This document shows, in pieces, positions 1-64,000 of a stretch of 64,000 nucleotides of DNA (position 1 is its first letter; every line of letters begins with the position of its first letter). The notes beneath the pieces are model-generated. The model saw nothing but the letters and a program-made list of their open reading frames with translations, made no database searches and had not been told where the DNA came from. This DNA is from Pseudomonas nunensis (GTDB taxonomy: Bacteria; Pseudomonadota; Gammaproteobacteria; Pseudomonadales; Pseudomonadaceae). The stretch covers positions 5,520,501 through 5,584,500 of the forward strand of contig NZ_CP101125.1 in NCBI RefSeq assembly GCF_024296925.1, written 5' to 3'. The translations under genes and the position numbers were made by a program.

Positions 1-67
1 CCGTTCGACGCCGGCAAAGCCGATTTGCTAGAGTGCGCCGCTGTCCTCTCCAGAAAACACCCTTGCG

Positions 68-700
68 ATGCTGCCCCGCGCCGAACAGAAACAACAGACC
101 CGCAACGCCCTGATGGACGCCGCCCGCCATTTGATGGAATGCGGCCGAGGATTCGGCAGCCTGAGCCTGCGCGAAGTCGCGAAAACCGCCGGGATCGTGC
201 CCACCGGTTTCTACCGGCACTTTGCCGATATGGACGAACTGGGCCTGGTGCTGGTCAGCGAAGTCGGCCAGACCTTCCGCGAAACCATCCGCCTGGTCCG
301 CCACAACGAATTCGTCATGGGCGGCATCATTGATGCGTCGGTGCGGATCTTCCTCGATGTGGTCAGCGCCAACCGTTCGCAATTCCTGTTTCTCGCCCGC
401 GAGCAGTACGGCGGCTCGCTGCCGGTGCGCCAGGCCATTGGCCGCTTGCGCGAAGATATCAGCTCCGACCTCGCGGCGGATTTGTCATTGATGCCCAAGT
501 TGCAGCATCTGGACATCGCAGGCCTGAGCGTGATGGCGGATCTGATTGTTAAAAGTGTGTTTGCGACCTTGCCGGATATCATCGATCCGCCGCTGGAAGC
601 GTTGCCCGAGCACCTGACGCCTCAGGCGAAAATCACTCAGCAGCTGCGTTTTATCTTCATCGGTTTAAAGCACTGGCAAGGCCTCGGCAGCACGGAATAA
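68..700 (+). CDS. desT: TetR-family regulator, DesT/FabR-like
   Basis: A 210-residue TetR-type regulator. The N-terminal helix-turn-helix lies at about residues 36-62 (SLREVAKTAGIVPTGFYRHF), followed by an all-helical ligand-binding half. The protein resembles DesT of P. aeruginosa, which controls unsaturated fatty acid synthesis by sensing the acyl-CoA pool, and in that species desT also sits directly before ureE. The target desaturase genes are not in this window, so the assignment rests on sequence character plus synteny. It could also be a related FabR-type regulator. The ATG at 68 is chosen because it gives the usual TetR length. Bases 1-67 upstream hold no gene that I can see. Confidence 0.75.
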   Translation: MLPRAEQKQQTRNALMDAARHLMECGRGFGSLSLREVAKTAGIVPTGFYRHFADMDELGLVLVSEVGQTFRETIRLVRHNEFVMGGIIDASVRIFLDVVSANRSQFLFLAREQYGGSLPVRQAIGRLREDISSDLAADLSLMPKLQHLDIAGLSVMADLIVKSVFATLPDIIDPPLEALPEHLTPQAKITQQLRFIFIGLKHWQGLGSTE

Positions 701-704
701 CCCT

Positions 705-793
705 TGTGGGAGCGAGCTTGCTCGCGATGGCGATTTCATATTCAACATTCATGTGATTGAAAGACCGCTATCGCGAGCAAGCTCGCTCCCACA
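705..793. repeat. REP inverted pair
   Basis: Two REP sequences in opposite orientation, GTGGGAGCGAGCTTGCTCGCG at the left and its complement at the right, separated by about 45 bases. It lies between desT and ureE. It is the GAGCTTGC sequence variant of the REP family found throughout the window. Confidence 0.9.
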
Positions 794-817
794 AAAAATC
801 AACTGCGCCGCAAATCA

Positions 818-841
818 GTGCATGAAGAATCCTTCACGCAC
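818..841. promoter_or_regulatory. Palindrome, candidate enhancer/operator upstream of ureE
   Basis: Imperfect inverted repeat with arms GTGCATGAAG and CTTCACGCAC around AATC, with one mismatch between the arms. It is centred about 115 bases upstream of the start predicted by the sigma-54 promoter at 918-933, the usual place for an enhancer-binding protein. The right arm runs into GCACC at 838-842, an NtrC-like half site. The binding protein is not known. Confidence 0.4.
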
Positions 842-917
842 CAACATGACTCAAAACCCTGCAACATCCTGCAACAACTACTACTCTCCGACAGGGTTTT
901 CCTACGTATCACCCGAT

Positions 918-933
918 TGGCAAGCCCCTTGCT
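918..933 (+). promoter_or_regulatory. Sigma-54 (-24/-12) promoter for ureE
   Basis: TGGCAAGCCCCTTGCT fits the RpoN consensus TGGCAC-N5-TTGCW at all but one position, with the invariant GG and GC separated by exactly 10 bases. The expected transcript start is near 944 and the ureE ATG is at 970. Nitrogen control of urease functions through RpoN is well known in pseudomonads, which makes the site credible. Confidence 0.75.
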
Positions 934-969
934 CTAGCCTGAGCATTGTCCTTTGTTGGAAGCTTTCCG

Positions 970-1470
970 ATGCTGGTGATTCACCGCAGAATCGACCCTC
1001 AACCCGTCTGGGCCGCCGAGTTGCACCTGACCTTCGAAGCCCGGAGCAAAAGCCGCTTGCGCTGTTTCAGTGCCGAGCAGGAAGACGTCGGATTGTTTTT
1101 GGAGCGCGGCCAGTCACCGCTGTATGACGGCGAATGTCTCCAGGCCGAAGACGGGCGCATCGTCCGCGTCTGCGCCCGCCCCGAACAACTGCTGCACGTC
1201 ACCTGCGCCAATGCTTTCGAACTGACCCGCGCCGCCTATCACCTCGGTAACCGCCACGTCGCCCTGCAAGTCGGTGACGGTTGGTTGCGCCTGCTCGACG
1301 ATTACGTGCTCAAGGCCATGCTCGAACAGCTGGATGCCAAGGTCGAAAACATCGAAGCGCCGTTCCAGCCGGAACACGGTGCCTACGGTGGCGGCCATCA
1401 CCACTCGCGCCACGGCGACGAAGACTTCAACTATCCGCCGAAACTGCACCAGTTCGGCGTACGTCTATGA
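970..1470 (+). CDS. ureE: Urease accessory protein UreE
   Basis: A nickel metallochaperone of 166 residues that hands Ni2+ to the UreDFG complex for urease activation. The C terminus carries the expected histidine-rich tail (GGGHHHSRHGDED). The ATG at 970 is preferred over an in-frame ATG at 946, because 946 lies almost at the predicted sigma-54 transcript start and would add eight unrelated residues. Its stop overlaps the ureF start as ATGA, so the two are translationally coupled. No urease structural genes are in the window. Confidence 0.93.
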   Translation: MLVIHRRIDPQPVWAAELHLTFEARSKSRLRCFSAEQEDVGLFLERGQSPLYDGECLQAEDGRIVRVCARPEQLLHVTCANAFELTRAAYHLGNRHVALQVGDGWLRLLDDYVLKAMLEQLDAKVENIEAPFQPEHGAYGGGHHHSRHGDEDFNYPPKLHQFGVRL

Positions 1471-2141
1471 ACCCAGCCTGGGCGCTGCTGCGCCTGGCCA
1501 GTCCGCAGTTGCCGATTGGCGGCTACAGCTATTCCCAAGGTTTGGAAATGGCTGTGGATAACGGCCGCGTGACGGATGCCGACAGCGCCCGACGCTGGAT
1601 CAGTGATCAGTTGCTGCTCAACCTCGCACGCTTCGAAGCGCCGTTGCTGCTCGCCCATTGCGTGGCCGCCTCGCACGATAACTGGGCCGAATTGCTGCAA
1701 CGCTGCGAGGAACATCGCGCCAGCCGCGAAACCCGCGAGTTGCATCAGGAAAGTCGGCAGATGGGCTATTCATTGCAGCAACTGCTCAACGGTTTGCCGG
1801 AACTCGATGCACCGGCCCGGGCCTTTCTCGAACAACGTCCCGAACCGCACCTGGCCCTCGGCTGGGCCCTGGCTGCTCGCGCCTGGGGCATCAGTCCGCA
1901 AGACGCGTTGGCCGCGTGGCTCTGGAGCTGGCTGGAAAACCAATTGGCGGTGTTGATGAAAACCCTGCCGCTGGGCCAGCAAGCCGCACAGCGCCTGACC
2001 AGTCAGTTGCTGCCGCTGTTGCAGGAAGCGCAGCACAACGCCAACCGAATCAATCCCGAACACTATGGCAGCGCCGCCTTCGGCCTGTCCCTGGCGTGCA
2101 TGGCCCATGAGCGCCAGTACAGCCGCCTGTTCCGTTCCTAG
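1467..2141 (+). CDS. ureF: Urease accessory protein UreF
   Basis: A 224-residue all-alpha protein that binds UreD (UreH) and UreG and acts in the GTP-dependent nickel-insertion complex. The N terminus LLRLASPQLPIGGYSYSQGL is the typical UreF signature, and C-terminal NANRINPEHYGS is also characteristic. The ATG at 1467 overlaps the ureE stop (ATGA), which fixes the start. An open frame extends back to 1281 but only as a shadow of ureE. It is followed by ureG after 38 bases. Confidence 0.93.
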   Translation: MNPAWALLRLASPQLPIGGYSYSQGLEMAVDNGRVTDADSARRWISDQLLLNLARFEAPLLLAHCVAASHDNWAELLQRCEEHRASRETRELHQESRQMGYSLQQLLNGLPELDAPARAFLEQRPEPHLALGWALAARAWGISPQDALAAWLWSWLENQLAVLMKTLPLGQQAAQRLTSQLLPLLQEAQHNANRINPEHYGSAAFGLSLACMAHERQYSRLFRS

Positions 2142-2179
2142 GGCCCGTTATTTTGGGCTTTTAATTTTGGAGAAGCTGT

Positions 2180-2794
2180 ATGAACACACAACCTCTGCGC
2201 GTCGGCATCGGCGGCCCGGTCGGTTCCGGCAAAACCGCCCTGACCCTGGCCCTGTGCCTGGCCTTGCGCGACCGCTACAACCTGGCCGTCGTGACCAACG
2301 ACATCTACACCCGCGAAGACGCCGATTTTCTGGTGCGCAATGAAGCCCTGGCGCCAGAACGGATCATCGGCGTGGAAACCGGCGGCTGCCCGCACACGGC
2401 GATCCGCGAAGACGCTTCGATCAACCTTGAGGCCGTGGACCAGTTGAACCGACGCTTTCCGGGGCTGGACCTGATCATCGTCGAATCCGGCGGCGACAAC
2501 CTCTCGGCGACCTTCAGCCCGGAGCTGTCGGACCTGACGATTTATGTGATCGACGTTTCGGCTGGCGACAAGTTGCCGCGCAAGGGTGGGCCGGGGATCT
2601 GCAAATCCGATCTGCTGGTAATCAACAAGGTCGACCTCGCACCCATGGTAGGTGCCTCGCTGGAACTGATGGACAGCGACACCAAACGCATGCGCAACGG
2701 TAAGCCGTTTGTCTTCAGCAATCAGAAAACCGGCCTGGGCCTGGAAGACATCATCGCCTTCATCGAACGCCAGGGCCTGCTGACAGCAGCCTGA
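2180..2794 (+). CDS. ureG: Urease accessory GTPase UreG
   Basis: A SIMIBI-class GTPase of 204 residues that powers nickel delivery to urease. The P-loop GGPVGSGKT is at residues 11-19, the metal-binding Cys-Pro-His motif at 70-72 and the guanine-specificity motif NKVD at 149-152. The length is normal for UreG. A GGAG ribosome site precedes the ATG. It is third in the ureEFG operon and is followed by the hupE/ureJ gene after 29 bases. Confidence 0.95.
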
Positions 2795-2823
2795 TCACGA
2801 CTCATCAACAAGGAAGCTTATCC

Positions 2824-3396
2824 ATGACACTGAAACGCATCCTGGGCGCCCTGGCCCTGCTGCTGACACCGGCCATCGCCTTCGCCCACCCGGGCCATGG
2901 CGACAACGGCTTGATCGCCGGCATCAGCCACCCGATTGGCGGCATCGATCACCTGCTGGCGATGGTCGCGGTGGGGCTGTGGGCGGCGCAGCAGAAAGGC
3001 TCGGCGCGTTGGGCGCTGCCGTGCACGTTTGTCGGCACCATGCTGATTGGCGGTTTGCTGGGTTTTGAAGGGTTGAACCTGCCGGCGCTGGAAAGCGGAA
3101 TTGCGGCGTCGGTGCTGGCGCTGGGCCTGGCTGTCGCGCTGGCGGTGCGTCCGCCGTTGAGCGTGGCCGTTGGCGCGACGGCTCTGTTTGCGTTGTTCCA
3201 TGGCGTGGCCCACGGTCTGGAATTGCCGGACATGTCGAGCCCTTGGGCGTATGCCGCAGGATTTGTCGCGGCGACGGCGGCGTTGCATGGCTTGGGTTAT
3301 GCGGTGGTTCGCGTTCTGCCGCAAGCGGCGGCGCCATTGATTCGCGTGGCGGGAGCGGCTTCGGCGGCGACTGGGGTCTGGTTGCTCGCGGGCTGA
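2824..3396 (+). CDS. ureJ: HupE/UreJ-family nickel permease
   Basis: A 190-residue integral membrane protein of the HupE/UreJ family, which takes up nickel or cobalt for urease or hydrogenase maturation. A signal-like hydrophobic segment ends near residue 21 and is followed by HPGHG at 22-26. The family motif HPxGGxDH is at 36-43, with His36, Asp42 and His43 as likely metal ligands. About five further hydrophobic segments follow. Its place directly after ureG supports a role in nickel supply for urease. The name could equally be hupE. Confidence 0.85.
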   Translation: MTLKRILGALALLLTPAIAFAHPGHGDNGLIAGISHPIGGIDHLLAMVAVGLWAAQQKGSARWALPCTFVGTMLIGGLLGFEGLNLPALESGIAASVLALGLAVALAVRPPLSVAVGATALFALFHGVAHGLELPDMSSPWAYAAGFVAATAALHGLGYAVVRVLPQAAAPLIRVAGAASAATGVWLLAG

Positions 3397-3414
3397 TTCT
3401 TTATTGCCTGTTCT

Positions 3415-3493
3415 GGCCTCTTCGCGGGCAAGCCTCGCTCCTACATTGGGATGCGTTCCCATGTGGGAGCGAGGCTTGCCCGCGAAGGCGGCC
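3415..3493. repeat. REP inverted pair
   Basis: REP pair of the GCAAGCCTCGCTCCTAC type, arranged with CGCGGG ends outward and separated by a short spacer. It lies between the nickel permease gene and the AGE-family gene. Confidence 0.88.
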
Positions 3494-3562
3494 TGACAGA
3501 CACCGCCTCTCTCAGGCTGCTAACATGTCGCGCAATCGCCCCTGCCGTGACGACGCCAGCCA

Positions 3563-4690
3563 ATGCCACCTGTTTCCCGCTCTGCCTCCCAGCCTGAATT
3601 GACCGCCCTGTTCGCCTCGGTGCAACAGCACTTCCAGGACGTGATCGTGCCGCTCTGGCAAGGCCCCGGCTGGAATGCCGAGATGGCACTGCCTTATGAA
3701 GCGCTGGACGCCGAGAATCAGCCTTTGCCACCGCAACGCTATCGCGCCATGGCCTGCGCCCGTCAGCTGTATCTGTTTTCGAGCCTGATCGGCCAGGTGC
3801 CGGCAGCTCAGGAACGTGCGGCGGCGCTGTTCCGTTCCTTGCAGCAGCATTTCCACGATGCCGAGCACGGCGGCTGGTTCTACAGCATCGACCCGCAAGG
3901 TGCGCCGCTGGACCAGCGCAAAGACCTCTACACCCACGCCTTCATCCTGTTCGCCTGCGCCCATTACTGGGACAAGGTTCGTGAACCGTTGGTGGAGTCG
4001 GTGCTCAACGCCGCACTGGAAGTTGTAGCCCAGCGCTTCGCCACGGACGACGGTCTGTACGAAGCGTGCCTTGAGCGCGACTGGTCCTCGCTCCAGACCG
4101 GACCATTGCAGAACCCGCTGATGCACTTGGCCGAAGCCTTCCTCGCGACCCTTTCAGTACGCGAAGACGCCGCCGCCCAAGGCGCACTCGTCGCGTTATG
4201 CACAGCGATGCAGAAGCACTTCATCGATCCGCAGACCGGCGTGCTAATGGAAAAACCGCTGGGGGCTGTGGATAACTGGTTCGAACCGGGGCATCAATTC
4301 GAATGGTATTTCCTGCTGGAATCCTCGCCATTGCTGCGTGGATCGAAGCTGCATGCTTCGCTGGACCGTGCCTTTGCGTTAACCGAGCAATTGGGTGTCG
4401 ATCCACAGACCCGCGCGGTTCGGGCAATGCTCGATCTGGACGGCTACCCGAAAGATGGCACCGAAAGAATCTGGGCCCAGGCCGAGTATCTGCGGGCGCT
4501 GACCTTGCGGCCGAGCAGCGAAGTAGCGGTGCTGCGCCAATTGCAGGCGTTGCAGCAGCAGTTTCTGCATGAGGGTGGCTGGTATGAGTGCCGTGATGCC
4601 GTGGGCGAAGTCAGCCGCAAGGACATGCCTTCGACCACGCCTTATCATTTGGCGACTTGTTATCGTGGGTTGGTCGACTATCTGCGCTGA
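3563..4690 (+). CDS. AGE-family sugar epimerase/isomerase
   Basis: A 375-residue protein of the N-acylglucosamine 2-epimerase / mannose isomerase family, with an alpha/alpha barrel fold. Typical family blocks are visible: GGWFYSID near residue 110, YTHAFILFACAHYW near 130, GHQFEWYFLLE near 240 and RIWAQAEYLRAL near 300. The exact sugar cannot be told from sequence; mannose, glucose or N-acylglucosamine are all possible. The ATG at 3563 has only a weak ribosome site. The gene stands alone between two REP pairs. Confidence 0.75.
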   Translation: MPPVSRSASQPELTALFASVQQHFQDVIVPLWQGPGWNAEMALPYEALDAENQPLPPQRYRAMACARQLYLFSSLIGQVPAAQERAAALFRSLQQHFHDAEHGGWFYSIDPQGAPLDQRKDLYTHAFILFACAHYWDKVREPLVESVLNAALEVVAQRFATDDGLYEACLERDWSSLQTGPLQNPLMHLAEAFLATLSVREDAAAQGALVALCTAMQKHFIDPQTGVLMEKPLGAVDNWFEPGHQFEWYFLLESSPLLRGSKLHASLDRAFALTEQLGVDPQTRAVRAMLDLDGYPKDGTERIWAQAEYLRALTLRPSSEVAVLRQLQALQQQFLHEGGWYECRDAVGEVSRKDMPSTTPYHLATCYRGLVDYLR

Positions 4691-4700
4691 ATGGAAGATT

Positions 4701-4770
4701 GCCTTCGCGAGCAAGCCCGCTCCCACAGGGGAACGCATTCCAATGTGGGAGCGGGCTTGCTCGCGAATGG
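4701..4770. repeat. REP inverted pair
   Basis: Two REP copies (CTTCGCGAGCAAGCCCGCTC and its complement) facing each other between convergent genes, the AGE-family gene and the CDF transporter gene. The hairpin could also act as a messenger end stabiliser. Confidence 0.9.
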
Positions 4771-4792
4771 CCTCGAAAAGGTCACCGAACTG

Positions 4793-5698
4793 TCAGGCGA
4801 TCCACTTCCGATCCCCGGTAAAACTGATGGTCAGCCATCGCGCTGCATCCGCCTGACCCAACTTCGCGGAAATATCCTCGCGCAACACATCCAGTTGCCC
4901 CACGCTTTCCAGTCGGTAATCCGCCGGCAACACCACATGAATCTCGATAAACCGCGCCCGTCCGTGCTTCTGCACGTAGGAGCTGTAGTCGTCGAAACCA
5001 TGCTCGACCTTGGCCGCGTCCATCACCTGGCGCACTTTGTCATTCAGTTGATCCGGCACTATGCCCAACACGTCACGCAGCGCCGGACGCAGGATTTTGA
5101 AGGCCGGTGGCAACATGCTCAGGGCCAGCAGAATCAGAATCAGCGGGTCGACGTACACCGCCCACTCTCCGTAACCCTGGGACTTGAGCAGCAGCGCGGT
5201 AAGAAAACTGACCAGCAAGCCCACCGAGAGCATCGCGTCCACCAGCCAACTGATGTTGTCGAACTGGATCAGCGTGGACTTGAGCTTGCGATTGCGATGG
5301 CGCACGTAGAAAAAGTACGCGAACTCGACGACGGTAAATACCGCCGCGTAGATGATCACCAGCCCCAACTCGATTTCACGGCCACCATTGATGATGCCGA
5401 ACACACCGTTGAGAAAGGCGTAGATCGCGATCAAAAACAGGAAACTGCCTTCGATCAGCAACACCATCGGCTCCAGATGCCAGAAGCCGAACTGGAAGCG
5501 GTGATTGCTTTCCTTGGCGATCAGTTTGGCGGTGATCAGCATCAGGACCTTGATGAAGGTCGCGATCAACGAGAAAAAACCATCGAACAGGATGGATTGG
5601 GCACCCGAAATAAAACCGGTAACGATCCCGGCGATCGCCACGGCGAACATCAGGATCGTTGATTGTTTGAGCAGCGACTGCTCACCTCGGTTACTCAC
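4793..5698 (-). CDS. Cation diffusion facilitator family transporter
   Basis: A 301-residue CDF-type inner-membrane cation exporter. The first part has about six membrane spans (QSILFDGFFSLIATFIKVLM and following segments), and the last 90 residues form the cytoplasmic metallochaperone-like domain. The membrane Asp of the first motif (LFDGFFSL) and the Asp-rich second site (WLVDAM) are in the expected places. The substrate is probably Zn2+, Fe2+ or Cd2+ but cannot be fixed. The start is GTG at 5698, supported by AGGAGG four bases upstream. It is monocistronic and flanked by REP pairs. Confidence 0.82.
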   Translation of the reverse strand: MSNRGEQSLLKQSTILMFAVAIAGIVTGFISGAQSILFDGFFSLIATFIKVLMLITAKLIAKESNHRFQFGFWHLEPMVLLIEGSFLFLIAIYAFLNGVFGIINGGREIELGLVIIYAAVFTVVEFAYFFYVRHRNRKLKSTLIQFDNISWLVDAMLSVGLLVSFLTALLLKSQGYGEWAVYVDPLILILLALSMLPPAFKILRPALRDVLGIVPDQLNDKVRQVMDAAKVEHGFDDYSSYVQKHGRARFIEIHVVLPADYRLESVGQLDVLREDISAKLGQADAARWLTISFTGDRKWIA

Positions 5699-5767
5699 GT
5701 AGCCTCCTCTGAAAACCTGGGTAGTTGAGGGAGGAGTCTACCTTATGCCTTGTTTCGCCTGTTCTGG

Positions 5768-5868
5768 CCCCTTCGCGAGCAAGCCCGCTCCCACATTGGG
5801 TTTATGGTGTACCTGCAATCCTGGGCACAACACATTTCCTCTGTGGGAGCGGGCTTGCTCGCGAAGAA
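5768..5868. repeat. REP inverted pair
   Basis: REP pair (CTTCGCGAGCAAGCCCGCTC and its complement) with a spacer of about 55 bases, between the CDF gene and the 3' end of ydfG. Confidence 0.88.
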
Positions 5869-5881
5869 CGATAACGCGGTC

Positions 5882-6652
5882 TTACGCCTTGCCACCATTG
5901 CGCTCAATCGAGAAACCCGCCCAGGTCTGGCTCACCGGCATCAGTTCCAGGCTGTTGATGTTGATGTGCGCTGGCGCATTCAAAACCCAGAAAATGGTGT
6001 CGGCAATGTCCTGCGGCTGGATCGGCTCGGCACCGGCGTAGGTGGCGTTGTAACGCTCCTGGTCACCGGCGAAACGCACCAGCGAGAACTCGCTCTCACA
6101 CAGGCCCGGCTCGATGTTGCTGACGCGCACGCCAGTGCCTTGCAGGTCGCAGCGCAGGTTCAGGGAGAACTGTTTGACGAACGCCTTGCTCGCGCCATAC
6201 ACGTGGCTGCCCGGGTACGGGTAGTTGCCGGCGATGGAGCCGAGGTTGACGATGCCGGCGCCACGACCATGGGCGATCAGGCGCGGCAGCAGCAGCCGAG
6301 TGCTGTACATCAGGCCTTTGATGTTGGTATCGACCATGGTGTCCCAGTCGTCCAGATCGCACTTGGGCGCCGGGTCCACGCCCAGGGCCAGGCCCGCGTT
6401 GTTGATCAGCCCGCGCAACTTGACGAAGGACGGCGGCAGGTTAGCAATCGCCTCCTCCATGGCCTTGCGGTCACGCACGTCGAGCACCAGGCCATGCACC
6501 TCAGTCTGCTTCGACAACTCGGCGCACAGGGCGTTGAGGCGCTCTTCACGACGGCCAGTCAGCACCAGTTTCCAGCCAGCCTCGGCAAAACGACGGGCAC
6601 AGGCTTCGCCAAAACCGGACGTTGCGCCGGTGATAAACAGGGTGTTGGACAT
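5882..6652 (-). CDS. ydfG: NADP-dependent 3-hydroxy acid dehydrogenase (YdfG-like SDR)
   Basis: A classical short-chain dehydrogenase of 256 residues. It has the nucleotide-binding motif TGATSGFG near residue 8, NNAG near 87, the active-site Ser of NLGSIAG near 137 and YGASK near 151. The pattern through to HININSLELMPVSQ at the end closely follows E. coli YdfG, which oxidises 3-hydroxy acids including L-allo-threonine and is also linked to malonic semialdehyde reduction. The start is the ATG at 6652. The open frame runs on upstream to 7309, but those residues are Cys/Trp/Arg-rich and not protein-like. Confidence 0.85.
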   Translation of the reverse strand: MSNTLFITGATSGFGEACARRFAEAGWKLVLTGRREERLNALCAELSKQTEVHGLVLDVRDRKAMEEAIANLPPSFVKLRGLINNAGLALGVDPAPKCDLDDWDTMVDTNIKGLMYSTRLLLPRLIAHGRGAGIVNLGSIAGNYPYPGSHVYGASKAFVKQFSLNLRCDLQGTGVRVSNIEPGLCESEFSLVRFAGDQERYNATYAGAEPIQPQDIADTIFWVLNAPAHININSLELMPVSQTWAGFSIERNGGKA

Positions 6653-6768
6653 CGTGTTCTCCTTGCTTCGGCTGATCGTCAGCCATTGGAATAGAAAATC
6701 AGCAGCCAGCATGCCCGGCCTCGCCCTTACCGGCAACCAGCACAACTCGATGGGCAACAGACAATCCC

Positions 6769-6893
6769 TGTAGCAGCTGGCGAAGCCTGCGTTCGGCTGC
6801 GCAGCAGTCGTAATCCATGCAACGCTACTTTCACTGTTGATCCGTATTGGGCGACTGCTGCGCAGCCGAACGCAGGCTTCGCCAGCTGCTACA
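6769..6893. repeat. Long palindrome, 42-bp arms (GCTGGCGAAGCCTGCG type)
   Basis: Left arm 6769-6810 and right arm 6852-6893 are near-perfect complements (TGTAGCAGCTGGCGAAGCCT at the left start) around a 41-base loop. It is a different family from the REP pairs and from the GAGTGAAACGAGG palindromes. It lies in the untranslated region upstream of ydfG. No ORF is associated with it. Confidence 0.85.
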
Positions 6894-6972
6894 AAAACTG
6901 CGCAGGTGTACGAAAAACAACCAACCACGGCAACGCCTTGTCCGCCGTGGCTTGCAGCCATGTGCGCGCACG

Positions 6973-7459
6973 TTATCCACAGGCCGGTCCACAGTCTTTG
7001 GGGGCAAGTGCAAAAGCTGGAAGCCGCTGTGTATAAGGCTTTGCGAGCAGAATAGAAACTTTTTTGCTTGACCCTCAAGAGGCCACCGTGTAGCCCATGG
7101 CATTTTGCACGATACGCCGCACAAACCGACGATGGCGCCAAGCCAGCAACGACGGCCCTCAGCCGAGTCTTTCCAGAGTTTAACCACAGACTTATCCACA
7201 GGCTGGCGCACCTCGAATCTGGCACTTTTGACCCACAACAAAAAGGTTGACAAAGGCGCCTCATGCTCAGGGAAAAACGCCTGATCAAAAAACAACCACA
7301 CGCCTGCAAGCCACGGTTTTAAAGGCCTTCAGCCAGCTACTCCCACGTTATTCACAGCCAGCTCCACAGCAAACGGGGACAAGTCAAAACCGTGACAAAA
7401 CAACTATTTGCAGCGGCTTTATGTCGCGGTTTGAGAGCTTGTGAATATTGTTTTCCACA
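6973..7459. promoter_or_regulatory. Cluster of DnaA boxes in non-coding DNA
   Basis: Four exact TTATNCACA matches: 6973-6981 (+, TTATCCACA), 7028-7036 (-, TTATACACA), 7192-7200 (+, TTATCCACA) and 7347-7355 (+, TTATTCACA). One-mismatch copies lie at 7180-7188, 7440-7448 and 7451-7459. The 6653-7692 gap holds no credible gene. A cluster like this away from oriC resembles DnaA titration or DnaA-recycling loci (datA, DARS). The origin and dnaA are not in the window. Function is inferred from the motif only. Confidence 0.5.
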
Positions 7460-7489
7460 ATTTCCCTTTACCTCAATCCGCGGTCCCGC

Positions 7490-7630
7490 GTAGGAGCTGT
7501 GTAGGAGCTGTGTAGGAGCTGTCGAGTGAAACGAGGCTGCGATCTTTTGACGTTGATTTTAAAAACAAGATCAAAAGATCGCAGCCTCGTTTCACTCGAC
7601 AGCTCCTACCAGCTCCTACCAGCTCCTACG
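7490..7630. repeat. Long palindrome (GAGTGAAACGAGGCTGCG family), expanded copy
   Basis: The core arms read CGAGTGAAACGAGGCTGC then GATCTTTTGA, around an AT-rich loop. The outer end of the left arm holds three 11-bp units GTAGGAGCTGT (7490-7522) and the right arm three 10-bp units CAGCTCCTAC (7600-7629). This is one of five copies of the family in the window and sits next to the livF terminator. Confidence 0.9.
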
Positions 7631-7648
7631 GGGATTTGTGCAGGCACA

Positions 7649-7679
7649 AAAAACGCCCTGAGTTCGTCAGGGCGTTTTG
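7649..7679 (-). terminator. Terminator of the liv operon
   Basis: The stem CGCCCTGA / TCAGGGCG around GTTCG is flanked by A and T runs on both sides. It lies 14 bases after the livF stop, so it should end the livKHMGF transcript. Confidence 0.85.
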
Positions 7680-7692
7680 TGGGTTTTACGTT

Positions 7693-8405
<713 letters not shown>

Positions 8406-8409
<4 letters not shown>

Positions 8410-9281
8410 AGCACCACTTCCTCTTCATCAGCGCCGAGGTAGGCCGCAATCACTTTCGGGTCGTTACGAATGGCGTCAGGCCCGCCCTCGGCGATGACGA
8501 TGCCGTGGTCCAGCACCACGATGTGGTCGGAAATGCTCATTACCATGCCCATGTCGTGTTCGATCAGCACTACGGTCAGATCGTGCTCGTCGCGCAGCAG
8601 CCGGATCATCGCGCTCAGCGCTTCGGTTTCCTGAGGGTTGAGGCCGGCGGCCGGTTCGTCGAGGCAGATGATCTGCGGCCGGGTGCACATGGCCCGGGCG
8701 ATTTCCAGACGGCGTTGCTGGCCGTAGGACAGTTCGCCAGCCAGACGGTTGGCACAGTCCACCAGGTCCACCACTTCCAGCCAGTAGAACGCATGGTCCA
8801 GCGCATCGCTTTCAGCCTTGCGGTAACCCTTGGTGTTGAGGATGCCCGCCAGCATGTTGCGGTTGACCCACATGTGTTGGGCCACCAGCAGGTTTTCCAG
8901 CACCGACATTTCCTTGAACAAACGAATGTTCTGGAAAGTCCGCGCCAGGCCGGCACGGTTCACCAGGTGGGTGCCGCCGAACATCTTGTAGTACATACGA
9001 CTGAAGAAGGATTTCGGCGAAACGAAATCCACCGGTTTGAACGATTCACCCAGCAACTGGATAACGTTGGTCTTCTCGCCGCGCACACTGAGTTCGATCT
9101 TGCCGCCCGAGGCCTTGTAGAAACCGGTCAGGCAGTTGAACACGGTGGTCTTGCCAGCGCCGTTGGGGCCGATCAGGGCGAAGATCGAGTTGCGGTGGAC
9201 TTTGAGGCTGACATCGCTCAACGCCTTGATGCCGCCGAAGTGCATCATCAGCTTCTCGACCGAGAGTACGACTTCGCTCAT
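8406..9281 (-). CDS. livG: Branched-chain amino acid ABC transporter ATPase LivG
   Basis: A 291-residue ABC ATPase. Walker A GPNGAGKTT is at about 38-46, the signature LSYGQQRRLEIARAM near 193 and Walker B IICLDEPAAGLNP near 214. It is somewhat longer than E. coli LivG (255) because of an insertion at about residues 62-97, a feature I believe is common in pseudomonads. It overlaps livM by four bases (9278-9281) and livF by four, which shows tight translational coupling. Confidence 0.92.
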
Positions 9282-10561
9282 GGCGCTACTCCTTTACGCG
9301 GGGTCACACCGGTACGGCTGATCCGAATCAGGCCGCGCGGTCGCCAGATCATCATCAACACCATCAGGATGCCGAACAGCAGCACGCGGTATTCCGCGAA
9401 GCCACGCAGCAGTTCCGGGGCAACCGTCAGCACGAACGCCGCGATGACCACACCGATGGTCGAGCCCATGCCGCCGAGTACCACGATGGCGAGGATCAGG
9501 GCCGATTCGAAGAAGGTGAACGAAGTCGGGTTGACGAAGCCTTGATAGGTCGCGAAGAACACACCCGCCAAACCGGCAGTCGAAGCGCCGATGGTGAACG
9601 CCGAGAGCTTGACCAGTACGTGGTTCAGGCCCATGGAGCGACAGGCGATTTCATCTTCACGCAGGGCTTCCCAGGCGCGGCCGACCGGCATCTTGACCAG
9701 GCGATGCTTGATGTACAGCACGGCCAGAACCACCAGGAACAACACCGCGTAGATGAAGTAATACTTCACGTCCGGGTTGTAGGCGATACCGAAGAACTCA
9801 TGGAAAGGCACCCCGCCGTCCTTCGCGCGTTTGCCAAACTCCAGACCGAAGAACGTCGGCAATGGCGCCGGCATGCCGTTCGGGCCGCCGGTCAGGGACA
9901 GCCAGTTGTTGAGGATCAGGCGAATGATTTCACCGAAGCCCAGGGTCACGATCGCCAGGTAGTCGCCGTGCAGGCGCAACACCGGGAAACCGAGGATGCA
10001 ACCGGCCAGGCCAGCGGTAATCGCCGCCAGCGGCAGCACCGTCCAAAAACCCAGACCGAGGTATTGGTAACCGAGCGCCAAGCCATAGGCGCCGATGGCG
10101 TAGAACGCCACGTAACCGAGGTCGAGCAGGCCGGCCAGGCCGACCACGATATTCAGCCCCAGGCCCAGCAACACGTAGATCAACCCGAGGATGACCACGC
10201 CCAGCAAGTAGGAGTTGGAGAAGAACGGAAACACCACGGCGATAACGATCACCAGCGGCACAATCCAGCGCAAACGGGTTTTGTAATCAGGAGGCAGTAC
10301 ATGAACCCCGGAGCCGGTGCTTTCAAAGCCTTCGAGGATTCTCAGGCCCTTGGGGGTTTGCAGGAACAGGCTCAAGGCAAAGCGGCCAGCCATGACGATG
10401 GCGACAATCCACGCCACCCGTGTCGGTTGCAGGTTGAAGCCGTAGCCGTCGAGGACCACGCCGACAATCGGGCCGAACACAATCAGGGCAACGAGGCCGG
10501 CAAGAATCGCGTCAACCAGGCTTCTTTTGAGATCAATGGTTTTTTTAGTGGTTGAAGACAT
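9278..10561 (-). CDS. livM: Branched-chain amino acid ABC transporter permease LivM
   Basis: A 427-residue inner-membrane permease with about ten hydrophobic spans and the typical LivM segment YLAIVTLGFGEIIRLILNNW. The N-terminal ~90 residues form an extra hydrophobic extension, also seen in E. coli LivM. It pairs with LivH to form the membrane channel. Only three bases separate its ATG from the livH stop. Confidence 0.92.
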   Translation of the reverse strand: MSSTTKKTIDLKRSLVDAILAGLVALIVFGPIVGVVLDGYGFNLQPTRVAWIVAIVMAGRFALSLFLQTPKGLRILEGFESTGSGVHVLPPDYKTRLRWIVPLVIVIAVVFPFFSNSYLLGVVILGLIYVLLGLGLNIVVGLAGLLDLGYVAFYAIGAYGLALGYQYLGLGFWTVLPLAAITAGLAGCILGFPVLRLHGDYLAIVTLGFGEIIRLILNNWLSLTGGPNGMPAPLPTFFGLEFGKRAKDGGVPFHEFFGIAYNPDVKYYFIYAVLFLVVLAVLYIKHRLVKMPVGRAWEALREDEIACRSMGLNHVLVKLSAFTIGASTAGLAGVFFATYQGFVNPTSFTFFESALILAIVVLGGMGSTIGVVIAAFVLTVAPELLRGFAEYRVLLFGILMVLMMIWRPRGLIRISRTGVTPRKGVAP

Positions 10562-10564
10562 CGC

Positions 10565-11479
<915 letters not shown>

Positions 11480-11610
11480 AACGCAATCTCACGCATTTGA
11501 GAGACTGCACAGAAGCGGGTTGCAACGGACCGGGGTTCAGCCACCAGTGCAACACGGTTATGTGCAGCTCTACGAGAAAAGACAGGTACTGCACGGACAT
11601 GTTCTTTGAC

Positions 11611-11635
11611 TGCCCGGCGCACAAGGCGCCGGGCA
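11611..11635 (-). terminator. Intercistronic hairpin between livK and livH
   Basis: GCCCGGCGC and GCGCCGGGC form a perfect 9-bp G+C stem around ACAAG. On the minus strand it is not followed by a T run, so it is more likely a partial terminator or a messenger-stabilising structure than a full stop. Such hairpins often raise the ratio of the periplasmic binding protein to the membrane subunits. Confidence 0.6.
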
Positions 11636-11650
11636 AATCAACAGGTCATA

Positions 11651-12784
11651 TCACTTCTGTTTTTCCAGCTGGTGGTATTTGCCGTCCTTGTCCCACTGGT
11701 AAACCACGTAGTCGGAGACTTTCAAGTCGCCCTTGCTGTCCCAGGTCTTCTCGCCCATGACGGTCTTGACCGGGTTTTTCTTCAGCCACTCGGCGGCTTT
11801 TTCGCCACTGTTGGACTTGGAGCCGTTGAAGGCAGCAGCCAGGGTCTGGACCGAAGCGTAGGCGTACAGGGTGTAGCCTTCAGGCTCGGTGCCGGCTTTG
11901 CGGAACGCGTCTACGACAGTTTTGCTGTCTGGCAGCAGGCGCGGGTCAGCGCCGAAAGTCATCAGCACGCCGTCGACGTATTGCGGGCCGCCAGCGGTGG
12001 TCACCAGTTCGTCGGTCACGATGCCGTCATCGGACATGAATTTCACGTCTTTCAGGCCTTCGGTACGCAGCTGTTTAACCAGTGGACCCGCCTCTGGGTG
12101 CAGGCCGCCGAAGTAGACCACGTCGGCACCGGCCGCACGGATCTTGGTAACCACGGCACTGAAGTCTTTCTCGCCGCGGGTCAGGCCTTCGTACAGCACT
12201 GGCGTTACGCCGCGCTTGACCAGTTGAGCCTTGGTAGCATCCGCCAGGCCTTGGCCGTAGGTGTCTTTGTCGTGCAGTACGGCAACTTTCTTGCCCTTGA
12301 GCACGTCGACGATGTAGTCGCCGGCCACGATGCCTTGCTGGTCGTCACGCCCGCACATACGGAACATGGCGCTCAAGCCGCGTTCGGTAACTTGTGGGTT
12401 GGTGGAACCTGGAGTGATCGCGATGATGCCCGCTTCGTCGTAGATCTCGGAGGCCGGGATGGTCGACGAGGAGCAGAAGTGACCGACTACGCCAGCGACT
12501 TTCTGGTTGGTCAGGTCCTTGGCGACCGTCACAGCCTGTTTCGGTTCGCAGGCGTCATCGCCCTTCACCAGTACGATTTTTTCCCCGTTGACGCCGCCCG
12601 ATGCGTTGATCGCGTCGGCTGCTGCCTGTGCACCCTTCATGTACTGCTCGCCAAATGCCGCGTTGGCGCCAGTCATTGGACCTGCCACACCGATTTTCAC
12701 ATCAGCTTGTGCAAACGCAGAAACACCCAACGCAGTTGCCACTGCGAGGGCCAGAAAGCCTTTCTTGTAAAACGTCTGGGACAT
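11651..12784 (-). CDS. livK: Branched-chain amino acid ABC transporter binding protein
   Basis: A 377-residue periplasmic leucine-binding-type protein. The signal peptide covers about 26 residues (KKGFLALAVATALGVSAFAQA) and the mature part begins DVKIGVAGPMTG. Typical blocks HFCSSSTIPASEIYDEAG and ITPGSTNPQVTERG are present. The start is the ATG at 12784, with GGAG about 11 bases upstream; an in-frame TTG at 12799 lacks support. Specificity could be Leu/Ile/Val or broader; it is distinct from my memory of P. aeruginosa BraC and looks like a paralogue. First gene of the liv operon. Confidence 0.9.
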   Translation of the reverse strand: MSQTFYKKGFLALAVATALGVSAFAQADVKIGVAGPMTGANAAFGEQYMKGAQAAADAINASGGVNGEKIVLVKGDDACEPKQAVTVAKDLTNQKVAGVVGHFCSSSTIPASEIYDEAGIIAITPGSTNPQVTERGLSAMFRMCGRDDQQGIVAGDYIVDVLKGKKVAVLHDKDTYGQGLADATKAQLVKRGVTPVLYEGLTRGEKDFSAVVTKIRAAGADVVYFGGLHPEAGPLVKQLRTEGLKDVKFMSDDGIVTDELVTTAGGPQYVDGVLMTFGADPRLLPDSKTVVDAFRKAGTEPEGYTLYAYASVQTLAAAFNGSKSNSGEKAAEWLKKNPVKTVMGEKTWDSKGDLKVSDYVVYQWDKDGKYHQLEKQK

Positions 12785-12843
12785 GAGGTGGTGCTCCAAG
12801 GTTTTTTTTTAGTTGGCACTGCGACTTCTCTGGTTGCTCAGAG

Positions 12844-12858
12844 CAAGGGCCGTGCCAT
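12844..12858 (-). promoter_or_regulatory. Sigma-54 promoter for livKHMGF
   Basis: On the minus strand this reads TGGCACGGCCCTTGC, an exact match to TGGCAC-N5-TTGC with GG and GC separated by 10 bases. The predicted start is near 12832, giving a leader of about 48 bases before the livK ATG. This implies RpoN-dependent, probably nitrogen-regulated, expression of the transporter. Confidence 0.85.
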
Positions 12859-12931
12859 CGGTTTTTTATTCTGAAAAAAGTCGCTGCTTTATTGTTATTT
12901 CGACTGTTTCGATCCCATTTTCATTGGGCGT

Positions 12932-13072
12932 GCAACCGTCTAAACCGCGGGAGGTGAAACCATTATTTTAAAAAGGCGCAACCCGCACGCGCCATCATTG
13001 CAACCGCGGCACTAAACGACGTGCAACCAGCCTGTAACAACGTGCGTCACCGAAGTGCACACTGCTGGTGCG
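12932..13072 (-). promoter_or_regulatory. Candidate enhancer region of the liv operon
   Basis: Four copies of GCAACC start at 12932, 12978, 13000 and 13023, with intervals of 46, 22 and 23 bases, close to multiples of two helical turns. At 13056-13072 lies TGCACA-CTGCT-GGTGCG, which fits the NtrC palindrome TGCACC-N5-GGTGCA at 10 of 12 positions with the right spacing. All sites fall 100-240 bases upstream of the predicted sigma-54 start. The rest of the 12785-13148 gap holds no gene. Confidence 0.5.
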
Positions 13073-13148
13073 GTACTGCTACAACCCGCACCATTACAGG
13101 CTAGTCGCTACGCGAAAAAGCGCCGCTTCCAGCAACACATTTCAACAA

Positions 13149-14432
13149 TCAAATCACGATCCGCAAGCACTGGCCTGCGTGATACAGCGAAAAACCGGCC
13201 TCATACAGACAGCTGCGCAGGCCGACACCGGCCAGGGGCTGCATCGGTGCGAACGGAATCGGTAGCGCTTGAGGATTTCCGTTACACAAATAGTCGGCAA
13301 AGGCTTTCCCGACCACCGTGCCAGTTGTCACGCCCCGGCCGTTGTAACCGGTAACTGCCACTAAACCGGGCGCCGGTTCGAACAGGCGCATCAGGTGATC
13401 AGGGGTAAAGGCGATGCAACCGGTCCAGGTGCACTCCCATTCAACCGGTTTCAGGTAGGGGAAATAATGCTGCTGGACTCGATCGGCCCAGGCTTTCAGG
13501 AACCAGGTCGGTTTCTGATTGCCATTGCCGAGGCTGCCGAGCAGCAAGCGTCCATCTTTGTCGCGACGGATGCTGCTGAGGACCTGGCGCGTATCCCAGG
13601 AACCCTGGCCGCCGGGCAGGATCTGTTGCGCGGCGTCGTCGGTCAGCGGGACCGAGGCCACTTGGTAGTAATAACCGGGGAAGAAATTGCGCCGCAGTTC
13701 AGTCCAGTCGCCTTCGGTGTAGGCGTTGGAGGCGATCACGACTTGATCGGCGAGTACCGAGCCTTGGGTGGTCTGGACTGACCACTTTTGGCCCTGACGT
13801 TCGAGTCGGGTCACCGGAGAATGATCGAACAGTTGACCGCCGAGGGCGGTCGCCGCTTTAGCCAGCCCGGTGGTGTAGGCCATCGGGTTGATGGTGCCAG
13901 CACGTCGATCCAGCAACGCGGCGGCGATCTTTTTGGTCCCGGTGGCTTGTTCGCAGGCCTGGCCGGTCAACAGTTCAACCGGTGCTCCGCGACGTTTCCA
14001 TTGTTCTTCGCGACTGCGCAGATCAGCTTCGCCACGGCTGTTGTGCGCCATGTGCAGCGTGCCTTCACGGCGTAATTGGCAATCGATTTTGTACTTGTCC
14101 ACAAGGCTGAACACCAGGGACGGTGCGGCGCCGAGCATACGGTTGAGCTGACTGCCGACCGCTTCGCCGAACCCGGCTTCAATCTCATCCGGCGGGATCC
14201 ACATCCCGGCGTTGACCAGCCCGACGTTGCGTCCAGACCCGCCATGCCCGGCGCGATGGGCTTCCAGCACGCAGACGCTTTTACCCGCCTCCAACAAATG
14301 CACGGCTGCCGACAGCCCGGTAAACCCGGCGCCGATGACGCAGACATCGACCTTCACTTCACCCTTGAGCGCCGCATTGTCGGGCCTTTGTGGCGTCAGT
14401 TTTTCCCACAGACACTCTTCGCGTAACGGCAT
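13149..14432 (-). CDS. amaA: L-pipecolate oxidase (FAD-dependent)
   Basis: A 427-residue FAD-dependent amine oxidase of the DAO/GlpO fold. The dinucleotide motif GAGFTG is at residues 34-39 and GHGGSGRNVGLVNAG follows near 63. With amaB next to it, it is best read as AmaA, which oxidises L-pipecolate to delta-1-piperideine-6-carboxylate in the D-lysine/pipecolate route of P. putida. The order amaA, amaB, LysR regulator matches that species as I recall it. About 160 bases with a REP pair separate it from amaB, so the two may have separate transcripts. Confidence 0.82.
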   Translation of the reverse strand: MPLREECLWEKLTPQRPDNAALKGEVKVDVCVIGAGFTGLSAAVHLLEAGKSVCVLEAHRAGHGGSGRNVGLVNAGMWIPPDEIEAGFGEAVGSQLNRMLGAAPSLVFSLVDKYKIDCQLRREGTLHMAHNSRGEADLRSREEQWKRRGAPVELLTGQACEQATGTKKIAAALLDRRAGTINPMAYTTGLAKAATALGGQLFDHSPVTRLERQGQKWSVQTTQGSVLADQVVIASNAYTEGDWTELRRNFFPGYYYQVASVPLTDDAAQQILPGGQGSWDTRQVLSSIRRDKDGRLLLGSLGNGNQKPTWFLKAWADRVQQHYFPYLKPVEWECTWTGCIAFTPDHLMRLFEPAPGLVAVTGYNGRGVTTGTVVGKAFADYLCNGNPQALPIPFAPMQPLAGVGLRSCLYEAGFSLYHAGQCLRIVI

Positions 14433-14475
14433 TGCCAGACTCCAATCAGAAACCTAACCAACACACCATTCCCAG

Positions 14476-14577
14476 TGTGGGAGCGGGCTTGCTCGCGAAG
14501 GCGGCGTCACATCCAACATTTGTGCTGAATGACACACCGCTTTCGCGAGCAAGCCCGCTCCCACAGGGGATCTTCAT
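14476..14577. repeat. REP inverted pair
   Basis: GTGGGAGCGGGCTTGCTCGC and its complement, separated by about 50 bases, between amaB (upstream) and amaA. It may act as a barrier or stabiliser between the two messages. Confidence 0.9.
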
Positions 14578-14594
14578 GGGTTCAAGCGTTGCGC

Positions 14595-16085
14595 TTAGTC
14601 GAAGGTAATCCCCTGCGCCAACGGCAACTCCAGCGAATAGTTCACGGTGTTGGTCTGGCGGCGCATGTAGCCGCGCCATGCGTCGGAGCCCGACTCACGG
14701 CCACCGCCGGTTTCCTTCTCGCCACCAAACGCGCCGCCGATTTCCGCGCCGCTCGGGCCGATGTTGACGTTGGCGATGCCGCAGTCGCTGCCCACCGCCG
14801 ACATGAACTGCTCGGCTTCACGCACGTCGGTGGTGAAGATGCACGAGGACAGGCCTTGCGGTACAGCGTTGTTCAGGCGCAGGGCTTCAGCGAAATCGGT
14901 GTAACCCACCACGTAAAGGATCGGCGCGAAGGTTTCATCGCGAACCACCTCGCTTTGCTCTGGCATTTCCACGATCGCCGGGGACACGTAGTAAGCATTC
15001 GGGAACTTGTCTTCCAGCTGACGCTTGCCGCCAAACACCCGGCCGCCTTCGCTCAAGGCTTGTTCCAGCGCTTCCTGCATGTTTTCGAAGCTGTTTTTGT
15101 CGATCAGCGGGCCGATCAGGTTGCCTTCCAGCGGATTGCCGATGCGCACCTTGGAGTACGCAGCCTTCAGGCGAGTGACGATTTCTTCTTTTACCGATTC
15201 GTGGGCAATCAGGCGACGCAGGGTGGTGCAACGCTGGCCGGCGGTGCCGACGGCGCTGAACAGGATTGCGCGAACGGCCATGTCCAGGTCGGCGCTTGGG
15301 CCGAGGATCATTGCATTGTTGCCGCCCAGCTCAAGGATGCTGCGAGCAAAACGCGCGGCGATTTTCGGCGCCACTTCACGGCCCATACGGGTGCTGCCGG
15401 TGGCGCTGATCAGCGCGACACGCGGGTCATCGACCAGCGCTTCGCCGGCATCGCGGCCGCCGATGATCACTTGGCTCAGGTGTGGAGGTGCATCGCTGAA
15501 GTTTTTCAGTACGCGGTCGAACAGTGCCTGGCAGGCCAAAGCGGTCAGCGGGGTTTTTTCTGACGGTTTCCAGATCACCGGGTTACCGCAAACCAGCGCC
15601 AGCGTGGTGTTCCAGGCCCAGACCGCGACCGGGAAGTTGAACGCACTGATTACGCCGACAACGCCCAGCGGGTGCCAGGTTTCGCGCATGTGGTGGCCTG
15701 GACGCTCGGAAGCGATGGTCAAGCCGTACAACTGGCGGGACAGACCGACGGCGAAGTCGCAGATGTCGATCATTTCCTGAACTTCGCCCAGGCCTTCCTG
15801 GGTAATCTTGCCGGCTTCCCAGGAGACCAGCTCACCGAGATCGGCCTTGTATTCACGCAGAATGTCGCCCAGTTGGCGCACCAGTTCGCCACGGCGCGGT
15901 GCCGGGACCTTACGCCACAATTCGAACGCATGATCTGCGCGACTGATGTGTTGCTCGACTTCAGCGGCACCTTCCCAGTTCACGGCAGCGATCTGGCTGC
16001 CATCGATCGGCGAATGCACGGGCACTTTGCCGTTCTGGTACAGGGCCGGGTTCACACCAAGACGATCAAGCAATGCGGCAACCAT
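14595..16085 (-). CDS. amaB: Piperideine-6-carboxylate / aminoadipate-semialdehyde dehydrogenase
   Basis: A 496-residue NAD(P)+-dependent aldehyde dehydrogenase related to antiquitin. The catalytic Cys is at residue 286 (GTAGQRCTT), the general-base Glu at 252 (ILELGGNN), and the cofactor region SAFNFPVAVWAWN at about 147-159. It should oxidise L-2-aminoadipate semialdehyde to 2-aminoadipate after AmaA, leading lysine carbon to central metabolism. It is read divergently from the LysR gene across a 184-base gap, which probably holds the operators. Confidence 0.87.
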   Translation of the reverse strand: MVAALLDRLGVNPALYQNGKVPVHSPIDGSQIAAVNWEGAAEVEQHISRADHAFELWRKVPAPRRGELVRQLGDILREYKADLGELVSWEAGKITQEGLGEVQEMIDICDFAVGLSRQLYGLTIASERPGHHMRETWHPLGVVGVISAFNFPVAVWAWNTTLALVCGNPVIWKPSEKTPLTALACQALFDRVLKNFSDAPPHLSQVIIGGRDAGEALVDDPRVALISATGSTRMGREVAPKIAARFARSILELGGNNAMILGPSADLDMAVRAILFSAVGTAGQRCTTLRRLIAHESVKEEIVTRLKAAYSKVRIGNPLEGNLIGPLIDKNSFENMQEALEQALSEGGRVFGGKRQLEDKFPNAYYVSPAIVEMPEQSEVVRDETFAPILYVVGYTDFAEALRLNNAVPQGLSSCIFTTDVREAEQFMSAVGSDCGIANVNIGPSGAEIGGAFGGEKETGGGRESGSDAWRGYMRRQTNTVNYSLELPLAQGITFD

Positions 16086-16269
16086 GGGTCACTCCTCAAG
16101 CAGAAAACGGAAATCGTGCAGCCGGAATTTCACGGCTGATCAGACCTGTAGTTGTAGCGCCCCCGAGACGAGCCAACAAACGACCATTAAGCGAGATATC
16201 ATTCCGTTTATTCATGCTTCGCATCTGCCGGTTAAGAAAAGCATAGAGATACAAGAAAAAGGACCACCC

Positions 16270-17181
16270 ATGCTGAATAAACGCTACTTGCCGTCGATCA
16301 CTGCATTGCAGTGTTTCGAGGCCGTGACCCGGCATTTGAGCTTCACCCGGGCCGCCGAAGAGCTGAACCTGACCCAGAGCGCCGTCAGCAAACAGGTCGC
16401 GCAACTCGAAGAGTTGTTGCAGCACCTGCTGTTCCGCCGGGTGCGCCGACGCCTGCAAATGACTCCGGCCGGTGATTTGTACCTGGTCGAGGTGCGAAAA
16501 ATCCTCACGCAGGTCGAGATGTCGACCCATTACCTGCGTTCCTACGGCGGTGACACCGAAGTCCTGCGCGTCTCGACGCCGCCGACCTTTGGCGCACGCT
16601 GGCTGGTGCCGCGCCTGAAAGGCTGGCGTCTGCGTCATCCCTCGATTCACCTCGATTTGTGCAGCGAGCAGGAAGCCGACGACCTGCTGCAAGGCCGCAG
16701 CGACCTGGCGTTCTACTTCGGTCAGGGCTCGCGGCCCGGCACCGAAAGCCTGAAGCTGTTCGGCGAAGAGCTGGTGCCGGTCTGCGCGCCGGGCAGCCTG
16801 CCGGACACGTCGTTTACCGATCCGACGCAACTCACCGACCTGGTCCTGCTGCAAAACGCCTCCCGGCCCCAGGCCTGGCATGACTGGTTCGACAGCCAGG
16901 GCTACCACACCGAACACAGCTACCACGGCCCACGCTTCGAAACCTTTTATATGTGCATCCGCGCCGCGCAAGTGGGCTGCGGCGTGGCGCTGTTGCCAAG
17001 GTTTCTGGTGGAAGAGGAATTGGCCGACGGCAAACTGGTCATACCCTGGCAGCATGCGATGCCGAGTTCCGACGCTTATTACCTGGCGTACCCCGAACAC
17101 TCGGCGGAAGTGCCCAAGGTTCGGGATTTTGTGAAGTGGATGCTGGAGCAGATTGATAGCCCGGACACACCACAGATTTAG
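16270..17181 (+). CDS. LysR-family regulator divergent from amaB
   Basis: A 303-residue LysR-type regulator. The winged helix-turn-helix covers residues 8-66 (SFTRAAEELNLTQSAVSKQV) and the periplasmic-binding-like effector domain about 92-295. The ATG at 16270 is chosen because the helix-turn-helix then starts where expected; the open frame reaches back to 15946 only as a shadow of amaB. Its divergent position suggests that it controls amaB and perhaps amaA, with a lysine catabolite as the likely effector. That is inference from context. Confidence 0.85.
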   Translation: MLNKRYLPSITALQCFEAVTRHLSFTRAAEELNLTQSAVSKQVAQLEELLQHLLFRRVRRRLQMTPAGDLYLVEVRKILTQVEMSTHYLRSYGGDTEVLRVSTPPTFGARWLVPRLKGWRLRHPSIHLDLCSEQEADDLLQGRSDLAFYFGQGSRPGTESLKLFGEELVPVCAPGSLPDTSFTDPTQLTDLVLLQNASRPQAWHDWFDSQGYHTEHSYHGPRFETFYMCIRAAQVGCGVALLPRFLVEEELADGKLVIPWQHAMPSSDAYYLAYPEHSAEVPKVRDFVKWMLEQIDSPDTPQI

Positions 17182-17195
17182 AGTTACCCCAATCC

Positions 17196-17288
17196 CTGTG
17201 GGAGCGGGCTTGCTCGCGAAGAGGCCGGCACATTCAACATTAATATTGACTGACCCACCGCCTTCGCGAGCAAGCCCGCTCCCACAGG
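17196..17288. repeat. REP inverted pair
   Basis: REP pair of the GTGGGAGCGGGCTTGCTCGC type with a spacer of about 45 bases, between the LysR gene and pncB. Confidence 0.9.
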
Positions 17289-17409
17289 GATCTGCTACAG
17301 CCAAAAAAATCGCTGGCAATCACCACCGCCGATATGCGCCACTAGCCCCATTCATTGATACAGCTGAAACGTCGCGACCACGGGCCGCGGCCAGCCTGGA
17401 GATTCCCTT

Positions 17410-18633
17410 ATGAGCGAGAGCGTATTTGGCGATCGCATCGTGCAGAACCTGCTCGACACCGACTTCTACAAACTGACGATGATGCAGGCGGTGCTGCACA
17501 ACTACCCTAACGTGGAAGTCGAATGGGAGTTTCGTTGCCGTAACAGTGAGGATCTGCGCCCGTACCTGGCGGAGATCCGTTACCAGATCGAGCGCCTGGC
17601 CGAGTTGAGCCTGAGCGCCGACCAGTTGAGTTTCCTGGAGCGCATCAGCTTCATGAAGCCGGATTTCCTGCGTTTTCTCGGCTTGTTCCGCTTCAATCTG
17701 CGCTACGTCCACACTGGCATCGAAAACGGCGAGTTGTTCATCCGCCTGCGCGGACCGTGGTTGCACGTGATTCTGTTCGAAGTGCCGATGCTGGCGATCG
17801 TCAGCGAAGTGCGTAACCGCTATCGCTACCGGGAAGTCGTTCTCGAGCAGGCGCGTGAGCAGCTCTATCGCAAGTTCGACTGGCTGACTGCCAACGCTAG
17901 CAGCGACGAATTGTCCGAATTGCAGGTAGCCGATTTCGGCACGCGACGCAGGTTTTCGTACCGCGTGCAGGAAGAAGTGGTGAACGTGCTCAAGCACGAT
18001 TTCCCCGGGCGCTTCGTCGGCACCAGCAACGTGCACCTGTCCCGCGAGCTGGACATGAAACCTTTGGGCACTATGGCCCACGAGTGGATCATGGCCCATC
18101 AGCAACTCGGCCCGCGCTTGATCGACAGCCAGATTGCCGCCCTCGATTGCTGGGTCCGCGAGTATCGCGGTTTGCTGGGGATCGCCCTGACCGACTGCAT
18201 CACCACCGACGCCTTCCTCGGCGATTTCGACCTGTATTTCGCCAAGCTCTTCGACGGTTTGCGCCATGACTCCGGTGATCCGGTGCTATGGGCGGAAAAG
18301 TCGATTGCCCACTACCACAAGCTCGGCATCGACCCGATGAGCAAGACGCTGGTGTTCTCCGACAGCCTGACGCTGCCCAAGTCGCTGGAAATATTCCGCG
18401 CGCTGCGGGGTCGGATCAATGTCAGCTTCGGCATCGGCACCAATCTGACCTGTGATATTCCGGGTGTTGAACCGATGAGCATCGTGCTTAAAATGACCGC
18501 CTGCAACGGCCAACCGGTGGCGAAGATCTCCGACGAGCCAGGCAAGACTCACTGCAAAGACCCGAATTTCGTCGCCTATTTGCGACATGTTTTCAAAGTA
18601 CCTGCCCTTCCCAGTATCTCTAGCAAGGAGTGA
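17410..18633 (+). CDS. pncB: Nicotinate phosphoribosyltransferase
   Basis: A 407-residue enzyme of the NAD salvage (Preiss-Handler) pathway that makes nicotinate mononucleotide from nicotinate and PRPP with ATP hydrolysis. The N-terminal [14 protein letters not shown] block is typical, and the His that is phosphorylated in the family is at residue 224 ([13 protein letters not shown]). It is followed four bases later by nadE, so both steps of the branch are in one operon. Confidence 0.95.
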
Positions 18634-18637
18634 ATTC

Positions 18638-19465
18638 ATGCAAGCCGAACAGCGTGAGATTGCTGAACAGCTCAACGTCCAGCCGCCGTTCGCCGATCAG
18701 GCCGCCCTCGAGGCTGAAGTCGCCCGGCGGATTACCTTCATTCAGGATTGCCTGGTCAATTCCGGACTCAAGACCCTGGTGCTGGGCATCAGCGGCGGCG
18801 TGGATTCCCTGACCGCCGGCCTGCTGGCCCAGCGCGCCATGCGTGAACTGCGCACCCGCACCGGTGATGACAGCTACAAGTTCATCGCCGTGCGCCTGCC
18901 GTACGAGACGCAATTCGATGAACACGACGCCCAGGCCTCGGTGGATTTCATCGCCCCGGACGAACGCCACACAGTGAACATCGGCCCGGCGGTCAAATCC
19001 CTGGCCGGTGAAGTCGCGGCGTTCGAAGGCCAGCATGCGGTGTCGGTGGATTTCGTGCTCGGCAACACCAAGGCGCGGATGCGCATGGTCGCCCAGTACA
19101 CCATCGCCGGCGCGGCCCACGGGTTGGTGATCGGTACTGACCACGCGGCGGAAGCGGTAATGGGCTTCTTCACCAAGTTCGGTGACGGTGCCTGCGATTT
19201 AGCCCCGTTGAGCGGCCTGGTGAAAAATCAGGTGCGGTCGATTGCTCGCAGCTTCGGCGCGCCGGAATCGCTGGTGGAAAAAATTCCAACTGCCGACCTT
19301 GAAGACCTGTCGCCAGGCAAACCGGACGAAGCGTCCCACGGCGTGACCTATGCCGAGATCGATGCGTTCCTGCACGGCGAGCCGGTGCGTGAGGAAGCGT
19401 TCAAGATCATCTGTGATACGTACAAAAAGACCCATCACAAGCGCGTGATGCCGTTTGCGCCCTAA
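18638..19465 (+). CDS. nadE: NH3-dependent NAD+ synthetase
   Basis: A 275-residue ATP pyrophosphatase-type enzyme that amidates nicotinate adenine dinucleotide to NAD+. The P-loop SGGVDS is at residues 52-57. There is no glutaminase domain, so it should use free ammonia. The ATG at 18638 has AAGGAG eight bases upstream and begins just after the pncB stop at 18633; earlier in-frame codons lie inside pncB. Confidence 0.95.
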
Positions 19466-19478
19466 GCGCCATGCATCT

Positions 19479-19577
19479 GTAGGAGCTGTCGAGTGAAACG
19501 AGGCTGCGATCTTTTGATCTTGCTTTTAAAAACAAAATCAAAAGATCGCAGCCTCGTTTCACTCGACAGCTCCTACA
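19479..19577. repeat. Long palindrome (GAGTGAAACGAGGCTGCG family)
   Basis: Arms of about 40 bases start GTAGGAGCTGTCGAGTGAAA and meet at an AT-rich loop (CTTTTAAAAACAAAA). It lies just after nadE, before the nadE/azu terminator. Single-unit ends on both arms. Confidence 0.92.
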
Positions 19578-19586
19578 GGGAAAGCC

Positions 19587-19618
19587 AAAAAAAAGCGTCC
19601 CAAGTGGACGCTTTTTTA
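19587..19618. terminator. Bidirectional terminator between nadE and azu
   Basis: Stem AAGCGTCC / GGACGCTT around CAAGT, with an A run before and a T run after, so it can serve both convergent transcripts. Confidence 0.88.
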
Positions 19619-19632
19619 TGCGCGCGATTCGA

Positions 19633-20079
19633 TTACTTCAGGGTAACCGCGCCTTTCATCATCGAGATGTGGCCAGGGAACGAGCAGAAGAAACCGTAGC
19701 TTTCGCCAGCCGCCAGTTTCGACACGTCGAAGGTCACCGAGTCTTTCTCGCCAGCACCGATGATCTTGGTGTGGGCGATGATGCGTGCGTCGCCTTCCGG
19801 CAGGTAGTTCTTGTCGATGCCGGCGGCCAGGCCTGCGGTGGCGATCGGCTGCATGTCAGCCTCTTTGCTCAGCACCCAGTTATGGCCCATGACGTTTTTC
19901 GGCAGGCTGCCCGAATGAGTCAGCTCGACGGTGAAGGTCTTGCAGCTCTTGTCGATTTCAATGGCTTTGGTGTTGAAGGACATCTGGTCAGTGGAGTCGA
20001 CGGTGGTCTTGCACTCCGCAGCCATCAACTGAGCGCTTGCCAGTGTAAGCAGGGATACCGCAGCAAGTTTTGCAAACAT
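19633..20079 (-). CDS. azu: Azurin (blue copper protein)
   Basis: A periplasmic electron carrier of 148 residues. A 20-residue signal peptide ends LMA, leaving a 128-residue mature protein starting AECKTTVDS. In mature numbering the copper ligands fall at the classical places: Gly45, His46, Cys112, His117 and Met121; the Cys3-Cys26 disulfide is also kept. The ATG at 20079 is fixed by the signal peptide and a GGAG site. Azurin passes electrons between the cytochrome c pool and redox enzymes and is linked to stress responses. Confidence 0.96.
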
Positions 20080-20151
20080 GGTGAATCTCCAAGGCAGGGT
20101 TAACAAAATCGCGAATGGACAGAAGACTGCCTGAAAACTTCGCAAGTTCCT

Positions 20152-20165
20152 ATGACCTGAGTCAA
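20152..20165 (-). promoter_or_regulatory. Candidate ANR/FNR-type box upstream of azu
   Basis: On the minus strand TTGAC-TCAG-GTCAT resembles the ANR/FNR palindrome TTGAC-N4-GTCAA, with one mismatch in the right half. It is about 80 bases upstream of the azurin start, which allows a -40 position plus a short leader. ANR control of azurin is known in P. aeruginosa. No convincing -10 box was found. Confidence 0.45.
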
Positions 20166-20273
20166 AAATTGTATACAACTTTCGGGCTATGACACTCATC
20201 GAAACAAACTAACAGCCAGACGTCTGGGTCGGCCCTATCCTCAAGTCTTCATCACTTGGAAGGAGCGCCTGTC

Positions 20274-20363
20274 ATGTCCATCAACAGCTTATTACGCAGT
20301 TTGCTCGCCGCCTACGCCTGTGGCGCCAGCGGTACTTACGAAACACCTCAACGCGAGGTTTAA
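20274..20363 (+). CDS. Small protein, 29 residues
   Basis: An ATG at 20274 opens a 29-codon frame, beginning MSINSLLRSLLAAYACGASG and ending YETPQREV. It is preceded by an unusually good ribosome site (GGAAGGAG, about eight bases upstream). It is an amphipathic N-terminal helix followed by a polar tail, without known homology. It lies between azu (divergent) and the LOG-family gene, 59 bases before the latter. No other coding signal accounts for the GGAAGGAG. Confidence 0.5.
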   Translation: MSINSLLRSLLAAYACGASGTYETPQREV

Positions 20364-20422
20364 CCCTTGGATCGACGGATTTCTGCCTTTACTCTGTGGC
20401 CATTCTGACCACGGAGTAAGGC

Positions 20423-21010
20423 ATGTCTATCGCATCCGTTTGTGTATTTTGCGGTGCCAGTATCGGCACCAACCCGGCTTATCGTGAAGCGGCTGTCGCC
20501 CTCGGGCGAGCATTGGCCGAGCGCAAGCTGACCCTGGTCTATGGCGGCGGCGCCGTCGGGCTGATGGGGATCGTCGCCGATGCGGCACTCGCGGCCGGTG
20601 GCGAAGTCATCGGGATCATCCCGCAAAGCCTCAAGGACAAGGAAATCGGTCACAGCGGCCTGACGCGTCTTGAAGTCGTGGACGGCATGCATGCGCGCAA
20701 GGCGCGGATGGCTGAACTCAGCGACGCATTTATCGCGCTGCCCGGCGGCCTTGGCACGCTGGAAGAACTGTTCGAAGTCTGGACCTGGGGTCAGCTTGGC
20801 TACCACGGAAAACCGCTTGGTTTGCTCGAAGTAAACGGTTTCTATGGCCAATTGACCGCTTTTCTTGATCATATCGTCGGCGAAGGCTTCGTTCGCGCAC
20901 CACACCGTGACATGCTGCAAGTGAGCGAATCGCCGCAAACCCTGCTCGATGCACTGGACGCCTGGCAACCCTCGATCCTGCCAAAATGGGCCGAGCAAAA
21001 ACCCAGCTAA
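20423..21010 (+). CDS. LOG-family nucleotide phosphoribohydrolase
   Basis: A 195-residue Rossmann-like protein of the LOG (lysine decarboxylase-like) family. The defining motif PGGxGTxxE is at residues 107-115 (PGGLGTLEE) and the N-terminal [13 protein letters not shown] block is typical. Characterised members cleave ribose-5-phosphate from AMP or cytokinin monophosphates; they are not lysine decarboxylases despite old annotations. The ATG at 20423 has an AAGG site. The small charged protein gene follows after 68 bases. Confidence 0.85.
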
Positions 21011-21078
21011 CGGCTAGGCACCGATACAGGGCAGAATATGCGCCGCTCAACCTCACCTTCGACCCCAGAGGATCGCCC

Positions 21079-21270
21079 ATGGCTAAACCTAATTATTCCT
21101 TCGCCAAACGTCAGAGAGACTTGGCCAAGGAGCAGAAGAAAGAGGAAAAGCTTCAGCGCAAGAAAGCTACAGCTGAAGAAGAAGCAGCAGCACTGAACCC
21201 GGATGCAGAAGGTGAAGTGGCGGCAGAAGATGATGTTGAAGCACCGAAAGATCAGGCGCCCGACGCCTGA
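21079..21270 (+). CDS. Small charged protein of unknown function
   Basis: A 63-residue protein starting MAKPNYSFAKRQRDLAKEQK. The first 35 residues are Lys/Arg/Glu-rich and probably helical; the last 25 are acidic and low in complexity. I recognise it as a widely conserved pseudomonad small protein but know no function. The ATG at 21079 is preceded by GAGGATCG; the longer frame back to 20986 overlaps the LOG gene and is not supported. Confidence 0.75.
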   Translation: MAKPNYSFAKRQRDLAKEQKKEEKLQRKKATAEEEAAALNPDAEGEVAAEDDVEAPKDQAPDA

Positions 21271-21318
21271 GACCCTCAGGGCCCGATGATCTGATCAGGC
21301 TCACCGGATCTGTGTCCA

Positions 21319-21343
21319 GGGTCAGCAGCCCCGCTGCTGACCC
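21319..21343. terminator. Hairpin between convergent genes
   Basis: GGGTCAGCAG and CTGCTGACCC form a perfect 10-bp stem around CCCCG, exactly next to the stop of the Nudix gene. No T run follows on either strand, so it is a weak or Rho-assisted terminator at best. Confidence 0.55.
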
Positions 21344-21721
21344 TCACAGGCCCAACGCTTTGTGAATCGAATCGCGATACCCCTTGGGCAAGTTGGCCGG
21401 CAGATTCGCCGGATCAAACAGCCCGATCTCCTTGTGTTCATGACTGACTTTCGGCACAAATCCGCCCAGCAACTGGCAGCGGTAGGTCGAGATAAATACG
21501 TGTTTGCCGGGGATCACCTCGAACAGATACGAATCCAGCGGCTCCCCCACCCCCACTTCGACGTCCAGCTCCTCGGCAATCTCCCGTGCCAGGCAGTCCG
21601 GTGCCGTCTCGCCCAGCTCGATTCGCCCGCCAGGTAATTCCCATTCGTCACGCTCGTTGAGCATCAGCACGACAAGGCCTTCGGGGGACTGCAGGACGCC
21701 TTTGATTGAAACCGGGAACAT
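21344..21721 (-). CDS. Nudix hydrolase
   Basis: A 125-residue single-domain Nudix protein. The Nudix box GX5EX7REUXEE is at residues 32-51 (GRIELGE, then REIAEE), with the metal-binding glutamates present. The substrate, a nucleoside diphosphate derivative, cannot be told. It has a GGAG-type site (GGAGGAATTCC) before the ATG at 21721 and is not in an operon. Confidence 0.85.
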   Translation of the reverse strand: MFPVSIKGVLQSPEGLVVLMLNERDEWELPGGRIELGETAPDCLAREIAEELDVEVGVGEPLDSYLFEVIPGKHVFISTYRCQLLGGFVPKVSHEHKEIGLFDPANLPANLPKGYRDSIHKALGL

Positions 21722-21758
21722 CGGAATTCCTCCTTTTCATTGACACACCATCCCCCCC

Positions 21759-21848
21759 CTGTGGGAGCGGGCTTGCTCGCGAATGCGGTGTGTCAGCCAC
21801 ATTGATATCGACTGATACACCGCATTCGCGAGCAAGCCCGCTCCCACA
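21759..21848. repeat. REP inverted pair
   Basis: REP pair of the GTGGGAGCGGGCTTGCTCGC type downstream of the transglutaminase-like gene and upstream of the Nudix gene; it may mark the 3' end of the amidoligase operon transcript. Confidence 0.9.
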
Positions 21849-21860
21849 AGGGGATTTCGG

Positions 21861-22751
21861 TTAATCCAGTGGCATCACGGTGACTCGGACTTCCGGGTCA
21901 TGATTGCCGCCGCCAAGAATCACCCCGCGCAACGGCGACACATCGGAAAAATCCCGGCCCCAGGCCAGGGTGATGTGTTCCAGCGCCGGTTGCACATTGT
22001 TGGTCGGGTCGAAATCCACCCAACCGAGCACCGGGCAAAACACCGACACCCAGGCATGGGACGCATCGGCGCCGATCAGTCGCGGCTGGCCCGGTGGTGG
22101 CTGGGTCAGCAGATAACCGCTGATGTAGCGCGCCGCCAGACCGCGCGAGCGCACGCACGCGAGCATCAGGTGCGCGAAGTCCTGACAGACGCCACGCCGA
22201 CGCTCCAGCACTTCCACCAGCGGCGTGGCGACCTGGGTTGCCTCGGCATCGAAGGTGAACTCGCTGAAAATCTTCTCCATCAACGCCTGAACACCCAGCA
22301 GCAACGGCCGTCCCGGAGGAAAACAGCTTTCCGAGAAATCGACGAAGTTGCGTTTCAAGTGCACGTACGGCGATTCGAAACGATAACGACAGGCTTCCAG
22401 CAACTCAGGTGAAAGCGGCTGGCTGCTGTAAGTCAGCGCGTTGCGGGTTTCTTCCCAGGCCGGCGACAGATTGAAATCCAGGACCGGCCGGGCCAGTACT
22501 TCAACGGTGAGTTCGGCATTCACCAGCAGCTCATCGTGGGGGCGTTCGAAAGCGAGTCGAGTCAGCGGATTGCCGAACACGTCCAGCTCATCGCGACGGG
22601 TCGTCGGGTCCGGGCTGATCAGCAACGCCTGCGCGGTGCAGCGCTGCCAGGTGCAGGGGCGCGGCCACAGGTGCGCCAGTTGCTGGGCCAGGGACACCGG
22701 GCTGTCGTAGTGATAATGGGTGTCGTGGAAAATCTGGTAACGGGCATTCAT
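21861..22751 (-). CDS. Transglutaminase-like cysteine peptidase/amidase
   Basis: A 296-residue protein with an N-terminal bacterial transglutaminase-associated domain (about 1-150, starting YQIFHDTHYHYDSPV) and a transglutaminase-like catalytic core. The triad is clear: Cys189 (RRRGVCQDFAHL), His232 (ADASHAWVSVF) and Asp248 (GWVDFDPTN). Without a signal peptide it should be cytoplasmic. Its ATG overlaps the stop of the ATP-grasp/alpha-E gene (TGATG), so the two are co-translated. In related clusters this enzyme accompanies amidoligases and may cleave or form isopeptide-type bonds. The substrate is unknown. Confidence 0.85.
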   Translation of the reverse strand: MNARYQIFHDTHYHYDSPVSLAQQLAHLWPRPCTWQRCTAQALLISPDPTTRRDELDVFGNPLTRLAFERPHDELLVNAELTVEVLARPVLDFNLSPAWEETRNALTYSSQPLSPELLEACRYRFESPYVHLKRNFVDFSESCFPPGRPLLLGVQALMEKIFSEFTFDAEATQVATPLVEVLERRRGVCQDFAHLMLACVRSRGLAARYISGYLLTQPPPGQPRLIGADASHAWVSVFCPVLGWVDFDPTNNVQPALEHITLAWGRDFSDVSPLRGVILGGGNHDPEVRVTVMPLD

Positions 22752-25237
22752 CAGACGGACACCGTGCGCTGGCTGACATCATCGACATGGGCAAAATGGC
22801 GCAAGGCCAGGCGATCCGAGACCTGGCCGCTGGCATCGGCGATTTCTTGGAGCAAATCGGCCAGGCCCTCGACCGCTGCGTGAACGCTGGCCTCGCCAAA
22901 CAGCGAGTTCTCCAGGCAGCCCAGATCGAAGTGCATCAAGCGCTCCACCAACCGTGGCAGCCCCGCCTCTCGCGGCGCACCGAAATCGTCATTCAGGCGC
23001 TTCAATGTGCGGGTCACCAGTTTCAACTGGAACAGCACCGCGTGCGGGTTCTGCTCATCCAGCAACAACAGGTCGAGCACCGGAATCAACTGCGCCACCG
23101 CCAGATAGCGCGAGCGGTAGGTGATGCTGCTGTTGCCCAGCTCCAGCAGCCACTCAAGCCCGGCTTGATCGAAGGCGCCGGCACCGCGCAGGAATGCCGC
23201 GAGGCTGCTGCTGAGAAACTGCAAACGCTCGATGCGCCGGCCGATCATCAGGAAACGCCAGCCTTCGTCCCGAGTCATGTCGTCCAGGGCAAACCCGGAC
23301 AGCGCCGCCAGGGACATCACCAAGCGGTTGAGGAAATCCAGCAACTCGCCGAAATCCGGCTCTTCGGTTTCCAGCTCCATGGCCTCGCGCTGCAATTCCA
23401 CCAGCGCCTGCCAGTTTTCCCGGGAGAGCTTGCCGCGCACTTGCGAGGCCGCCCACTGCAGTCGTTGCAGGTTGGAACGCAAGCTGAACGGCCAGTCATC
23501 GCCGAGCAACGCCGCCAGCAAACGCTCCGGCAACTCGCCTTCCTCGGGCAACAGATTCAGGCGTTCACCAAGGTCTACCGCCGCTTCCAGCGCTTGCGGA
23601 TCATCGCCATCGACGTAACGCGCCAGCATGACCCGCAGCAACCGCGCACTGTCATCGCAACGCTCGCAGTACCGACCAAACCAGAACAAATTCTCGACCA
23701 CCCGCGACGGCAGATACGGATCGCGCCGCACCAGATCATGGACACCGATGGTGCGCCGGGTTTTCCATTGTTCGCCGCTTGGCGCCCGTTCACCCAGCAC
23801 CCAAGTGTCCTTGCTCGCGCCACCGCGCTGCATCGATACCACCTCGGCATCGGCTTCAGCGGCGACACGGGTCAGGCCGCCGGGCAGCACCCGATAACCA
23901 TCACGACTGGCCACCGCGTACACGCGCATGCCGATGGCCCGGGGTTGCAGTTGACCGTCCTCGGCCTGCCAGATCGGCGCCTGGGACAGCTGCGCCAGTT
24001 CTTGCGCGACATAAGCGTAAGGCCGCGCCTGCATGCGCTCAGCCAGCGCCTGACGCTGTTTTTCACTCAGATCTCGGCCAAACACAGGCGCGAAGCTCTG
24101 GGACGGGAATGCCGGTTTGATCAGTAACTCCGGCAACTTCTCCAAGGCCTGGGCGAGCACCGGCGCTTCACCGCACCACCAGGTCGCAATGGACGGCAGG
24201 ATAAGTTCTTCGCCGAACAGGAATTGATTGATCCTTGGCAGAAAACCCAGCAGTCCCGGCGATTCCAGTACGCCGCTGCCCAGGGCATTGGCGACCAGCA
24301 CCCGCCCCTGACGCACGGCCTCCAGCAAACCCGGCACGCCGAGGGCCGAGTCGGTGCGCAGTTCCAGAGGGTCGCAGAAGTCATCGTCGAGGCGCCGCAT
24401 GATCGCGTGCACCCGGCGCAGGCCGCTCAAGGTTTTCAGGTAGACGGTAGCGTCGCGCACCGTCAGGTCGCCGCCCTCCACCAGCGGATAACCGAGCTGG
24501 CGTGCGAGGTACAAATGTTCGAAATAGCTTTCGTTGAACCGCCCCGGCGTCAGCAGCACGATCAGCGGTGCTTCATCGTCACTCGGTGCCTGGCGGGCCA
24601 GGGTTTCCTGCAAGGTGCGGAAAAACCCGGCGAGGTGCTGCACCTTCAAATCACGGTACAACTCGGGAAACGCCCGAGACACGATGGTGCGGTTTTCCAG
24701 CGCATAACCGGCACCGGACGGCGCCTGGGTCCGGTCCGCCGTCACCCACCAGCGACCGTCCGGGGTGCGCGCCAGGTCCACGGCGTACAGGTGCAGAAAG
24801 GCGCCGTCAGGCGGAGAAATCCCCTGACACGGCCACAGGAAATTGTTGTGCCCGAACACCAGTTCGGCCGGCAGCAGCCCTTCGGCGATCAGACGCTGTG
24901 GGCCATACAGGTCCGCCAGTACCGCGTTGAGCAAGCGCGCCCGCTGGGCAATCCCGGCGGACAGTTGCTGCCACTCATCGGCAGCAATCACATGGGGCAA
25001 CAGGTCCAGTTCCCACGGACGATCGGCGCCCTTGGGGTCGGCGTAGACGTTGTAGGTCACGCCGTTTTCCTGGATTTGCCGGGTCAGCAACGCCTGGCGC
25101 TGCACCAGTTGCGTCGGGGTGCTGCGCTGCAATTGGTCGAACAGCCGACGCCAGTGCGGGCGCACCGCGCCGCTGTCGTCGAGCAGTTCGTGATAAGTCC
25201 CCGCCGTCAGCGGGTAGCGGTCAAGCAGGTCAGGCAT
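22751..25237 (-). CDS. Circularly permuted ATP-grasp / alpha-E fusion protein
   Basis: An 828-residue two-domain protein. Roughly residues 80-470 form a circularly permuted ATP-grasp ligase (blocks WWVTADRTQAPSGAGYALEN, PRINQFLFGEEL and LLIKPAF); residues about 510-820 form the helical alpha-E domain (ENLFWFGRYCERCDDSARLL). ATP-grasp enzymes ligate carboxylates to amines; the alpha-E domain has no known activity. The start MPDLLDRYPLTAG at 25237 is preferred to an upstream TTG at 25258. It lies between the DUF2126 gene and the transglutaminase-like gene, so it is a likely amide ligase in a common pathway. Confidence 0.83.
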   Translation of the reverse strand: MPDLLDRYPLTAGTYHELLDDSGAVRPHWRRLFDQLQRSTPTQLVQRQALLTRQIQENGVTYNVYADPKGADRPWELDLLPHVIAADEWQQLSAGIAQRARLLNAVLADLYGPQRLIAEGLLPAELVFGHNNFLWPCQGISPPDGAFLHLYAVDLARTPDGRWWVTADRTQAPSGAGYALENRTIVSRAFPELYRDLKVQHLAGFFRTLQETLARQAPSDDEAPLIVLLTPGRFNESYFEHLYLARQLGYPLVEGGDLTVRDATVYLKTLSGLRRVHAIMRRLDDDFCDPLELRTDSALGVPGLLEAVRQGRVLVANALGSGVLESPGLLGFLPRINQFLFGEELILPSIATWWCGEAPVLAQALEKLPELLIKPAFPSQSFAPVFGRDLSEKQRQALAERMQARPYAYVAQELAQLSQAPIWQAEDGQLQPRAIGMRVYAVASRDGYRVLPGGLTRVAAEADAEVVSMQRGGASKDTWVLGERAPSGEQWKTRRTIGVHDLVRRDPYLPSRVVENLFWFGRYCERCDDSARLLRVMLARYVDGDDPQALEAAVDLGERLNLLPEEGELPERLLAALLGDDWPFSLRSNLQRLQWAASQVRGKLSRENWQALVELQREAMELETEEPDFGELLDFLNRLVMSLAALSGFALDDMTRDEGWRFLMIGRRIERLQFLSSSLAAFLRGAGAFDQAGLEWLLELGNSSITYRSRYLAVAQLIPVLDLLLLDEQNPHAVLFQLKLVTRTLKRLNDDFGAPREAGLPRLVERLMHFDLGCLENSLFGEASVHAAVEGLADLLQEIADASGQVSDRLALRHFAHVDDVSQRTVSV

Positions 25238-25285
25238 GGAAAGCTCGGCAGACAGCAAAGAACGGTCAGACTAACGCAGGCTCAT

Positions 25286-25316
25286 GACGCTCGGATATAC
25301 GAAAAATCCGAGCGTC
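25286..25316 (-). terminator. Intercistronic hairpin inside the amidoligase operon
   Basis: GACGCTCGGAT and ATCCGAGCGTC form an 11-bp stem around a nine-base loop, in the 88-base gap between the DUF2126 stop and the ATP-grasp gene. No T run follows on the minus strand. It may attenuate or stabilise the message. Confidence 0.55.
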
Positions 25317-25325
25317 GTGTAGGGC

Positions 25326-28300
25326 TTAGAAACGTCGCAAATCGAGTGTCATCGGCAGCTCGTCGTTAATCGTCACGTTCGGTATAGGAAGTTTCCCAGG
25401 GGTGTGTCCGATTCGGAAGAAACGCGCCATTCGCCGGCTCTCTGCTTCGTTGGCGTTCACCGGCAGGCTGTCGTAGTTGCGCCCGCCCGGATGGGCGACG
25501 TGGTACTGACAGCCACCCAGCGAGCGCTCCATCCAAGTATCGAGCAGGTCGAACACCAGTGGCGCGTGGACCGGGATGGTCGGTTGCAGGCAGTTGAACG
25601 GTTGCCAGGCGCGGAACCGCACGCCTGCGACGAACTCTCCCACCCGACCGGTCGGCTGCAACGGCACCGGAATGCCATTGCAGGTCAGCAGATAACGTTG
25701 CGGCGCCAGGCCGGTGACTTTGACCTGCAAGCGCTCCAGGGACGAATCCACATAACGCACCGTCCCGCCGACCGCGCCCTCCTCGCCCAGCACATGCCAA
25801 GGCTCCAAGGCCTGGCGTACTTCCAGCTCGATGCCACTGACGGCGTAATCGCCGACCTTGGGAAAGCGGAATTCCAGATGCGCGGCAAACCACTCGGCGC
25901 GCACCGGGTAACCGGCAGCGTTGAGATCGACGATCACATCGGCGAAATCCTGTTCGATAAAGTGCGGCAACAGGAAACGATCGTGCAGCTCAGTGCCCCA
26001 GCGTGCCAGTTTCGGCGGTGCATAAGGCTCGCGCCAGAACCGCGCCACCAGCGCCCGCAGCAACAATTGCTGAGCCAGGCTCATGCGCGCATGGGGCGGC
26101 ATTTCAAAGGCGCGCAATTCCAGCAAGCCGAGACGCCCGGTGGTGCCGTCCGGCGAATAGAGTTTGTCGACGCAGAATTCGGCGCGATGAGTGTTGCCGG
26201 TGACATCGATCAACAGGTTGCGTAACAACCGATCCACCAGCCACGGCGCGCACTCTTCCCCCGGTTTCGGCATCTGTGCGAAGGCGATTTCCAGTTCATA
26301 CAACGAGTCGTTACGCGCCTCGTCCACACGTGGCGCCTGGGACGTCGGGCCGATGAACAACCCGGAAAACAGGTAGGACAAGGACGGATGGTTATGCCAG
26401 TAACTGATCAGGCTGCGCAGCAAGTCCGGACGCCGCAGGAACGGTGAATCGGCAGGTGTGGCGCCACCCAGTACGAAATGGTTACCGCCGCCAGTGCCGG
26501 TGTGCCGGCCATCGATCATAAATTTTTCGGTGGTCAGCCGGGTCTGGCGCGCTTCTTCGTACAGAAACTCGGTGCGCTCAACCAATTCGTCCCACGTCGC
26601 GGACGGCTGCACGTTGACCTCAATCACGCCCGGATCCGGGGTGATGCGGAAATTGCTCAGGCGCGGATCGCTCGGTGGTTCATAGCCTTCCAGCAACACC
26701 GGGCAATGCAGTTCCTGCGCCGTGGCCTCGATGGCGGTGACCAGCTCCAGGTAATCCTCGACCCGCTCAAGGGGCGGCATGAACAGGTACAAGCGGCCGT
26801 CCCGCGCTTCGGCACAGAACGCGGTGCGGGTCAGCCAATCGGCGGATTCGTCGATTTCAATATCCCGTTCAATCGCTTCCGCAGGCGTGCCTGGACTGTT
26901 CAACTGCTGAGTGTCCGGAAGCGCCGGGAATTCCTGGTTCGGGTCGTTAGGGTAGATGAACGGATATTCCGCGGCTTTCACCCAAGGCTGTGACCCCAGC
27001 GGCAAGCGATAACCCAGCGGCGAATCCCCCGGCACCAACCGGCAATGTTCATCGCGCAGATACCAGCGACCGCTCTGCCACTGATCGCCCTTGGCGGTGC
27101 GCGCCAGCGGCAGAACTTGGCCGATGACCTTGTCCAGACCTTGGCCGAACACTTTGCGCAGGCGCGCACGCTCCAACGGTTCTTCCAGGCGTGAATCTTC
27201 GGCGCTGACGTTCAGCGGCAAAGTGCCTTCGCGCCAGAGGTAATAGAAATTGTCTTCGTAGGCCGGGAACACAAAGCGTGTCGGAATTTTCAGGCGTTCG
27301 GCGACACTCGCGAGAAAACGCCCGGCCAGTTCGCCATCGGCACCGTAGTCTTCCTGCTCATCGGCAATCAGCGCGCTGTTGTGCCAGATCGGCACGCCGT
27401 CCCGACGCCAGTAGCAGTTCAGCGACCAACGCGGCAGTTGTTCGCCGGGATACCACTTGCCCTGGCCGAAATGCACCAGGCCTTTGGGTGCGTAGTGTTT
27501 GCGCATGCGCTGGAACAGTTCGGCAGACAGCCGACGCTTGTCCGGGCCGAGGGCGGCGGTGTTCCATTCCGCGCCGTCCGGGTCGTCGATGGAGACGAAG
27601 GTCGGTTCGCCACCCATGGTCAAGCGCACGTCGCCTTCCAGCAGGTCGGCATCGATCTGCCGACCCAGCGCCTGGATCGCCAGCCACTGGTCTTCGGTGT
27701 AGGGCTTTGTAACCCGTGGCGCTTCCCAAATCCGCTCCACGGACATTTCGTGGGTGAATTCGCACTCGCACGGTTCCACCAAGCCACTGATCGGTGCCGC
27801 AGAGCCCGGATCGGGACTACACGCCAACGGAATGTGTCCTTCACCGGCAAACAGCCCTGACGTCGCGTCCAGGCCGATCCAGCCGGCGCCGGGCAAGTAG
27901 ACCTCGCACCAGGCGTGCAGGTCGGTGAAGTCCACTTCGGTACCCGAGGGACCGTCGAGGCTTTTGACGTCGGCGGTGAGCTGGATCAGGTAGCCAGAGA
28001 CGAAACGCGCCGCCAGCCCGAGGTTGCGCAGCAATTGCACCAGCAGCCACGCCGAATCGCGGCAGGAACCGGAGGCGTGTTCGAGGGTGTGTTCGGGGGT
28101 TTGAACACCGGGCTCCATGCGGATCAGGTAACCGATGTCTTCGCTCAAGCGCTGGTTGAGCGCGACGAGGAAATCCACGCTGGGCAGCGGCGTGCGGTCG
28201 ATGCCGTCCAGATAGGCCTTGAACTTCGGCGTCAGGGGCAAGGTTTCAAGGTACGGCGCCAGTTCCTTGCGCTCATCGGCGGCGTAGGTAAACGGGATCT

Positions 28301-28601
28301 TTTCCGCGTAGGGCTCAAGGAAGAAATCGAACGGATTGAATACCGCCATTTCCGCCAGCAGATCGACTTCGATCCGCAGCTCATCGGTTTTCTCCGGGAA
28401 CACCAGGCGTGCCAGGTAGTTGCCCTGGGGGTCTTGCTGCCAGTTGATGAAATGCTGCTCGGGCGAGACTTTCAGCGCATAGGACAAAATCCGCGTGCGA
28501 CTGTGGGCTGCCGGGCGCAGGCGAACGATCTGCGGACCGAGCTCGACGGCGCGGTCGTAGCGGTAATGCGTGACGTGATGCAATGCGACATGAATCGACA
28601 C
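25326..28601 (-). CDS. Transglutaminase-like / DUF2126 putative amidoligase
   Basis: A 1091-residue protein. Residues about 1-255 are a bacterial transglutaminase-like domain with triad Cys180 (HASGSCRDSAWL), His229 (TDLHAWCEV) and Asp245 (GLDATSG). The rest is DUF2126, a putative amidoligase family with a glutamine-synthetase-like fold (family description from recall). DVRLTMGGEPTFVSIDD at 324-340, EVNVQPS at 661-667 and GTGGGNHFVLGG at 702-713 are candidate metal and ATP-binding segments. The start is GTG at 28601 with AGGAGG seven bases upstream. A sigma-54 promoter lies just ahead. Substrates and products are unknown. Confidence 0.85.
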   Translation of the reverse strand: MSIHVALHHVTHYRYDRAVELGPQIVRLRPAAHSRTRILSYALKVSPEQHFINWQQDPQGNYLARLVFPEKTDELRIEVDLLAEMAVFNPFDFFLEPYAEKIPFTYAADERKELAPYLETLPLTPKFKAYLDGIDRTPLPSVDFLVALNQRLSEDIGYLIRMEPGVQTPEHTLEHASGSCRDSAWLLVQLLRNLGLAARFVSGYLIQLTADVKSLDGPSGTEVDFTDLHAWCEVYLPGAGWIGLDATSGLFAGEGHIPLACSPDPGSAAPISGLVEPCECEFTHEMSVERIWEAPRVTKPYTEDQWLAIQALGRQIDADLLEGDVRLTMGGEPTFVSIDDPDGAEWNTAALGPDKRRLSAELFQRMRKHYAPKGLVHFGQGKWYPGEQLPRWSLNCYWRRDGVPIWHNSALIADEQEDYGADGELAGRFLASVAERLKIPTRFVFPAYEDNFYYLWREGTLPLNVSAEDSRLEEPLERARLRKVFGQGLDKVIGQVLPLARTAKGDQWQSGRWYLRDEHCRLVPGDSPLGYRLPLGSQPWVKAAEYPFIYPNDPNQEFPALPDTQQLNSPGTPAEAIERDIEIDESADWLTRTAFCAEARDGRLYLFMPPLERVEDYLELVTAIEATAQELHCPVLLEGYEPPSDPRLSNFRITPDPGVIEVNVQPSATWDELVERTEFLYEEARQTRLTTEKFMIDGRHTGTGGGNHFVLGGATPADSPFLRRPDLLRSLISYWHNHPSLSYLFSGLFIGPTSQAPRVDEARNDSLYELEIAFAQMPKPGEECAPWLVDRLLRNLLIDVTGNTHRAEFCVDKLYSPDGTTGRLGLLELRAFEMPPHARMSLAQQLLLRALVARFWREPYAPPKLARWGTELHDRFLLPHFIEQDFADVIVDLNAAGYPVRAEWFAAHLEFRFPKVGDYAVSGIELEVRQALEPWHVLGEEGAVGGTVRYVDSSLERLQVKVTGLAPQRYLLTCNGIPVPLQPTGRVGEFVAGVRFRAWQPFNCLQPTIPVHAPLVFDLLDTWMERSLGGCQYHVAHPGGRNYDSLPVNANEAESRRMARFFRIGHTPGKLPIPNVTINDELPMTLDLRRF

Positions 28602-28640
28602 GGCGTGCCTCCTGCGAGCCTTAAGCGTATTCGACAGCGC

Positions 28641-28655
28641 GCAAGACTTATGCCA
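28641..28655 (-). promoter_or_regulatory. Sigma-54 promoter for the amidoligase operon
   Basis: The minus strand reads TGGCATAAGTCTTGC, matching TGGCAC-N5-TTGC at all but one position with correct GG-N10-GC spacing. The transcript should start near 28629, 28 bases before the GTG start, with the AGGAGG site inside the leader. It separates this operon from the membrane-protein gene upstream. Confidence 0.75.
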
Positions 28656-28697
28656 TCGCGCAGCGCTGGCGCTTTCATAGATTGCTTAAGGCAGTAC

Positions 28698-28756
28698 AGC
28701 ACCAAAATCGGGCGACGCGGGAATTTGGTTGGAGGGGATTGCACGCAAATGTCGCA
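28698..28756 (-). promoter_or_regulatory. Two NtrC-like enhancer sites upstream of DUF2126
   Basis: TGCACG-CAAAT-GTCGCA at 28740-28756 fits TGCACC-N5-GGTGCA at 9 of 12 positions; AGCACC-AAAAT-CGGGCG at 28698-28714 fits at 8 of 12. Their centres are about 119 and 77 bases upstream of the predicted sigma-54 start, the usual distance for NtrC enhancers. The matches are imperfect. Confidence 0.45.
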
Positions 28757-28774
28757 AGGCATGACTGCCGGGGT

Positions 28775-29296
28775 TCATCGATGGGGTTTCAGGCTGGCTT
28801 CAAGACGCTTGATCCGCTGACGGATGCGGGCGCCCACTTGCAACACCAGAATCGCGCGCTGATAGCGACGCTTGCTCATCAAATACAAGCCGATCAGCGA
28901 CGGAATTGCCGCGATCCAGGTAAACCCCACATGGCTTGCTTCAAGCATCGCCAGCAATGTGCTCGACAGGCAGAACACCAGCATGCAGAACAAACCCCAG
29001 ACCGCTTTGGGGTAACCGCGAATCAACGCGATAAAACACCCTGACATCAGCAAACACCCGCCCATCATGCCGATCAGGATGTACTCCATCATCGGGTAAT
29101 CCCGTGGGAAAAATACCTCGCCGAACAACGTGCCGGTCAACGAAATGGCGAAAATCGTCATCATCATGACCACTACATGAATCCACCCGTAACGCCGCGC
29201 ATAGGGTTGCCAGGCCAGCCAATGGGCAAACTTCAACTGCATGAGTTTGTCGGCAGTCGATTGTTGTTGCGAGGGGGATTTCTTGCGGCGAGCCAT
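28775..29296 (-). CDS. Small integral membrane protein, unknown function
   Basis: A 173-residue protein. After a basic N terminus (MARRKKSPSQQQ) come four hydrophobic segments, at about residues 40-62, 72-92, 99-119 and 121-140, and a basic C-terminal tail. The ATG at 29296 has AAGGAAG upstream; the longer frame to 29341 runs into a terminator. It is on the same strand as the amidoligase operon, 173 bases ahead of it, but the sigma-54 promoter between them argues for separate control. No family recognised with certainty. Confidence 0.7.
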   Translation of the reverse strand: MARRKKSPSQQQSTADKLMQLKFAHWLAWQPYARRYGWIHVVVMMMTIFAISLTGTLFGEVFFPRDYPMMEYILIGMMGGCLLMSGCFIALIRGYPKAVWGLFCMLVFCLSSTLLAMLEASHVGFTWIAAIPSLIGLYLMSKRRYQRAILVLQVGARIRQRIKRLEASLKPHR

Positions 29297-29336
29297 GGAT
29301 TTCTTCCTTGAAATTGAAAGGCTGGAACGATCAACA

Positions 29337-29373
29337 GACAAAAAAACGCCAACCCGAAGGTTGGCGTTTTGTC
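29337..29373. terminator. Terminator after ygiQ
   Basis: Stem AACGCCAACC / GGTTGGCGTT around CGAA, with an A run at the left and T run at the right, 15 bases after the ygiQ stop. Confidence 0.88.
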
Positions 29374-29387
29374 AGAGCTGGCGAAGC

Positions 29388-31694
29388 TTAGCGCGGCACA
29401 ACCGGTTTGCGCGCAGGCTTGGGCCCTTTGCCTTTGGCCGCGTCCTTACGCTCCTTGGCAGCTTGCTGATTGCGGGCGAACGCCGCAGCCTTGGCCTGTT
29501 CACGCTTGTCCCACGGGTTGCCACCATCGCTGGCACGCGGCGGCAGGCCGGTGTGCTGGGTCAGAATCTTGGTGGTCTTCTCGCCTGCCACTTTATGGCT
29601 GCCAGCCGGCGTCGAGTTCTTGCGACGGGCGCTCTGGTAGCTGTCGGTCGCTGGCTGATGCAGCGGGATCAACTGGTTCTTGCCCGGCCCGATCAGGTCG
29701 GCGCGGCCCATACGGGTCAGCGCTTCACGCAGCATCGGCCAGCCTTTCGGGTCGTGGTAACGCAAGAACGCCTTGTGCAGACGACGCTGCTCTTCGCTCT
29801 TGACGATGGTCACGGCGTCGCTCTTGTAAGTGACCTTGCGCAGCGGGTTCTTGCCCGAGTGGTACATCGCGGTGGCGGTGGCCATCGGCGACGGGTAGAA
29901 CGCCTGCACCTGGTCGGCGCGGAAGCCGTTGCCCTTGAGCCACAGGGCCAGGTTCATCATGTCTTCATCGGTGGTGCCCGGGTGGGCGGCGATGAAGTAC
30001 GGAATCAGGTACTGCTCTTTCCCGGCTTCCTTGGAATACTTCTCGAACATGCGCTTGAACTTGTCATAGCTGCCAATGCCCGGCTTCATCATCTGGTTGA
30101 GCGGACCTTCCTCGGTGTGTTCCGGGGCGATCTTCAGGTAGCCACCGACGTGGTGAGTTACCAGTTCCTTGACGTATTCCGGCGACTCGACCGCGAGGTC
30201 GTAGCGCAGGCCGGAAGCAATCAGGATCTTCTTCACACCCGGCAAGGCACGGGCGCTGCGATAGAGCTGGATCAGCGACGAGTGGTCGGTGTTCAAATTC
30301 GGGCAGATGCCAGGGAACACGCACGATGGCTTGCGGCACGCGGATTCGATTTCCGGGCTCTTGCAGGCGATGCGGTACATGTTCGCGGTCGGGCCGCCGA
30401 GGTCGGAAATGACGCCGGTGAAGCCTGGCACCTTGTCGCGGATCTCTTCGATTTCGCGAATGATCGACTCTTCGGAACGGTTCTGGATGATCCGGCCTTC
30501 GTGCTCGGTGATCGAGCAGAACGTGCAGCCGCCGAAGCAGCCACGCATGATGTTCACCGAGAAACGGATCATGTCGTAGGCCGGAATCTTTTCCTTGCCG
30601 TACGCCGGATGCGGAATCCGTGCGTAAGGCATGCCGAACACGTAGTCCATTTCTTCGGTGGTCATCGGAATCGGCGGCGGGTTGAACCAGACGTCGACTT
30701 CGCCATGCTTCTGCACCAGCGCACGGGCGTTGCCCGGGTTGGTTTCGAGGTGAAGCACGCGGTTGGCGTGAGCATAAAGAACGGCGTCGCCACGGACTTT
30801 CTCAACCGACGGCAGACGAATCACAGTCTTGTCGCGCGTCATCTTCGGGCTGGCCAGAATCTGCACGACTTTGGCTTCTTCCGGATCGTCAAGCGGCCCC
30901 TTTTCCTGCTCGATGGCGCAGGCCTGGGTGTCCTGGGTGTTCACGTACGGGTTGATGATCTTGTCGACCTTGCCCGGACGGTCGATACGCGTGGAATCGA
31001 CTTCGTACCAGTCTTTCGGCGTGTCACGACGGATGAACGCGGTGCCGCGCACGTCGGTGATGTCTTCGATCTTGTGACCGTAGGACAGACGCTGGGCGAC
31101 TTCGACAATCGCACGCTCGGCGTTGCCGTACAGCAGAATGTCGGCGCTGGCGTCGATCAGGATCGAGTTGCGTACCCGGTCCTGCCAGTAATCGTAGTGG
31201 GCGATGCGGCGCAGGGAAGCTTCGATGCCACCGAGGACGATCGGCACGTTTTTATAGGCTTCCTTGCAGCGCTGGCTGTAGACCAGGCTCGCACGATCCG
31301 GACGTTTGCCCGCCAGGCCACCAGGGGTGTAGGCGTCATCGGAGCGGATTTTCTTGTCGGCGGTGTAGCGGTTGATCATCGAATCCATGTTGCCGGCCGC
31401 GACACCGAAGAACAGGTTCGGCTCGCCGAGCTTCATGAAGTCGTCTTTGGACTGCCAGTTCGGCTGGGCAATGATCCCGACGCGGAAGCCTTGCGACTCC
31501 AGCAGCCGGCCAATGATCGCCATGCCGAACGACGGATGGTCAACGTACGCATCGCCGGTGACGATGATGATGTCGCAGGAATCCCAGCCAAGCTGATCCA
31601 TCTCCTCCCTGCTCATGGGCAGGAATGGCGCTGGCCCGAAACATTCGGCCCAGTACTTGGGATAGTCAAATAACGGCTTGGCTGCTTGCATCAT
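29388..31694 (-). CDS. ygiQ: YgiQ-family radical SAM protein
   Basis: A 768-residue radical SAM protein. The iron-sulfur cluster motif C-x3-C-x2-C is at Cys386, Cys390 and Cys393 (CFGGCTFC), and N-terminal residues 40-160 form the family-specific UPF0313 part. The last 60 residues are Lys/Ala-rich and probably disordered. Members are widespread, but the reaction is not settled. It lies alone between a strong terminator and a REP pair. A long antisense frame is only a shadow. Confidence 0.88.
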
Positions 31695-31796
31695 GTCGAT
31701 AACCGGTGTTGGCTTTCATTGAATTTCGCGGGCGCGGAATATAGCACAAAAAATAACCAATTCCGACGGCTATGGTCGGAAATTGCGTTGGACCCA

Positions 31797-31888
31797 TGTG
31801 GGAGCGGGCTTGCTCGCGAAAGCGGTGTGTCATCCAGCAAATTTGCCGAATGTGATACCGCCTTCGCGAGCAAGCCCGCTCCCACAGG
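31797..31888. repeat. REP inverted pair
   Basis: REP pair (GTGGGAGCGGGCTTGCTCGC and complement) between dnaB and ygiQ, adjacent to the dnaB stop. Confidence 0.9.
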
Positions 31889-31892
31889 TAAA

Positions 31893-33287
31893 TCACTCGT
31901 CGTCGAAGTTGTAGCTGCCCGGCGCGAGGTTTTCGAAGCGGGTGTATTTACCGATGAACGCCAGTCGCGACGTACCGATCGGACCGTTCCGCTGTTTACC
32001 GATGATGATCTCGGCGATGCCCTTGTGCTCGGTTTCCGGGTGATACACCTCATCCCGGTACACGAACATGATTACGTCAGCATCCTGCTCGATCGCTCCG
32101 GATTCCCGGAGGTCGGAGTTGATCGGACGTTTGTTCGGCCGTTGCTCCAGGGAGCGGTTGAGCTGCGAGAGCGCCACCACCGGGCAATTGAACTCCTTGG
32201 CCAGGGCTTTCAAGGAACGGGAGATTTCGGAAATCTCGTTGGTCCGGTTGTCGCCGCCGGAGCCTGGAATCTGCATCAATTGCAGGTAGTCGATCATGAT
32301 CAGGGCGACATCGCCGTGCTCACGCACCAGGCGCCGGGTCCGCGCGCGCATCTCTGAAGGGCTGATACCCGCCGTATCGTCGATGAACAACTTGCGATCG
32401 TTGAGCAGGTTGACCGCCGAGGTCAGGCGCGGCCAATCGTCGTCATCGAGGCGACCGGCCCGGACCTTGGTCTGGTCGATACGGCCCAGGGACGACAACA
32501 TACGCATGATCAGCGATTCACCTGGCATCTCCAGCGAGTAGACCAGGACGCACTTGTCGCTGCGCAACACGGCGTTTTCCACCAGGTTCATCGCAAAGGT
32601 GGTTTTACCCATGGACGGACGGCCGGCGACGATGATCAGGTCGGACGGCTGCAGGCCGCTGGTCATCCCGTCGAGGTCGGTGTAGCCGGTGGACAGGCCA
32701 GTGATGGCGTTGTCAGTGTTGAACAAGGTGTCGATGCGGTCGATGGCCTTGGTCAGCAGATCATTCACGCTCACCGGGCCGCCGGTTTTTGGCCGGGCCT
32801 CGGCGATCTGGAAGATTTGCCGTTCGGCTTCGTCGAGAATTTCTTCTGCGGTGCGGCCTTCCGGGTTGAAGGCGCTGTCGGCAATCTCGCTGGCGATGCC
32901 GATCAGTTGGCGCAAGGTCGCCCGCGCACGGACGATCTGGGCATACGCCTTGATGTTGGCGACGGACGGCGTGTTTTTCGCCAGTTCGCCGAGGTAACCG
33001 AGGCCACCCACTTGCGAGGTCTGACCTTCCTTGTCCAATTGCTCGGCCAGGGTCACGACGTCGATTGGCGAGTTCATGTCCGCCAGTTTGGCGATCGCAC
33101 GGAAGATCAGGCGGTGGTCATGTCGATAGAAATCGCCGTCCGACACTTGATCGAGCACGCGTTCCCAGGCGTTGTTGTCCAGCATCAAACCACCGAGCAC
33201 GGCCTGTTCGGCCTCGATGGAATGCGGCGGCACCTTCAGGGCAGCAGTTTGCAGATCGTATTGCTCAGGAGCGGAGATATCGTTCAT
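31893..33287 (-). CDS. dnaB: Replicative DNA helicase
   Basis: The hexameric 5'-3' helicase of the replication fork, 464 residues. The N-terminal DnaG-interacting domain spans about 20-120 and the RecA-like motor has Walker A GRPSMGKTT at 222-230 and the loop RSLKALAKEFNCPVVALSQLNRS further on. ATG 33287 is chosen; the frame starts with a GTG two codons earlier, which adds two residues. No intein is present. It follows rplI in the ribosomal-protein cluster. Confidence 0.96.
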   Translation of the reverse strand: MNDISAPEQYDLQTAALKVPPHSIEAEQAVLGGLMLDNNAWERVLDQVSDGDFYRHDHRLIFRAIAKLADMNSPIDVVTLAEQLDKEGQTSQVGGLGYLGELAKNTPSVANIKAYAQIVRARATLRQLIGIASEIADSAFNPEGRTAEEILDEAERQIFQIAEARPKTGGPVSVNDLLTKAIDRIDTLFNTDNAITGLSTGYTDLDGMTSGLQPSDLIIVAGRPSMGKTTFAMNLVENAVLRSDKCVLVYSLEMPGESLIMRMLSSLGRIDQTKVRAGRLDDDDWPRLTSAVNLLNDRKLFIDDTAGISPSEMRARTRRLVREHGDVALIMIDYLQLMQIPGSGGDNRTNEISEISRSLKALAKEFNCPVVALSQLNRSLEQRPNKRPINSDLRESGAIEQDADVIMFVYRDEVYHPETEHKGIAEIIIGKQRNGPIGTSRLAFIGKYTRFENLAPGSYNFDDE

Positions 33288-33330
33288 GGCCACTTGGTTA
33301 TTTTATGAAAAGCAGGGATTACAGAAAGAC

Positions 33331-33364
33331 AAAGGGCACGACCTGTAAACAGGATCGTGCCCGA
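33331..33364 (-). terminator. Terminator between rplI and dnaB
   Basis: GGGCACGA-CCTG pairs with CAGGATCGTGCCC (one bulge) around TAAA, followed on the minus strand by CTTTGTCTTT. It separates the ribosomal-protein transcript from dnaB. Confidence 0.75.
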
Positions 33365-33407
33365 TGTTACCGGCAAGCACCCGAGGGTGCCAGCCGACAA
33401 GTGCTGC

Positions 33408-33854
33408 TTAAGCTGCTACCACGACAACGCGTACGGTGGCTTCAACTTCGGCGTGCAGGTGCACGGCTACGTCGAATTCACCTACGTTACGGATAGTGCC
33501 GTTCGGCAGACGAACTTCGCTTTTTGCAACTTCAACGCCAGAGGCGGTCAGTGCATCAGCGATGTCGTGAGTACCGATCGAACCGAACAGCTTGCCTTCG
33601 TCACCGGCGGTGGCAGTGATAGTCACTTCCAGCTCAGCCAGTTGGGCGGCGCGGTTTTCAGCCGAAGTTTTGCGGTCTGCTGCGGCTTTTTCCAGCTCAG
33701 CGCGACGCTCTTCGAACGCAGCCACGTTGGCAGCGGTCGCAGCGGTAGCTTTGCCGTAAGGCAGCAGGTAGTTACGACCGTAACCAGCCTTAACGTTCAC
33801 TTTGTCACCCAGGTTGCCCAGGTTGGTGACTTTTTCCAGAAGGATCAGTTGCAT
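33408..33854 (-). CDS. rplI: 50S ribosomal protein L9
   Basis: A 148-residue protein binding the base of the L1 stalk region of 23S rRNA. The N-terminal domain [19 protein letters not shown] and the long linking helix are typical. It is last in the rpsF-rpsR-DUF2232-rplI cluster. Confidence 0.96.
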
Positions 33855-33873
33855 GTGAAAATCCTCTTAACTT

Positions 33874-34767
33874 TTAACCTTCACCGTTCGCGTTATCGGC
33901 GTCTTTCGACTGCAGACGACCGCGAAAATCAATCAGGCTGTCGACGATGGCCAAGACCACCAGCAACGGATAGATCAGCTGCATGAACAGCAACAGCGTT
34001 ACGTACAACCCGACCAGCCAGAATCGGCCCAGTCGCTTTTGCGCCACCAGCCCGTGAATCAGGGCCAGCCCGGCGAATACCAGCGGTACACTGCACAACG
34101 GCGTCAACATCGCCAACTGGGAACCGAAGTTCGGCCCCAACAGCATGAACGCCAGCAGTAACATCGCCAGCCCCAGCGGGAATCGGATGGCGCGAAACTC
34201 GCGACCAAATCCACCCGGGTTGTACAACAACGCCTGCCAGTAGCGCCCGACAAGCAGGCTCAGCACACTGACGATTTGCAACAAGGCCGCAATCAGGCCG
34301 GTCAGGACCGGTGCAATCAGGGACGCGAAACGCGCTTGCTCATCTACCGACAACTTCTGGTAGACATCACCGAGTAGCGACGGCATGACCTTTATCAAGG
34401 CCTGCGCCAACATCTCGATTTGGGGAGCAAAAGCTGTCCCCAGCACCACTGCAAACACCACTCCCATCGCTATGCTGACCAGCAGCACGCGGTTCCAGGA
34501 CTCGCTTGCGCGCAAAACCAACGCAAGGCTCGAAGACCCCAGCAGCACCAGAAGTGCCCGTGGATCATCGGAGTAAAGCCACCAGACCAAGGCCGGCAGC
34601 AGTCCCAGAGCAAGTACGCCAATGGCGTCCTTCAATCCGCGCCGCAGGAGCACGAGGCATCCAGCGGCAGCACCCAACCAATACAACAACGGCAATGTCG
34701 CGCATCCAGCCACTACCAGAGTGGCCTGCACACGGCCGCGCATGATGAACTCAGCTATGGCGCGCAT
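33874..34767 (-). CDS. DUF2232-like membrane protein
   Basis: A 297-residue protein with about eight hydrophobic spans between residues 14 and 280 and a short charged tail. The same type of gene sits between rpsR and rplI in other pseudomonads. It is likely DUF2232/YybS-related, but the function is unknown. It is 36 bases after rpsR and 19 before rplI, so it is in the same transcript as the ribosomal proteins. Confidence 0.8.
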   Translation of the reverse strand: MRAIAEFIMRGRVQATLVVAGCATLPLLYWLGAAAGCLVLLRRGLKDAIGVLALGLLPALVWWLYSDDPRALLVLLGSSSLALVLRASESWNRVLLVSIAMGVVFAVVLGTAFAPQIEMLAQALIKVMPSLLGDVYQKLSVDEQARFASLIAPVLTGLIAALLQIVSVLSLLVGRYWQALLYNPGGFGREFRAIRFPLGLAMLLLAFMLLGPNFGSQLAMLTPLCSVPLVFAGLALIHGLVAQKRLGRFWLVGLYVTLLLFMQLIYPLLVVLAIVDSLIDFRGRLQSKDADNANGEG

Positions 34768-34803
34768 GCATTCAATCCTTTGCTACGTGTCGACTGCCCG
34801 GTC

Positions 34804-35034
34804 TCAGCGGCCGTGGCTGTCGGTGTAGGCCAGCAGGGCCAGGAAGCGGGCGCGCTTGATAGCGGTGGCCAGCTGACGCTGATAACGAGCTTTGGTACCG
34901 GTGATACGGCTTGGAACGATTTTGCCGGTCTCGGATACGTATGCTTTCAGGGTGTTGAGATCTTTGTAATCGATCTCTTTCACGTCTTCAGCGGTGAAGC
35001 GGCAGAATTTACGACGACGGAAGAAACGTGCCAT
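34804..35034 (-). CDS. rpsR: 30S ribosomal protein S18
   Basis: A 76-residue basic protein ([20 protein letters not shown]) that binds 16S rRNA together with S6. It follows rpsF after 28 bases, the conserved S6-S18 order. Confidence 0.97.
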
Positions 35035-35062
35035 GTAATAGGCTCCTCAAAAGGTCCGTGGA

Positions 35063-35485
35063 TTACTCGTCAGCGTTATCGCTGTTGTCGCTGTCATCAC
35101 TGTCAACGCCTTCGGCGTCGGAGTGCTCAGGACGGTCGCGACGCTCACGGCGCTCACTGCGGTTTTCTTCAGCCTTGAGCATCTCGGATTGGCCGGTAAC
35201 GGCTTCTTCGCGACGGATGACCAGGTTACGGATCACTGCATCGTTGTAGCGGAAGTTGTCTTCCAGCTCGGCCAGGGCCTTGCCAGTGCATTCAACGTTC
35301 AGCATCACGTAGTGAGCCTTGTGAACATTGTTGATTGCATAGGCCAGTTGACGACGGCCCCAATCTTCCAGACGGTGGATTTTGCCGCCGTCTTCTTCGA
35401 TCAGCTTGGTGTAACGCTCTACCATGCCGCCGACTTGCTCGCTTTGATCCGGGTGGACCAAAAAGATGATTTCGTAATGACGCAT
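35063..35485 (-). CDS. rpsF: 30S ribosomal protein S6
   Basis: A 140-residue protein, partner of S18. The fold core ([18 protein letters not shown]) is followed by a long acidic, low-complexity tail (residues about 105-140, ending [13 protein letters not shown]). In Enterobacteria an S6 tail is modified by glutamylation; here the tail is Asp/Ser-rich instead. First gene of the cluster. The region 35486-35683 upstream holds its promoter and no gene that I can see. Confidence 0.97.
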
Positions 35486-35681
35486 GAATGCTCCTTACGG
35501 GTTGTAGCCTGCCGCTCAAAAGCGGTCAGACAAGGAGTGAATGACACTTATGGACTTGCTTGCGATAGACACATGCGTGCCTGCCGTCACAGCAAGGGGC
35601 GCAATTGTAGAGAAGGGACAGGAGAGGTGCAAGGCAATTGGTGATTATTTGAACAATCACCTGGACTCAATTCCGAACACC

Positions 35682-35810
35682 TGTAGGAACCTGTAGGAGC
35701 TGTAGGAGCTGTCGAGTGAAACGAGGCTGCGATCTTTTGATCTTGCTCTTAAAAAACAACATCAAAAGATCGCAGCCTCGTTTCACTCGACAGCTCCTAC
35801 GGGTCCTACG
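35682..35810. repeat. Long palindrome (GAGTGAAACGAGGCTGCG family), expanded copy
   Basis: The left arm begins with three short units (CTGTAGGAAC, CTGTAGGAGC, TGTAGGAGCTGT) and the right arm ends CAGCTCCTAC then GGGTCCTACG. The core arms and AT-rich loop are as in the other copies. It lies between rpsF and the 3' end of rlmB. Confidence 0.9.
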
Positions 35811-35833
35811 GGTTTTGCGAGTCCTGCGTAGTG

Positions 35834-36595
35834 TCAGGACTTTTTGGTGGCGGCTTTTACACTGCGCTGGCGCTGGGCTTCGAACAGACAGACGCCAGTC
35901 GCCACAGATACGTTGAGGCTACTGACGCTGCCGGCCATCGGCAAGTGCACGAGATAGTCGCACAGATCACGAGTCAGACGACGCATGCCGCTGCCTTCCG
36001 CGCCCATGATCAGGATGGTCGGACCGGTCATGTCATGCTGATACAGGCTCTGCTCAGCCTCGCCCGCCGTGCCGACAACCCACAAGCCACGCTGCTTGAG
36101 TTTTTCCAGGGTGCGCGCCAGGTTGGTCACGGCAACCAACGGAATCACTTCCGCCGCACCGCAGGCCACTTTACGCACCGTCGGGGTCAGGGTGGCCGAC
36201 TTGTCCTTCGGCACAATCACCGCCAGCGCACCGGCCGCATCGGCCGAACGCAGGCAAGCGCCAAGGTTGTGCGGATCGGTCACGCCGTCGAGCACCAGCA
36301 GCAGCGGTGCGCCTTCGGAGCGATCGAGCAGCTCGTCGAGCATCGCCTCGCCCCAGACCTGGCTCGGACTCACGTCCGCGACCACGCCTTGGTGCACGCC
36401 TTCGACCCAGGCATCCAGCTCGCGACGCTCGGCGTTGCCGACAGGCACGCGATTGTCGTTTGCCAGCTGGATCAGGGTCTGAACCCGCGGATCGCTGCGG
36501 CCTTCAGCCAACCAGATCTGCTTGACGCGTTTTGGGTGGTGACGCAACAACGCTTCTACCGCATGCACGCCGTAGATTTTTTCCAACTGACTCAT
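35834..36595 (-). CDS. rlmB: 23S rRNA (guanosine-2251-2'-O)-methyltransferase
   Basis: A 253-residue SPOUT-class methyltransferase that modifies G2251 in the P loop of 23S rRNA. The N-terminal substrate-binding domain covers 1-80 and the SPOUT core has N-x-GACLRSADAAGA near residue 112, IMGAEGSGM near 195 and the knot motif SLNVSVATGV near 225. Its start overlaps the rnr stop by four bases (36592-36595), as is usual for this pair. Confidence 0.95.
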   Translation of the reverse strand: MSQLEKIYGVHAVEALLRHHPKRVKQIWLAEGRSDPRVQTLIQLANDNRVPVGNAERRELDAWVEGVHQGVVADVSPSQVWGEAMLDELLDRSEGAPLLLVLDGVTDPHNLGACLRSADAAGALAVIVPKDKSATLTPTVRKVACGAAEVIPLVAVTNLARTLEKLKQRGLWVVGTAGEAEQSLYQHDMTGPTILIMGAEGSGMRRLTRDLCDYLVHLPMAGSVSSLNVSVATGVCLFEAQRQRSVKAATKKS

Positions 36596-39225
36596 GACTT
36601 GGCCTTAGGTTTACGCGCCCCGCCGCTTTTGGCAGCTGGAGCCGAGCCCGATTTTGGCGGGCCTTTACGGTGTTTGCTCGGCTTGCTGCCGGGAGCCTTG
36701 TCAGGCGCCGACCGTCCGGTCTTTCCCCCAGACGCCGCTTTACCGCCGCTTTTCGCTTCAGACAGCAACGCCTGTTTCAGTTCACGACTTTTACGCAGCT
36801 CGGCGTTTTTCGCCGCTGCATCGCTCGGGCGATAAGCTTCGGGCGCTTTTTCCTTGGCAGGACGACGACCGGTTTTCGCCGGGGCCGGTTCTGCGGCGGT
36901 TTTAGCTGCAGTCTTGGCGGCTGGCTCAGCCTTTTCGTTGCCGCGCTTCTTGCGACCGATCGGCGCGCTGATGGTCTTTTCAGCCATCTCGAAGTCGATC
37001 TTGCGTTCGTCAAGGTCGACGCGCATCACGCGCACTTCAACGGTGTCGCCGAGGCGGAAGCTGCGACCGGTACGCTCACCGGCGAGACGGTGATGCACAG
37101 GATCGAAGTGGTAGTAGTCGCCCGGCAGCGCGGTGACGTGCACCAAGCCTTCGACGTAGATGTCGGTCAGTTCGACGAACAGGCCGAAACCGGTCACGGC
37201 GGTGATCACACCCGGGAACGATTCGCCCACACGGTCTTTCATGAACTCGCACTTGAGCCAGTTCACCACGTCGCGGGTCGCTTCGTCGGCACGGCGCTCG
37301 CTCATCGAGCACTGCTCGCCGAGTTGCTCCAGGGCCGCTTCGTCGTACGGATAAATCCGCGCCTTCGGAATGGTCATCGCGCCAGCACGGCGAACGTGCG
37401 GCGTGTCCTGTTTCGAATGGATAACGCTGCGGATCGCCCGGTGCGTGAGCAAGTCCGGGTAGCGGCGGATCGGCGAGGTGAAGTGGGTATAGGCTTCGTA
37501 ATTCAGGCCGAAGTGGCCCTGGTTATCGGCGCTATACACCGCCTGGCTCAACGAACGCAGCATGACGGTCTGGATCAGATGGAAGTCCGGACGGTCCTTG
37601 ATGCTCGCCAGCAGTGCCTGGTAATCCTTCGGCGACGGGCCGTCCTTGCCTTTGTGCAGGGACAGGCCGAGCTCGCCGAGGAAGGCGCGCAGTTTTTCCA
37701 GACGCTCCGGTGGCGGACCGTTGTGCACGCGATACAGCGCAGGGATTTCGTGCTTCTTCAGGAATTCAGCAGTGGCCACGTTGGCCGCCAGCATGCATTC
37801 CTCGATCAGCTTGTGCGCGTCGTTACGCACGGTCGGACGGATTTCGGCGATCTTGCGCTCGGTGCCGAAGATGATCCGGGTTTCCTGAGTTTCGAAATCG
37901 ATCGCGCCACGCACGTGACGAGCGCCCAGCAGCACTTTGTAGAGTGCGTAAAGCTGCTTGAGGTGTGGCAGAACGTCGGTGTACTCGCCGCGAAGCTGAC
38001 GTGCTTCGGTGAGTTTCGGCGTTTCGAGCATCGCGCTGACTTTGTTGTAGGTCAGGCGAGCATGGGAGTGAATCACCGCTTCGTAGAAGCAGTAGTCGGT
38101 CATCTCGCCGGATTTGGAGATGGTCATCTCGCAAACCATGGCCAGGCGATCGACGTGCGGATTCAGCGAGCACAGGCCATTGGACAACTGCTCAGGAAGC
38201 ATCGGCACCACGCGCTCGGGGAAGTACACCGAGTTGCCGCGAACCTGGGATTCGTTGTCCAGCGCCGAACCAATCTTCACGTAGCTGGAGACGTCGGCAA
38301 TCGCCACGTACAACTTCCAGCCACCGGAGAACAGGCGCAGCTTGCCTGGCTTGGATTCGCAGTAAACCGCGTCATCGAAGTCGCGCGCATCTTCACCATC
38401 GATGGTCACGAACGGCAGATGGCGCAGGTCGATGCGCTTCTCTTTGTCTTTCTCTTCGACTTCAGGCTTGAGCTTGGCGGCTTCTTTCAACACCGCCTCA
38501 GGCCATACGTGCGGGATATCGTACGCGCGCAGGGCGACATCGATTTCCATGCCCGGCGCCATGTAGTTACCCACGACTTCGACCACGTCGCCTTGCGGCT
38601 GGAAGCGTGGCGTCGGCCAGTGAGTGATCTTCACTTCGACGAACTGACCGATCTGCGCGTTGGCGTTGCGGCCCGGGGTGACCAGCACTTCTTGCTGGAT
38701 CTTCGGGTTATCCGCGACGACGAAGCCGATACCGCCTTCTTCGAAGTAGCGACCGACGATGGTCTCGTGGGCACGGGACACGACTTCAACGATCATGCCT
38801 TCGCGGCGACCGCGACGGTCCAGCCCGGAAACACGCGCCAGGGCACGGTCGCCGTCGAACACCAGACGCATTTGCGCAGGGCTCATGAACAGATCGTCAC
38901 TACCGTCGTCCGGGACCAGGAAGCCGAAGCCGTCACGGTGACCGCTGATGCGGCCCAGGATCAGGTCGAGCTTGTCCACCGGCGCATACGTGCCGCGACG
39001 GGTATAGATGAGTTGAGCGTCGCGCTCCATGGCGCGCAGGCGGCGACGCAGGGCTTCGATCTGGTCTTCTGTGGTAAGACCAAACTCCTCGACCAACTGC
39101 TCGCGGTTAGCAGGCGAACCTCGATCAGCAAGGTGCTGAAGGATCAGTTCGCGGCTAGGAATAGGGTTTTCATATTTTTCCGCTTCACGAGCGGCCTCGG
39201 GATCGAGGGACTGCCAATCGGCCAT
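36592..39225 (-). CDS. rnr: Ribonuclease R
   Basis: An 877-residue 3'-5' exoribonuclease that degrades structured RNA. Order: helix-turn-helix (about 20-90), cold-shock domains (95-240), RNB catalytic domain with the acidic cluster DGEDARDFDDAVYCES near 275, S1 domain (about 645-730) and a Lys/Ala/Pro-rich basic tail of over 120 residues that helps unwinding or trans-translation contacts. It is longer than the E. coli enzyme (813) mainly in this tail. Read with rlmB as an operon. Confidence 0.95.
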   Translation of the reverse strand: MADWQSLDPEAAREAEKYENPIPSRELILQHLADRGSPANREQLVEEFGLTTEDQIEALRRRLRAMERDAQLIYTRRGTYAPVDKLDLILGRISGHRDGFGFLVPDDGSDDLFMSPAQMRLVFDGDRALARVSGLDRRGRREGMIVEVVSRAHETIVGRYFEEGGIGFVVADNPKIQQEVLVTPGRNANAQIGQFVEVKITHWPTPRFQPQGDVVEVVGNYMAPGMEIDVALRAYDIPHVWPEAVLKEAAKLKPEVEEKDKEKRIDLRHLPFVTIDGEDARDFDDAVYCESKPGKLRLFSGGWKLYVAIADVSSYVKIGSALDNESQVRGNSVYFPERVVPMLPEQLSNGLCSLNPHVDRLAMVCEMTISKSGEMTDYCFYEAVIHSHARLTYNKVSAMLETPKLTEARQLRGEYTDVLPHLKQLYALYKVLLGARHVRGAIDFETQETRIIFGTERKIAEIRPTVRNDAHKLIEECMLAANVATAEFLKKHEIPALYRVHNGPPPERLEKLRAFLGELGLSLHKGKDGPSPKDYQALLASIKDRPDFHLIQTVMLRSLSQAVYSADNQGHFGLNYEAYTHFTSPIRRYPDLLTHRAIRSVIHSKQDTPHVRRAGAMTIPKARIYPYDEAALEQLGEQCSMSERRADEATRDVVNWLKCEFMKDRVGESFPGVITAVTGFGLFVELTDIYVEGLVHVTALPGDYYHFDPVHHRLAGERTGRSFRLGDTVEVRVMRVDLDERKIDFEMAEKTISAPIGRKKRGNEKAEPAAKTAAKTAAEPAPAKTGRRPAKEKAPEAYRPSDAAAKNAELRKSRELKQALLSEAKSGGKAASGGKTGRSAPDKAPGSKPSKHRKGPPKSGSAPAAKSGGARKPKAKS

Positions 39226-39386
39226 TAGAGAGTTTTCACCTTGTCTATATGCGGGTTAGTTTGGCATAGGCGTAATGAAACGGGAAATTTCAGGCTGTGA
39301 CAGCCCATCTAAAGCTCTTTATCGACACCGAAAAACCGAATTAAATGCCATTGGCGAAATTTTCCAGGTTTTTTTAGTGGCGGGGG

Positions 39387-39415
39387 TTTACAGTTAAAAA
39401 GGCGCTCCGTATAGT
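39387..39415 (+). promoter_or_regulatory. Sigma-70 promoter of the first tRNA-Leu unit
   Basis: -35 TTTACA (39387-39392) and -10 TATAGT (39410-39415) with 17-bp spacing, followed by a G+C-rich discriminator GCGCGCC, typical of stringently controlled stable-RNA promoters. Confidence 0.8.
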
Positions 39416-39451
39416 GCGCGCCATCGACGACGCACTAGCGTTGCCGATACT

Positions 39452-39538
39452 GCCCAGATGGTGAAATTGGTAGACACGCCAGCTTCAGGTGCTGGTGACC
39501 GCAAGGTCGTGGAAGTTCGAGTCTTCTTCTGGGCACCA
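39452..39538 (+). tRNA. tRNA-Leu (CAG)
   Basis: An 87-base class II tRNA. The acceptor arm GCCCAGA pairs with TCTGGGC and CCA is encoded. Anticodon stem CCAGC/GCTGG with loop TTCAGGT puts anticodon CAG at 39486-39488 (codon CUG). A long variable arm, as expected for leucine, follows. Confidence 0.96.
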
Positions 39539-39576
39539 ATTTCGAGCTTGAGATTAGATCAATTTCAAGGCTCACA

Positions 39577-39604
39577 CAAAAACCCGCGAAAGCGGGTTTT
39601 TTGC
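39577..39604 (+). terminator. Terminator of the first tRNA-Leu unit
   Basis: Stem AAAACCCGC / GCGGGTTTT around GAAA with a following T run. Confidence 0.88.
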
Positions 39605-39641
39605 ATTCAGGGCTTCTGATTTATTAAAACCAAATCAGGGG

Positions 39642-39670
39642 TTTACAGATTAAAAAGCTCTCCGTATAGT
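39642..39670 (+). promoter_or_regulatory. Sigma-70 promoter of the second tRNA-Leu unit
   Basis: -35 TTTACA (39642-39647) and -10 TATAGT (39665-39670), 17-bp spacing, nearly the same as the promoter of the first unit. Confidence 0.8.
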
Positions 39671-39704
39671 GCGCCACATCAACAGCGGCAACGTTGCTGA
39701 TACT

Positions 39705-39791
39705 GCCCAGATGGTGAAATTGGTAGACACGCCAGCTTCAGGTGCTGGTGACCGCAAGGTCGTGGAAGTTCGAGTCTTCTTCTGGGCACCA
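39705..39791 (+). tRNA. tRNA-Leu (CAG), second copy
   Basis: Identical to the first tRNA-Leu over all 87 bases, offset by 253 bases; anticodon CAG at 39739-39741. It has its own promoter and terminator, so it is an independent transcription unit produced by tandem duplication. Confidence 0.96.
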
Positions 39792-39823
39792 ATTCAAATT
39801 TCAGAGTCGATCTGGAATTTCAC

Positions 39824-39848
39824 AAAAACCCGCGAAAGCGGGTTTTTG
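39824..39848 (+). terminator. Terminator of the second tRNA-Leu unit
   Basis: Same stem as in the first unit (AAAACCCGC / GCGGGTTTT around GAAA) followed by T bases. Confidence 0.85.
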
Positions 39849-39887
39849 CGTTTCTGGCTTTCAAAAACTTCCAGCCAACATCGACCC

Positions 39888-39979
39888 CTGTGGGAGCGGG
39901 CTTGCTCGCGAAGACGGAGTGCCAGTCGACATCGATGCAGCTGAAAGATCGCCTTCGCGAGCAAGCCCGCTCCCACAGG
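39888..39979. repeat. REP inverted pair
   Basis: REP pair of the GTGGGAGCGGGCTTGCTCGC type between the tRNA-Leu pair and the iron ABC genes. Confidence 0.9.
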
Positions 39980-40035
39980 GACTGCAACAGCCGCTCTAGC
40001 CGAGCCTCTCCTACCCCGCAAAGCGCACTTGAGAA

Positions 40036-40054
40036 ACAATATCGTTTATCATTG
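40036..40054 (+). promoter_or_regulatory. Fur-box-like operator
   Basis: ACAATATCGTTTATCATTG resembles the 19-bp Fur box (GATAATGATAATCATTATC), best seen on the other strand as CAATGATAAACGATATTGT. It lies 40 bases before the iron ABC binding-protein gene, so iron repression is likely. Confidence 0.6.
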
Positions 40055-40093
40055 TTGCAAGTTTTTGCAATGCGACAGTGAGGAACCCTGCGA

Positions 40094-41104
40094 ATGATGT
40101 TTCGAAATACCCTGCGCCGAAGCCTGACCTTCACCCTTCTCGGCCTGGCCCTCGCCACTCCCCTCACCCAAGCCGCCGACCCGGTTTCCCTGACGCTCTA
40201 TAACGGCCAACACAAGGAAGTCGGCGATGCTGTCGCCAAAGCCTTCGAAGCCAAGACCGGGATTCACGTGAATGTGCGCAAGGGCAGCAGCAACCAGCTC
40301 GCCAGCCAGGTCGTCGAAGAAGGCGATCGCTCCCCCGCCGACGTGATCTACACCGAAGAGTCGCCGCCGCTGAACAAACTCGGCGAACAAGGCCTGCTGG
40401 CCCAGACCGACGCCGCCACCCTCGCCGTCCTGCCGAAAGATTACGTCGCTGGCAATGGCACCTGGATCGGCATCACTGCCCGGGTTCGCGTGGTCGCTTT
40501 CAACCCAAAACTGATCGACGAAAAAGACTTGCCCAAATCGGTCATGGAATTCTCCGATCCTAAATGGCAAGGCAAGGTCGGCTTCGTGCCTACCAGCGGA
40601 GCGTTCCAGGAACAAGCCGTGGCGATCATCAAGACCCACGGCATGGACGCTGCCGAAGAATGGCTGACCGGCCTGCGCGCTTTCGGCAAGGTCTACAGCA
40701 ACAACATGGTGGCACTGAAAGCCGTGGAAAACGGCGAAGTCGCCACGGTGCTGGTGAACAACTACTACTGGTTTGCCTTGCAGCGCGAAAAAGGCCAGCT
40801 CGACTCGAAACTGCATTACTTCACCGGCGGCGACGTCGGCGGCTTGATCACGGTTTCCAGCGCAGCCGTGCTGAAATCCAGCAAACATCCAAAAGAAGCC
40901 CAGCAATTCCTCGCCTACATGGCCAGCGAAGAAGGCCAGCGTGTAATCACCCAGACCACCGCTGAATATCCGCTGCACAAAGGCATGGAATCGGATCGCG
41001 GGCTCAAGCCGTTCAGCGAACTCGAAGCGCCGAAAGTCACCCCGGCCGACCTCGGCAATGCCGAAGAAGCCCTGGACCTGGAACGTGACGTTGGCTTGAA
41101 CTGA
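40094..41104 (+). CDS. Fe3+ ABC transporter substrate-binding protein
   Basis: A 336-residue periplasmic iron-binding protein of the FbpA/HitA (AfuA) type. A signal peptide covers about 28 residues (LTFTLLGLALATPLTQA) and the mature part starts ADPVSLTLYNGQHKE. Tyrosines near NNYYWFALQ are candidate Fe3+ ligands, as in FbpA. Two ATGs (40094, 40097) are possible. The Fur-like box upstream and the permease gene overlapping its stop (TGATG at 41102-41106) support an iron-uptake role. Confidence 0.85.
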   Translation: MMFRNTLRRSLTFTLLGLALATPLTQAADPVSLTLYNGQHKEVGDAVAKAFEAKTGIHVNVRKGSSNQLASQVVEEGDRSPADVIYTEESPPLNKLGEQGLLAQTDAATLAVLPKDYVAGNGTWIGITARVRVVAFNPKLIDEKDLPKSVMEFSDPKWQGKVGFVPTSGAFQEQAVAIIKTHGMDAAEEWLTGLRAFGKVYSNNMVALKAVENGEVATVLVNNYYWFALQREKGQLDSKLHYFTGGDVGGLITVSSAAVLKSSKHPKEAQQFLAYMASEEGQRVITQTTAEYPLHKGMESDRGLKPFSELEAPKVTPADLGNAEEALDLERDVGLN

Positions 41105-42669
41105 TGAGCGCATCGCTATCCGCCCCCGCCGCGCGCGGGGGTTACGTACCACGGCGCAAGCGGCCGTCAATCTGGTTGTTGTTGCCGGTGTTGCTGCTGG
41201 TTGTCCTCAGCCTGCTGCCACTCGCGTATGTCGGGCTCAAGACCTGGCAAGCAGGTTGGGCCGAGGCACTGCATCTGCTGTGGCGGCCGTATGTGTTTGG
41301 CCTACTGCGCAATACGCTGTCGTTGATGGTCGGCGTTACCGTGGCGTGTGGCGTGATCGGTTTGTCGCTGGCCTGGCTGCTGGAGCGCAGCAATCTGAAG
41401 GGACGGCGACTGTGGGGCGTGATCCTCTGTTTGCCGTTCGCCGTGCCGGCGTTTGTCAGCAGCTTCACTTGGGTTTCCTTGAGCGCGCATTTCGAAGGTT
41501 TGGGCGGGGCGATTCTGGTGATGACCCTGTCCAAGTATCCGCTGGTGTTTCTGCCGGTGGCGGCGACCCTGCGTAATCTTGATCCTTCGCTGGAAGAGTC
41601 CGCCCGCACCCTTGGGCAGAATCGCTGGGGCGTGTTTTTCAGGATTACCCTGCCGCTACTCTGGCCGTCGCTTCTGGCCGGTTCGCTATTAATTGCGCTG
41701 CACATGCTGGTGGAGTTCGGCGCGCTGTCGATCATCGGCCTGCAAACCTTCACCACCGCGATCTATCAACAGTTCGAGCTGGAATTCAGCAACGCAAACG
41801 CAGCGATGCTGTCGGCGGTGCTGCTGGCGCTGTGTCTGGTGCTGTTGTGGCTTGAGCTGCGAGTGCGCGGCAAGGGCCGACATGTGCGCACCGGCCAAGG
41901 CGCGGCACGACATGCGGAACAAGTGCGCCTGGGACCTTGGGCCGCCGCCGGACAGGTTTATTGCCTGACACTGGCAATCATCGGCAGCGGGGTTCCGCTG
42001 GGGATGCTCGCGTATTGGTTGGCGGTCGGCTCATCGGCAGCGTTCCCGGTGGCAGCGATCAGCGAGGCCTTGCTGTCGTCCCTGGCATTGTCGCTGGGTG
42101 GCGCCGCACTGTGCCTGGTGTTGGCGGTGCCGGTTGGGTTGCTGGTGGTGCGCTACAAAGGCCAACTGGCGATCTGGGCCGAGCGTTTGCCGTATCTGCT
42201 GCATGCGCTGCCAGGCCTGGTGATTGCGCTGACCCTGGTGTATTTCGCCCTGCACTATGTGCCGGCGCTGTACCAGACGTCGATGTTGCTGCTGATCGCT
42301 TATGCGCTGTTGTTCCTGCCGCTGGCCCAGGCGCCGATTCGCACGGCGCTGAACAAGGCTGCGCCACAGCTGGAAGAGGCGGCTCGCACACTGGGTGCGT
42401 CGTCGTTCAGTGCGTTTTGCCGGGTGACCTTGCCGATTATCTTCCCGGCGTTGGGCGCGGCGTTTGCGCTGGTGTTTCTGGATGCGATGAAGGAACTGAC
42501 GGCGACGCTGCTGCTGAGCCCGACCGGGCTGAACACTCTGGCGACGGAAGTCTGGGCGCATACCGCGAACGTGGAGTTTGCGGCGGCGGCGCCTTATGCG
42601 GGGTTGTTGATATTGGTGTCGGGGTTGCCTGTGTACCTGTTAACAACCCGGATGTATTTGAGCCGTTGA
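41104..42669 (+). CDS. Fe3+ ABC transporter permease (FbpB-type)
   Basis: A 521-residue fused permease with two binding-protein-dependent transport modules, about 12 spans in all. Each half holds an EAA loop: LEESARTLGQNRWGVFFRI near residue 160 and LEEAARTLGASSFSAFCRV near 425. It overlaps the binding-protein gene by one base. No ATPase gene follows: after a REP pair comes a chemoreceptor gene on the opposite strand, so the ATPase must be elsewhere or shared. Confidence 0.88.
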   Translation: MSASLSAPAARGGYVPRRKRPSIWLLLPVLLLVVLSLLPLAYVGLKTWQAGWAEALHLLWRPYVFGLLRNTLSLMVGVTVACGVIGLSLAWLLERSNLKGRRLWGVILCLPFAVPAFVSSFTWVSLSAHFEGLGGAILVMTLSKYPLVFLPVAATLRNLDPSLEESARTLGQNRWGVFFRITLPLLWPSLLAGSLLIALHMLVEFGALSIIGLQTFTTAIYQQFELEFSNANAAMLSAVLLALCLVLLWLELRVRGKGRHVRTGQGAARHAEQVRLGPWAAAGQVYCLTLAIIGSGVPLGMLAYWLAVGSSAAFPVAAISEALLSSLALSLGGAALCLVLAVPVGLLVVRYKGQLAIWAERLPYLLHALPGLVIALTLVYFALHYVPALYQTSMLLLIAYALLFLPLAQAPIRTALNKAAPQLEEAARTLGASSFSAFCRVTLPIIFPALGAAFALVFLDAMKELTATLLLSPTGLNTLATEVWAHTANVEFAAAAPYAGLLILVSGLPVYLLTTRMYLSR

Positions 42670-42672
42670 AAA

Positions 42673-42746
42673 GCTTCGCGGGCAAGCCTCGCTCCTACAG
42701 GGATCGCGTGATCCAATGTAGGAGCGAGGCTTGCCCGCGAAGAGGC
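42673..42746. repeat. REP inverted pair
   Basis: REP pair of the GCAAGCCTCGCTCCTAC type between two convergent genes, the FbpB-type permease and the chemoreceptor. Confidence 0.88.
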
Positions 42747-42765
42747 CCGCCCAGGCAAAGAAAAC

Positions 42766-44727
42766 CTAAGCCCTGAACTGCCCCAGGCTAGCCTTCAACT
42801 GCGCCGCCAACCCATCCAGCACTTTGCCGCTGGCCGTGGTTTCCACCACCGCCTGAGCCGCTTTCTCAGCCTGCGCATGAATCGTCTCAACCCGGCCACG
42901 CACCGCTTGCGCGCCCTGCGCCTGATGCGCCGCTGCTTGTGTCGCCAGACCAATCGCCGCATGCACCTGCTCGACCGAGGCCTGCACCGACTGCTGCAAC
43001 CGCGCGCTGTCACGCAACACCAGCAAACCTTCGCTGGCCTGGCGCCCGGCCTGACCAATCGCCGCTACCGCCTCACGCGCGCCTTGTTGCAAGGCCACGA
43101 TATGCGCCTGGATGTCGCCGGTAGAACTTTGCGTCTTGCTCGCCAGGGCCCGGACTTCATCGGCCACCACGGCAAACCCGCGCCCCGTCTCACCCGCACG
43201 CGCCGCTTCGATGGCTGCGTTGAGCGCCAGCAGGTTGGTTTGCTCGGCGATCCCGTGAATCACCGTCAGCACCACTTCAATCTGCTCGCTCTGCTGCGCC
43301 AGACGCTCGATGACTTTCGCGCCGGTATCAACCTGCCCGGCCAATGCCTCGATCAGGCTGCCGACTTTCGCCGAGGTCCGGGTGTTCTCATCGGTGGCTG
43401 AACGAATATCCACCACTTGTTGCAAGGCTGCCTGCATCGCGTGGCTTTCCGACTGCGCTTCATCAGCCATTTGCGACAACGCGCGCAGGCTCTCGGCCAC
43501 TTCATCGCGCTGCATGCCCGCAGCCGCATCGGCCCCGGCATTGCGCAAGGTCATGGCGCCGATTTCCACACCGGTACGCTGGGCCACGTCGCCCGCCTCG
43601 CGCACGATCGGCTGCAACTTATCCACAAAGCGATTGACCGCCGAGGCCATGTCGCCGATTTCATCCTTGCTGTTGATCTGCACACGTTTGGTCAGGTCAC
43701 CCTCGCCCGCCGCCAGATCATCCATGGCGGCAATCAGCATTTTCAGGCGATTGACCACACGGCGACCCAACACCACGGCCAGCAACAGCAACACGCCGAA
43801 ACCAACCACCGCCAGGCCCATGCCGATGCGCCAGCGCAAAGTACCCGCCGCTTGCTGCACAGTGCTGGTGGTATTGGCCTGCATTTCAGACGCCGTGGAC
43901 TGCGCCGACTTCAGACGCGCGCCCATCGCCGCAGCGCTATCAGCCGCCGCGCCTTTGAGGCTGTCGCCGACCAGTTGATCACTGCTGGCGATCAGCGCGG
44001 TGAAGCGCTTGTCCAGCGCTGCCAGATCGACTTCCACCGAAGCGGTAGAGACGCCCATCAAGACCTTGCCGATTTCTACGCCATTGGGGCTGATCGAGGC
44101 CTCGAGGTAGTAGACCGACGGGTCGTTCTTCGCCGCATCCAGCACTTTATCCAAGGCGCGCTCGCCCTGGCCCTTCTCCAACAGCGCTTTGTTGATCGGG
44201 TTCTCGCGATTCAAATAGCGGGTCAGGTGCTGGCCGGCAGCGTCGTCATAGATCACGAACAACACGTTCGGATTGCGCTGGGCCCGGCGGGCGAATTCGG
44301 ACAGGGTTGGAACGTCGCTGTCCCACATGGCGCGGGGTGCGACCGAGGCCAGAAGCTGCGCCATATCATTGGCGGAGTCCTTCAGGTCTTTTTCCAATGT
44401 CCCACGCAATTGCGCCTGCTCGTCCTTCAGGCGCGAGGACAGGCCGGCGGTGAGTCGCTGACGTGTATTGGTCGAAAGGCTGTCCAGGCTCGACGTGACT
44501 TCACGCCCCGCCTGCTCCAATTCACCGGAGAGTTTTTGACTGTCAGCACCCAGGCGCACGCCTAGATCGGCCTCCAGCGCGGTGACGGTGCTCCTAGTCA
44601 GGGCGACGGCAACCAGCACTTGCACCAAAAGGGCGATACCAAGGGTAACGAACACAGGCCGCAAAAGACGACTTTGTAACAGTGAGAGAATGGCTGACAC
44701 GGGATTATCCCTCTGCTTTGACGCCAT
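42766..44727 (-). CDS. Methyl-accepting chemotaxis protein
   Basis: A 653-residue inner-membrane chemoreceptor. Membrane span 1 is at about 24-46, a periplasmic sensor domain of about 250 residues follows, span 2 is at 302-321, then HAMP (about 322-375) and the cytoplasmic signalling rod. The tip [27 protein letters not shown] is canonical. The ligand is unknown. The start [10 protein letters not shown] at 44727 is supported by the sigma-54 promoter at 44761-44775, since earlier in-frame ATGs lie upstream of the predicted transcript start or in the purA terminator. Confidence 0.85.
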
Positions 44728-44760
44728 TAAATTGATGGCACGCCAGAAGCGATAATCACA

Positions 44761-44775
44761 GCAAGGGTCGTGCCG
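44761..44775 (-). promoter_or_regulatory. Sigma-54 promoter of the chemoreceptor gene
   Basis: The minus strand reads CGGCACGACCCTTGC, matching TGGCAC-N5-TTGC except for the first base, with exact GG-N10-GC spacing. The predicted start is near 44749, 22 bases before the chosen ATG. Confidence 0.7.
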
Positions 44776-44790
44776 TCCAACAGGCATAAA

Positions 44791-44827
44791 CGACAAAGGC
44801 CCCGATTAAGGGGCCTTTGTGTTTTAC
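44791..44827 (-). terminator. Terminator after purA
   Basis: Stem AAAGGCCCC / GGGGCCTTT around GATTAA with T-rich flanks on the minus strand. It separates purA from the chemoreceptor gene. Confidence 0.85.
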
Positions 44828-44839
44828 ATCAACGACTTA

Positions 44840-46186
<1,347 letters not shown>

Positions 46187-47374
46187 TCAAGAAGCCAGCG
46201 GCAATACTTGCCAAAGCCCGTTCTGCTGAATCAATTGCCGGTCGCAGTCCGCTTCACGGGCGGCGGCCAATGGTTGCCCAGGCAAAGCCTGAACGACACG
46301 CTGACCCTCACTGCGCAACTGGCAAACCTGCTGCCAGAGTGCCGCATCCGTACTGTCAGGCATCCAGATACCGCCAGACGGTAACTCGATCTCAGCACGC
46401 CCCAGGGTCACCAGGGTTTTCAAATCGGTGGAGAAGCCGGTTGCCGGACGAGCGCGACCGAAGTCGGCGCCGATGTCGTCGTAACGACCGCCTTGGGCAA
46501 TGGACTGGCCAACACCCGGTACGAACACCGCGAACACCACACCGGTGTGGTAGTGGTAGCCGCGCAACTCGCCCAGATCGAAGTAAAGCGGTAATTCAGG
46601 GAAACGCGTGGACAGTCGGTCGGCAATCGCCAACACGTCTTCCAGCGCCGCCAGTACCGGCGCCGGCGCATTGGCCAGACGCTCACGGGCAGCGCTCAAT
46701 ACTTCACGACCGCCACACAGGTCGACCAACGCGCGCAGCATGCCCGACAGATCGGCAGGCAAGCCTTCGGTCAAGGTAATGACCTCGTCGATGGCTTTGC
46801 GTTGCAATGCATCGAACAACTGTTGCTCGACTTCACCGGACAAACCGGCGGCGCGGGCCAGGCCACGGTAGATACCAACATGGCCGAGGTCCATGTGCAC
46901 GTCCGGCACATCGGCCAGTTGCAGCATGGCCAGCATCAGGCTGATGACTTCCACGTCGCTGCTCGGGCTGGCATCGCCGTACAACTCGGCGCCCAACTGA
47001 ATCGGGCTGCGCGACGACGACAAGGCCCGCGGCTGAGCATGCAGCACGCTGCCGGCATAGCACAGGCGGCTCGGACCTTCGCGACGCAGTGTATGCGCAT
47101 CAATGCGCGCCACTTGCGGCGTGATGTCAGCACGGAAACCCATCTGCCGGCCCGATTGCGGGTCGATGACCTTGAAGGTACGCAGATCCAGGTCCTGGCC
47201 CGCGCCGGTCAGCAGGGATTCCAGGTACTCGATATGGGGAGTCACGACAAACTCGTAACCCCAGCTCTGGAACAGATCCAACACCTGGCGGCGCGCTACT
47301 TCAATGCGCGCTGCCTCCGGTGGCAGTACTTCTTCGATGCCATCTGGCAGCAGCCAGCGGTCTACCGTTGCCAT
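46187..47374 (-). CDS. hisZ: ATP phosphoribosyltransferase regulatory subunit
   Basis: A 395-residue HisRS-like protein without tRNA synthetase activity, needed with the short HisG for the first step of histidine synthesis. It starts [18 protein letters not shown] and has class II synthetase-like blocks ([15 protein letters not shown] and [16 protein letters not shown]) but a shortened C-terminal part, as expected of HisZ. An AGGGGAAT site precedes the ATG. It lies between hflC and purA. Confidence 0.95.
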
Positions 47375-47689
47375 TACGCCATTCCCCTATGATCCGGGCG
47401 GCCAGCCGTTGGGCAAGCCTTGAGTGAAGCAGAAAATGTCCGGCCCATGCGCAAAGCACGCGCATGAACGACGTGGCAAAAAGCCTGAAACCGGCTTCGC
47501 CAATCACTTTCCTCGAAAAACCTGTCGAGTCATTCAACTCGGGCGCCTGCGTGAAAACCACAATCAAACGTGCAGACGCAAAAAAGCCGGGAATTTCCCG
47601 GCTGCCGCATCATACACACGTTTTCCCAAAGGATCACCCCGCCCGAGGTTTTAGCCGCCGGGCGGGGGATGATTCAGGTCAACGTCGTA
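47375..47689. other. Gap between hflC and hisZ, no gene seen
   Basis: These 315 bases hold the hflKC terminator and upstream signals for hisZ. I looked for a small yjeT/DUF2065-like gene, which I recall between hflC and hisZ or purA in relatives, but no frame encodes such a protein. A second hairpin (CCCGCCCG / CGGGCGGG, about 47639-47667) lies nearer hflC. Confidence 0.5.
47579..47603 (-). terminator. Terminator downstream of hflC
   Basis: Stem AGCCGGGAA / TTCCCGGCT with a T run on the minus strand, about 90 bases after the hflC stop. Confidence 0.8.
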
Positions 47690-48559
47690 TCAAGGCTTGG
47701 CTTTTTCCAGGTAACGGAAGAAGTCGCTGCTTGGGTCGAGGACCATGACGTCGGTTTTGTTCGCGAAGCTTTCACGGTAGGCACGCAGGCTACGGTAGAA
47801 ACCGTAGAACTCCTGATCCTGGCCGTAGGCCTTGGAGTAGATCGCAGCAGCCTGGGCGTCACCATCACCGCGAACCTCTTCGGATTCACGATAGGCTTCG
47901 GCCAGCAACACGCGGCGTTGACGATCGGCGTCGGCACGGATGCCTTCGGCCAGTTCGTTACCCTTGGCGCGGTGCTCGCGAGCTTCACGCTCACGCTCGG
48001 TGCTCATACGTTCGAACACGCTGCGGTTCACTTCTTTCGGCAGATCGATGGCCTTGACCCGAACATCGACAACTTCGATGCCCAGCTCTTTTTCCGCCAT
48101 CTTGTTCAGCGAAGCGGTGATGTCCGCCATCAACGCGTCACGTTCACCGGAAACCACTTCGTGCAGGGTGCGCTTACCAAACTGGTCACGCAGGCCCGAT
48201 TCCAGACGACGGGACAGACGCTCGTCGGCAATCTGCTTGAGGCCGGAAGTTGCGGTGTAGAAGCGCTCGGCATCTTTCACGCGCCACTTGGCGAAGGCAT
48301 CAACCATGACGGCTTTCTTTTCCAGCGTCAGGAAGCGTTGTGTCGGTGCATCCAGCGTCATCAGGCGTGCGTCGAATTTGCGCACCTGGTTAACGTAAGG
48401 CACTTTCACATGCAGGCCCGGCTGAACATCAGTCTGGACCACGCGACCGAACTGCAGCATCACCGCACGCTCGGTCTGAGCCACGATGTAGAAGCAGTTC
48501 CAGGCTGCGATCGCCACGACGACGCCGACAATAAGGGCGATCAGCGATTTATTGCTCAT
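47690..48559 (-). CDS. hflC: HflC, modulator of FtsH protease
   Basis: A 289-residue SPFH-domain protein anchored by an N-terminal membrane segment (SLIALIVGVVVAIAAWNCFYI). With HflK it forms the large periplasmic-side cage around FtsH and modulates membrane-protein degradation. The ATG overlaps the hflK stop (TGATG). The C-terminal DPSSDFFRYLEKAKP is typical. Confidence 0.95.
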   Translation of the reverse strand: MSNKSLIALIVGVVVAIAAWNCFYIVAQTERAVMLQFGRVVQTDVQPGLHVKVPYVNQVRKFDARLMTLDAPTQRFLTLEKKAVMVDAFAKWRVKDAERFYTATSGLKQIADERLSRRLESGLRDQFGKRTLHEVVSGERDALMADITASLNKMAEKELGIEVVDVRVKAIDLPKEVNRSVFERMSTEREREAREHRAKGNELAEGIRADADRQRRVLLAEAYRESEEVRGDGDAQAAAIYSKAYGQDQEFYGFYRSLRAYRESFANKTDVMVLDPSSDFFRYLEKAKP

Positions 48560-49731
48560 CAGCGACTCTCCCTGGTACGTGCTTGCTGTTGCTGCAGATC
48601 TGCTGCCGCACGCGCATTCGCTTCATTGCTGCTGGCTGCCGCGCCCGTTACCGGTGCGCTGGTGCTGCGGCCACTGTCGATCATCTTGTCCAGCGGCAAG
48701 TACAGCAGATTGCTCTGGCCATTCTTGTTGCCGGTCACGAGAACCTTGCTGGTGTTGGTGAAGACTTCCTGCATGGTGTCCAAGTACAGACGCTCACGAG
48801 TCACTTCAGGTGCCTTGCGGTACTCGGCGACCAGTTTGGTAAAGCGATCCGCTTCACCCTTGGCGCGCGATACCGTTTCGTCACGGTAGCCGTTGGCATC
48901 TTCGAGGATGCGCTGGGCCTGACCACGGGCTTCCGGCACGACGCCGTTGGCGTAGGTTTCAGCTTGGTTGCGCGAACGCTGCTCGTCTTCACGGGCGCGG
49001 ATCACGTCATCGAAGGCTTCCTGGACTTCACGCGGTGCGGCTGCGTTCTGTACGTTGACCTGGGTAACGGTGATACCGGTGCGATAGGTATCGAGGAAAC
49101 GTTGCAGACGCTCCTTGATTTCGCTGGCCATCAACTCACGACCTTCGGTCAGGACCTGGTCCATGGCGGTGGAGCCCACCACATGGCGCAAGGCGCTGTC
49201 GGTCGCTTGTTGCAGGCTGATCTCTGGCTGATCGACGTTCAGCACGAAATCCTGCAGGTTGCTGATCTTGTACTGCACGGTCAGCGGCACTTCGACGATG
49301 TTCTCGTCTTCGGTCAGCATCTGGCCCTGCTTGGTGTACGAACGCTCACGCGTCACGTTCTCCATGTACTTTTTATCGATCGGAGGGAAATAGATGTTCA
49401 GGCCCGGGCCGACCGTTTCGTAGTACTTGCCGAAGCGCAGCACAACGGCTTGCTCCTGCTCGTCGACCACGTAGACCGCGCTGTACAGCCAAACGGCCGC
49501 CAGCACGACCAGGCCGATGCCGAGCAGGCCGCCGAAGCCGCCACTCTTGCCCGAACCACCGCCGTCGTCACCGCGTTTCTTACCACCACCGAACAACCCG
49601 TTCAGGCTTTCCTGCAGCTTTCGGAAGGCCTCGTCGAGATCCGGTGGTCCCTTGCGGTCGCCGTTATTGCGGCGCTTGCCACCCCAAGGATCCTGATTAT
49701 TCGAGTTGCCACCCGGCTCATTCCAAGCCAT
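48559..49731 (-). CDS. hflK: HflK, modulator of FtsH protease
   Basis: A 390-residue partner of HflC. The Gly/Asn/Lys-rich N-terminal cytoplasmic tail (MAWNEPGGNSNNQDPWGGKR) is typical, followed by a membrane span near residues 70-93 and an SPFH domain. The start MAWNEPGG at 49731 fits the family; the frame to 49767 adds 12 unrelated residues. Confidence 0.95.
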   Translation of the reverse strand: MAWNEPGGNSNNQDPWGGKRRNNGDRKGPPDLDEAFRKLQESLNGLFGGGKKRGDDGGGSGKSGGFGGLLGIGLVVLAAVWLYSAVYVVDEQEQAVVLRFGKYYETVGPGLNIYFPPIDKKYMENVTRERSYTKQGQMLTEDENIVEVPLTVQYKISNLQDFVLNVDQPEISLQQATDSALRHVVGSTAMDQVLTEGRELMASEIKERLQRFLDTYRTGITVTQVNVQNAAAPREVQEAFDDVIRAREDEQRSRNQAETYANGVVPEARGQAQRILEDANGYRDETVSRAKGEADRFTKLVAEYRKAPEVTRERLYLDTMQEVFTNTSKVLVTGNKNGQSNLLYLPLDKMIDSGRSTSAPVTGAAASSNEANARAAADLQQQQARTRESR

Positions 49732-49827
49732 AGCGCTCTCCATCTGATAAAGCAAAGACGCACCCACGGCGCGCCGACCAATGCTACAGAATGCCTGTCA
49801 CCACGGCACAACCGCTTTCTCAGGCTT

Positions 49828-51129
49828 TTATTGCAAAGTGTGTTGCTCGATGAAATCCATCGGTTGCAGGCCTTCGCGGCTCACCAGTCGATTCAACTCG
49901 ACCCGTGGCAAGCGAACGGCCAGCAGGCAGATGCCTTCTTCGTCGTGTTCTTCTTTCTGCACCGCACCAAGCTCGAAAAACTGCGCACGCAGTCGAGCAA
50001 AACGCTGCGGCAAGCGCAAGGTCCCCACAAACAAATCACCGCCCAGCAACTCGGCAATGGCTTGTTCAAGCAATTCCAGACCACTGCCATCACGCGCCGA
50101 CAGCCAGACCCGTTGGGGCTTGCCGTTTTCGTCGCGCTGGATTTGTGGCTCGACGCCTTCAAGCAAATCGAGTTTGTTATAGACCTCGAGTATCGGCAAG
50201 TCCTGGGCACCGATCTCGCCCAGCACCACCATCACCTGCTCGATCTGCAACATGCGATCCGGTTCGGCCGCATCGATCACGTGCAACAGCAGGTCCGAGT
50301 TGCTCGACTCTTCGAGCGTAGACCGAAATGCCTCGACCAGTTTGTGCGGCAAGTGGCGTATGAAACCTACCGTGTCGGCCAGGACAATCGGCCCCAGGTC
50401 GTCCAGTTCCAGACGGCGCAAGGTCGGGTCCAGCGTGGCGAACAACTGGTCAGCGGCGTACACGTCGGATTTCGTCACGTTATTGAAGAGCGTGGATTTG
50501 CCGGCGTTGGTATAGCCCACCAGAGACACGGTAGGAATATCCGCACGTGTACGGCCGCGTCGCGACTGTTCGCGCTGACTGCGTACTTTCTCGAGTCGGC
50601 CCTTGATCTGTCGCAGGCGAACCCGCAGCAAACGGCGGTCGGTTTCGAGCTGTGTTTCACCCGGGCCGCGCATACCGATACCACCACCCTGACGCTCAAG
50701 GTGAGTCCAGCCACGAACCAGACGGGTACTCATGTGGTCAAGCTGGGCCAATTCGACCTGGAGCTTGCCTTCATGGGTACGGGCGCGTTGGGCGAAAATA
50801 TCGAGAATCAGACCGGTACGGTCAATCACGCGACACTCGAAAACACGTTCGAGGTTACGTTCCTGACTGGGCGTGAGGATGTGATTGAAGATGACCAGAT
50901 CGGCCTTCTCGGCATGGACCAGGTCGCGCAGTTCCTCGACCTTGCCGCTGCCAATCAGGAATTTGGCGGTTGGCCGATGACGCGGCACGTTAAAAAACGC
51001 AACGGTCTCGGCGCCTGCCGAATTAGCCAATTCCTGAAACTCCTGCGGATCTTCGCGCGCCTCAGGGTCCTGTCCATCCAAGTGAACGAGGATTACTCGC
51101 TCACCACCACCGTGGCGCTCAAAGAACAA
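49828..51129 (-). CDS. hflX: Ribosome-associated GTPase HflX
   Basis: A 433-residue GTPase that splits stalled 70S ribosomes. The N-terminal HflX-specific domain covers about 1-195 and the G domain has VSLVGYTNAGKSTLFN near 205 and switch and NKxD blocks after it (YNKLDLLEG near 320). The start is TTG at 51129, supported by GGAG seven bases upstream and by the family N terminus FFERHGGGERVILVHLD. It lies directly after hfq, 12 bases apart. Confidence 0.94.
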   Translation of the reverse strand: MFFERHGGGERVILVHLDGQDPEAREDPQEFQELANSAGAETVAFFNVPRHRPTAKFLIGSGKVEELRDLVHAEKADLVIFNHILTPSQERNLERVFECRVIDRTGLILDIFAQRARTHEGKLQVELAQLDHMSTRLVRGWTHLERQGGGIGMRGPGETQLETDRRLLRVRLRQIKGRLEKVRSQREQSRRGRTRADIPTVSLVGYTNAGKSTLFNNVTKSDVYAADQLFATLDPTLRRLELDDLGPIVLADTVGFIRHLPHKLVEAFRSTLEESSNSDLLLHVIDAAEPDRMLQIEQVMVVLGEIGAQDLPILEVYNKLDLLEGVEPQIQRDENGKPQRVWLSARDGSGLELLEQAIAELLGGDLFVGTLRLPQRFARLRAQFFELGAVQKEEHDEEGICLLAVRLPRVELNRLVSREGLQPMDFIEQHTLQ

Positions 51130-51141
51130 AGGAGACTCCTA

Positions 51142-51402
51142 TCAGGCGTTACCTGGCTCAGCGTCGCCTGCTTCGGATTCGGTTGCGCTAGGCAGACGAA
51201 TTGGACGAACCGGCACCACTGTAGAGATAGCGTGTTTGTAAACCATCTGGCTAACGGTGTTTTTCAGCAGGATGACGAACTGGTCGAAAGACTCGATCGT
51301 GCCTTGCAGTTTGATCCCGTTGACCAGGTAGATGGAAACCCCAACTTTCTCTTTACGTAAAGTATTCAAGTAAGGGTCTTGTAGCGAATGCCCTTTTGAC
51401 AT
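51142..51402 (-). CDS. hfq: RNA chaperone Hfq
   Basis: An 86-residue Sm-like hexameric chaperone for small RNAs. [19 protein letters not shown] carries the proximal RNA-binding residues, and [11 protein letters not shown] is the Sm2 motif with the conserved YKH. The short C-terminal tail is typical for pseudomonads. Start at 51402; a frame start three codons earlier has no support. Confidence 0.97.
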
Positions 51403-51497
51403 GTGCCGCACTCCTTTAAGGATTCAATAATAAAAAATAGGTAATTCAGATGGCTCTGGCCGTCACACCCCCAAGGATAGACGGCAATTGCAAGGAC

Positions 51498-52469
51498 TCA
51501 GCTCAATATGGAGATGGTCCCGAGATATTTCAAGGCGCGCGGCAGATTGTCGCAATCGAGGCTGTCCAGCCAGTGTAAATCAGCCCAACTGCGTAGCCAG
51601 GTGAACTGGCGCTTTGCCAATTGGCGCGTGGCTATGATCCCACGCTCCTGCATCTCGGCTTGCGTCAGCTTGCCATCCAGGTAATCCCAGACTTGTCGGT
51701 ACCCAACAGCGCGTATGGATGGCAACCCGGCATGCAGGTCACTTCTCTTACGCAGGGCTACGACCTCGTCGATGAATCCCTGTTCCAACATAATTGTGAA
51801 TCTTTGTTTAATGCGCTCGTGCAATACCTGGCGATTTGCCGGAGCGATGGCCAAGTTCGCGACAGTATAGGGCAATTGTTGCAGTCCCGAAGCGGCTGCT
51901 TCAGTACTTTGCGCAGATTGTCTGAGCCGTAGCTCGGTCATGCTCTGACCGCTCACGCGGTAAACTTCCAGCGCACGACTCAGACGTTGCGGATCGTTCG
52001 GGTGAATTCGCGCTGCCGACACCGGGTCAATCACCGCCAATTGGTCGTGCAGGGCTTGCCAGCCAAGGCGTTCAGCCTCTTCTTCGATTTGCGCGCGAAC
52101 CTCGGGATCGGCCGCCGGCATTTCTGCCAGTCCTTCGACCAAAGCCTTGTAGTAGAGCATCGTGCCGCCTACAAGCAGCGGGATTTTTCCACGGGAAGTG
52201 ATCTCGGCCATCGCCTCAAGGGCATCACGACGAAAATCCGCCGCCGAATAGCTCTCCGCCGGGTCGAGAATATCGATTAGCCGGTGTGGGAATTCGGCCA
52301 AGATCTCTTTTGAAGGCTTGGCGGTGCCGATGTCCATGCCACGGTAAACCAGCGCCGAATCGACACTGATCAGCTCGCACGGCAGGACTTTGGTCAGTTC
52401 GATGGCCAGGTCGGTCTTGCCCGCAGCGGTCGGACCCATCAGGAAAATCGCTGGAGGGAGCTGGCTCAT
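51498..52469 (-). CDS. miaA: tRNA dimethylallyltransferase
   Basis: A 323-residue enzyme that adds the isopentenyl group to A37 of tRNAs reading UNN codons. P-loop GPTAAGKT at 12-19, and the [16 protein letters not shown] substrate block near 35-50. Its ATG at 52469 overlaps the stop of the shifted mutL frame (TGATG), showing that the ancestral mutL reading frame ended here. Confidence 0.95.
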
Positions 52470-54380
52470 CAACGACCGCGCAAGAACAGTTTGTCCAGAT
52501 CGTCCAGGCCCAATTGGGTCCAGGTCGGTCGGCCATGGTTGCATTGACCGCTGCGCTCGGTGTTTTCCATGTCCCGCAGCAGACCGTTCATTTCCGGCAG
52601 CGCCAGGCGCCGATTAGCCCGGATCGCGCCGTGGCAAGCCATGGTGCCGAGCAATTCGTTCAGGTGTGCCTGAATCCGGTCGCTGGTGCCGTATTCCATC
52701 AGGTCCGCCAGTACGTCGCTGACCAGACGATTGGCTTCTGCCTGCTTGAGCAGCGCCGGAATCTGCCGGATCGCCAGGGTTTCCGGGCCCAAGCGTTGCA
52801 ATTCAAAGCCCAGACGCTGGAACCATGCGACGTTCTCTTCGGCGCAATCGGCTTCGCGCTGGCTCACGGCCAGGGATTCCGGCACCAGCAGCGGCTGGCC
52901 ACTCAAGCCTTCGCTGGCCATGGCGACTTTCAGGCGTTCATACATGATCCGCTCGTGAGCGGCATGCATGTCCACCAGCACCAGGCCTTGGGCGTTTTCC
53001 GAAAGGATGTAGATGCCCTTGAGCTGCGCGAGCGCATAACCCAGCGGTGGAATATCGTCTTGGCCGGCAGGTAACGCGACCGCATTGGCTTCGGGCAACG
53101 GCGCGGAAAAATTCGCGATACGCCGCTTGGGCTTCCGCCACCGGCACGCCGGATTGAGGCTTCGGCGTGTATTGATACTGATAACCGGCACCCGCGCCCG
53201 AGCCCGCCGCCGTATTGAAGGTTGGTTGCCCTTGAGGCTGTTCCAGCAACGCATTGGCTGCCAGACGCATTTCGCCCTGCGGCCCGAATTCGCCAGCATC
53301 AATGCCGGTAGGTCGAACAATCGCCGTCGCAACTGGCGCGGCCAGATGATCTTCGGGCCGCACATCGCCCAAGGCGCGGTGCAAAGTGCCATAGAGGAAA
53401 TCGTGAACCATGCGCCCGTCACGGAAGCGCACTTCGTGCTTGGTCGGGTGCACGTTGACGTCGACGCCCGCAGGATCGACTTCGAAAAACAGCACGAACG
53501 TCGGGTGCCGGCCGTTGAACAGCACGTCGCGATAGGCCTGGCGCACCGCGTGGGCCACCAGTTTGTCACGCACCGCACGGCCATTCACAAAGAAATACTG
53601 CAAGTCCGCCTGGCTGCGGTTGAACGTCGGCAACCCGACCCAACCCCACAAATGCAGGCCATTGCGCTCGATCTCAATCGGCAGCGCCTGCTCCAGGAAA
53701 CCCGAGCCGCAGATCGCCGCTACACGCCGGGCGCGGGCCGCATCATCGTGGGCCTCGTGCAGGCTGAGGATGGTCTTGCCGTTGTGGCGCAAATGGAACG
53801 CCACGTCGAAACGCGCCAGGGCCAGGCGCTTGATCACTTCTTGCAGGTGATCGAATTCGGTTTTTTCGGTCTTGAGAAATTTGCGTCGGGCCGGGGTGTT
53901 GAAGAACAGGTCGCGAACTTCCACCGAGGTACCCACCGGGTGAGCAGCGGGTTGGACGCGAGGCGCCATGTCCCGGCCTTCGGTTTCGACTTGCCAGGCC
54001 TGATCGGCATCCTTGGTACGGGACGTCAACGTCAGGCGCGCCACGGAACTGATCGACGCCAGGGCTTCACCGCGAAACCCGAGGCTCATCACCTGTTCGA
54101 GGTCTTCGAGGTTACGAATCTTGCTGGTGGCATGTCGCGCCAGGGCCAGCGGCAGGTCATCGGCAGAAATACCGCTGCCATCGTCACGCACCCGCAGCAG
54201 CTTGACGCCACCCTGTTCGACATCGACATCAATACGCCGGGCGCCGGAGTCGAGGCTGTTTTCCAACAGCTCCTTGATCACCGAGGCCGGACGCTCAACC
54301 ACCTCACCGGCGGCAATCTGGTTCGCCAGTCGCGGGCTGAGCAGCTCGATGCGAGCGGTATTGGTCAGCGCCTGATTCAT
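52469..54380 (-). pseudogene. mutL: DNA mismatch repair protein MutL, frameshifted
   Basis: The mutL gene is split into two frames. The 5' frame (54380 to 52938) encodes the GHKL ATPase part ([24 protein letters not shown]) and stays MutL-like to about residue 425 (AYREFF). An extra C on the coding strand at 53105/53106 then shifts it into unrelated residues. The 3' frame resumes at APLPEANAV and carries the C-terminal domain, including the endonuclease-type motif [12 protein letters not shown] and ACHGAI. The repaired product would be about 636 residues, normal length. Overlaps with amiB and miaA are intact, so the lesion is recent or a sequencing error. Confidence 0.85.
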
Positions 54381-55804
54381 TCTTTGGCCGCCAGTTCAGT
54401 GCCGGGAATGGCCAGGGTCTGACCGATTTTCAGCTCGTCACTTTTCAGGTTATTGGCGCTGCGCAGGGTCGCCGGGGACACCTGGTAACGCACGGCAATC
54501 ATCGCCAACGTCTCGCCCGGGCTCACGCGATGGTCACGCGGGCCCTGGACAATCTTGCCGGAGTCGCGCAGCCACGCGATGTAAGTGCCCGGCGGCGGAT
54601 TTTGCTGGAAGAACTGACGAACACCGGCGCTGATGGAACGCGCGAGCGCCTGCTGGTGGCTGGCGGCCGACAGTTTCGAGGCTTCGTTGGCGTTGGAGAT
54701 GAAGCCGGTTTCCACCAGGATCGATGGAATGTCCGGAGACTTCAGCACCATGAACCCGGCCTGTTCCACCCGTTGTTTGTGCAACGGCGTGACGCGGCTG
54801 ATGTTGCTCAAGACTTTTTGGCCAACGTTCAGGCTGGAGGTCAGGGAAGCGGTCATCGACAAGTCGAGCAGCACGCCGGCCAGCATGCGGTCTTTGTCGT
54901 CGAGGCTGACGCTGCCGGCACCACCGATCAAGTCGGAACGGTTTTCGCTGTCAGCCAACCAACGGGCAGTCTCGGAAGTAGCACCGCGATCAGACAAGGC
55001 AAACACCGAGGCACCGAACGCAGCCGCTGACGGCGCGGCGTCGGCGTGGATCGAGACGAACAAGTCGGCGCCTTTCTTGCGCGCGATCTCGGTACGGCCA
55101 CGCAGCGGAATGAAGTAGTCGCCGGTGCGGGTGAGTTCGGCGCGGAAACCTTTCATGCCGTTGACCTGGCGCTGCAACTCACGGGCGATGGCCAATACCA
55201 CGTCTTTCTCATGCTGACCGCGAGAGCCCGAGGCCCCCGGGTCTTCGCCACCGTGACCGGCATCAATCACCACAATAATGTCGCGCTTGCCGGCCGGAGC
55301 GGGCGGCAGTTTCACTGGAGGATCGATTGGAGTGACCGGCACCGGGGCCACAGTGGCTACGTTGGTCGGCGGCGGGATCGGCGCGGCGGCGTCGGCGCTG
55401 TCGAACAGATCGACCACCAGGCGATTGCCGTACTGGGCGTTCGGCGCCAGGCTGAAGCTTTTTGGCGTGACGGCTTTTTTCAGGTCGATGACCACCCGCA
55501 GGTCGGTCGGCGTGCGTTGGGCCGAACGCATGGCGGTAATCGGCGTGTTGGACGTGTTGACGTTCAGCGGCGCACCGAGGGTCGCGCCATTGATGTCGAT
55601 AACCAGCCGATCCGGTGAGGTCAGGGTGAAGACACTGTGCTGCACCGGCCCTGTGAGGTCGAACACCAGTCGTGTGTTATCCGGAGCTCGCCACAGGCGA
55701 ACGCTGTTGACCTTCGATTCGGCCACAGCGTCGACGGTCACCGCCAAAAACAACAATCCTACGGCAGCTACCATCGCGCGAAAGCGCATACCTGACCCCA
55801 TCAT
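54377..55804 (-). CDS. amiB: N-acetylmuramoyl-L-alanine amidase with AMIN and LysM domains
   Basis: A periplasmic cell-wall amidase of up to 475 residues that cuts septal peptidoglycan in daughter-cell separation. Order: signal peptide, AMIN domain (about 30-135), proline-rich linker, Zn-dependent Amidase_3 domain ([11 protein letters not shown] near 183, SIHADAAPS near 250, [12 protein letters not shown] near 370) and a C-terminal LysM module (about 425-470). The start may be the ATG at 55789 ([11 protein letters not shown]), which has GGGG just upstream, rather than 55804. It overlaps mutL by four bases. Confidence 0.93.
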
Positions 55805-56275
55805 TTAATTGGATTCCAATGCCAAAGCGGCACACCACGACTCGCCACGCGAGCCCTGGGACAAAATATTCAGCGAACGTCCGCTGTCTTGCGGGCTAAT
55901 GGTAATGGTCAGGTCGGGCTTTGGCAAAAAGCCTGCACCCTTCTGGGGCCATTCGATCAGACACATCGCATCGTCATCGAAGTAATCGCGGATGCCGAGG
56001 TACTCCAGCTCCTCCGGATCGACCAGTCGATACAGGTCGAAATGGAAGGCGCGGATATCACCGATCTCGTAGGGTTCGACCAAAGTGAAGGTCGGACTTT
56101 TTACCGCGCCCACATGCCCCAAGCCACGGATGATGCCCCGGGACAGCGTGGTTTTACCCGCACCCAGATCGCCTTCGAGAAAAATCAGACCGTGCCCTTG
56201 GGTGGTTTGCGCTATGCGAGCACCGAATGCGGTCATCGCCTCTTCATCAGCCAGGTACAGGGTTACTTCAGACAC
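55805..56275 (-). CDS. tsaE: tRNA t6A synthesis ATPase TsaE
   Basis: A 156-residue P-loop protein (GDLGAGKTT at 35-43) that supports TsaB-TsaD in threonylcarbamoyl-A37 formation in tRNA. The start is GTG at 56275, with GGAGGAG upstream; it overlaps the 3' end of nnr by 13 bases. amiB follows immediately. Confidence 0.92.
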   Translation of the reverse strand: MSEVTLYLADEEAMTAFGARIAQTTQGHGLIFLEGDLGAGKTTLSRGIIRGLGHVGAVKSPTFTLVEPYEIGDIRAFHFDLYRLVDPEELEYLGIRDYFDDDAMCLIEWPQKGAGFLPKPDLTITISPQDSGRSLNILSQGSRGESWCAALALESN

Positions 56276-57762
56276 GGTGCTTGCTCCTCCAACAACTGAC
56301 GAATGGCTGGAATCAGATCACTGGCCGCCAGCCCACGGCCCGATTTACCTTGTTGCGTGCCGGCATTGGCATGCAGCCAGACCGCCAGGCACGCCGCGTC
56401 GAACGCTTGCATGCCTTGAGCGAGCAAGGCACCGACCAAACCGGCCAGCACATCACCCAAACCCGCAGTAGCCATCGCCGGATGGCCCTGATGACACACC
56501 GCCAGACGCCCATCAGGGCTGGCGATCAGGCTACCGGCGCCTTTCAGAATCACTACAGCTGTATATTTTTCGCTCAATGCGTGAGCGGCGGCGGGACGAT
56601 CGGCCTGCACTTCGGCGGTGCTGATCCCCAGCAAGCGCGCTGCCTCGCCGGGATGCGGGGTGATGATGCAATCGGCGGGCAGCTTCACCTGCTCTGCGGC
56701 CAACAGATTCAACGCATCGGCGTCCCAGACCTGCGACAGCGGCGCGTTGGCAGCGGCAGACAACAAACTGCGCCCCCATGCGGCTTGACCGAGTCCTGGA
56801 CCGACCACCAACACCGAAACCTTTTCCAGCAAACCCATCAGTTGATTGGCCGACGACGTGCCGAGCACCATGGCTTCGGGGATTCTGGCCAGCGCGGCCG
56901 GCACGTGTTCGCTACGCGTGGCTACGGACACCATGCCGGCGCCACTGCGCAGCGCACTTTGCGTGCTCAGCAGGATTGCACCACCGAAACCGCGATCACC
57001 GCCGATCAGCAGGACATGACCGAATTGGCCTTTATGTGAAGTGGGAGGCCGAGCCGCCAGTCGCGGCAGGTTACCGGTAGTCAGGCGACGAGCGCTGATG
57101 ACGGCACTGTTGAACGCTTCGGGATCGGCTTGCAGGTCATTGAAGACCAGCTCGCCCACCACGTCCGCCGCTTCGCCCATGAACAGACCCAGCTTCAAAC
57201 CAATAAAGGTTACGGTCAGATCAGCCCGAACCGCCGCGCCGAGCAGACGACCGGTATCGGCGCACAGCCCCGAGGGAATATCCACCGCCGCCACCGGCAG
57301 ACCACTGGCATTGATGGCCGTAATGACACTGGCGTAGGGCTCTCGCACCTCGCCCGTCAAACCGGTGCCCAGCAAGGCATCAAGTACGATGCCGCGTAAC
57401 TCGGAATGGGCGTTCCAGGCTTGAATCGCGACGCCTTCGGACACGGCTTCGGCGTGGGCCGATGCCGCGTCACCCTGCAAACGCTGGGGATCGCCGGCGG
57501 CCAGTACGCGCACATGCCAACCGGCACGCCGCGCCAGCACCGCCACCAGATAGCCGTCGCCAGCGTTGTTGCCGTGACCGGCCAGCACCGTCAATTCGTT
57601 GGCCGTCGGCCATTGCCGGACCAGCGCACGCCAGGTCGCCCGCGCCGCACGATGCATCAATTCGAAGCCCGGCGTACCGGCAGCGATCAGGCTCGCATCG
57701 AGCCCTCGCACTTGCGCGGCGCTGTACAGCGCGTCGGGTAAATCATCTTTAGTGTGCGGCAT
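56263..57762 (-). CDS. nnr: Bifunctional NAD(P)H-hydrate repair enzyme
   Basis: A 499-residue fusion. The N-terminal YjeF_N epimerase domain (about 1-215; LAGHGNNAGDGYLVA, VDIPSGL) interconverts R and S forms of damaged NAD(P)H hydrate. The C-terminal ribokinase-like domain (about 225-490; PHPGEAARL, ATAGLGDVLAG) dehydrates the S form using ADP. The start at 57762 gives the expected length; the open frame to 58101 is antisense to queG. It is read divergently from queG, 63 bases apart. Confidence 0.93.
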   Translation of the reverse strand: MPHTKDDLPDALYSAAQVRGLDASLIAAGTPGFELMHRAARATWRALVRQWPTANELTVLAGHGNNAGDGYLVAVLARRAGWHVRVLAAGDPQRLQGDAASAHAEAVSEGVAIQAWNAHSELRGIVLDALLGTGLTGEVREPYASVITAINASGLPVAAVDIPSGLCADTGRLLGAAVRADLTVTFIGLKLGLFMGEAADVVGELVFNDLQADPEAFNSAVISARRLTTGNLPRLAARPPTSHKGQFGHVLLIGGDRGFGGAILLSTQSALRSGAGMVSVATRSEHVPAALARIPEAMVLGTSSANQLMGLLEKVSVLVVGPGLGQAAWGRSLLSAAANAPLSQVWDADALNLLAAEQVKLPADCIITPHPGEAARLLGISTAEVQADRPAAAHALSEKYTAVVILKGAGSLIASPDGRLAVCHQGHPAMATAGLGDVLAGLVGALLAQGMQAFDAACLAVWLHANAGTQQGKSGRGLAASDLIPAIRQLLEEQAPCLK

Positions 57763-57825
57763 GCGTCTTCGGGCTCCGATGTCTGGCAGAATTATACGCA
57801 CCTCAGCTCCGGTTTCTCTCGTCTC

Positions 57826-58890
57826 ATGCCCGCTATTACTACAGACCTGCCCGCCCTCGCCCAATCCATCAAGGACTGGGGCCGCGAGCTGGGCTTCCAG
57901 CAAGTCGGCATCAGCGGCCTGGGCCTCGCCGAGCATGAGCAGCATCTGGAGCGCTGGCTCGCCGCCGGCTATCACGGCGAAATGGAATACATGGGCGCCC
58001 ACGGCAGCAAACGCTCGCACCCGGAAGAACTGGTGCCCGGCACTTTGCGTGTAGTGTCCCTGCGCATGGACTACCTGCCCGGCGACACGCAAATGGCGCA
58101 ATTACTCGCCCAACCGGAAAAAGCCTACGTGTCCCGTTATGCCTTGGGCCGCGATTACCACAAATTGATCCGTAAACGTGTGCAACAGCTGGCAGATAAA
58201 ATTCAGGCCGAGATCGGCCCCTTCGGTTTCCGCGCGTTTGTCGACAGCGCCCCGGTGCTGGAAAAAGCCATCGCTGAGAAGGCTGGCCTTGGCTGGATCG
58301 GCAAAAACACCCTGGTCTTGAATCGCAAGGCCGGCAGTTACTTCTTCCTCAGCGAACTGTTTGTCGACCTGCCGCTACCGGAAGACCCGCCCCACTCCAA
58401 CGAACACTGCGGTCGCTGCACCGCGTGCCTGGACATCTGTCCGACTAACGCCTTCGTTGGTCCTTACGTACTGGACGCCCGACGCTGTATTTCCTACCTG
58501 ACCATCGAACTGAAAAGCGCTATCCCCGAAGACTTGCGGCCACTGATCGGCAATCGGGTGTTTGGTTGCGATGACTGCCAAATCGTCTGCCCGTGGAACC
58601 GATTTGCCCGTCCGTCGGGCGAAAGCGACTTCAAGCCACGGCACAATCTGGACAACGCTGAGTTGGCCGAGCTGTTCATGTGGGATGAGGACAAGTTTCT
58701 CAGCAGCACCGAAGGTTCGCCGCTACGCCGGGCGGGTTATGAGCGTTGGTTGCGCAATCTGGCGGTGGGGTTGGGCAATGCGCCGTCGAGCATTCCGGTG
58801 CTGGAAGCGTTGAAGGCGCGGCGCGAGTATCCGTCGGAGTTGGTGCGCGAGCATGTTGAGTGGGCGCTGAAACAACACGGCCTCGCGTAG
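57826..58890 (+). CDS. queG: Epoxyqueuosine reductase
   Basis: A 354-residue cobalamin-dependent Fe-S enzyme for the last step of queuosine synthesis in tRNA. Two 4Fe-4S motifs are visible: CGRCTACLDICPTNA and CDDCQIVCPWN. ATG 57826 fits the family N terminus. Its TAG stop lies inside the left arm of the palindrome that begins at 58887, so the repeat supplies the stop codon. Confidence 0.94.
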   Translation: MPAITTDLPALAQSIKDWGRELGFQQVGISGLGLAEHEQHLERWLAAGYHGEMEYMGAHGSKRSHPEELVPGTLRVVSLRMDYLPGDTQMAQLLAQPEKAYVSRYALGRDYHKLIRKRVQQLADKIQAEIGPFGFRAFVDSAPVLEKAIAEKAGLGWIGKNTLVLNRKAGSYFFLSELFVDLPLPEDPPHSNEHCGRCTACLDICPTNAFVGPYVLDARRCISYLTIELKSAIPEDLRPLIGNRVFGCDDCQIVCPWNRFARPSGESDFKPRHNLDNAELAELFMWDEDKFLSSTEGSPLRRAGYERWLRNLAVGLGNAPSSIPVLEALKARREYPSELVREHVEWALKQHGLA

Positions 58891-58997
58891 GAGCTGTGTA
58901 GGAGCTGTCGAGTGAAACGAGGCTGCGATCTTTTGACTTTGATTTTTAAAAACAAGATCAAAAGATCGCAGCCTCGTTTCACTCGACAGCTCCTACA
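58887..58997. repeat. Long palindrome (GAGTGAAACGAGGCTGCG family)
   Basis: The left arm starts with two GTAGGAGCTGT units (58887-58908) and the right arm ends with a single ACAGCTCCTAC. It overlaps the last four bases of queG and lies between queG and the convergent TRIC-like gene. Confidence 0.92.
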
Positions 58998-59012
58998 AAG
59001 GACCGCGTGATT

Positions 59013-59624
59013 TCAGGCCTCGTCGTTGTAGACGAACTTCGGCATTTCCCAGTGAAACCGGATCGCCAGCAACCGCAGCAAGAAACCACCGAACAGCGTG
59101 ATCAAGATCGCCTGCTCCCCCGGCAATTGCAGATAAATGCAGAGCATGTAGCACCACGCCGCCGCGAAGGAGACGCTGGCGTACAGCTCGCGGCGGAAGA
59201 TCAGCGGGATGTCGTTGCAGAAAATGTCGCGCAGAATGCCGCCGAACACCCCGGTGATCACGCCGCTGACCGACGCGACCAACATGCCGTGACCCATTTC
59301 CAGGGCGGTCATGCAGCCGATCAGGGTGAACGCCACCAGGCCGACGGCGTCGAGCACCAGGAACAGCGAGCGCAAGTGACGCATCCAGCGAGCAGTGAAC
59401 ACCGTAAACATCGCCGCGACTGAGGTCAGCACCAAGTATTCCGGGTGTTTGACCCACGTCAGCGGGTAGTGGCCGAGCAGCACGTCGCGCACCGAACCGC
59501 CGCCCAGGGCCGTGACGCAGGCAATCAGCACCACGCCAAACCAGTCCATGCCCCGCCGGCCAGCAGACAAGGCGCCGGTCATGGCTTCGGCGGTGATAGC
59601 GATCAGGTAGAGCATCAGCAACAT
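59013..59624 (-). CDS. TRIC-like (UPF0126/YadS) cation channel protein
   Basis: A 203-residue protein with six to seven hydrophobic spans in two repeated halves. Each half has a GG-x-RD motif: GGGSVRDVLLG near residue 42 and GGILRDIFCNDIP near 128. Prokaryotic relatives form trimeric K+ channels. The function here is inferred from the family. Confidence 0.82.
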   Translation of the reverse strand: MLLMLYLIAITAEAMTGALSAGRRGMDWFGVVLIACVTALGGGSVRDVLLGHYPLTWVKHPEYLVLTSVAAMFTVFTARWMRHLRSLFLVLDAVGLVAFTLIGCMTALEMGHGMLVASVSGVITGVFGGILRDIFCNDIPLIFRRELYASVSFAAAWCYMLCIYLQLPGEQAILITLFGGFLLRLLAIRFHWEMPKFVYNDEA

Positions 59625-59702
59625 GGCGGCGGTCCTGGCAGGAAGGCGCGCAGTCTAGCCATTTAGGGACGGCACCAAAAGAGGGCGTTTACGCGAGCCC
59701 TT

Positions 59703-59796
59703 GTAGGAGCTGTCGAGTGAAACGAGGCTGCGATCTTTTGACGTTAATTTTTCAAGATCAAAAGATCGCAGCCTCGTTTCACTCGACAGCTCCTAC
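59703..59796. repeat. Long palindrome (GAGTGAAACGAGGCTGCG family)
   Basis: Single-unit arms (GTAGGAGCTGTCGAGTGAAA at the left) around the shorter loop AATTTTTCA. It lies between the TRIC-like gene and orn, about 700 bases from another copy. Confidence 0.92.
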
Positions 59797-59814
59797 ATGG
59801 GCCGGGGCGCCAGA

Positions 59815-60357
59815 TCAGAACTTGATGAAATGCTTACGGTAGTGTTGCAACTCGGCAATCGATTCGCGGATATCGTCCAACGCCAGGTGCGTGCTGCCCT
59901 TCTGGAAGCTGTCACGCACGTCCGGCGCCCAGCGTGCGGCCAGCTCTTTGAGCGTCGACACGTCGAGGTTGCGGTAGTGGAAGTAGCTTTCCAGGGATTT
60001 CATGTGCGTATAAAGGAAGCGACGGTCCTGGCAGATGCTGTTGCCACAGATCGGCGACTTGCCCTTCGGCACCCACTTTTCCAGGAAGGCGATGGTTTCG
60101 GCTTCGGCTTCGGCCATGCTGATGCGGCTGTCGCGCACCCGTTGGGTCAGGCCCGAACCGCCGTGTTGACGGGTGTTCCACTCGTCCATGCCAGCGAGAA
60201 TTGCGTCGCTGTGGTGGATCGCGATCACCGGGCCTTCGGCCAAAGTGTTCAGATCACTGTCGGTGACAATGGTCGCCATCTCGATGATGACGTCGGTATC
60301 AGGGTTCAGACCGGTCATTTCCAGGTCGATCCAGATCAGATTCTGCGGGTTTTGCAT
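59815..60357 (-). CDS. orn: Oligoribonuclease
   Basis: A 180-residue DEDDh exonuclease that degrades di- to pentaribonucleotides, including pGpG from c-di-GMP turnover. Catalytic Asp11 and Glu13 are in [21 protein letters not shown] near 158 holds the last acidic residues and His. The start [11 protein letters not shown] at 60357 is preferred over a frame start at 60399. It is divergent from rsgA. Confidence 0.95.
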
Positions 60358-60464
60358 GTGTCGGCTCCTAGGCAATGCTGCGCAGTTTAGCCTAGGCAAG
60401 TAGCCGGGCGTGCTAAACTCGCGGCCGTTTTACCTAATCGCTGCATTCTTGATACGGAACACCC

Positions 60465-61496
60465 ATGGCCAAACGCCAACTCAATCGTCGTCAAAACTGG
60501 CGCATCGAAAAGATTCAGGGCGAACGCGCTGCCCGCGCCGCCAAACGCGAGTCCTCGGCTGTCGAGGCACTTGAGGGCGGCGACCTGGGTCCGGAACAGA
60601 CCGGCCTGGTGATCGCCCACTTCGGTGTGCAGGTCGAAGTCGAAGCCCTCGAAGGCGAACTGGCCGGCCAGGTGTTCCGCTGTCACTTGCGCGCCAACCT
60701 GCCAGCGCTAGTGACCGGCGATCAGGTCGTCTGGCGTGCCGGCAACCAGGGCATCGGTGTGATCGTGGCGCAACTGCCGCGCAAAACCGAACTCTGCCGC
60801 CCGGACAGCCGTGGCCAGCTCAAGCCTGTAGCCGCCAACGTCGACATGATTGTCATCGTCTTCGCACCGCTGCCCGAGCCCCACGCCAACCTGATCGACC
60901 GCTACCTGGTCGCCGCTGAGCATGCCGGGATTCGTCCGCTGCTGCTGCTCAACAAATTCGACCTGATCGACGAACAGAACGCCCCGGCGCTGAATGCTTT
61001 GCTGGCGGTCTACCGCACGCTGGGTTACCCGGTGCTCGAAGTGTCGGCCCACCACGGCAACGGCATGGAACAATTGCAGGAACAACTGGACGGACGCATC
61101 AGCGTCTTCGTCGGCCAGTCTGGCGTCGGTAAATCCTCACTGGTCAACAGCCTGCTGCCGGAAGTCGAAACCCGCGTCGGCCCGCTGTCCGAACTGTCCG
61201 GCCAAGGCACCCACACCACCACCACCGCGCGGCTGTTCCACTTCCCCGGTGGCGGCGAACTGATCGACTCCCCGGGTATCCGCGAATTCGGCTTGGGCCA
61301 CGTCAGCCGTGCCGACGTTGAAGCTGGCTTCATCGAGTTCAACGACTTGATCGGCACCTGCCGCTTCCGCGACTGCAAACACGACCGTGAACCGGGTTGT
61401 GCCCTGCTCAAGGCGCTGGAAGATGGGCGTGTGCAACAGCAACGGATGAACAGCTATCGCTCGATCATCGCGAGCTTGCCTGAGACCAGCTACTAG
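60465..61496 (+). CDS. rsgA: Ribosome small subunit-dependent GTPase RsgA
   Basis: A 343-residue circularly permuted GTPase for late 30S assembly. OB fold at about 40-110, NKFD at 163-166 before the P-loop GQSGVGKS at 217-224 (the permuted order), and a zinc-binding C terminus with Cys299, Cys304, His306 and Cys312. ATG 60465 fits the basic N terminus [13 protein letters not shown]. Confidence 0.95.
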
Positions 61497-61509
61497 ACCG
61501 CCACAAAAC

Positions 61510-61601
61510 CTGTGGGAGCGAGCCTGCTCGCGAAGGGGTCATCAGCTTCAACAATACTGTTGACTGACATACCGCTTTCGCGAGCAGACTCGCTCCCACA
61601 G
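61510..61601. repeat. REP inverted pair
   Basis: REP pair (GTGGGAGCGAGCCTGCTCGC and a slightly diverged complement) just after rsgA. Confidence 0.88.
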
Positions 61602-61615
61602 GGGTTAAGCGCCAC

Positions 61616-61652
61616 ACAAAAAAGCCGCGATCATCTCGCGGCTTTCTGGTTT
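61616..61652 (+). terminator. Terminator after rsgA
   Basis: Stem AAAGCCGCGA / TCGCGGCTTT around TCATC, preceded by an A run and followed by CTGGTTTTC. Confidence 0.8.
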
Positions 61653-61700
61653 TCAGAGCACTGCTATTTCCAAACTGAAAAACACATCCCCCAAATAATC

Positions 61701-62826
61701 AGGTCGTCTATCAGGCCGCCTTCGCGGGCAAACCTCGCTCCTACAGGGACCGTGTCCGCGCTAAAAATGAATCAGGAGAACGCGCGCGCCCTAGCCAGGT
61801 CGGCTATCAGGCCGCCTCGCGGTGCTGTTGCGGTGCACGCCCCCTCGAGGGCATGCCGAGCCTGGGCGAGGCACCGAACGAAAGGGGCAAAAGCGCTTTG
61901 GTTACTTTGGCGCTCTTCCAAAGTGACCCGCTGTAAGAGCGGAACCCAAAGCAGCCGTTACCGCAGAAACGGATATGCATACCCTCCAAAAATAGACCGA
62001 CTCGAAGGCCGCCATCGCGAGCAAGCTCGCTCCCACAATTTGATCGGTGTACATCTGCAAGAGACAGGTCGGCTATCAGGCCGCCTTCGCGGGCAAGCCT
62101 CGCTCCTACAGGGACCGTGTCCGCGCTAAAAATGAATCAGGAGAACGCGCGCGCCCTAGCCAGGTCGGCTATCAGGCCGCCTCGCGATGCTGTGGCGGTG
62201 TACGCCCCCTCGAGAGGCCGAGTGGAGGTTCTGCGCAGTGGGCAACCCGGCATGGATGCGGGGTTAGCCGCCCCCGGCCATGGATGGCCGATGGCGGCGG
62301 GCCCACGGAGCAGGACCGGAACGAGGGCATGCCGAGCCTGGGCGAGGCACCGAACGAAAGGGGCAAAAGCGCTTTGGTTACTTTGGCGCTCTTCCAAAGT
62401 GACCCGCTGTAAGAGCGGAACCCTAAGCAGCCGTTACCGCAGAAATGGATATGCACACCCTCCAAAAATAGATCGACTCGAAGGCCGCCATCGCGAGCAA
62501 GCTCGCTCCCACAATTTAATCGGAGTACATCTGCAAGAGACAGGTCGGCTATCAGGCCGCCTTCGCGAGCAAGCTCGCTCCCACAATTTGATCGGTGTAC
62601 ATCTGCAAGAGACAGGTCGGTTATCAGGCCGCCTTCGCGAGCAGGCTCGCTCCCACAGTTGATCGGTGTACATCTGCAAAATACAGGTCGGTTATCAGGC
62701 CGCCTTCGCGAGCAAGCCCGCTCCCACAGTTGATCGATGTACATCAGCAAAAGGCGGGTCGGCTATCAGGCCGTCTTCGCGGGCAAGCCTCGCTCCTACA
62801 GGGACCGCGCCCACGCTGAGCATAAA
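61701..62826. repeat. Head-to-tail REP array with long direct repeats
   Basis: Eight units, each headed by AGGTCGGCTATCAGGCCG or a close variant, start at 61701, 61797, 62066, 62162, 62542, 62614, 62685 and 62756, all in one orientation. The first pair and second pair form a long direct repeat (61701-62065 and 62066-62541). The last four are simple units of about 71 bases, each with one REP and mostly a TGTACATC tail. Small frames here (for example 61807-61989 and 62172-62750) only translate the repeats and are not called as genes. Confidence 0.88.
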
Positions 62827-62847
62827 GTGACCAAATCAAAGTGGCAC

Positions 62848-62875
62848 AAAAAAGCCGACTTCGCTGTCGGCTTGA
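62848..62875 (-). terminator. Terminator of the motAB transcript
   Basis: Stem AAGCCGAC / GTCGGCTT around TTCGCT, followed on the minus strand by a T run, 11 bases after the motB stop. Confidence 0.85.
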
Positions 62876-62885
62876 TTGTTATGGA

Positions 62886-63917
62886 TTACTGCTTGGGAGG
62901 CTCCGTCGGCTTCGGCGCCGCATCCTCAAACAGATTCAACCGCTCACGCAGCTCATGCGCTGGCACCGGTTGCTTGTCCGCAGGCAAAGCATTCGGATCA
63001 ACCGGCGTAGCTGGCGCATTCGGCGCTTCACCCGGCGCACCCTGCCCCGGCGTCGTGGTTGGATCAGCCCCTTGCGCCCCTTCGATGGCCGCTTGAGCCT
63101 TCTTGGTCAACACAACGATGTCGATACGGCGGTTGACCGGATTGAACGGATGTTCCCGATCAAACAACGCCGACGAGGCATAACCCACGACCCGCGCCAC
63201 TTGCGATTCCGGGTAGCTGCCGGCGACCAGCGCACGGCGAGCCGCGTTGGCACGGTTGGCCGACAATTCCCAGTTACCGAAATCACCAGTGCCGGTGTAA
63301 GGCTTGGCATCGGTGTGACCGCTGATGCTGATCTTGTTCGGCACCGCTTTAATCGTGTCAGCCATGGCCAACAAGATGTCTTCGAAGTAAGGCTTCAAAC
63401 GCGCCGAACCCGAATCGAACATCGGCCGGTTATCCGCGTCCATGATCTGGATGCGCAAGCCGTTAGGAGTGATCTCGAACAGGATCTGGTCCTTGAACTT
63501 CTGCAGCTGCGGGTTCTCTTCAACCTTGTTTTGCAGTTCTTGCAGCAGCAGTTCCAGGCGTTCTTTCTCGACCTGTTCGGCCATGCCTTCGACCTGTTCG
63601 GTATCGACAGTCACCTTGTCCGGCTGCGGCTGGGATTTCACCTCAGGGTTGAGGGTGTTCTCCGGCGCCAGGGTCGGCGTGCCGCCCAGATCGATGATGT
63701 ACGGTGTGCCGCTTTCGGAGAAGCCGACCGGGTCTTTGAAGTAACCGGCGATGGCGATCTTCTGTTCCGGCGTGGCGGTGGACAGCAGCCACAACACTAG
63801 GAAGAACGCCATCATCGCCGTCGCGAAGTCAGCGAAGGCGATTTTCCAGGCGCCCCCGTGATGCCCGCCAGCAATGCGCTTGACGCGCTTGATGATTATC
63901 GGCTGATTATTTTCCAT
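62886..63917 (-). CDS. motB: Flagellar stator protein MotB
   Basis: A 343-residue stator subunit that anchors MotA to peptidoglycan. The single membrane span at about 27-46 holds the proton-carrying Asp30 (FADFATAMMAFF). The OmpA-like peptidoglycan-binding domain covers about 145-270 (SISGHTDAKPYTG, LSANRANAARRAL). The last 60 residues are Pro/Ala-rich. Three bases separate it from motA. Pseudomonads also have a second stator, MotCD; the pairing with this motA and synteny point to MotAB. Confidence 0.94.
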   Translation of the reverse strand: MENNQPIIIKRVKRIAGGHHGGAWKIAFADFATAMMAFFLVLWLLSTATPEQKIAIAGYFKDPVGFSESGTPYIIDLGGTPTLAPENTLNPEVKSQPQPDKVTVDTEQVEGMAEQVEKERLELLLQELQNKVEENPQLQKFKDQILFEITPNGLRIQIMDADNRPMFDSGSARLKPYFEDILLAMADTIKAVPNKISISGHTDAKPYTGTGDFGNWELSANRANAARRALVAGSYPESQVARVVGYASSALFDREHPFNPVNRRIDIVVLTKKAQAAIEGAQGADPTTTPGQGAPGEAPNAPATPVDPNALPADKQPVPAHELRERLNLFEDAAPKPTEPPKQ

Positions 63918-63920
63918 AAC

Positions 63921-64000
63921 TTAACGACCGCGAACCGCTTGTTCCAGCTCAGCGAAGCTAGGACGGTGCGCCGGGTACAGAACCTTGCGACCGAACTCCA
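63921..64000 (-). CDS. motA: Flagellar stator protein MotA (3' end only)
   Basis: The last 26 codons of a gene cut by the window edge, with TAA at 63921-63923. The readable C terminus is EFGRKVLYPAHRPSFAELEQ then AVRGR, a typical MotA end. It precedes motB on the same strand, as in stator operons. Confidence 0.85.
   Translation of the reverse strand, partial: EFGRKVLYPAHRPSFAELEQAVRGR

Follow-up and report, generated by a model that had tools for sequence, protein, structure and literature searches.

A transglutaminase-like, DUF2126 and ATP-grasp operon of Pseudomonas nunensis: a candidate nitrogen-starvation amide ligase/hydrolase module with a probable pseudo-ligase

Three adjacent genes on the minus strand of the stretch analysed here (64,000 nucleotides, further referred to as the window) combine two ligase-type domains with two transglutaminase-like (TG-like) enzymes, and the question is which of these parts could make or break amide bonds and under what growth conditions they act. 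The genome is a single contig of 7,328,926 bases. The ORF listing of the window gives products of 1091, 828 and 296 aa. Gene 1 (25326..28601, minus strand, GTG start) matches Bact_transglu_N, Transglut_core and DUF2126; its TG-like N-terminal part (residues 1-275) is encoded at 27777..28601 and the DUF2126 domain (residues 276-1089; PF09899, 1351 bits, positions 1-826 of the 826-position profile) at 25335..27776, both on the minus strand. Gene 2 (22751..25237, minus strand) encodes a circularly permuted ATP-grasp domain (CP_ATPgrasp_2, PF14403, 529 bits; AG1 below) fused to an alpha-E domain (PF04168, 223 bits; aE1); it has 828 aa from ATG and 835 aa if read from an upstream TTG. Gene 3 (21861..22751, minus strand) encodes a stand-alone TG-like enzyme (Bact_transglu_N and Transglut_core) and has base 22751 in common with gene 2. 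The ORF and Pfam calls thus bear out the strand, sizes, domains and one-base overlap given by the first-pass annotation. The GTG start of gene 1 is supported by the block GCAGGAGGC(A)CGCCGTG, which is kept in 13/13 aligned upstream regions, two of which have it one base shorter. Among the best 120 of the 7999 candidates scored in each search, the closest proteins are from Pseudomonas where the source is named, in line with a Pseudomonas-like genome.

The neighbours of the operon are housekeeping genes: a NUDIX gene downstream, and YgiQ radical SAM and DnaB genes upstream. An ORF of 154 aa on the same strand upstream of the operon (28775-29239) looks membranous by eye; it has no Pfam match, and its sequence is not kept upstream of the operon in relatives. 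The first-pass annotation saw no export or resistance gene beside the operon, and indeed none is obvious; the gene set looks cytoplasmic. Membership in a defence system was rejected, as a PADLOC search with the three proteins gave no match. The spacer of genes 1 and 2 contains a hairpin (about 25290-25325) that is not conserved, being seen by eye in 3/10 aligned spacers. Elsewhere in the window, L-pipecolate oxidase (AmaA) and L-piperidine-6-carboxylate dehydrogenase genes lie at 13149-16085 on the minus strand (both above NCBIfam cut-offs), two tandem tRNA-Leu (cag) genes at 39452-39791, and a partial match to the TwoAYGGAY RNA family at 62240-62304 (44.5 bits, gathering score 43). The 23-base element GTGGGAGCGGGCTTGCTCGCGAA, which we take to be REP-like, has 22 matches with at most 2 mismatches between 706 and 62727 (0 expected), many of them in inverted pairs; one pair, at 21761-21847, lies shortly beyond the downstream end of the operon.

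Both TG-like parts retain a Cys-His-Asp triad, as had been read from the window alone: C180/H229/D245 of gene 1 is identical in 74/74 aligned fused homologues, and C189/H232/D248 of gene 3 in 68/68 aligned stand-alone homologues. In the alpha-E domain (residues 509-815; 22793..23713, minus strand) E525 and R526 are invariant and E670 and R671 are conserved in at least 90% of 38 sequences; these ER motifs are also kept in a separate alignment of the 20 aE1 rows that passed the length filter.

The ATP-grasp domain of gene 2 was compared with its stand-alone paralogues (AG2). Assignment to AG1 or AG2 followed phmmer scores against the proteins of the window and of the own genome, not the motifs, and the alignment holds 74 AG1 rows including the window protein and 29 AG2 rows including the paralogue from the same genome, one match of each type having been removed by the length filter. 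Glu158 and Asn160 of AG2 are present in 29/29 AG2 rows and absent from AG1 (Glu 0/74, Asn 0/74), Arg occupying the Asn160 position in 72/74 AG1 rows. The degenerate metal motif of the window protein reads A167-D168-R169 (24731..24739, minus strand), against E-D-N in the paralogues. The GGYG loop is found in 29/29 AG2 rows, and its four residues are kept in 2, 8, 1 and 3 of the 74 AG1 rows, respectively; the window protein has Q380-S-F-A383 instead (24089..24100, minus strand). We take Glu158 and Asn160 to be the counterparts of E330 and N332 of E. coli Gss, presumably magnesium ligands. Positions 330 and 332 of E. coli Gss are E and N, and the motifs were mapped to this protein by eye and spacing because hhalign of GspS against AG1 and AG2 gave no useful alignment.

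Family membership of AG1 is sound, both by the Pfam score and by the match to a protein of solved structure (PDB 3n6x, E 3.6e-93). A tree built from 75 rows unites AG1 in a single clade (100/100); the branches are long, and the program warns of long-branch joins. Judged by substitution rates, AG1 is under purifying selection and is not decaying: dN/dS against four relatives equals 0.055, 0.106, 0.078 and 0.201, similar to the other domains, and AG1 has conserved residues of its own. Motif loss together with purifying selection leads us to read AG1 as a conserved pseudo-ligase. The fused ATP-grasp is thus probably not a ligase, several charged residues being still common to it and AG2; since these residues (D154, R282, D284, D285) are kept, an altered activity is possible. 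The earlier count of two amide ligases rested on family names, and does not stand for the alpha-E fusion, which is devoid of the catalytic motifs in 74/74 homologues. As far as our searches show, this family-wide loss of ATP-grasp motifs is reported here for the first time; in the literature searched, pseudoenzyme and ATP-grasp occurred together in one match, on TTLL12. An intact set comprising AG2, alpha-E and a third TG-like gene is located in a second locus of the same genome (L004:5353-8537), about 1.34 Mb off.

For the analysis of gene order, the best 80 DUF2126 loci from a scan of genome contigs were retained, so that this sample leans to close relatives. The AG1 gene comes directly after DUF2126 on the same strand in 66 of these 80 loci; in the other 14 it is on the stretch but apart (8), absent with room for it (4), or cut off by the contig end (2). 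Sixty-four of the 66 directly following AG1 genes are fused to alpha-E, and the remaining two are truncated by the contig end. A stand-alone TG-like gene comes next in 59/66, a count that omits the TG-like genes of L077 (a long ORF reading) and L081 (about 1 kb further on); four of the seven loci lacking it are at a contig end. This conserved order supports the reading of the three genes as a single operon. The pair of AG2 and alpha-E is on the same stretch in 28/60 non-Pseudomonas loci and in 0/20 Pseudomonas-group loci (19 with Pseudomonas names, plus 'gamma proteobacterium L18') among the best 80. Across 299 sampled Pseudomonadota genomes, DUF2126 is present in 84. All of these (84/84) have a CP_ATPgrasp_2 match and 79/84 have at least two such genes, versus 10/77 of the genomes with CP_ATPgrasp_2 but without DUF2126; therefore the DUF2126 operon accompanies an extra ATP-grasp copy. 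Such gene sets are common, and the system is a widespread one, already proposed but uncharacterised.

A TGGCAT-N5-TTGC sequence is located at 28641..28655 (minus strand), 53-54 bases before the GTG of gene 1. We take it, by its fit to the consensus, to be a sigma-54-type -24/-12 promoter. The strict pattern has two matches in the window, 0.66 being expected; the second, at 12843-12857, is just upstream of a branched-chain amino acid type binding-protein gene (Peripla_BP_6, 11651-12857). At 52-54 bases before the DUF2126 gene the strict pattern occurs in 20/20 Pseudomonas-group loci (0.08 expected), and it precedes DUF2126 in 6/60 other loci (0.09 expected); given that the loci are related, these and the following promoter counts are not independent trials. 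In 13 aligned upstream regions TGGCA and TTGC are invariant, and most of the flanking sequence varies. By a loose score tested with shuffles, a site precedes DUF2126 in 20/20 Pseudomonas-group loci, in 30/44 of the other loci that lack a same-strand AG2 upstream (one of them borderline at 0.05), and in just 1/16 loci with AG2 in that place. AG2 itself is preceded by a loose site in 35/49 cases and by a strict one in 8/49 (0.09 expected). The controls for the loose score gave 3/54 before AG1, 1/50 before the stand-alone TG-like gene and 2/180 in random windows. In the own genome, TGGCACGGGCCTTGC stands 49 bases before AG2, whose locus also holds a palindrome matching 9/11 fixed NtrC positions. 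Before the window operon no convincing NtrC site was found, the best candidates matching 8/11 fixed positions. To the extent of our searches, the conserved sigma-54-type promoter before this operon is also new.

Published expression data concern sister gene sets. The cluster I35_5080-83 of Burkholderia cenocepacia H111 consists of DUF404/407, DUF403, transglutaminase-like and large transglutaminase-like genes and is listed among the common targets of sigma-54 and NtrC, with log2 changes of -8.2, -9.4, -9.4 and -6.0 in the ntrC mutant (PMC5491218). I35_5083 is described there as a 'large protein containing transglutaminase-like domain'; from a gene order like that of locus L076, it probably corresponds to the TG-DUF2126 gene. 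In Pseudomonas putida, PP_2685 and PP_2688 show log2 changes of 4.44 and 3.99 on nitrate versus ammonium (PMC8050072), and PP2685-2687 are up under nitrogen limitation (PMC3325844). According to the data given in PMC7801951, PP_2686-2688 go up under nitrogen limitation by 11 to 15-fold (wild type) and 14 to 20-fold (rpoN mutant), PP_2685 being hardly up in either; the rise in the mutant is evidence against a strict need for sigma-54 in the P. putida set, though urtA-C, known NtrC targets, behave in the same way in that table. The passages of these papers on P. putida name no DUF2126 gene, and the data from both species describe the sister set. In marine metagenomes these domains co-vary with urea metabolism (PMC3597751). 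The term DUF2126 gave no match in the literature searched. The earlier statement that there is no known phenotype was incomplete: it omitted the published nitrogen-limitation and NtrC regulation of the sister sets (PMC5491218, PMC8050072, PMC7801951, PMC3325844), and also the tagging or peptide system that Iyer et al. (2009) put forward. Nitrogen limitation, the growth condition proposed in the first-pass annotation, is supported by this regulation and by the sigma-54-type promoter, which may link the window operon to the response of the sister set.

The explanation that we somewhat favour is a nitrogen-starvation amide ligase/hydrolase module with one candidate ligase (DUF2126), one pseudo-ligase and a sigma-54 promoter. 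The promoter would drive the operon under nitrogen starvation, and its products would act in the cytoplasm on a compound with an amide linkage. DUF2126 would be the one candidate ATP-dependent ligase of the operon, and the fused and stand-alone TG-like parts would be cysteine hydrolases or acyl-transferases breaking or exchanging the bond. AG1 would be a conserved pseudo-enzyme, probably binding a substrate or a partner and not making bonds, while the intact ATP-grasp/alpha-E/transglutaminase set would be that of the second locus, under its own sigma-54-type promoter. The net effect might go in either direction, with nitrogen released or recaptured from amide conjugates, as in a synthetase/amidase pair. 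More tentatively, and with somewhat less than an even chance, a duplicated ATP-grasp/alpha-E/TG triad may have split into an active ligase and an alpha-E-fused pseudo-ligase, forming a sigma-54 nitrogen-starvation system of Pseudomonadota and Verrucomicrobiota in which the pseudo-ligase would be a substrate-holding or regulatory partner of the active paralogue and DUF2126. For practical purposes, the conserved promoter gives a growth condition for seeking the product, and the loss of motifs in AG1 points ligation assays to DUF2126 and the stand-alone ATP-grasp, away from the alpha-E fusion.

Four other explanations were weighed. Protein or peptide tagging, in which the ligases would attach a peptide or amino acid tag to proteins, the TG-like enzymes would take it off or pass it on, and proteasome homologues of the Anbu type would process the tagged proteins, is an idea of Iyer et al. 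(2009) discussed in PMC5666114 and PMC6376114, and we consider it unlikely for the window operon. Protein turnover goes up in nitrogen starvation, and Anbu is found in the sister operons of relatives (11/21 AG2 loci inspected in the own and other genomes). On the other hand, it occurs in only 1 of the best 80 DUF2126 stretches; taken together, these counts make Anbu an optional partner of the AG2 set and no constant component of the DUF2126 operon. A family search of the own genome found no Anbu, the single PF00227 match being HslV-sized, and a search with an Anbu protein of a relative gave no match, a weak result as this search had no positive control; an Anbu partnership of the window operon was therefore rejected. 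At least two PF00227 matches are present in 31/84 DUF2126 genomes. No tag peptide gene was seen, and a study of the Anbu operon found neither stable complexes nor peptidase activity of Anbu (PMC6376114).

Amine scavenging is a special case of the favoured module, and in this specific form quite unlikely. DUF2126 would join an amine serving as nitrogen source to an acid such as glutamate, and hydrolysis of the conjugate would fall to the cysteine enzymes; PuuA/PuuD is the model for scavenging by conjugation. The sigma-54-type promoter and the presence of a ligase-type domain and a cysteine hydrolase in one chain fit this scheme, but the conserved gene set includes no oxidase, aminotransferase or transporter, and the own genome already carries 8 Gln-synt_C genes. 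No recurrent extra neighbour gene was accepted, as no listed cluster exceeds 9/60 non-Pseudomonas loci among the best 80: the top one, ComEC-like by reading, is at 9/60 and a zinc-peptidase-like one at 5/60. PF15887, taken for the latter, is found in the own genome 87 kb from the second locus.

A further reading, improbable in our estimate, makes DUF2126 a non-ligase and the operon a set of hydrolases accompanied by structural partners. The search for a solved structural relative of DUF2126 found none, and the comparison with glutamine synthetases (GS) by hhalign was not significant (P about 0.06-0.2), even with doubled profiles allowing for permutation. Against the non-ligase reading, invariant charged residues are dense in DUF2126 (38 sequences), the GS score is reached in just 2/150 column shuffles, the match falling at the PGVIEVN...KFM stretch, and Pfam labels the family a putative amidoligase. 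The GS likeness is only suggestive; for this reason, and with no solved relative found, ligase activity of DUF2126 is an expectation from family naming.

The first-pass version, with two active ligases and a peptide-like metabolite that the operon would form and break down in the cytoplasm, agrees with the Pfam membership of both domains, the charged residues common to AG1 and AG2 and a Lys kept in 56/74 AG1 rows, but with the Glu/Asn motif and the glycine loop lost in 74/74 rows it is the least probable of the explanations considered.

Among known systems, the Anbu operon (P. putida PP_2685-2688, Yersinia bercovieri, Pseudomonas aeruginosa) resembles the window operon in bringing together circularly permuted ATP-grasp, alpha-E and TG-like proteins. 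The P. putida operon also has nitrogen-limitation expression (PMC8050072, PMC7801951, PMC3325844), expression of the Anbu operon being given as unchanged in several conditions in PMC5666114. The homologous ATP-grasp of this operon frees phosphate from ATP (PMC6376114). Unlike the Anbu operon, the window operon has its ATP-grasp fused to alpha-E and devoid of catalytic motifs, contains DUF2126 in addition, and was not found with Anbu. In locus L141 the DUF2126 operon is divergent beside a complete AG2/alpha-E/transglutaminase/Anbu operon, both systems being in one place. The B. cenocepacia cluster (PMC5491218) is similar to the window operon in all its gene types, from DUF404/407 and DUF403 to the TG-like and large TG-like genes, its order being that of L076; it is headed by an intact ATP-grasp/alpha-E pair, which in the window genome is at another locus.

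The solved relative of AG1, 3n6x, a putative glutathionylspermidine synthase, aligns with residues 27-488 of the 835-aa reading and has LEDNLR and GSGGYG where the window protein has TADRTQ and PSQSFA. The system proposed by Iyer et al. (2009) reportedly unites a permuted ATP-grasp and a permuted GS-like ligase with an NTN peptidase and an alpha-helical domain. E. coli Gss combines a papain-like amidase and an ATP-dependent synthetase in one chain as a make-and-break pair. Its synthetase is an ATP-grasp (PF03738) and not DUF2126, and the own genome has a separate PF03738 gene; its amidase part and the TG-like parts of the window operon are presumably related in fold.
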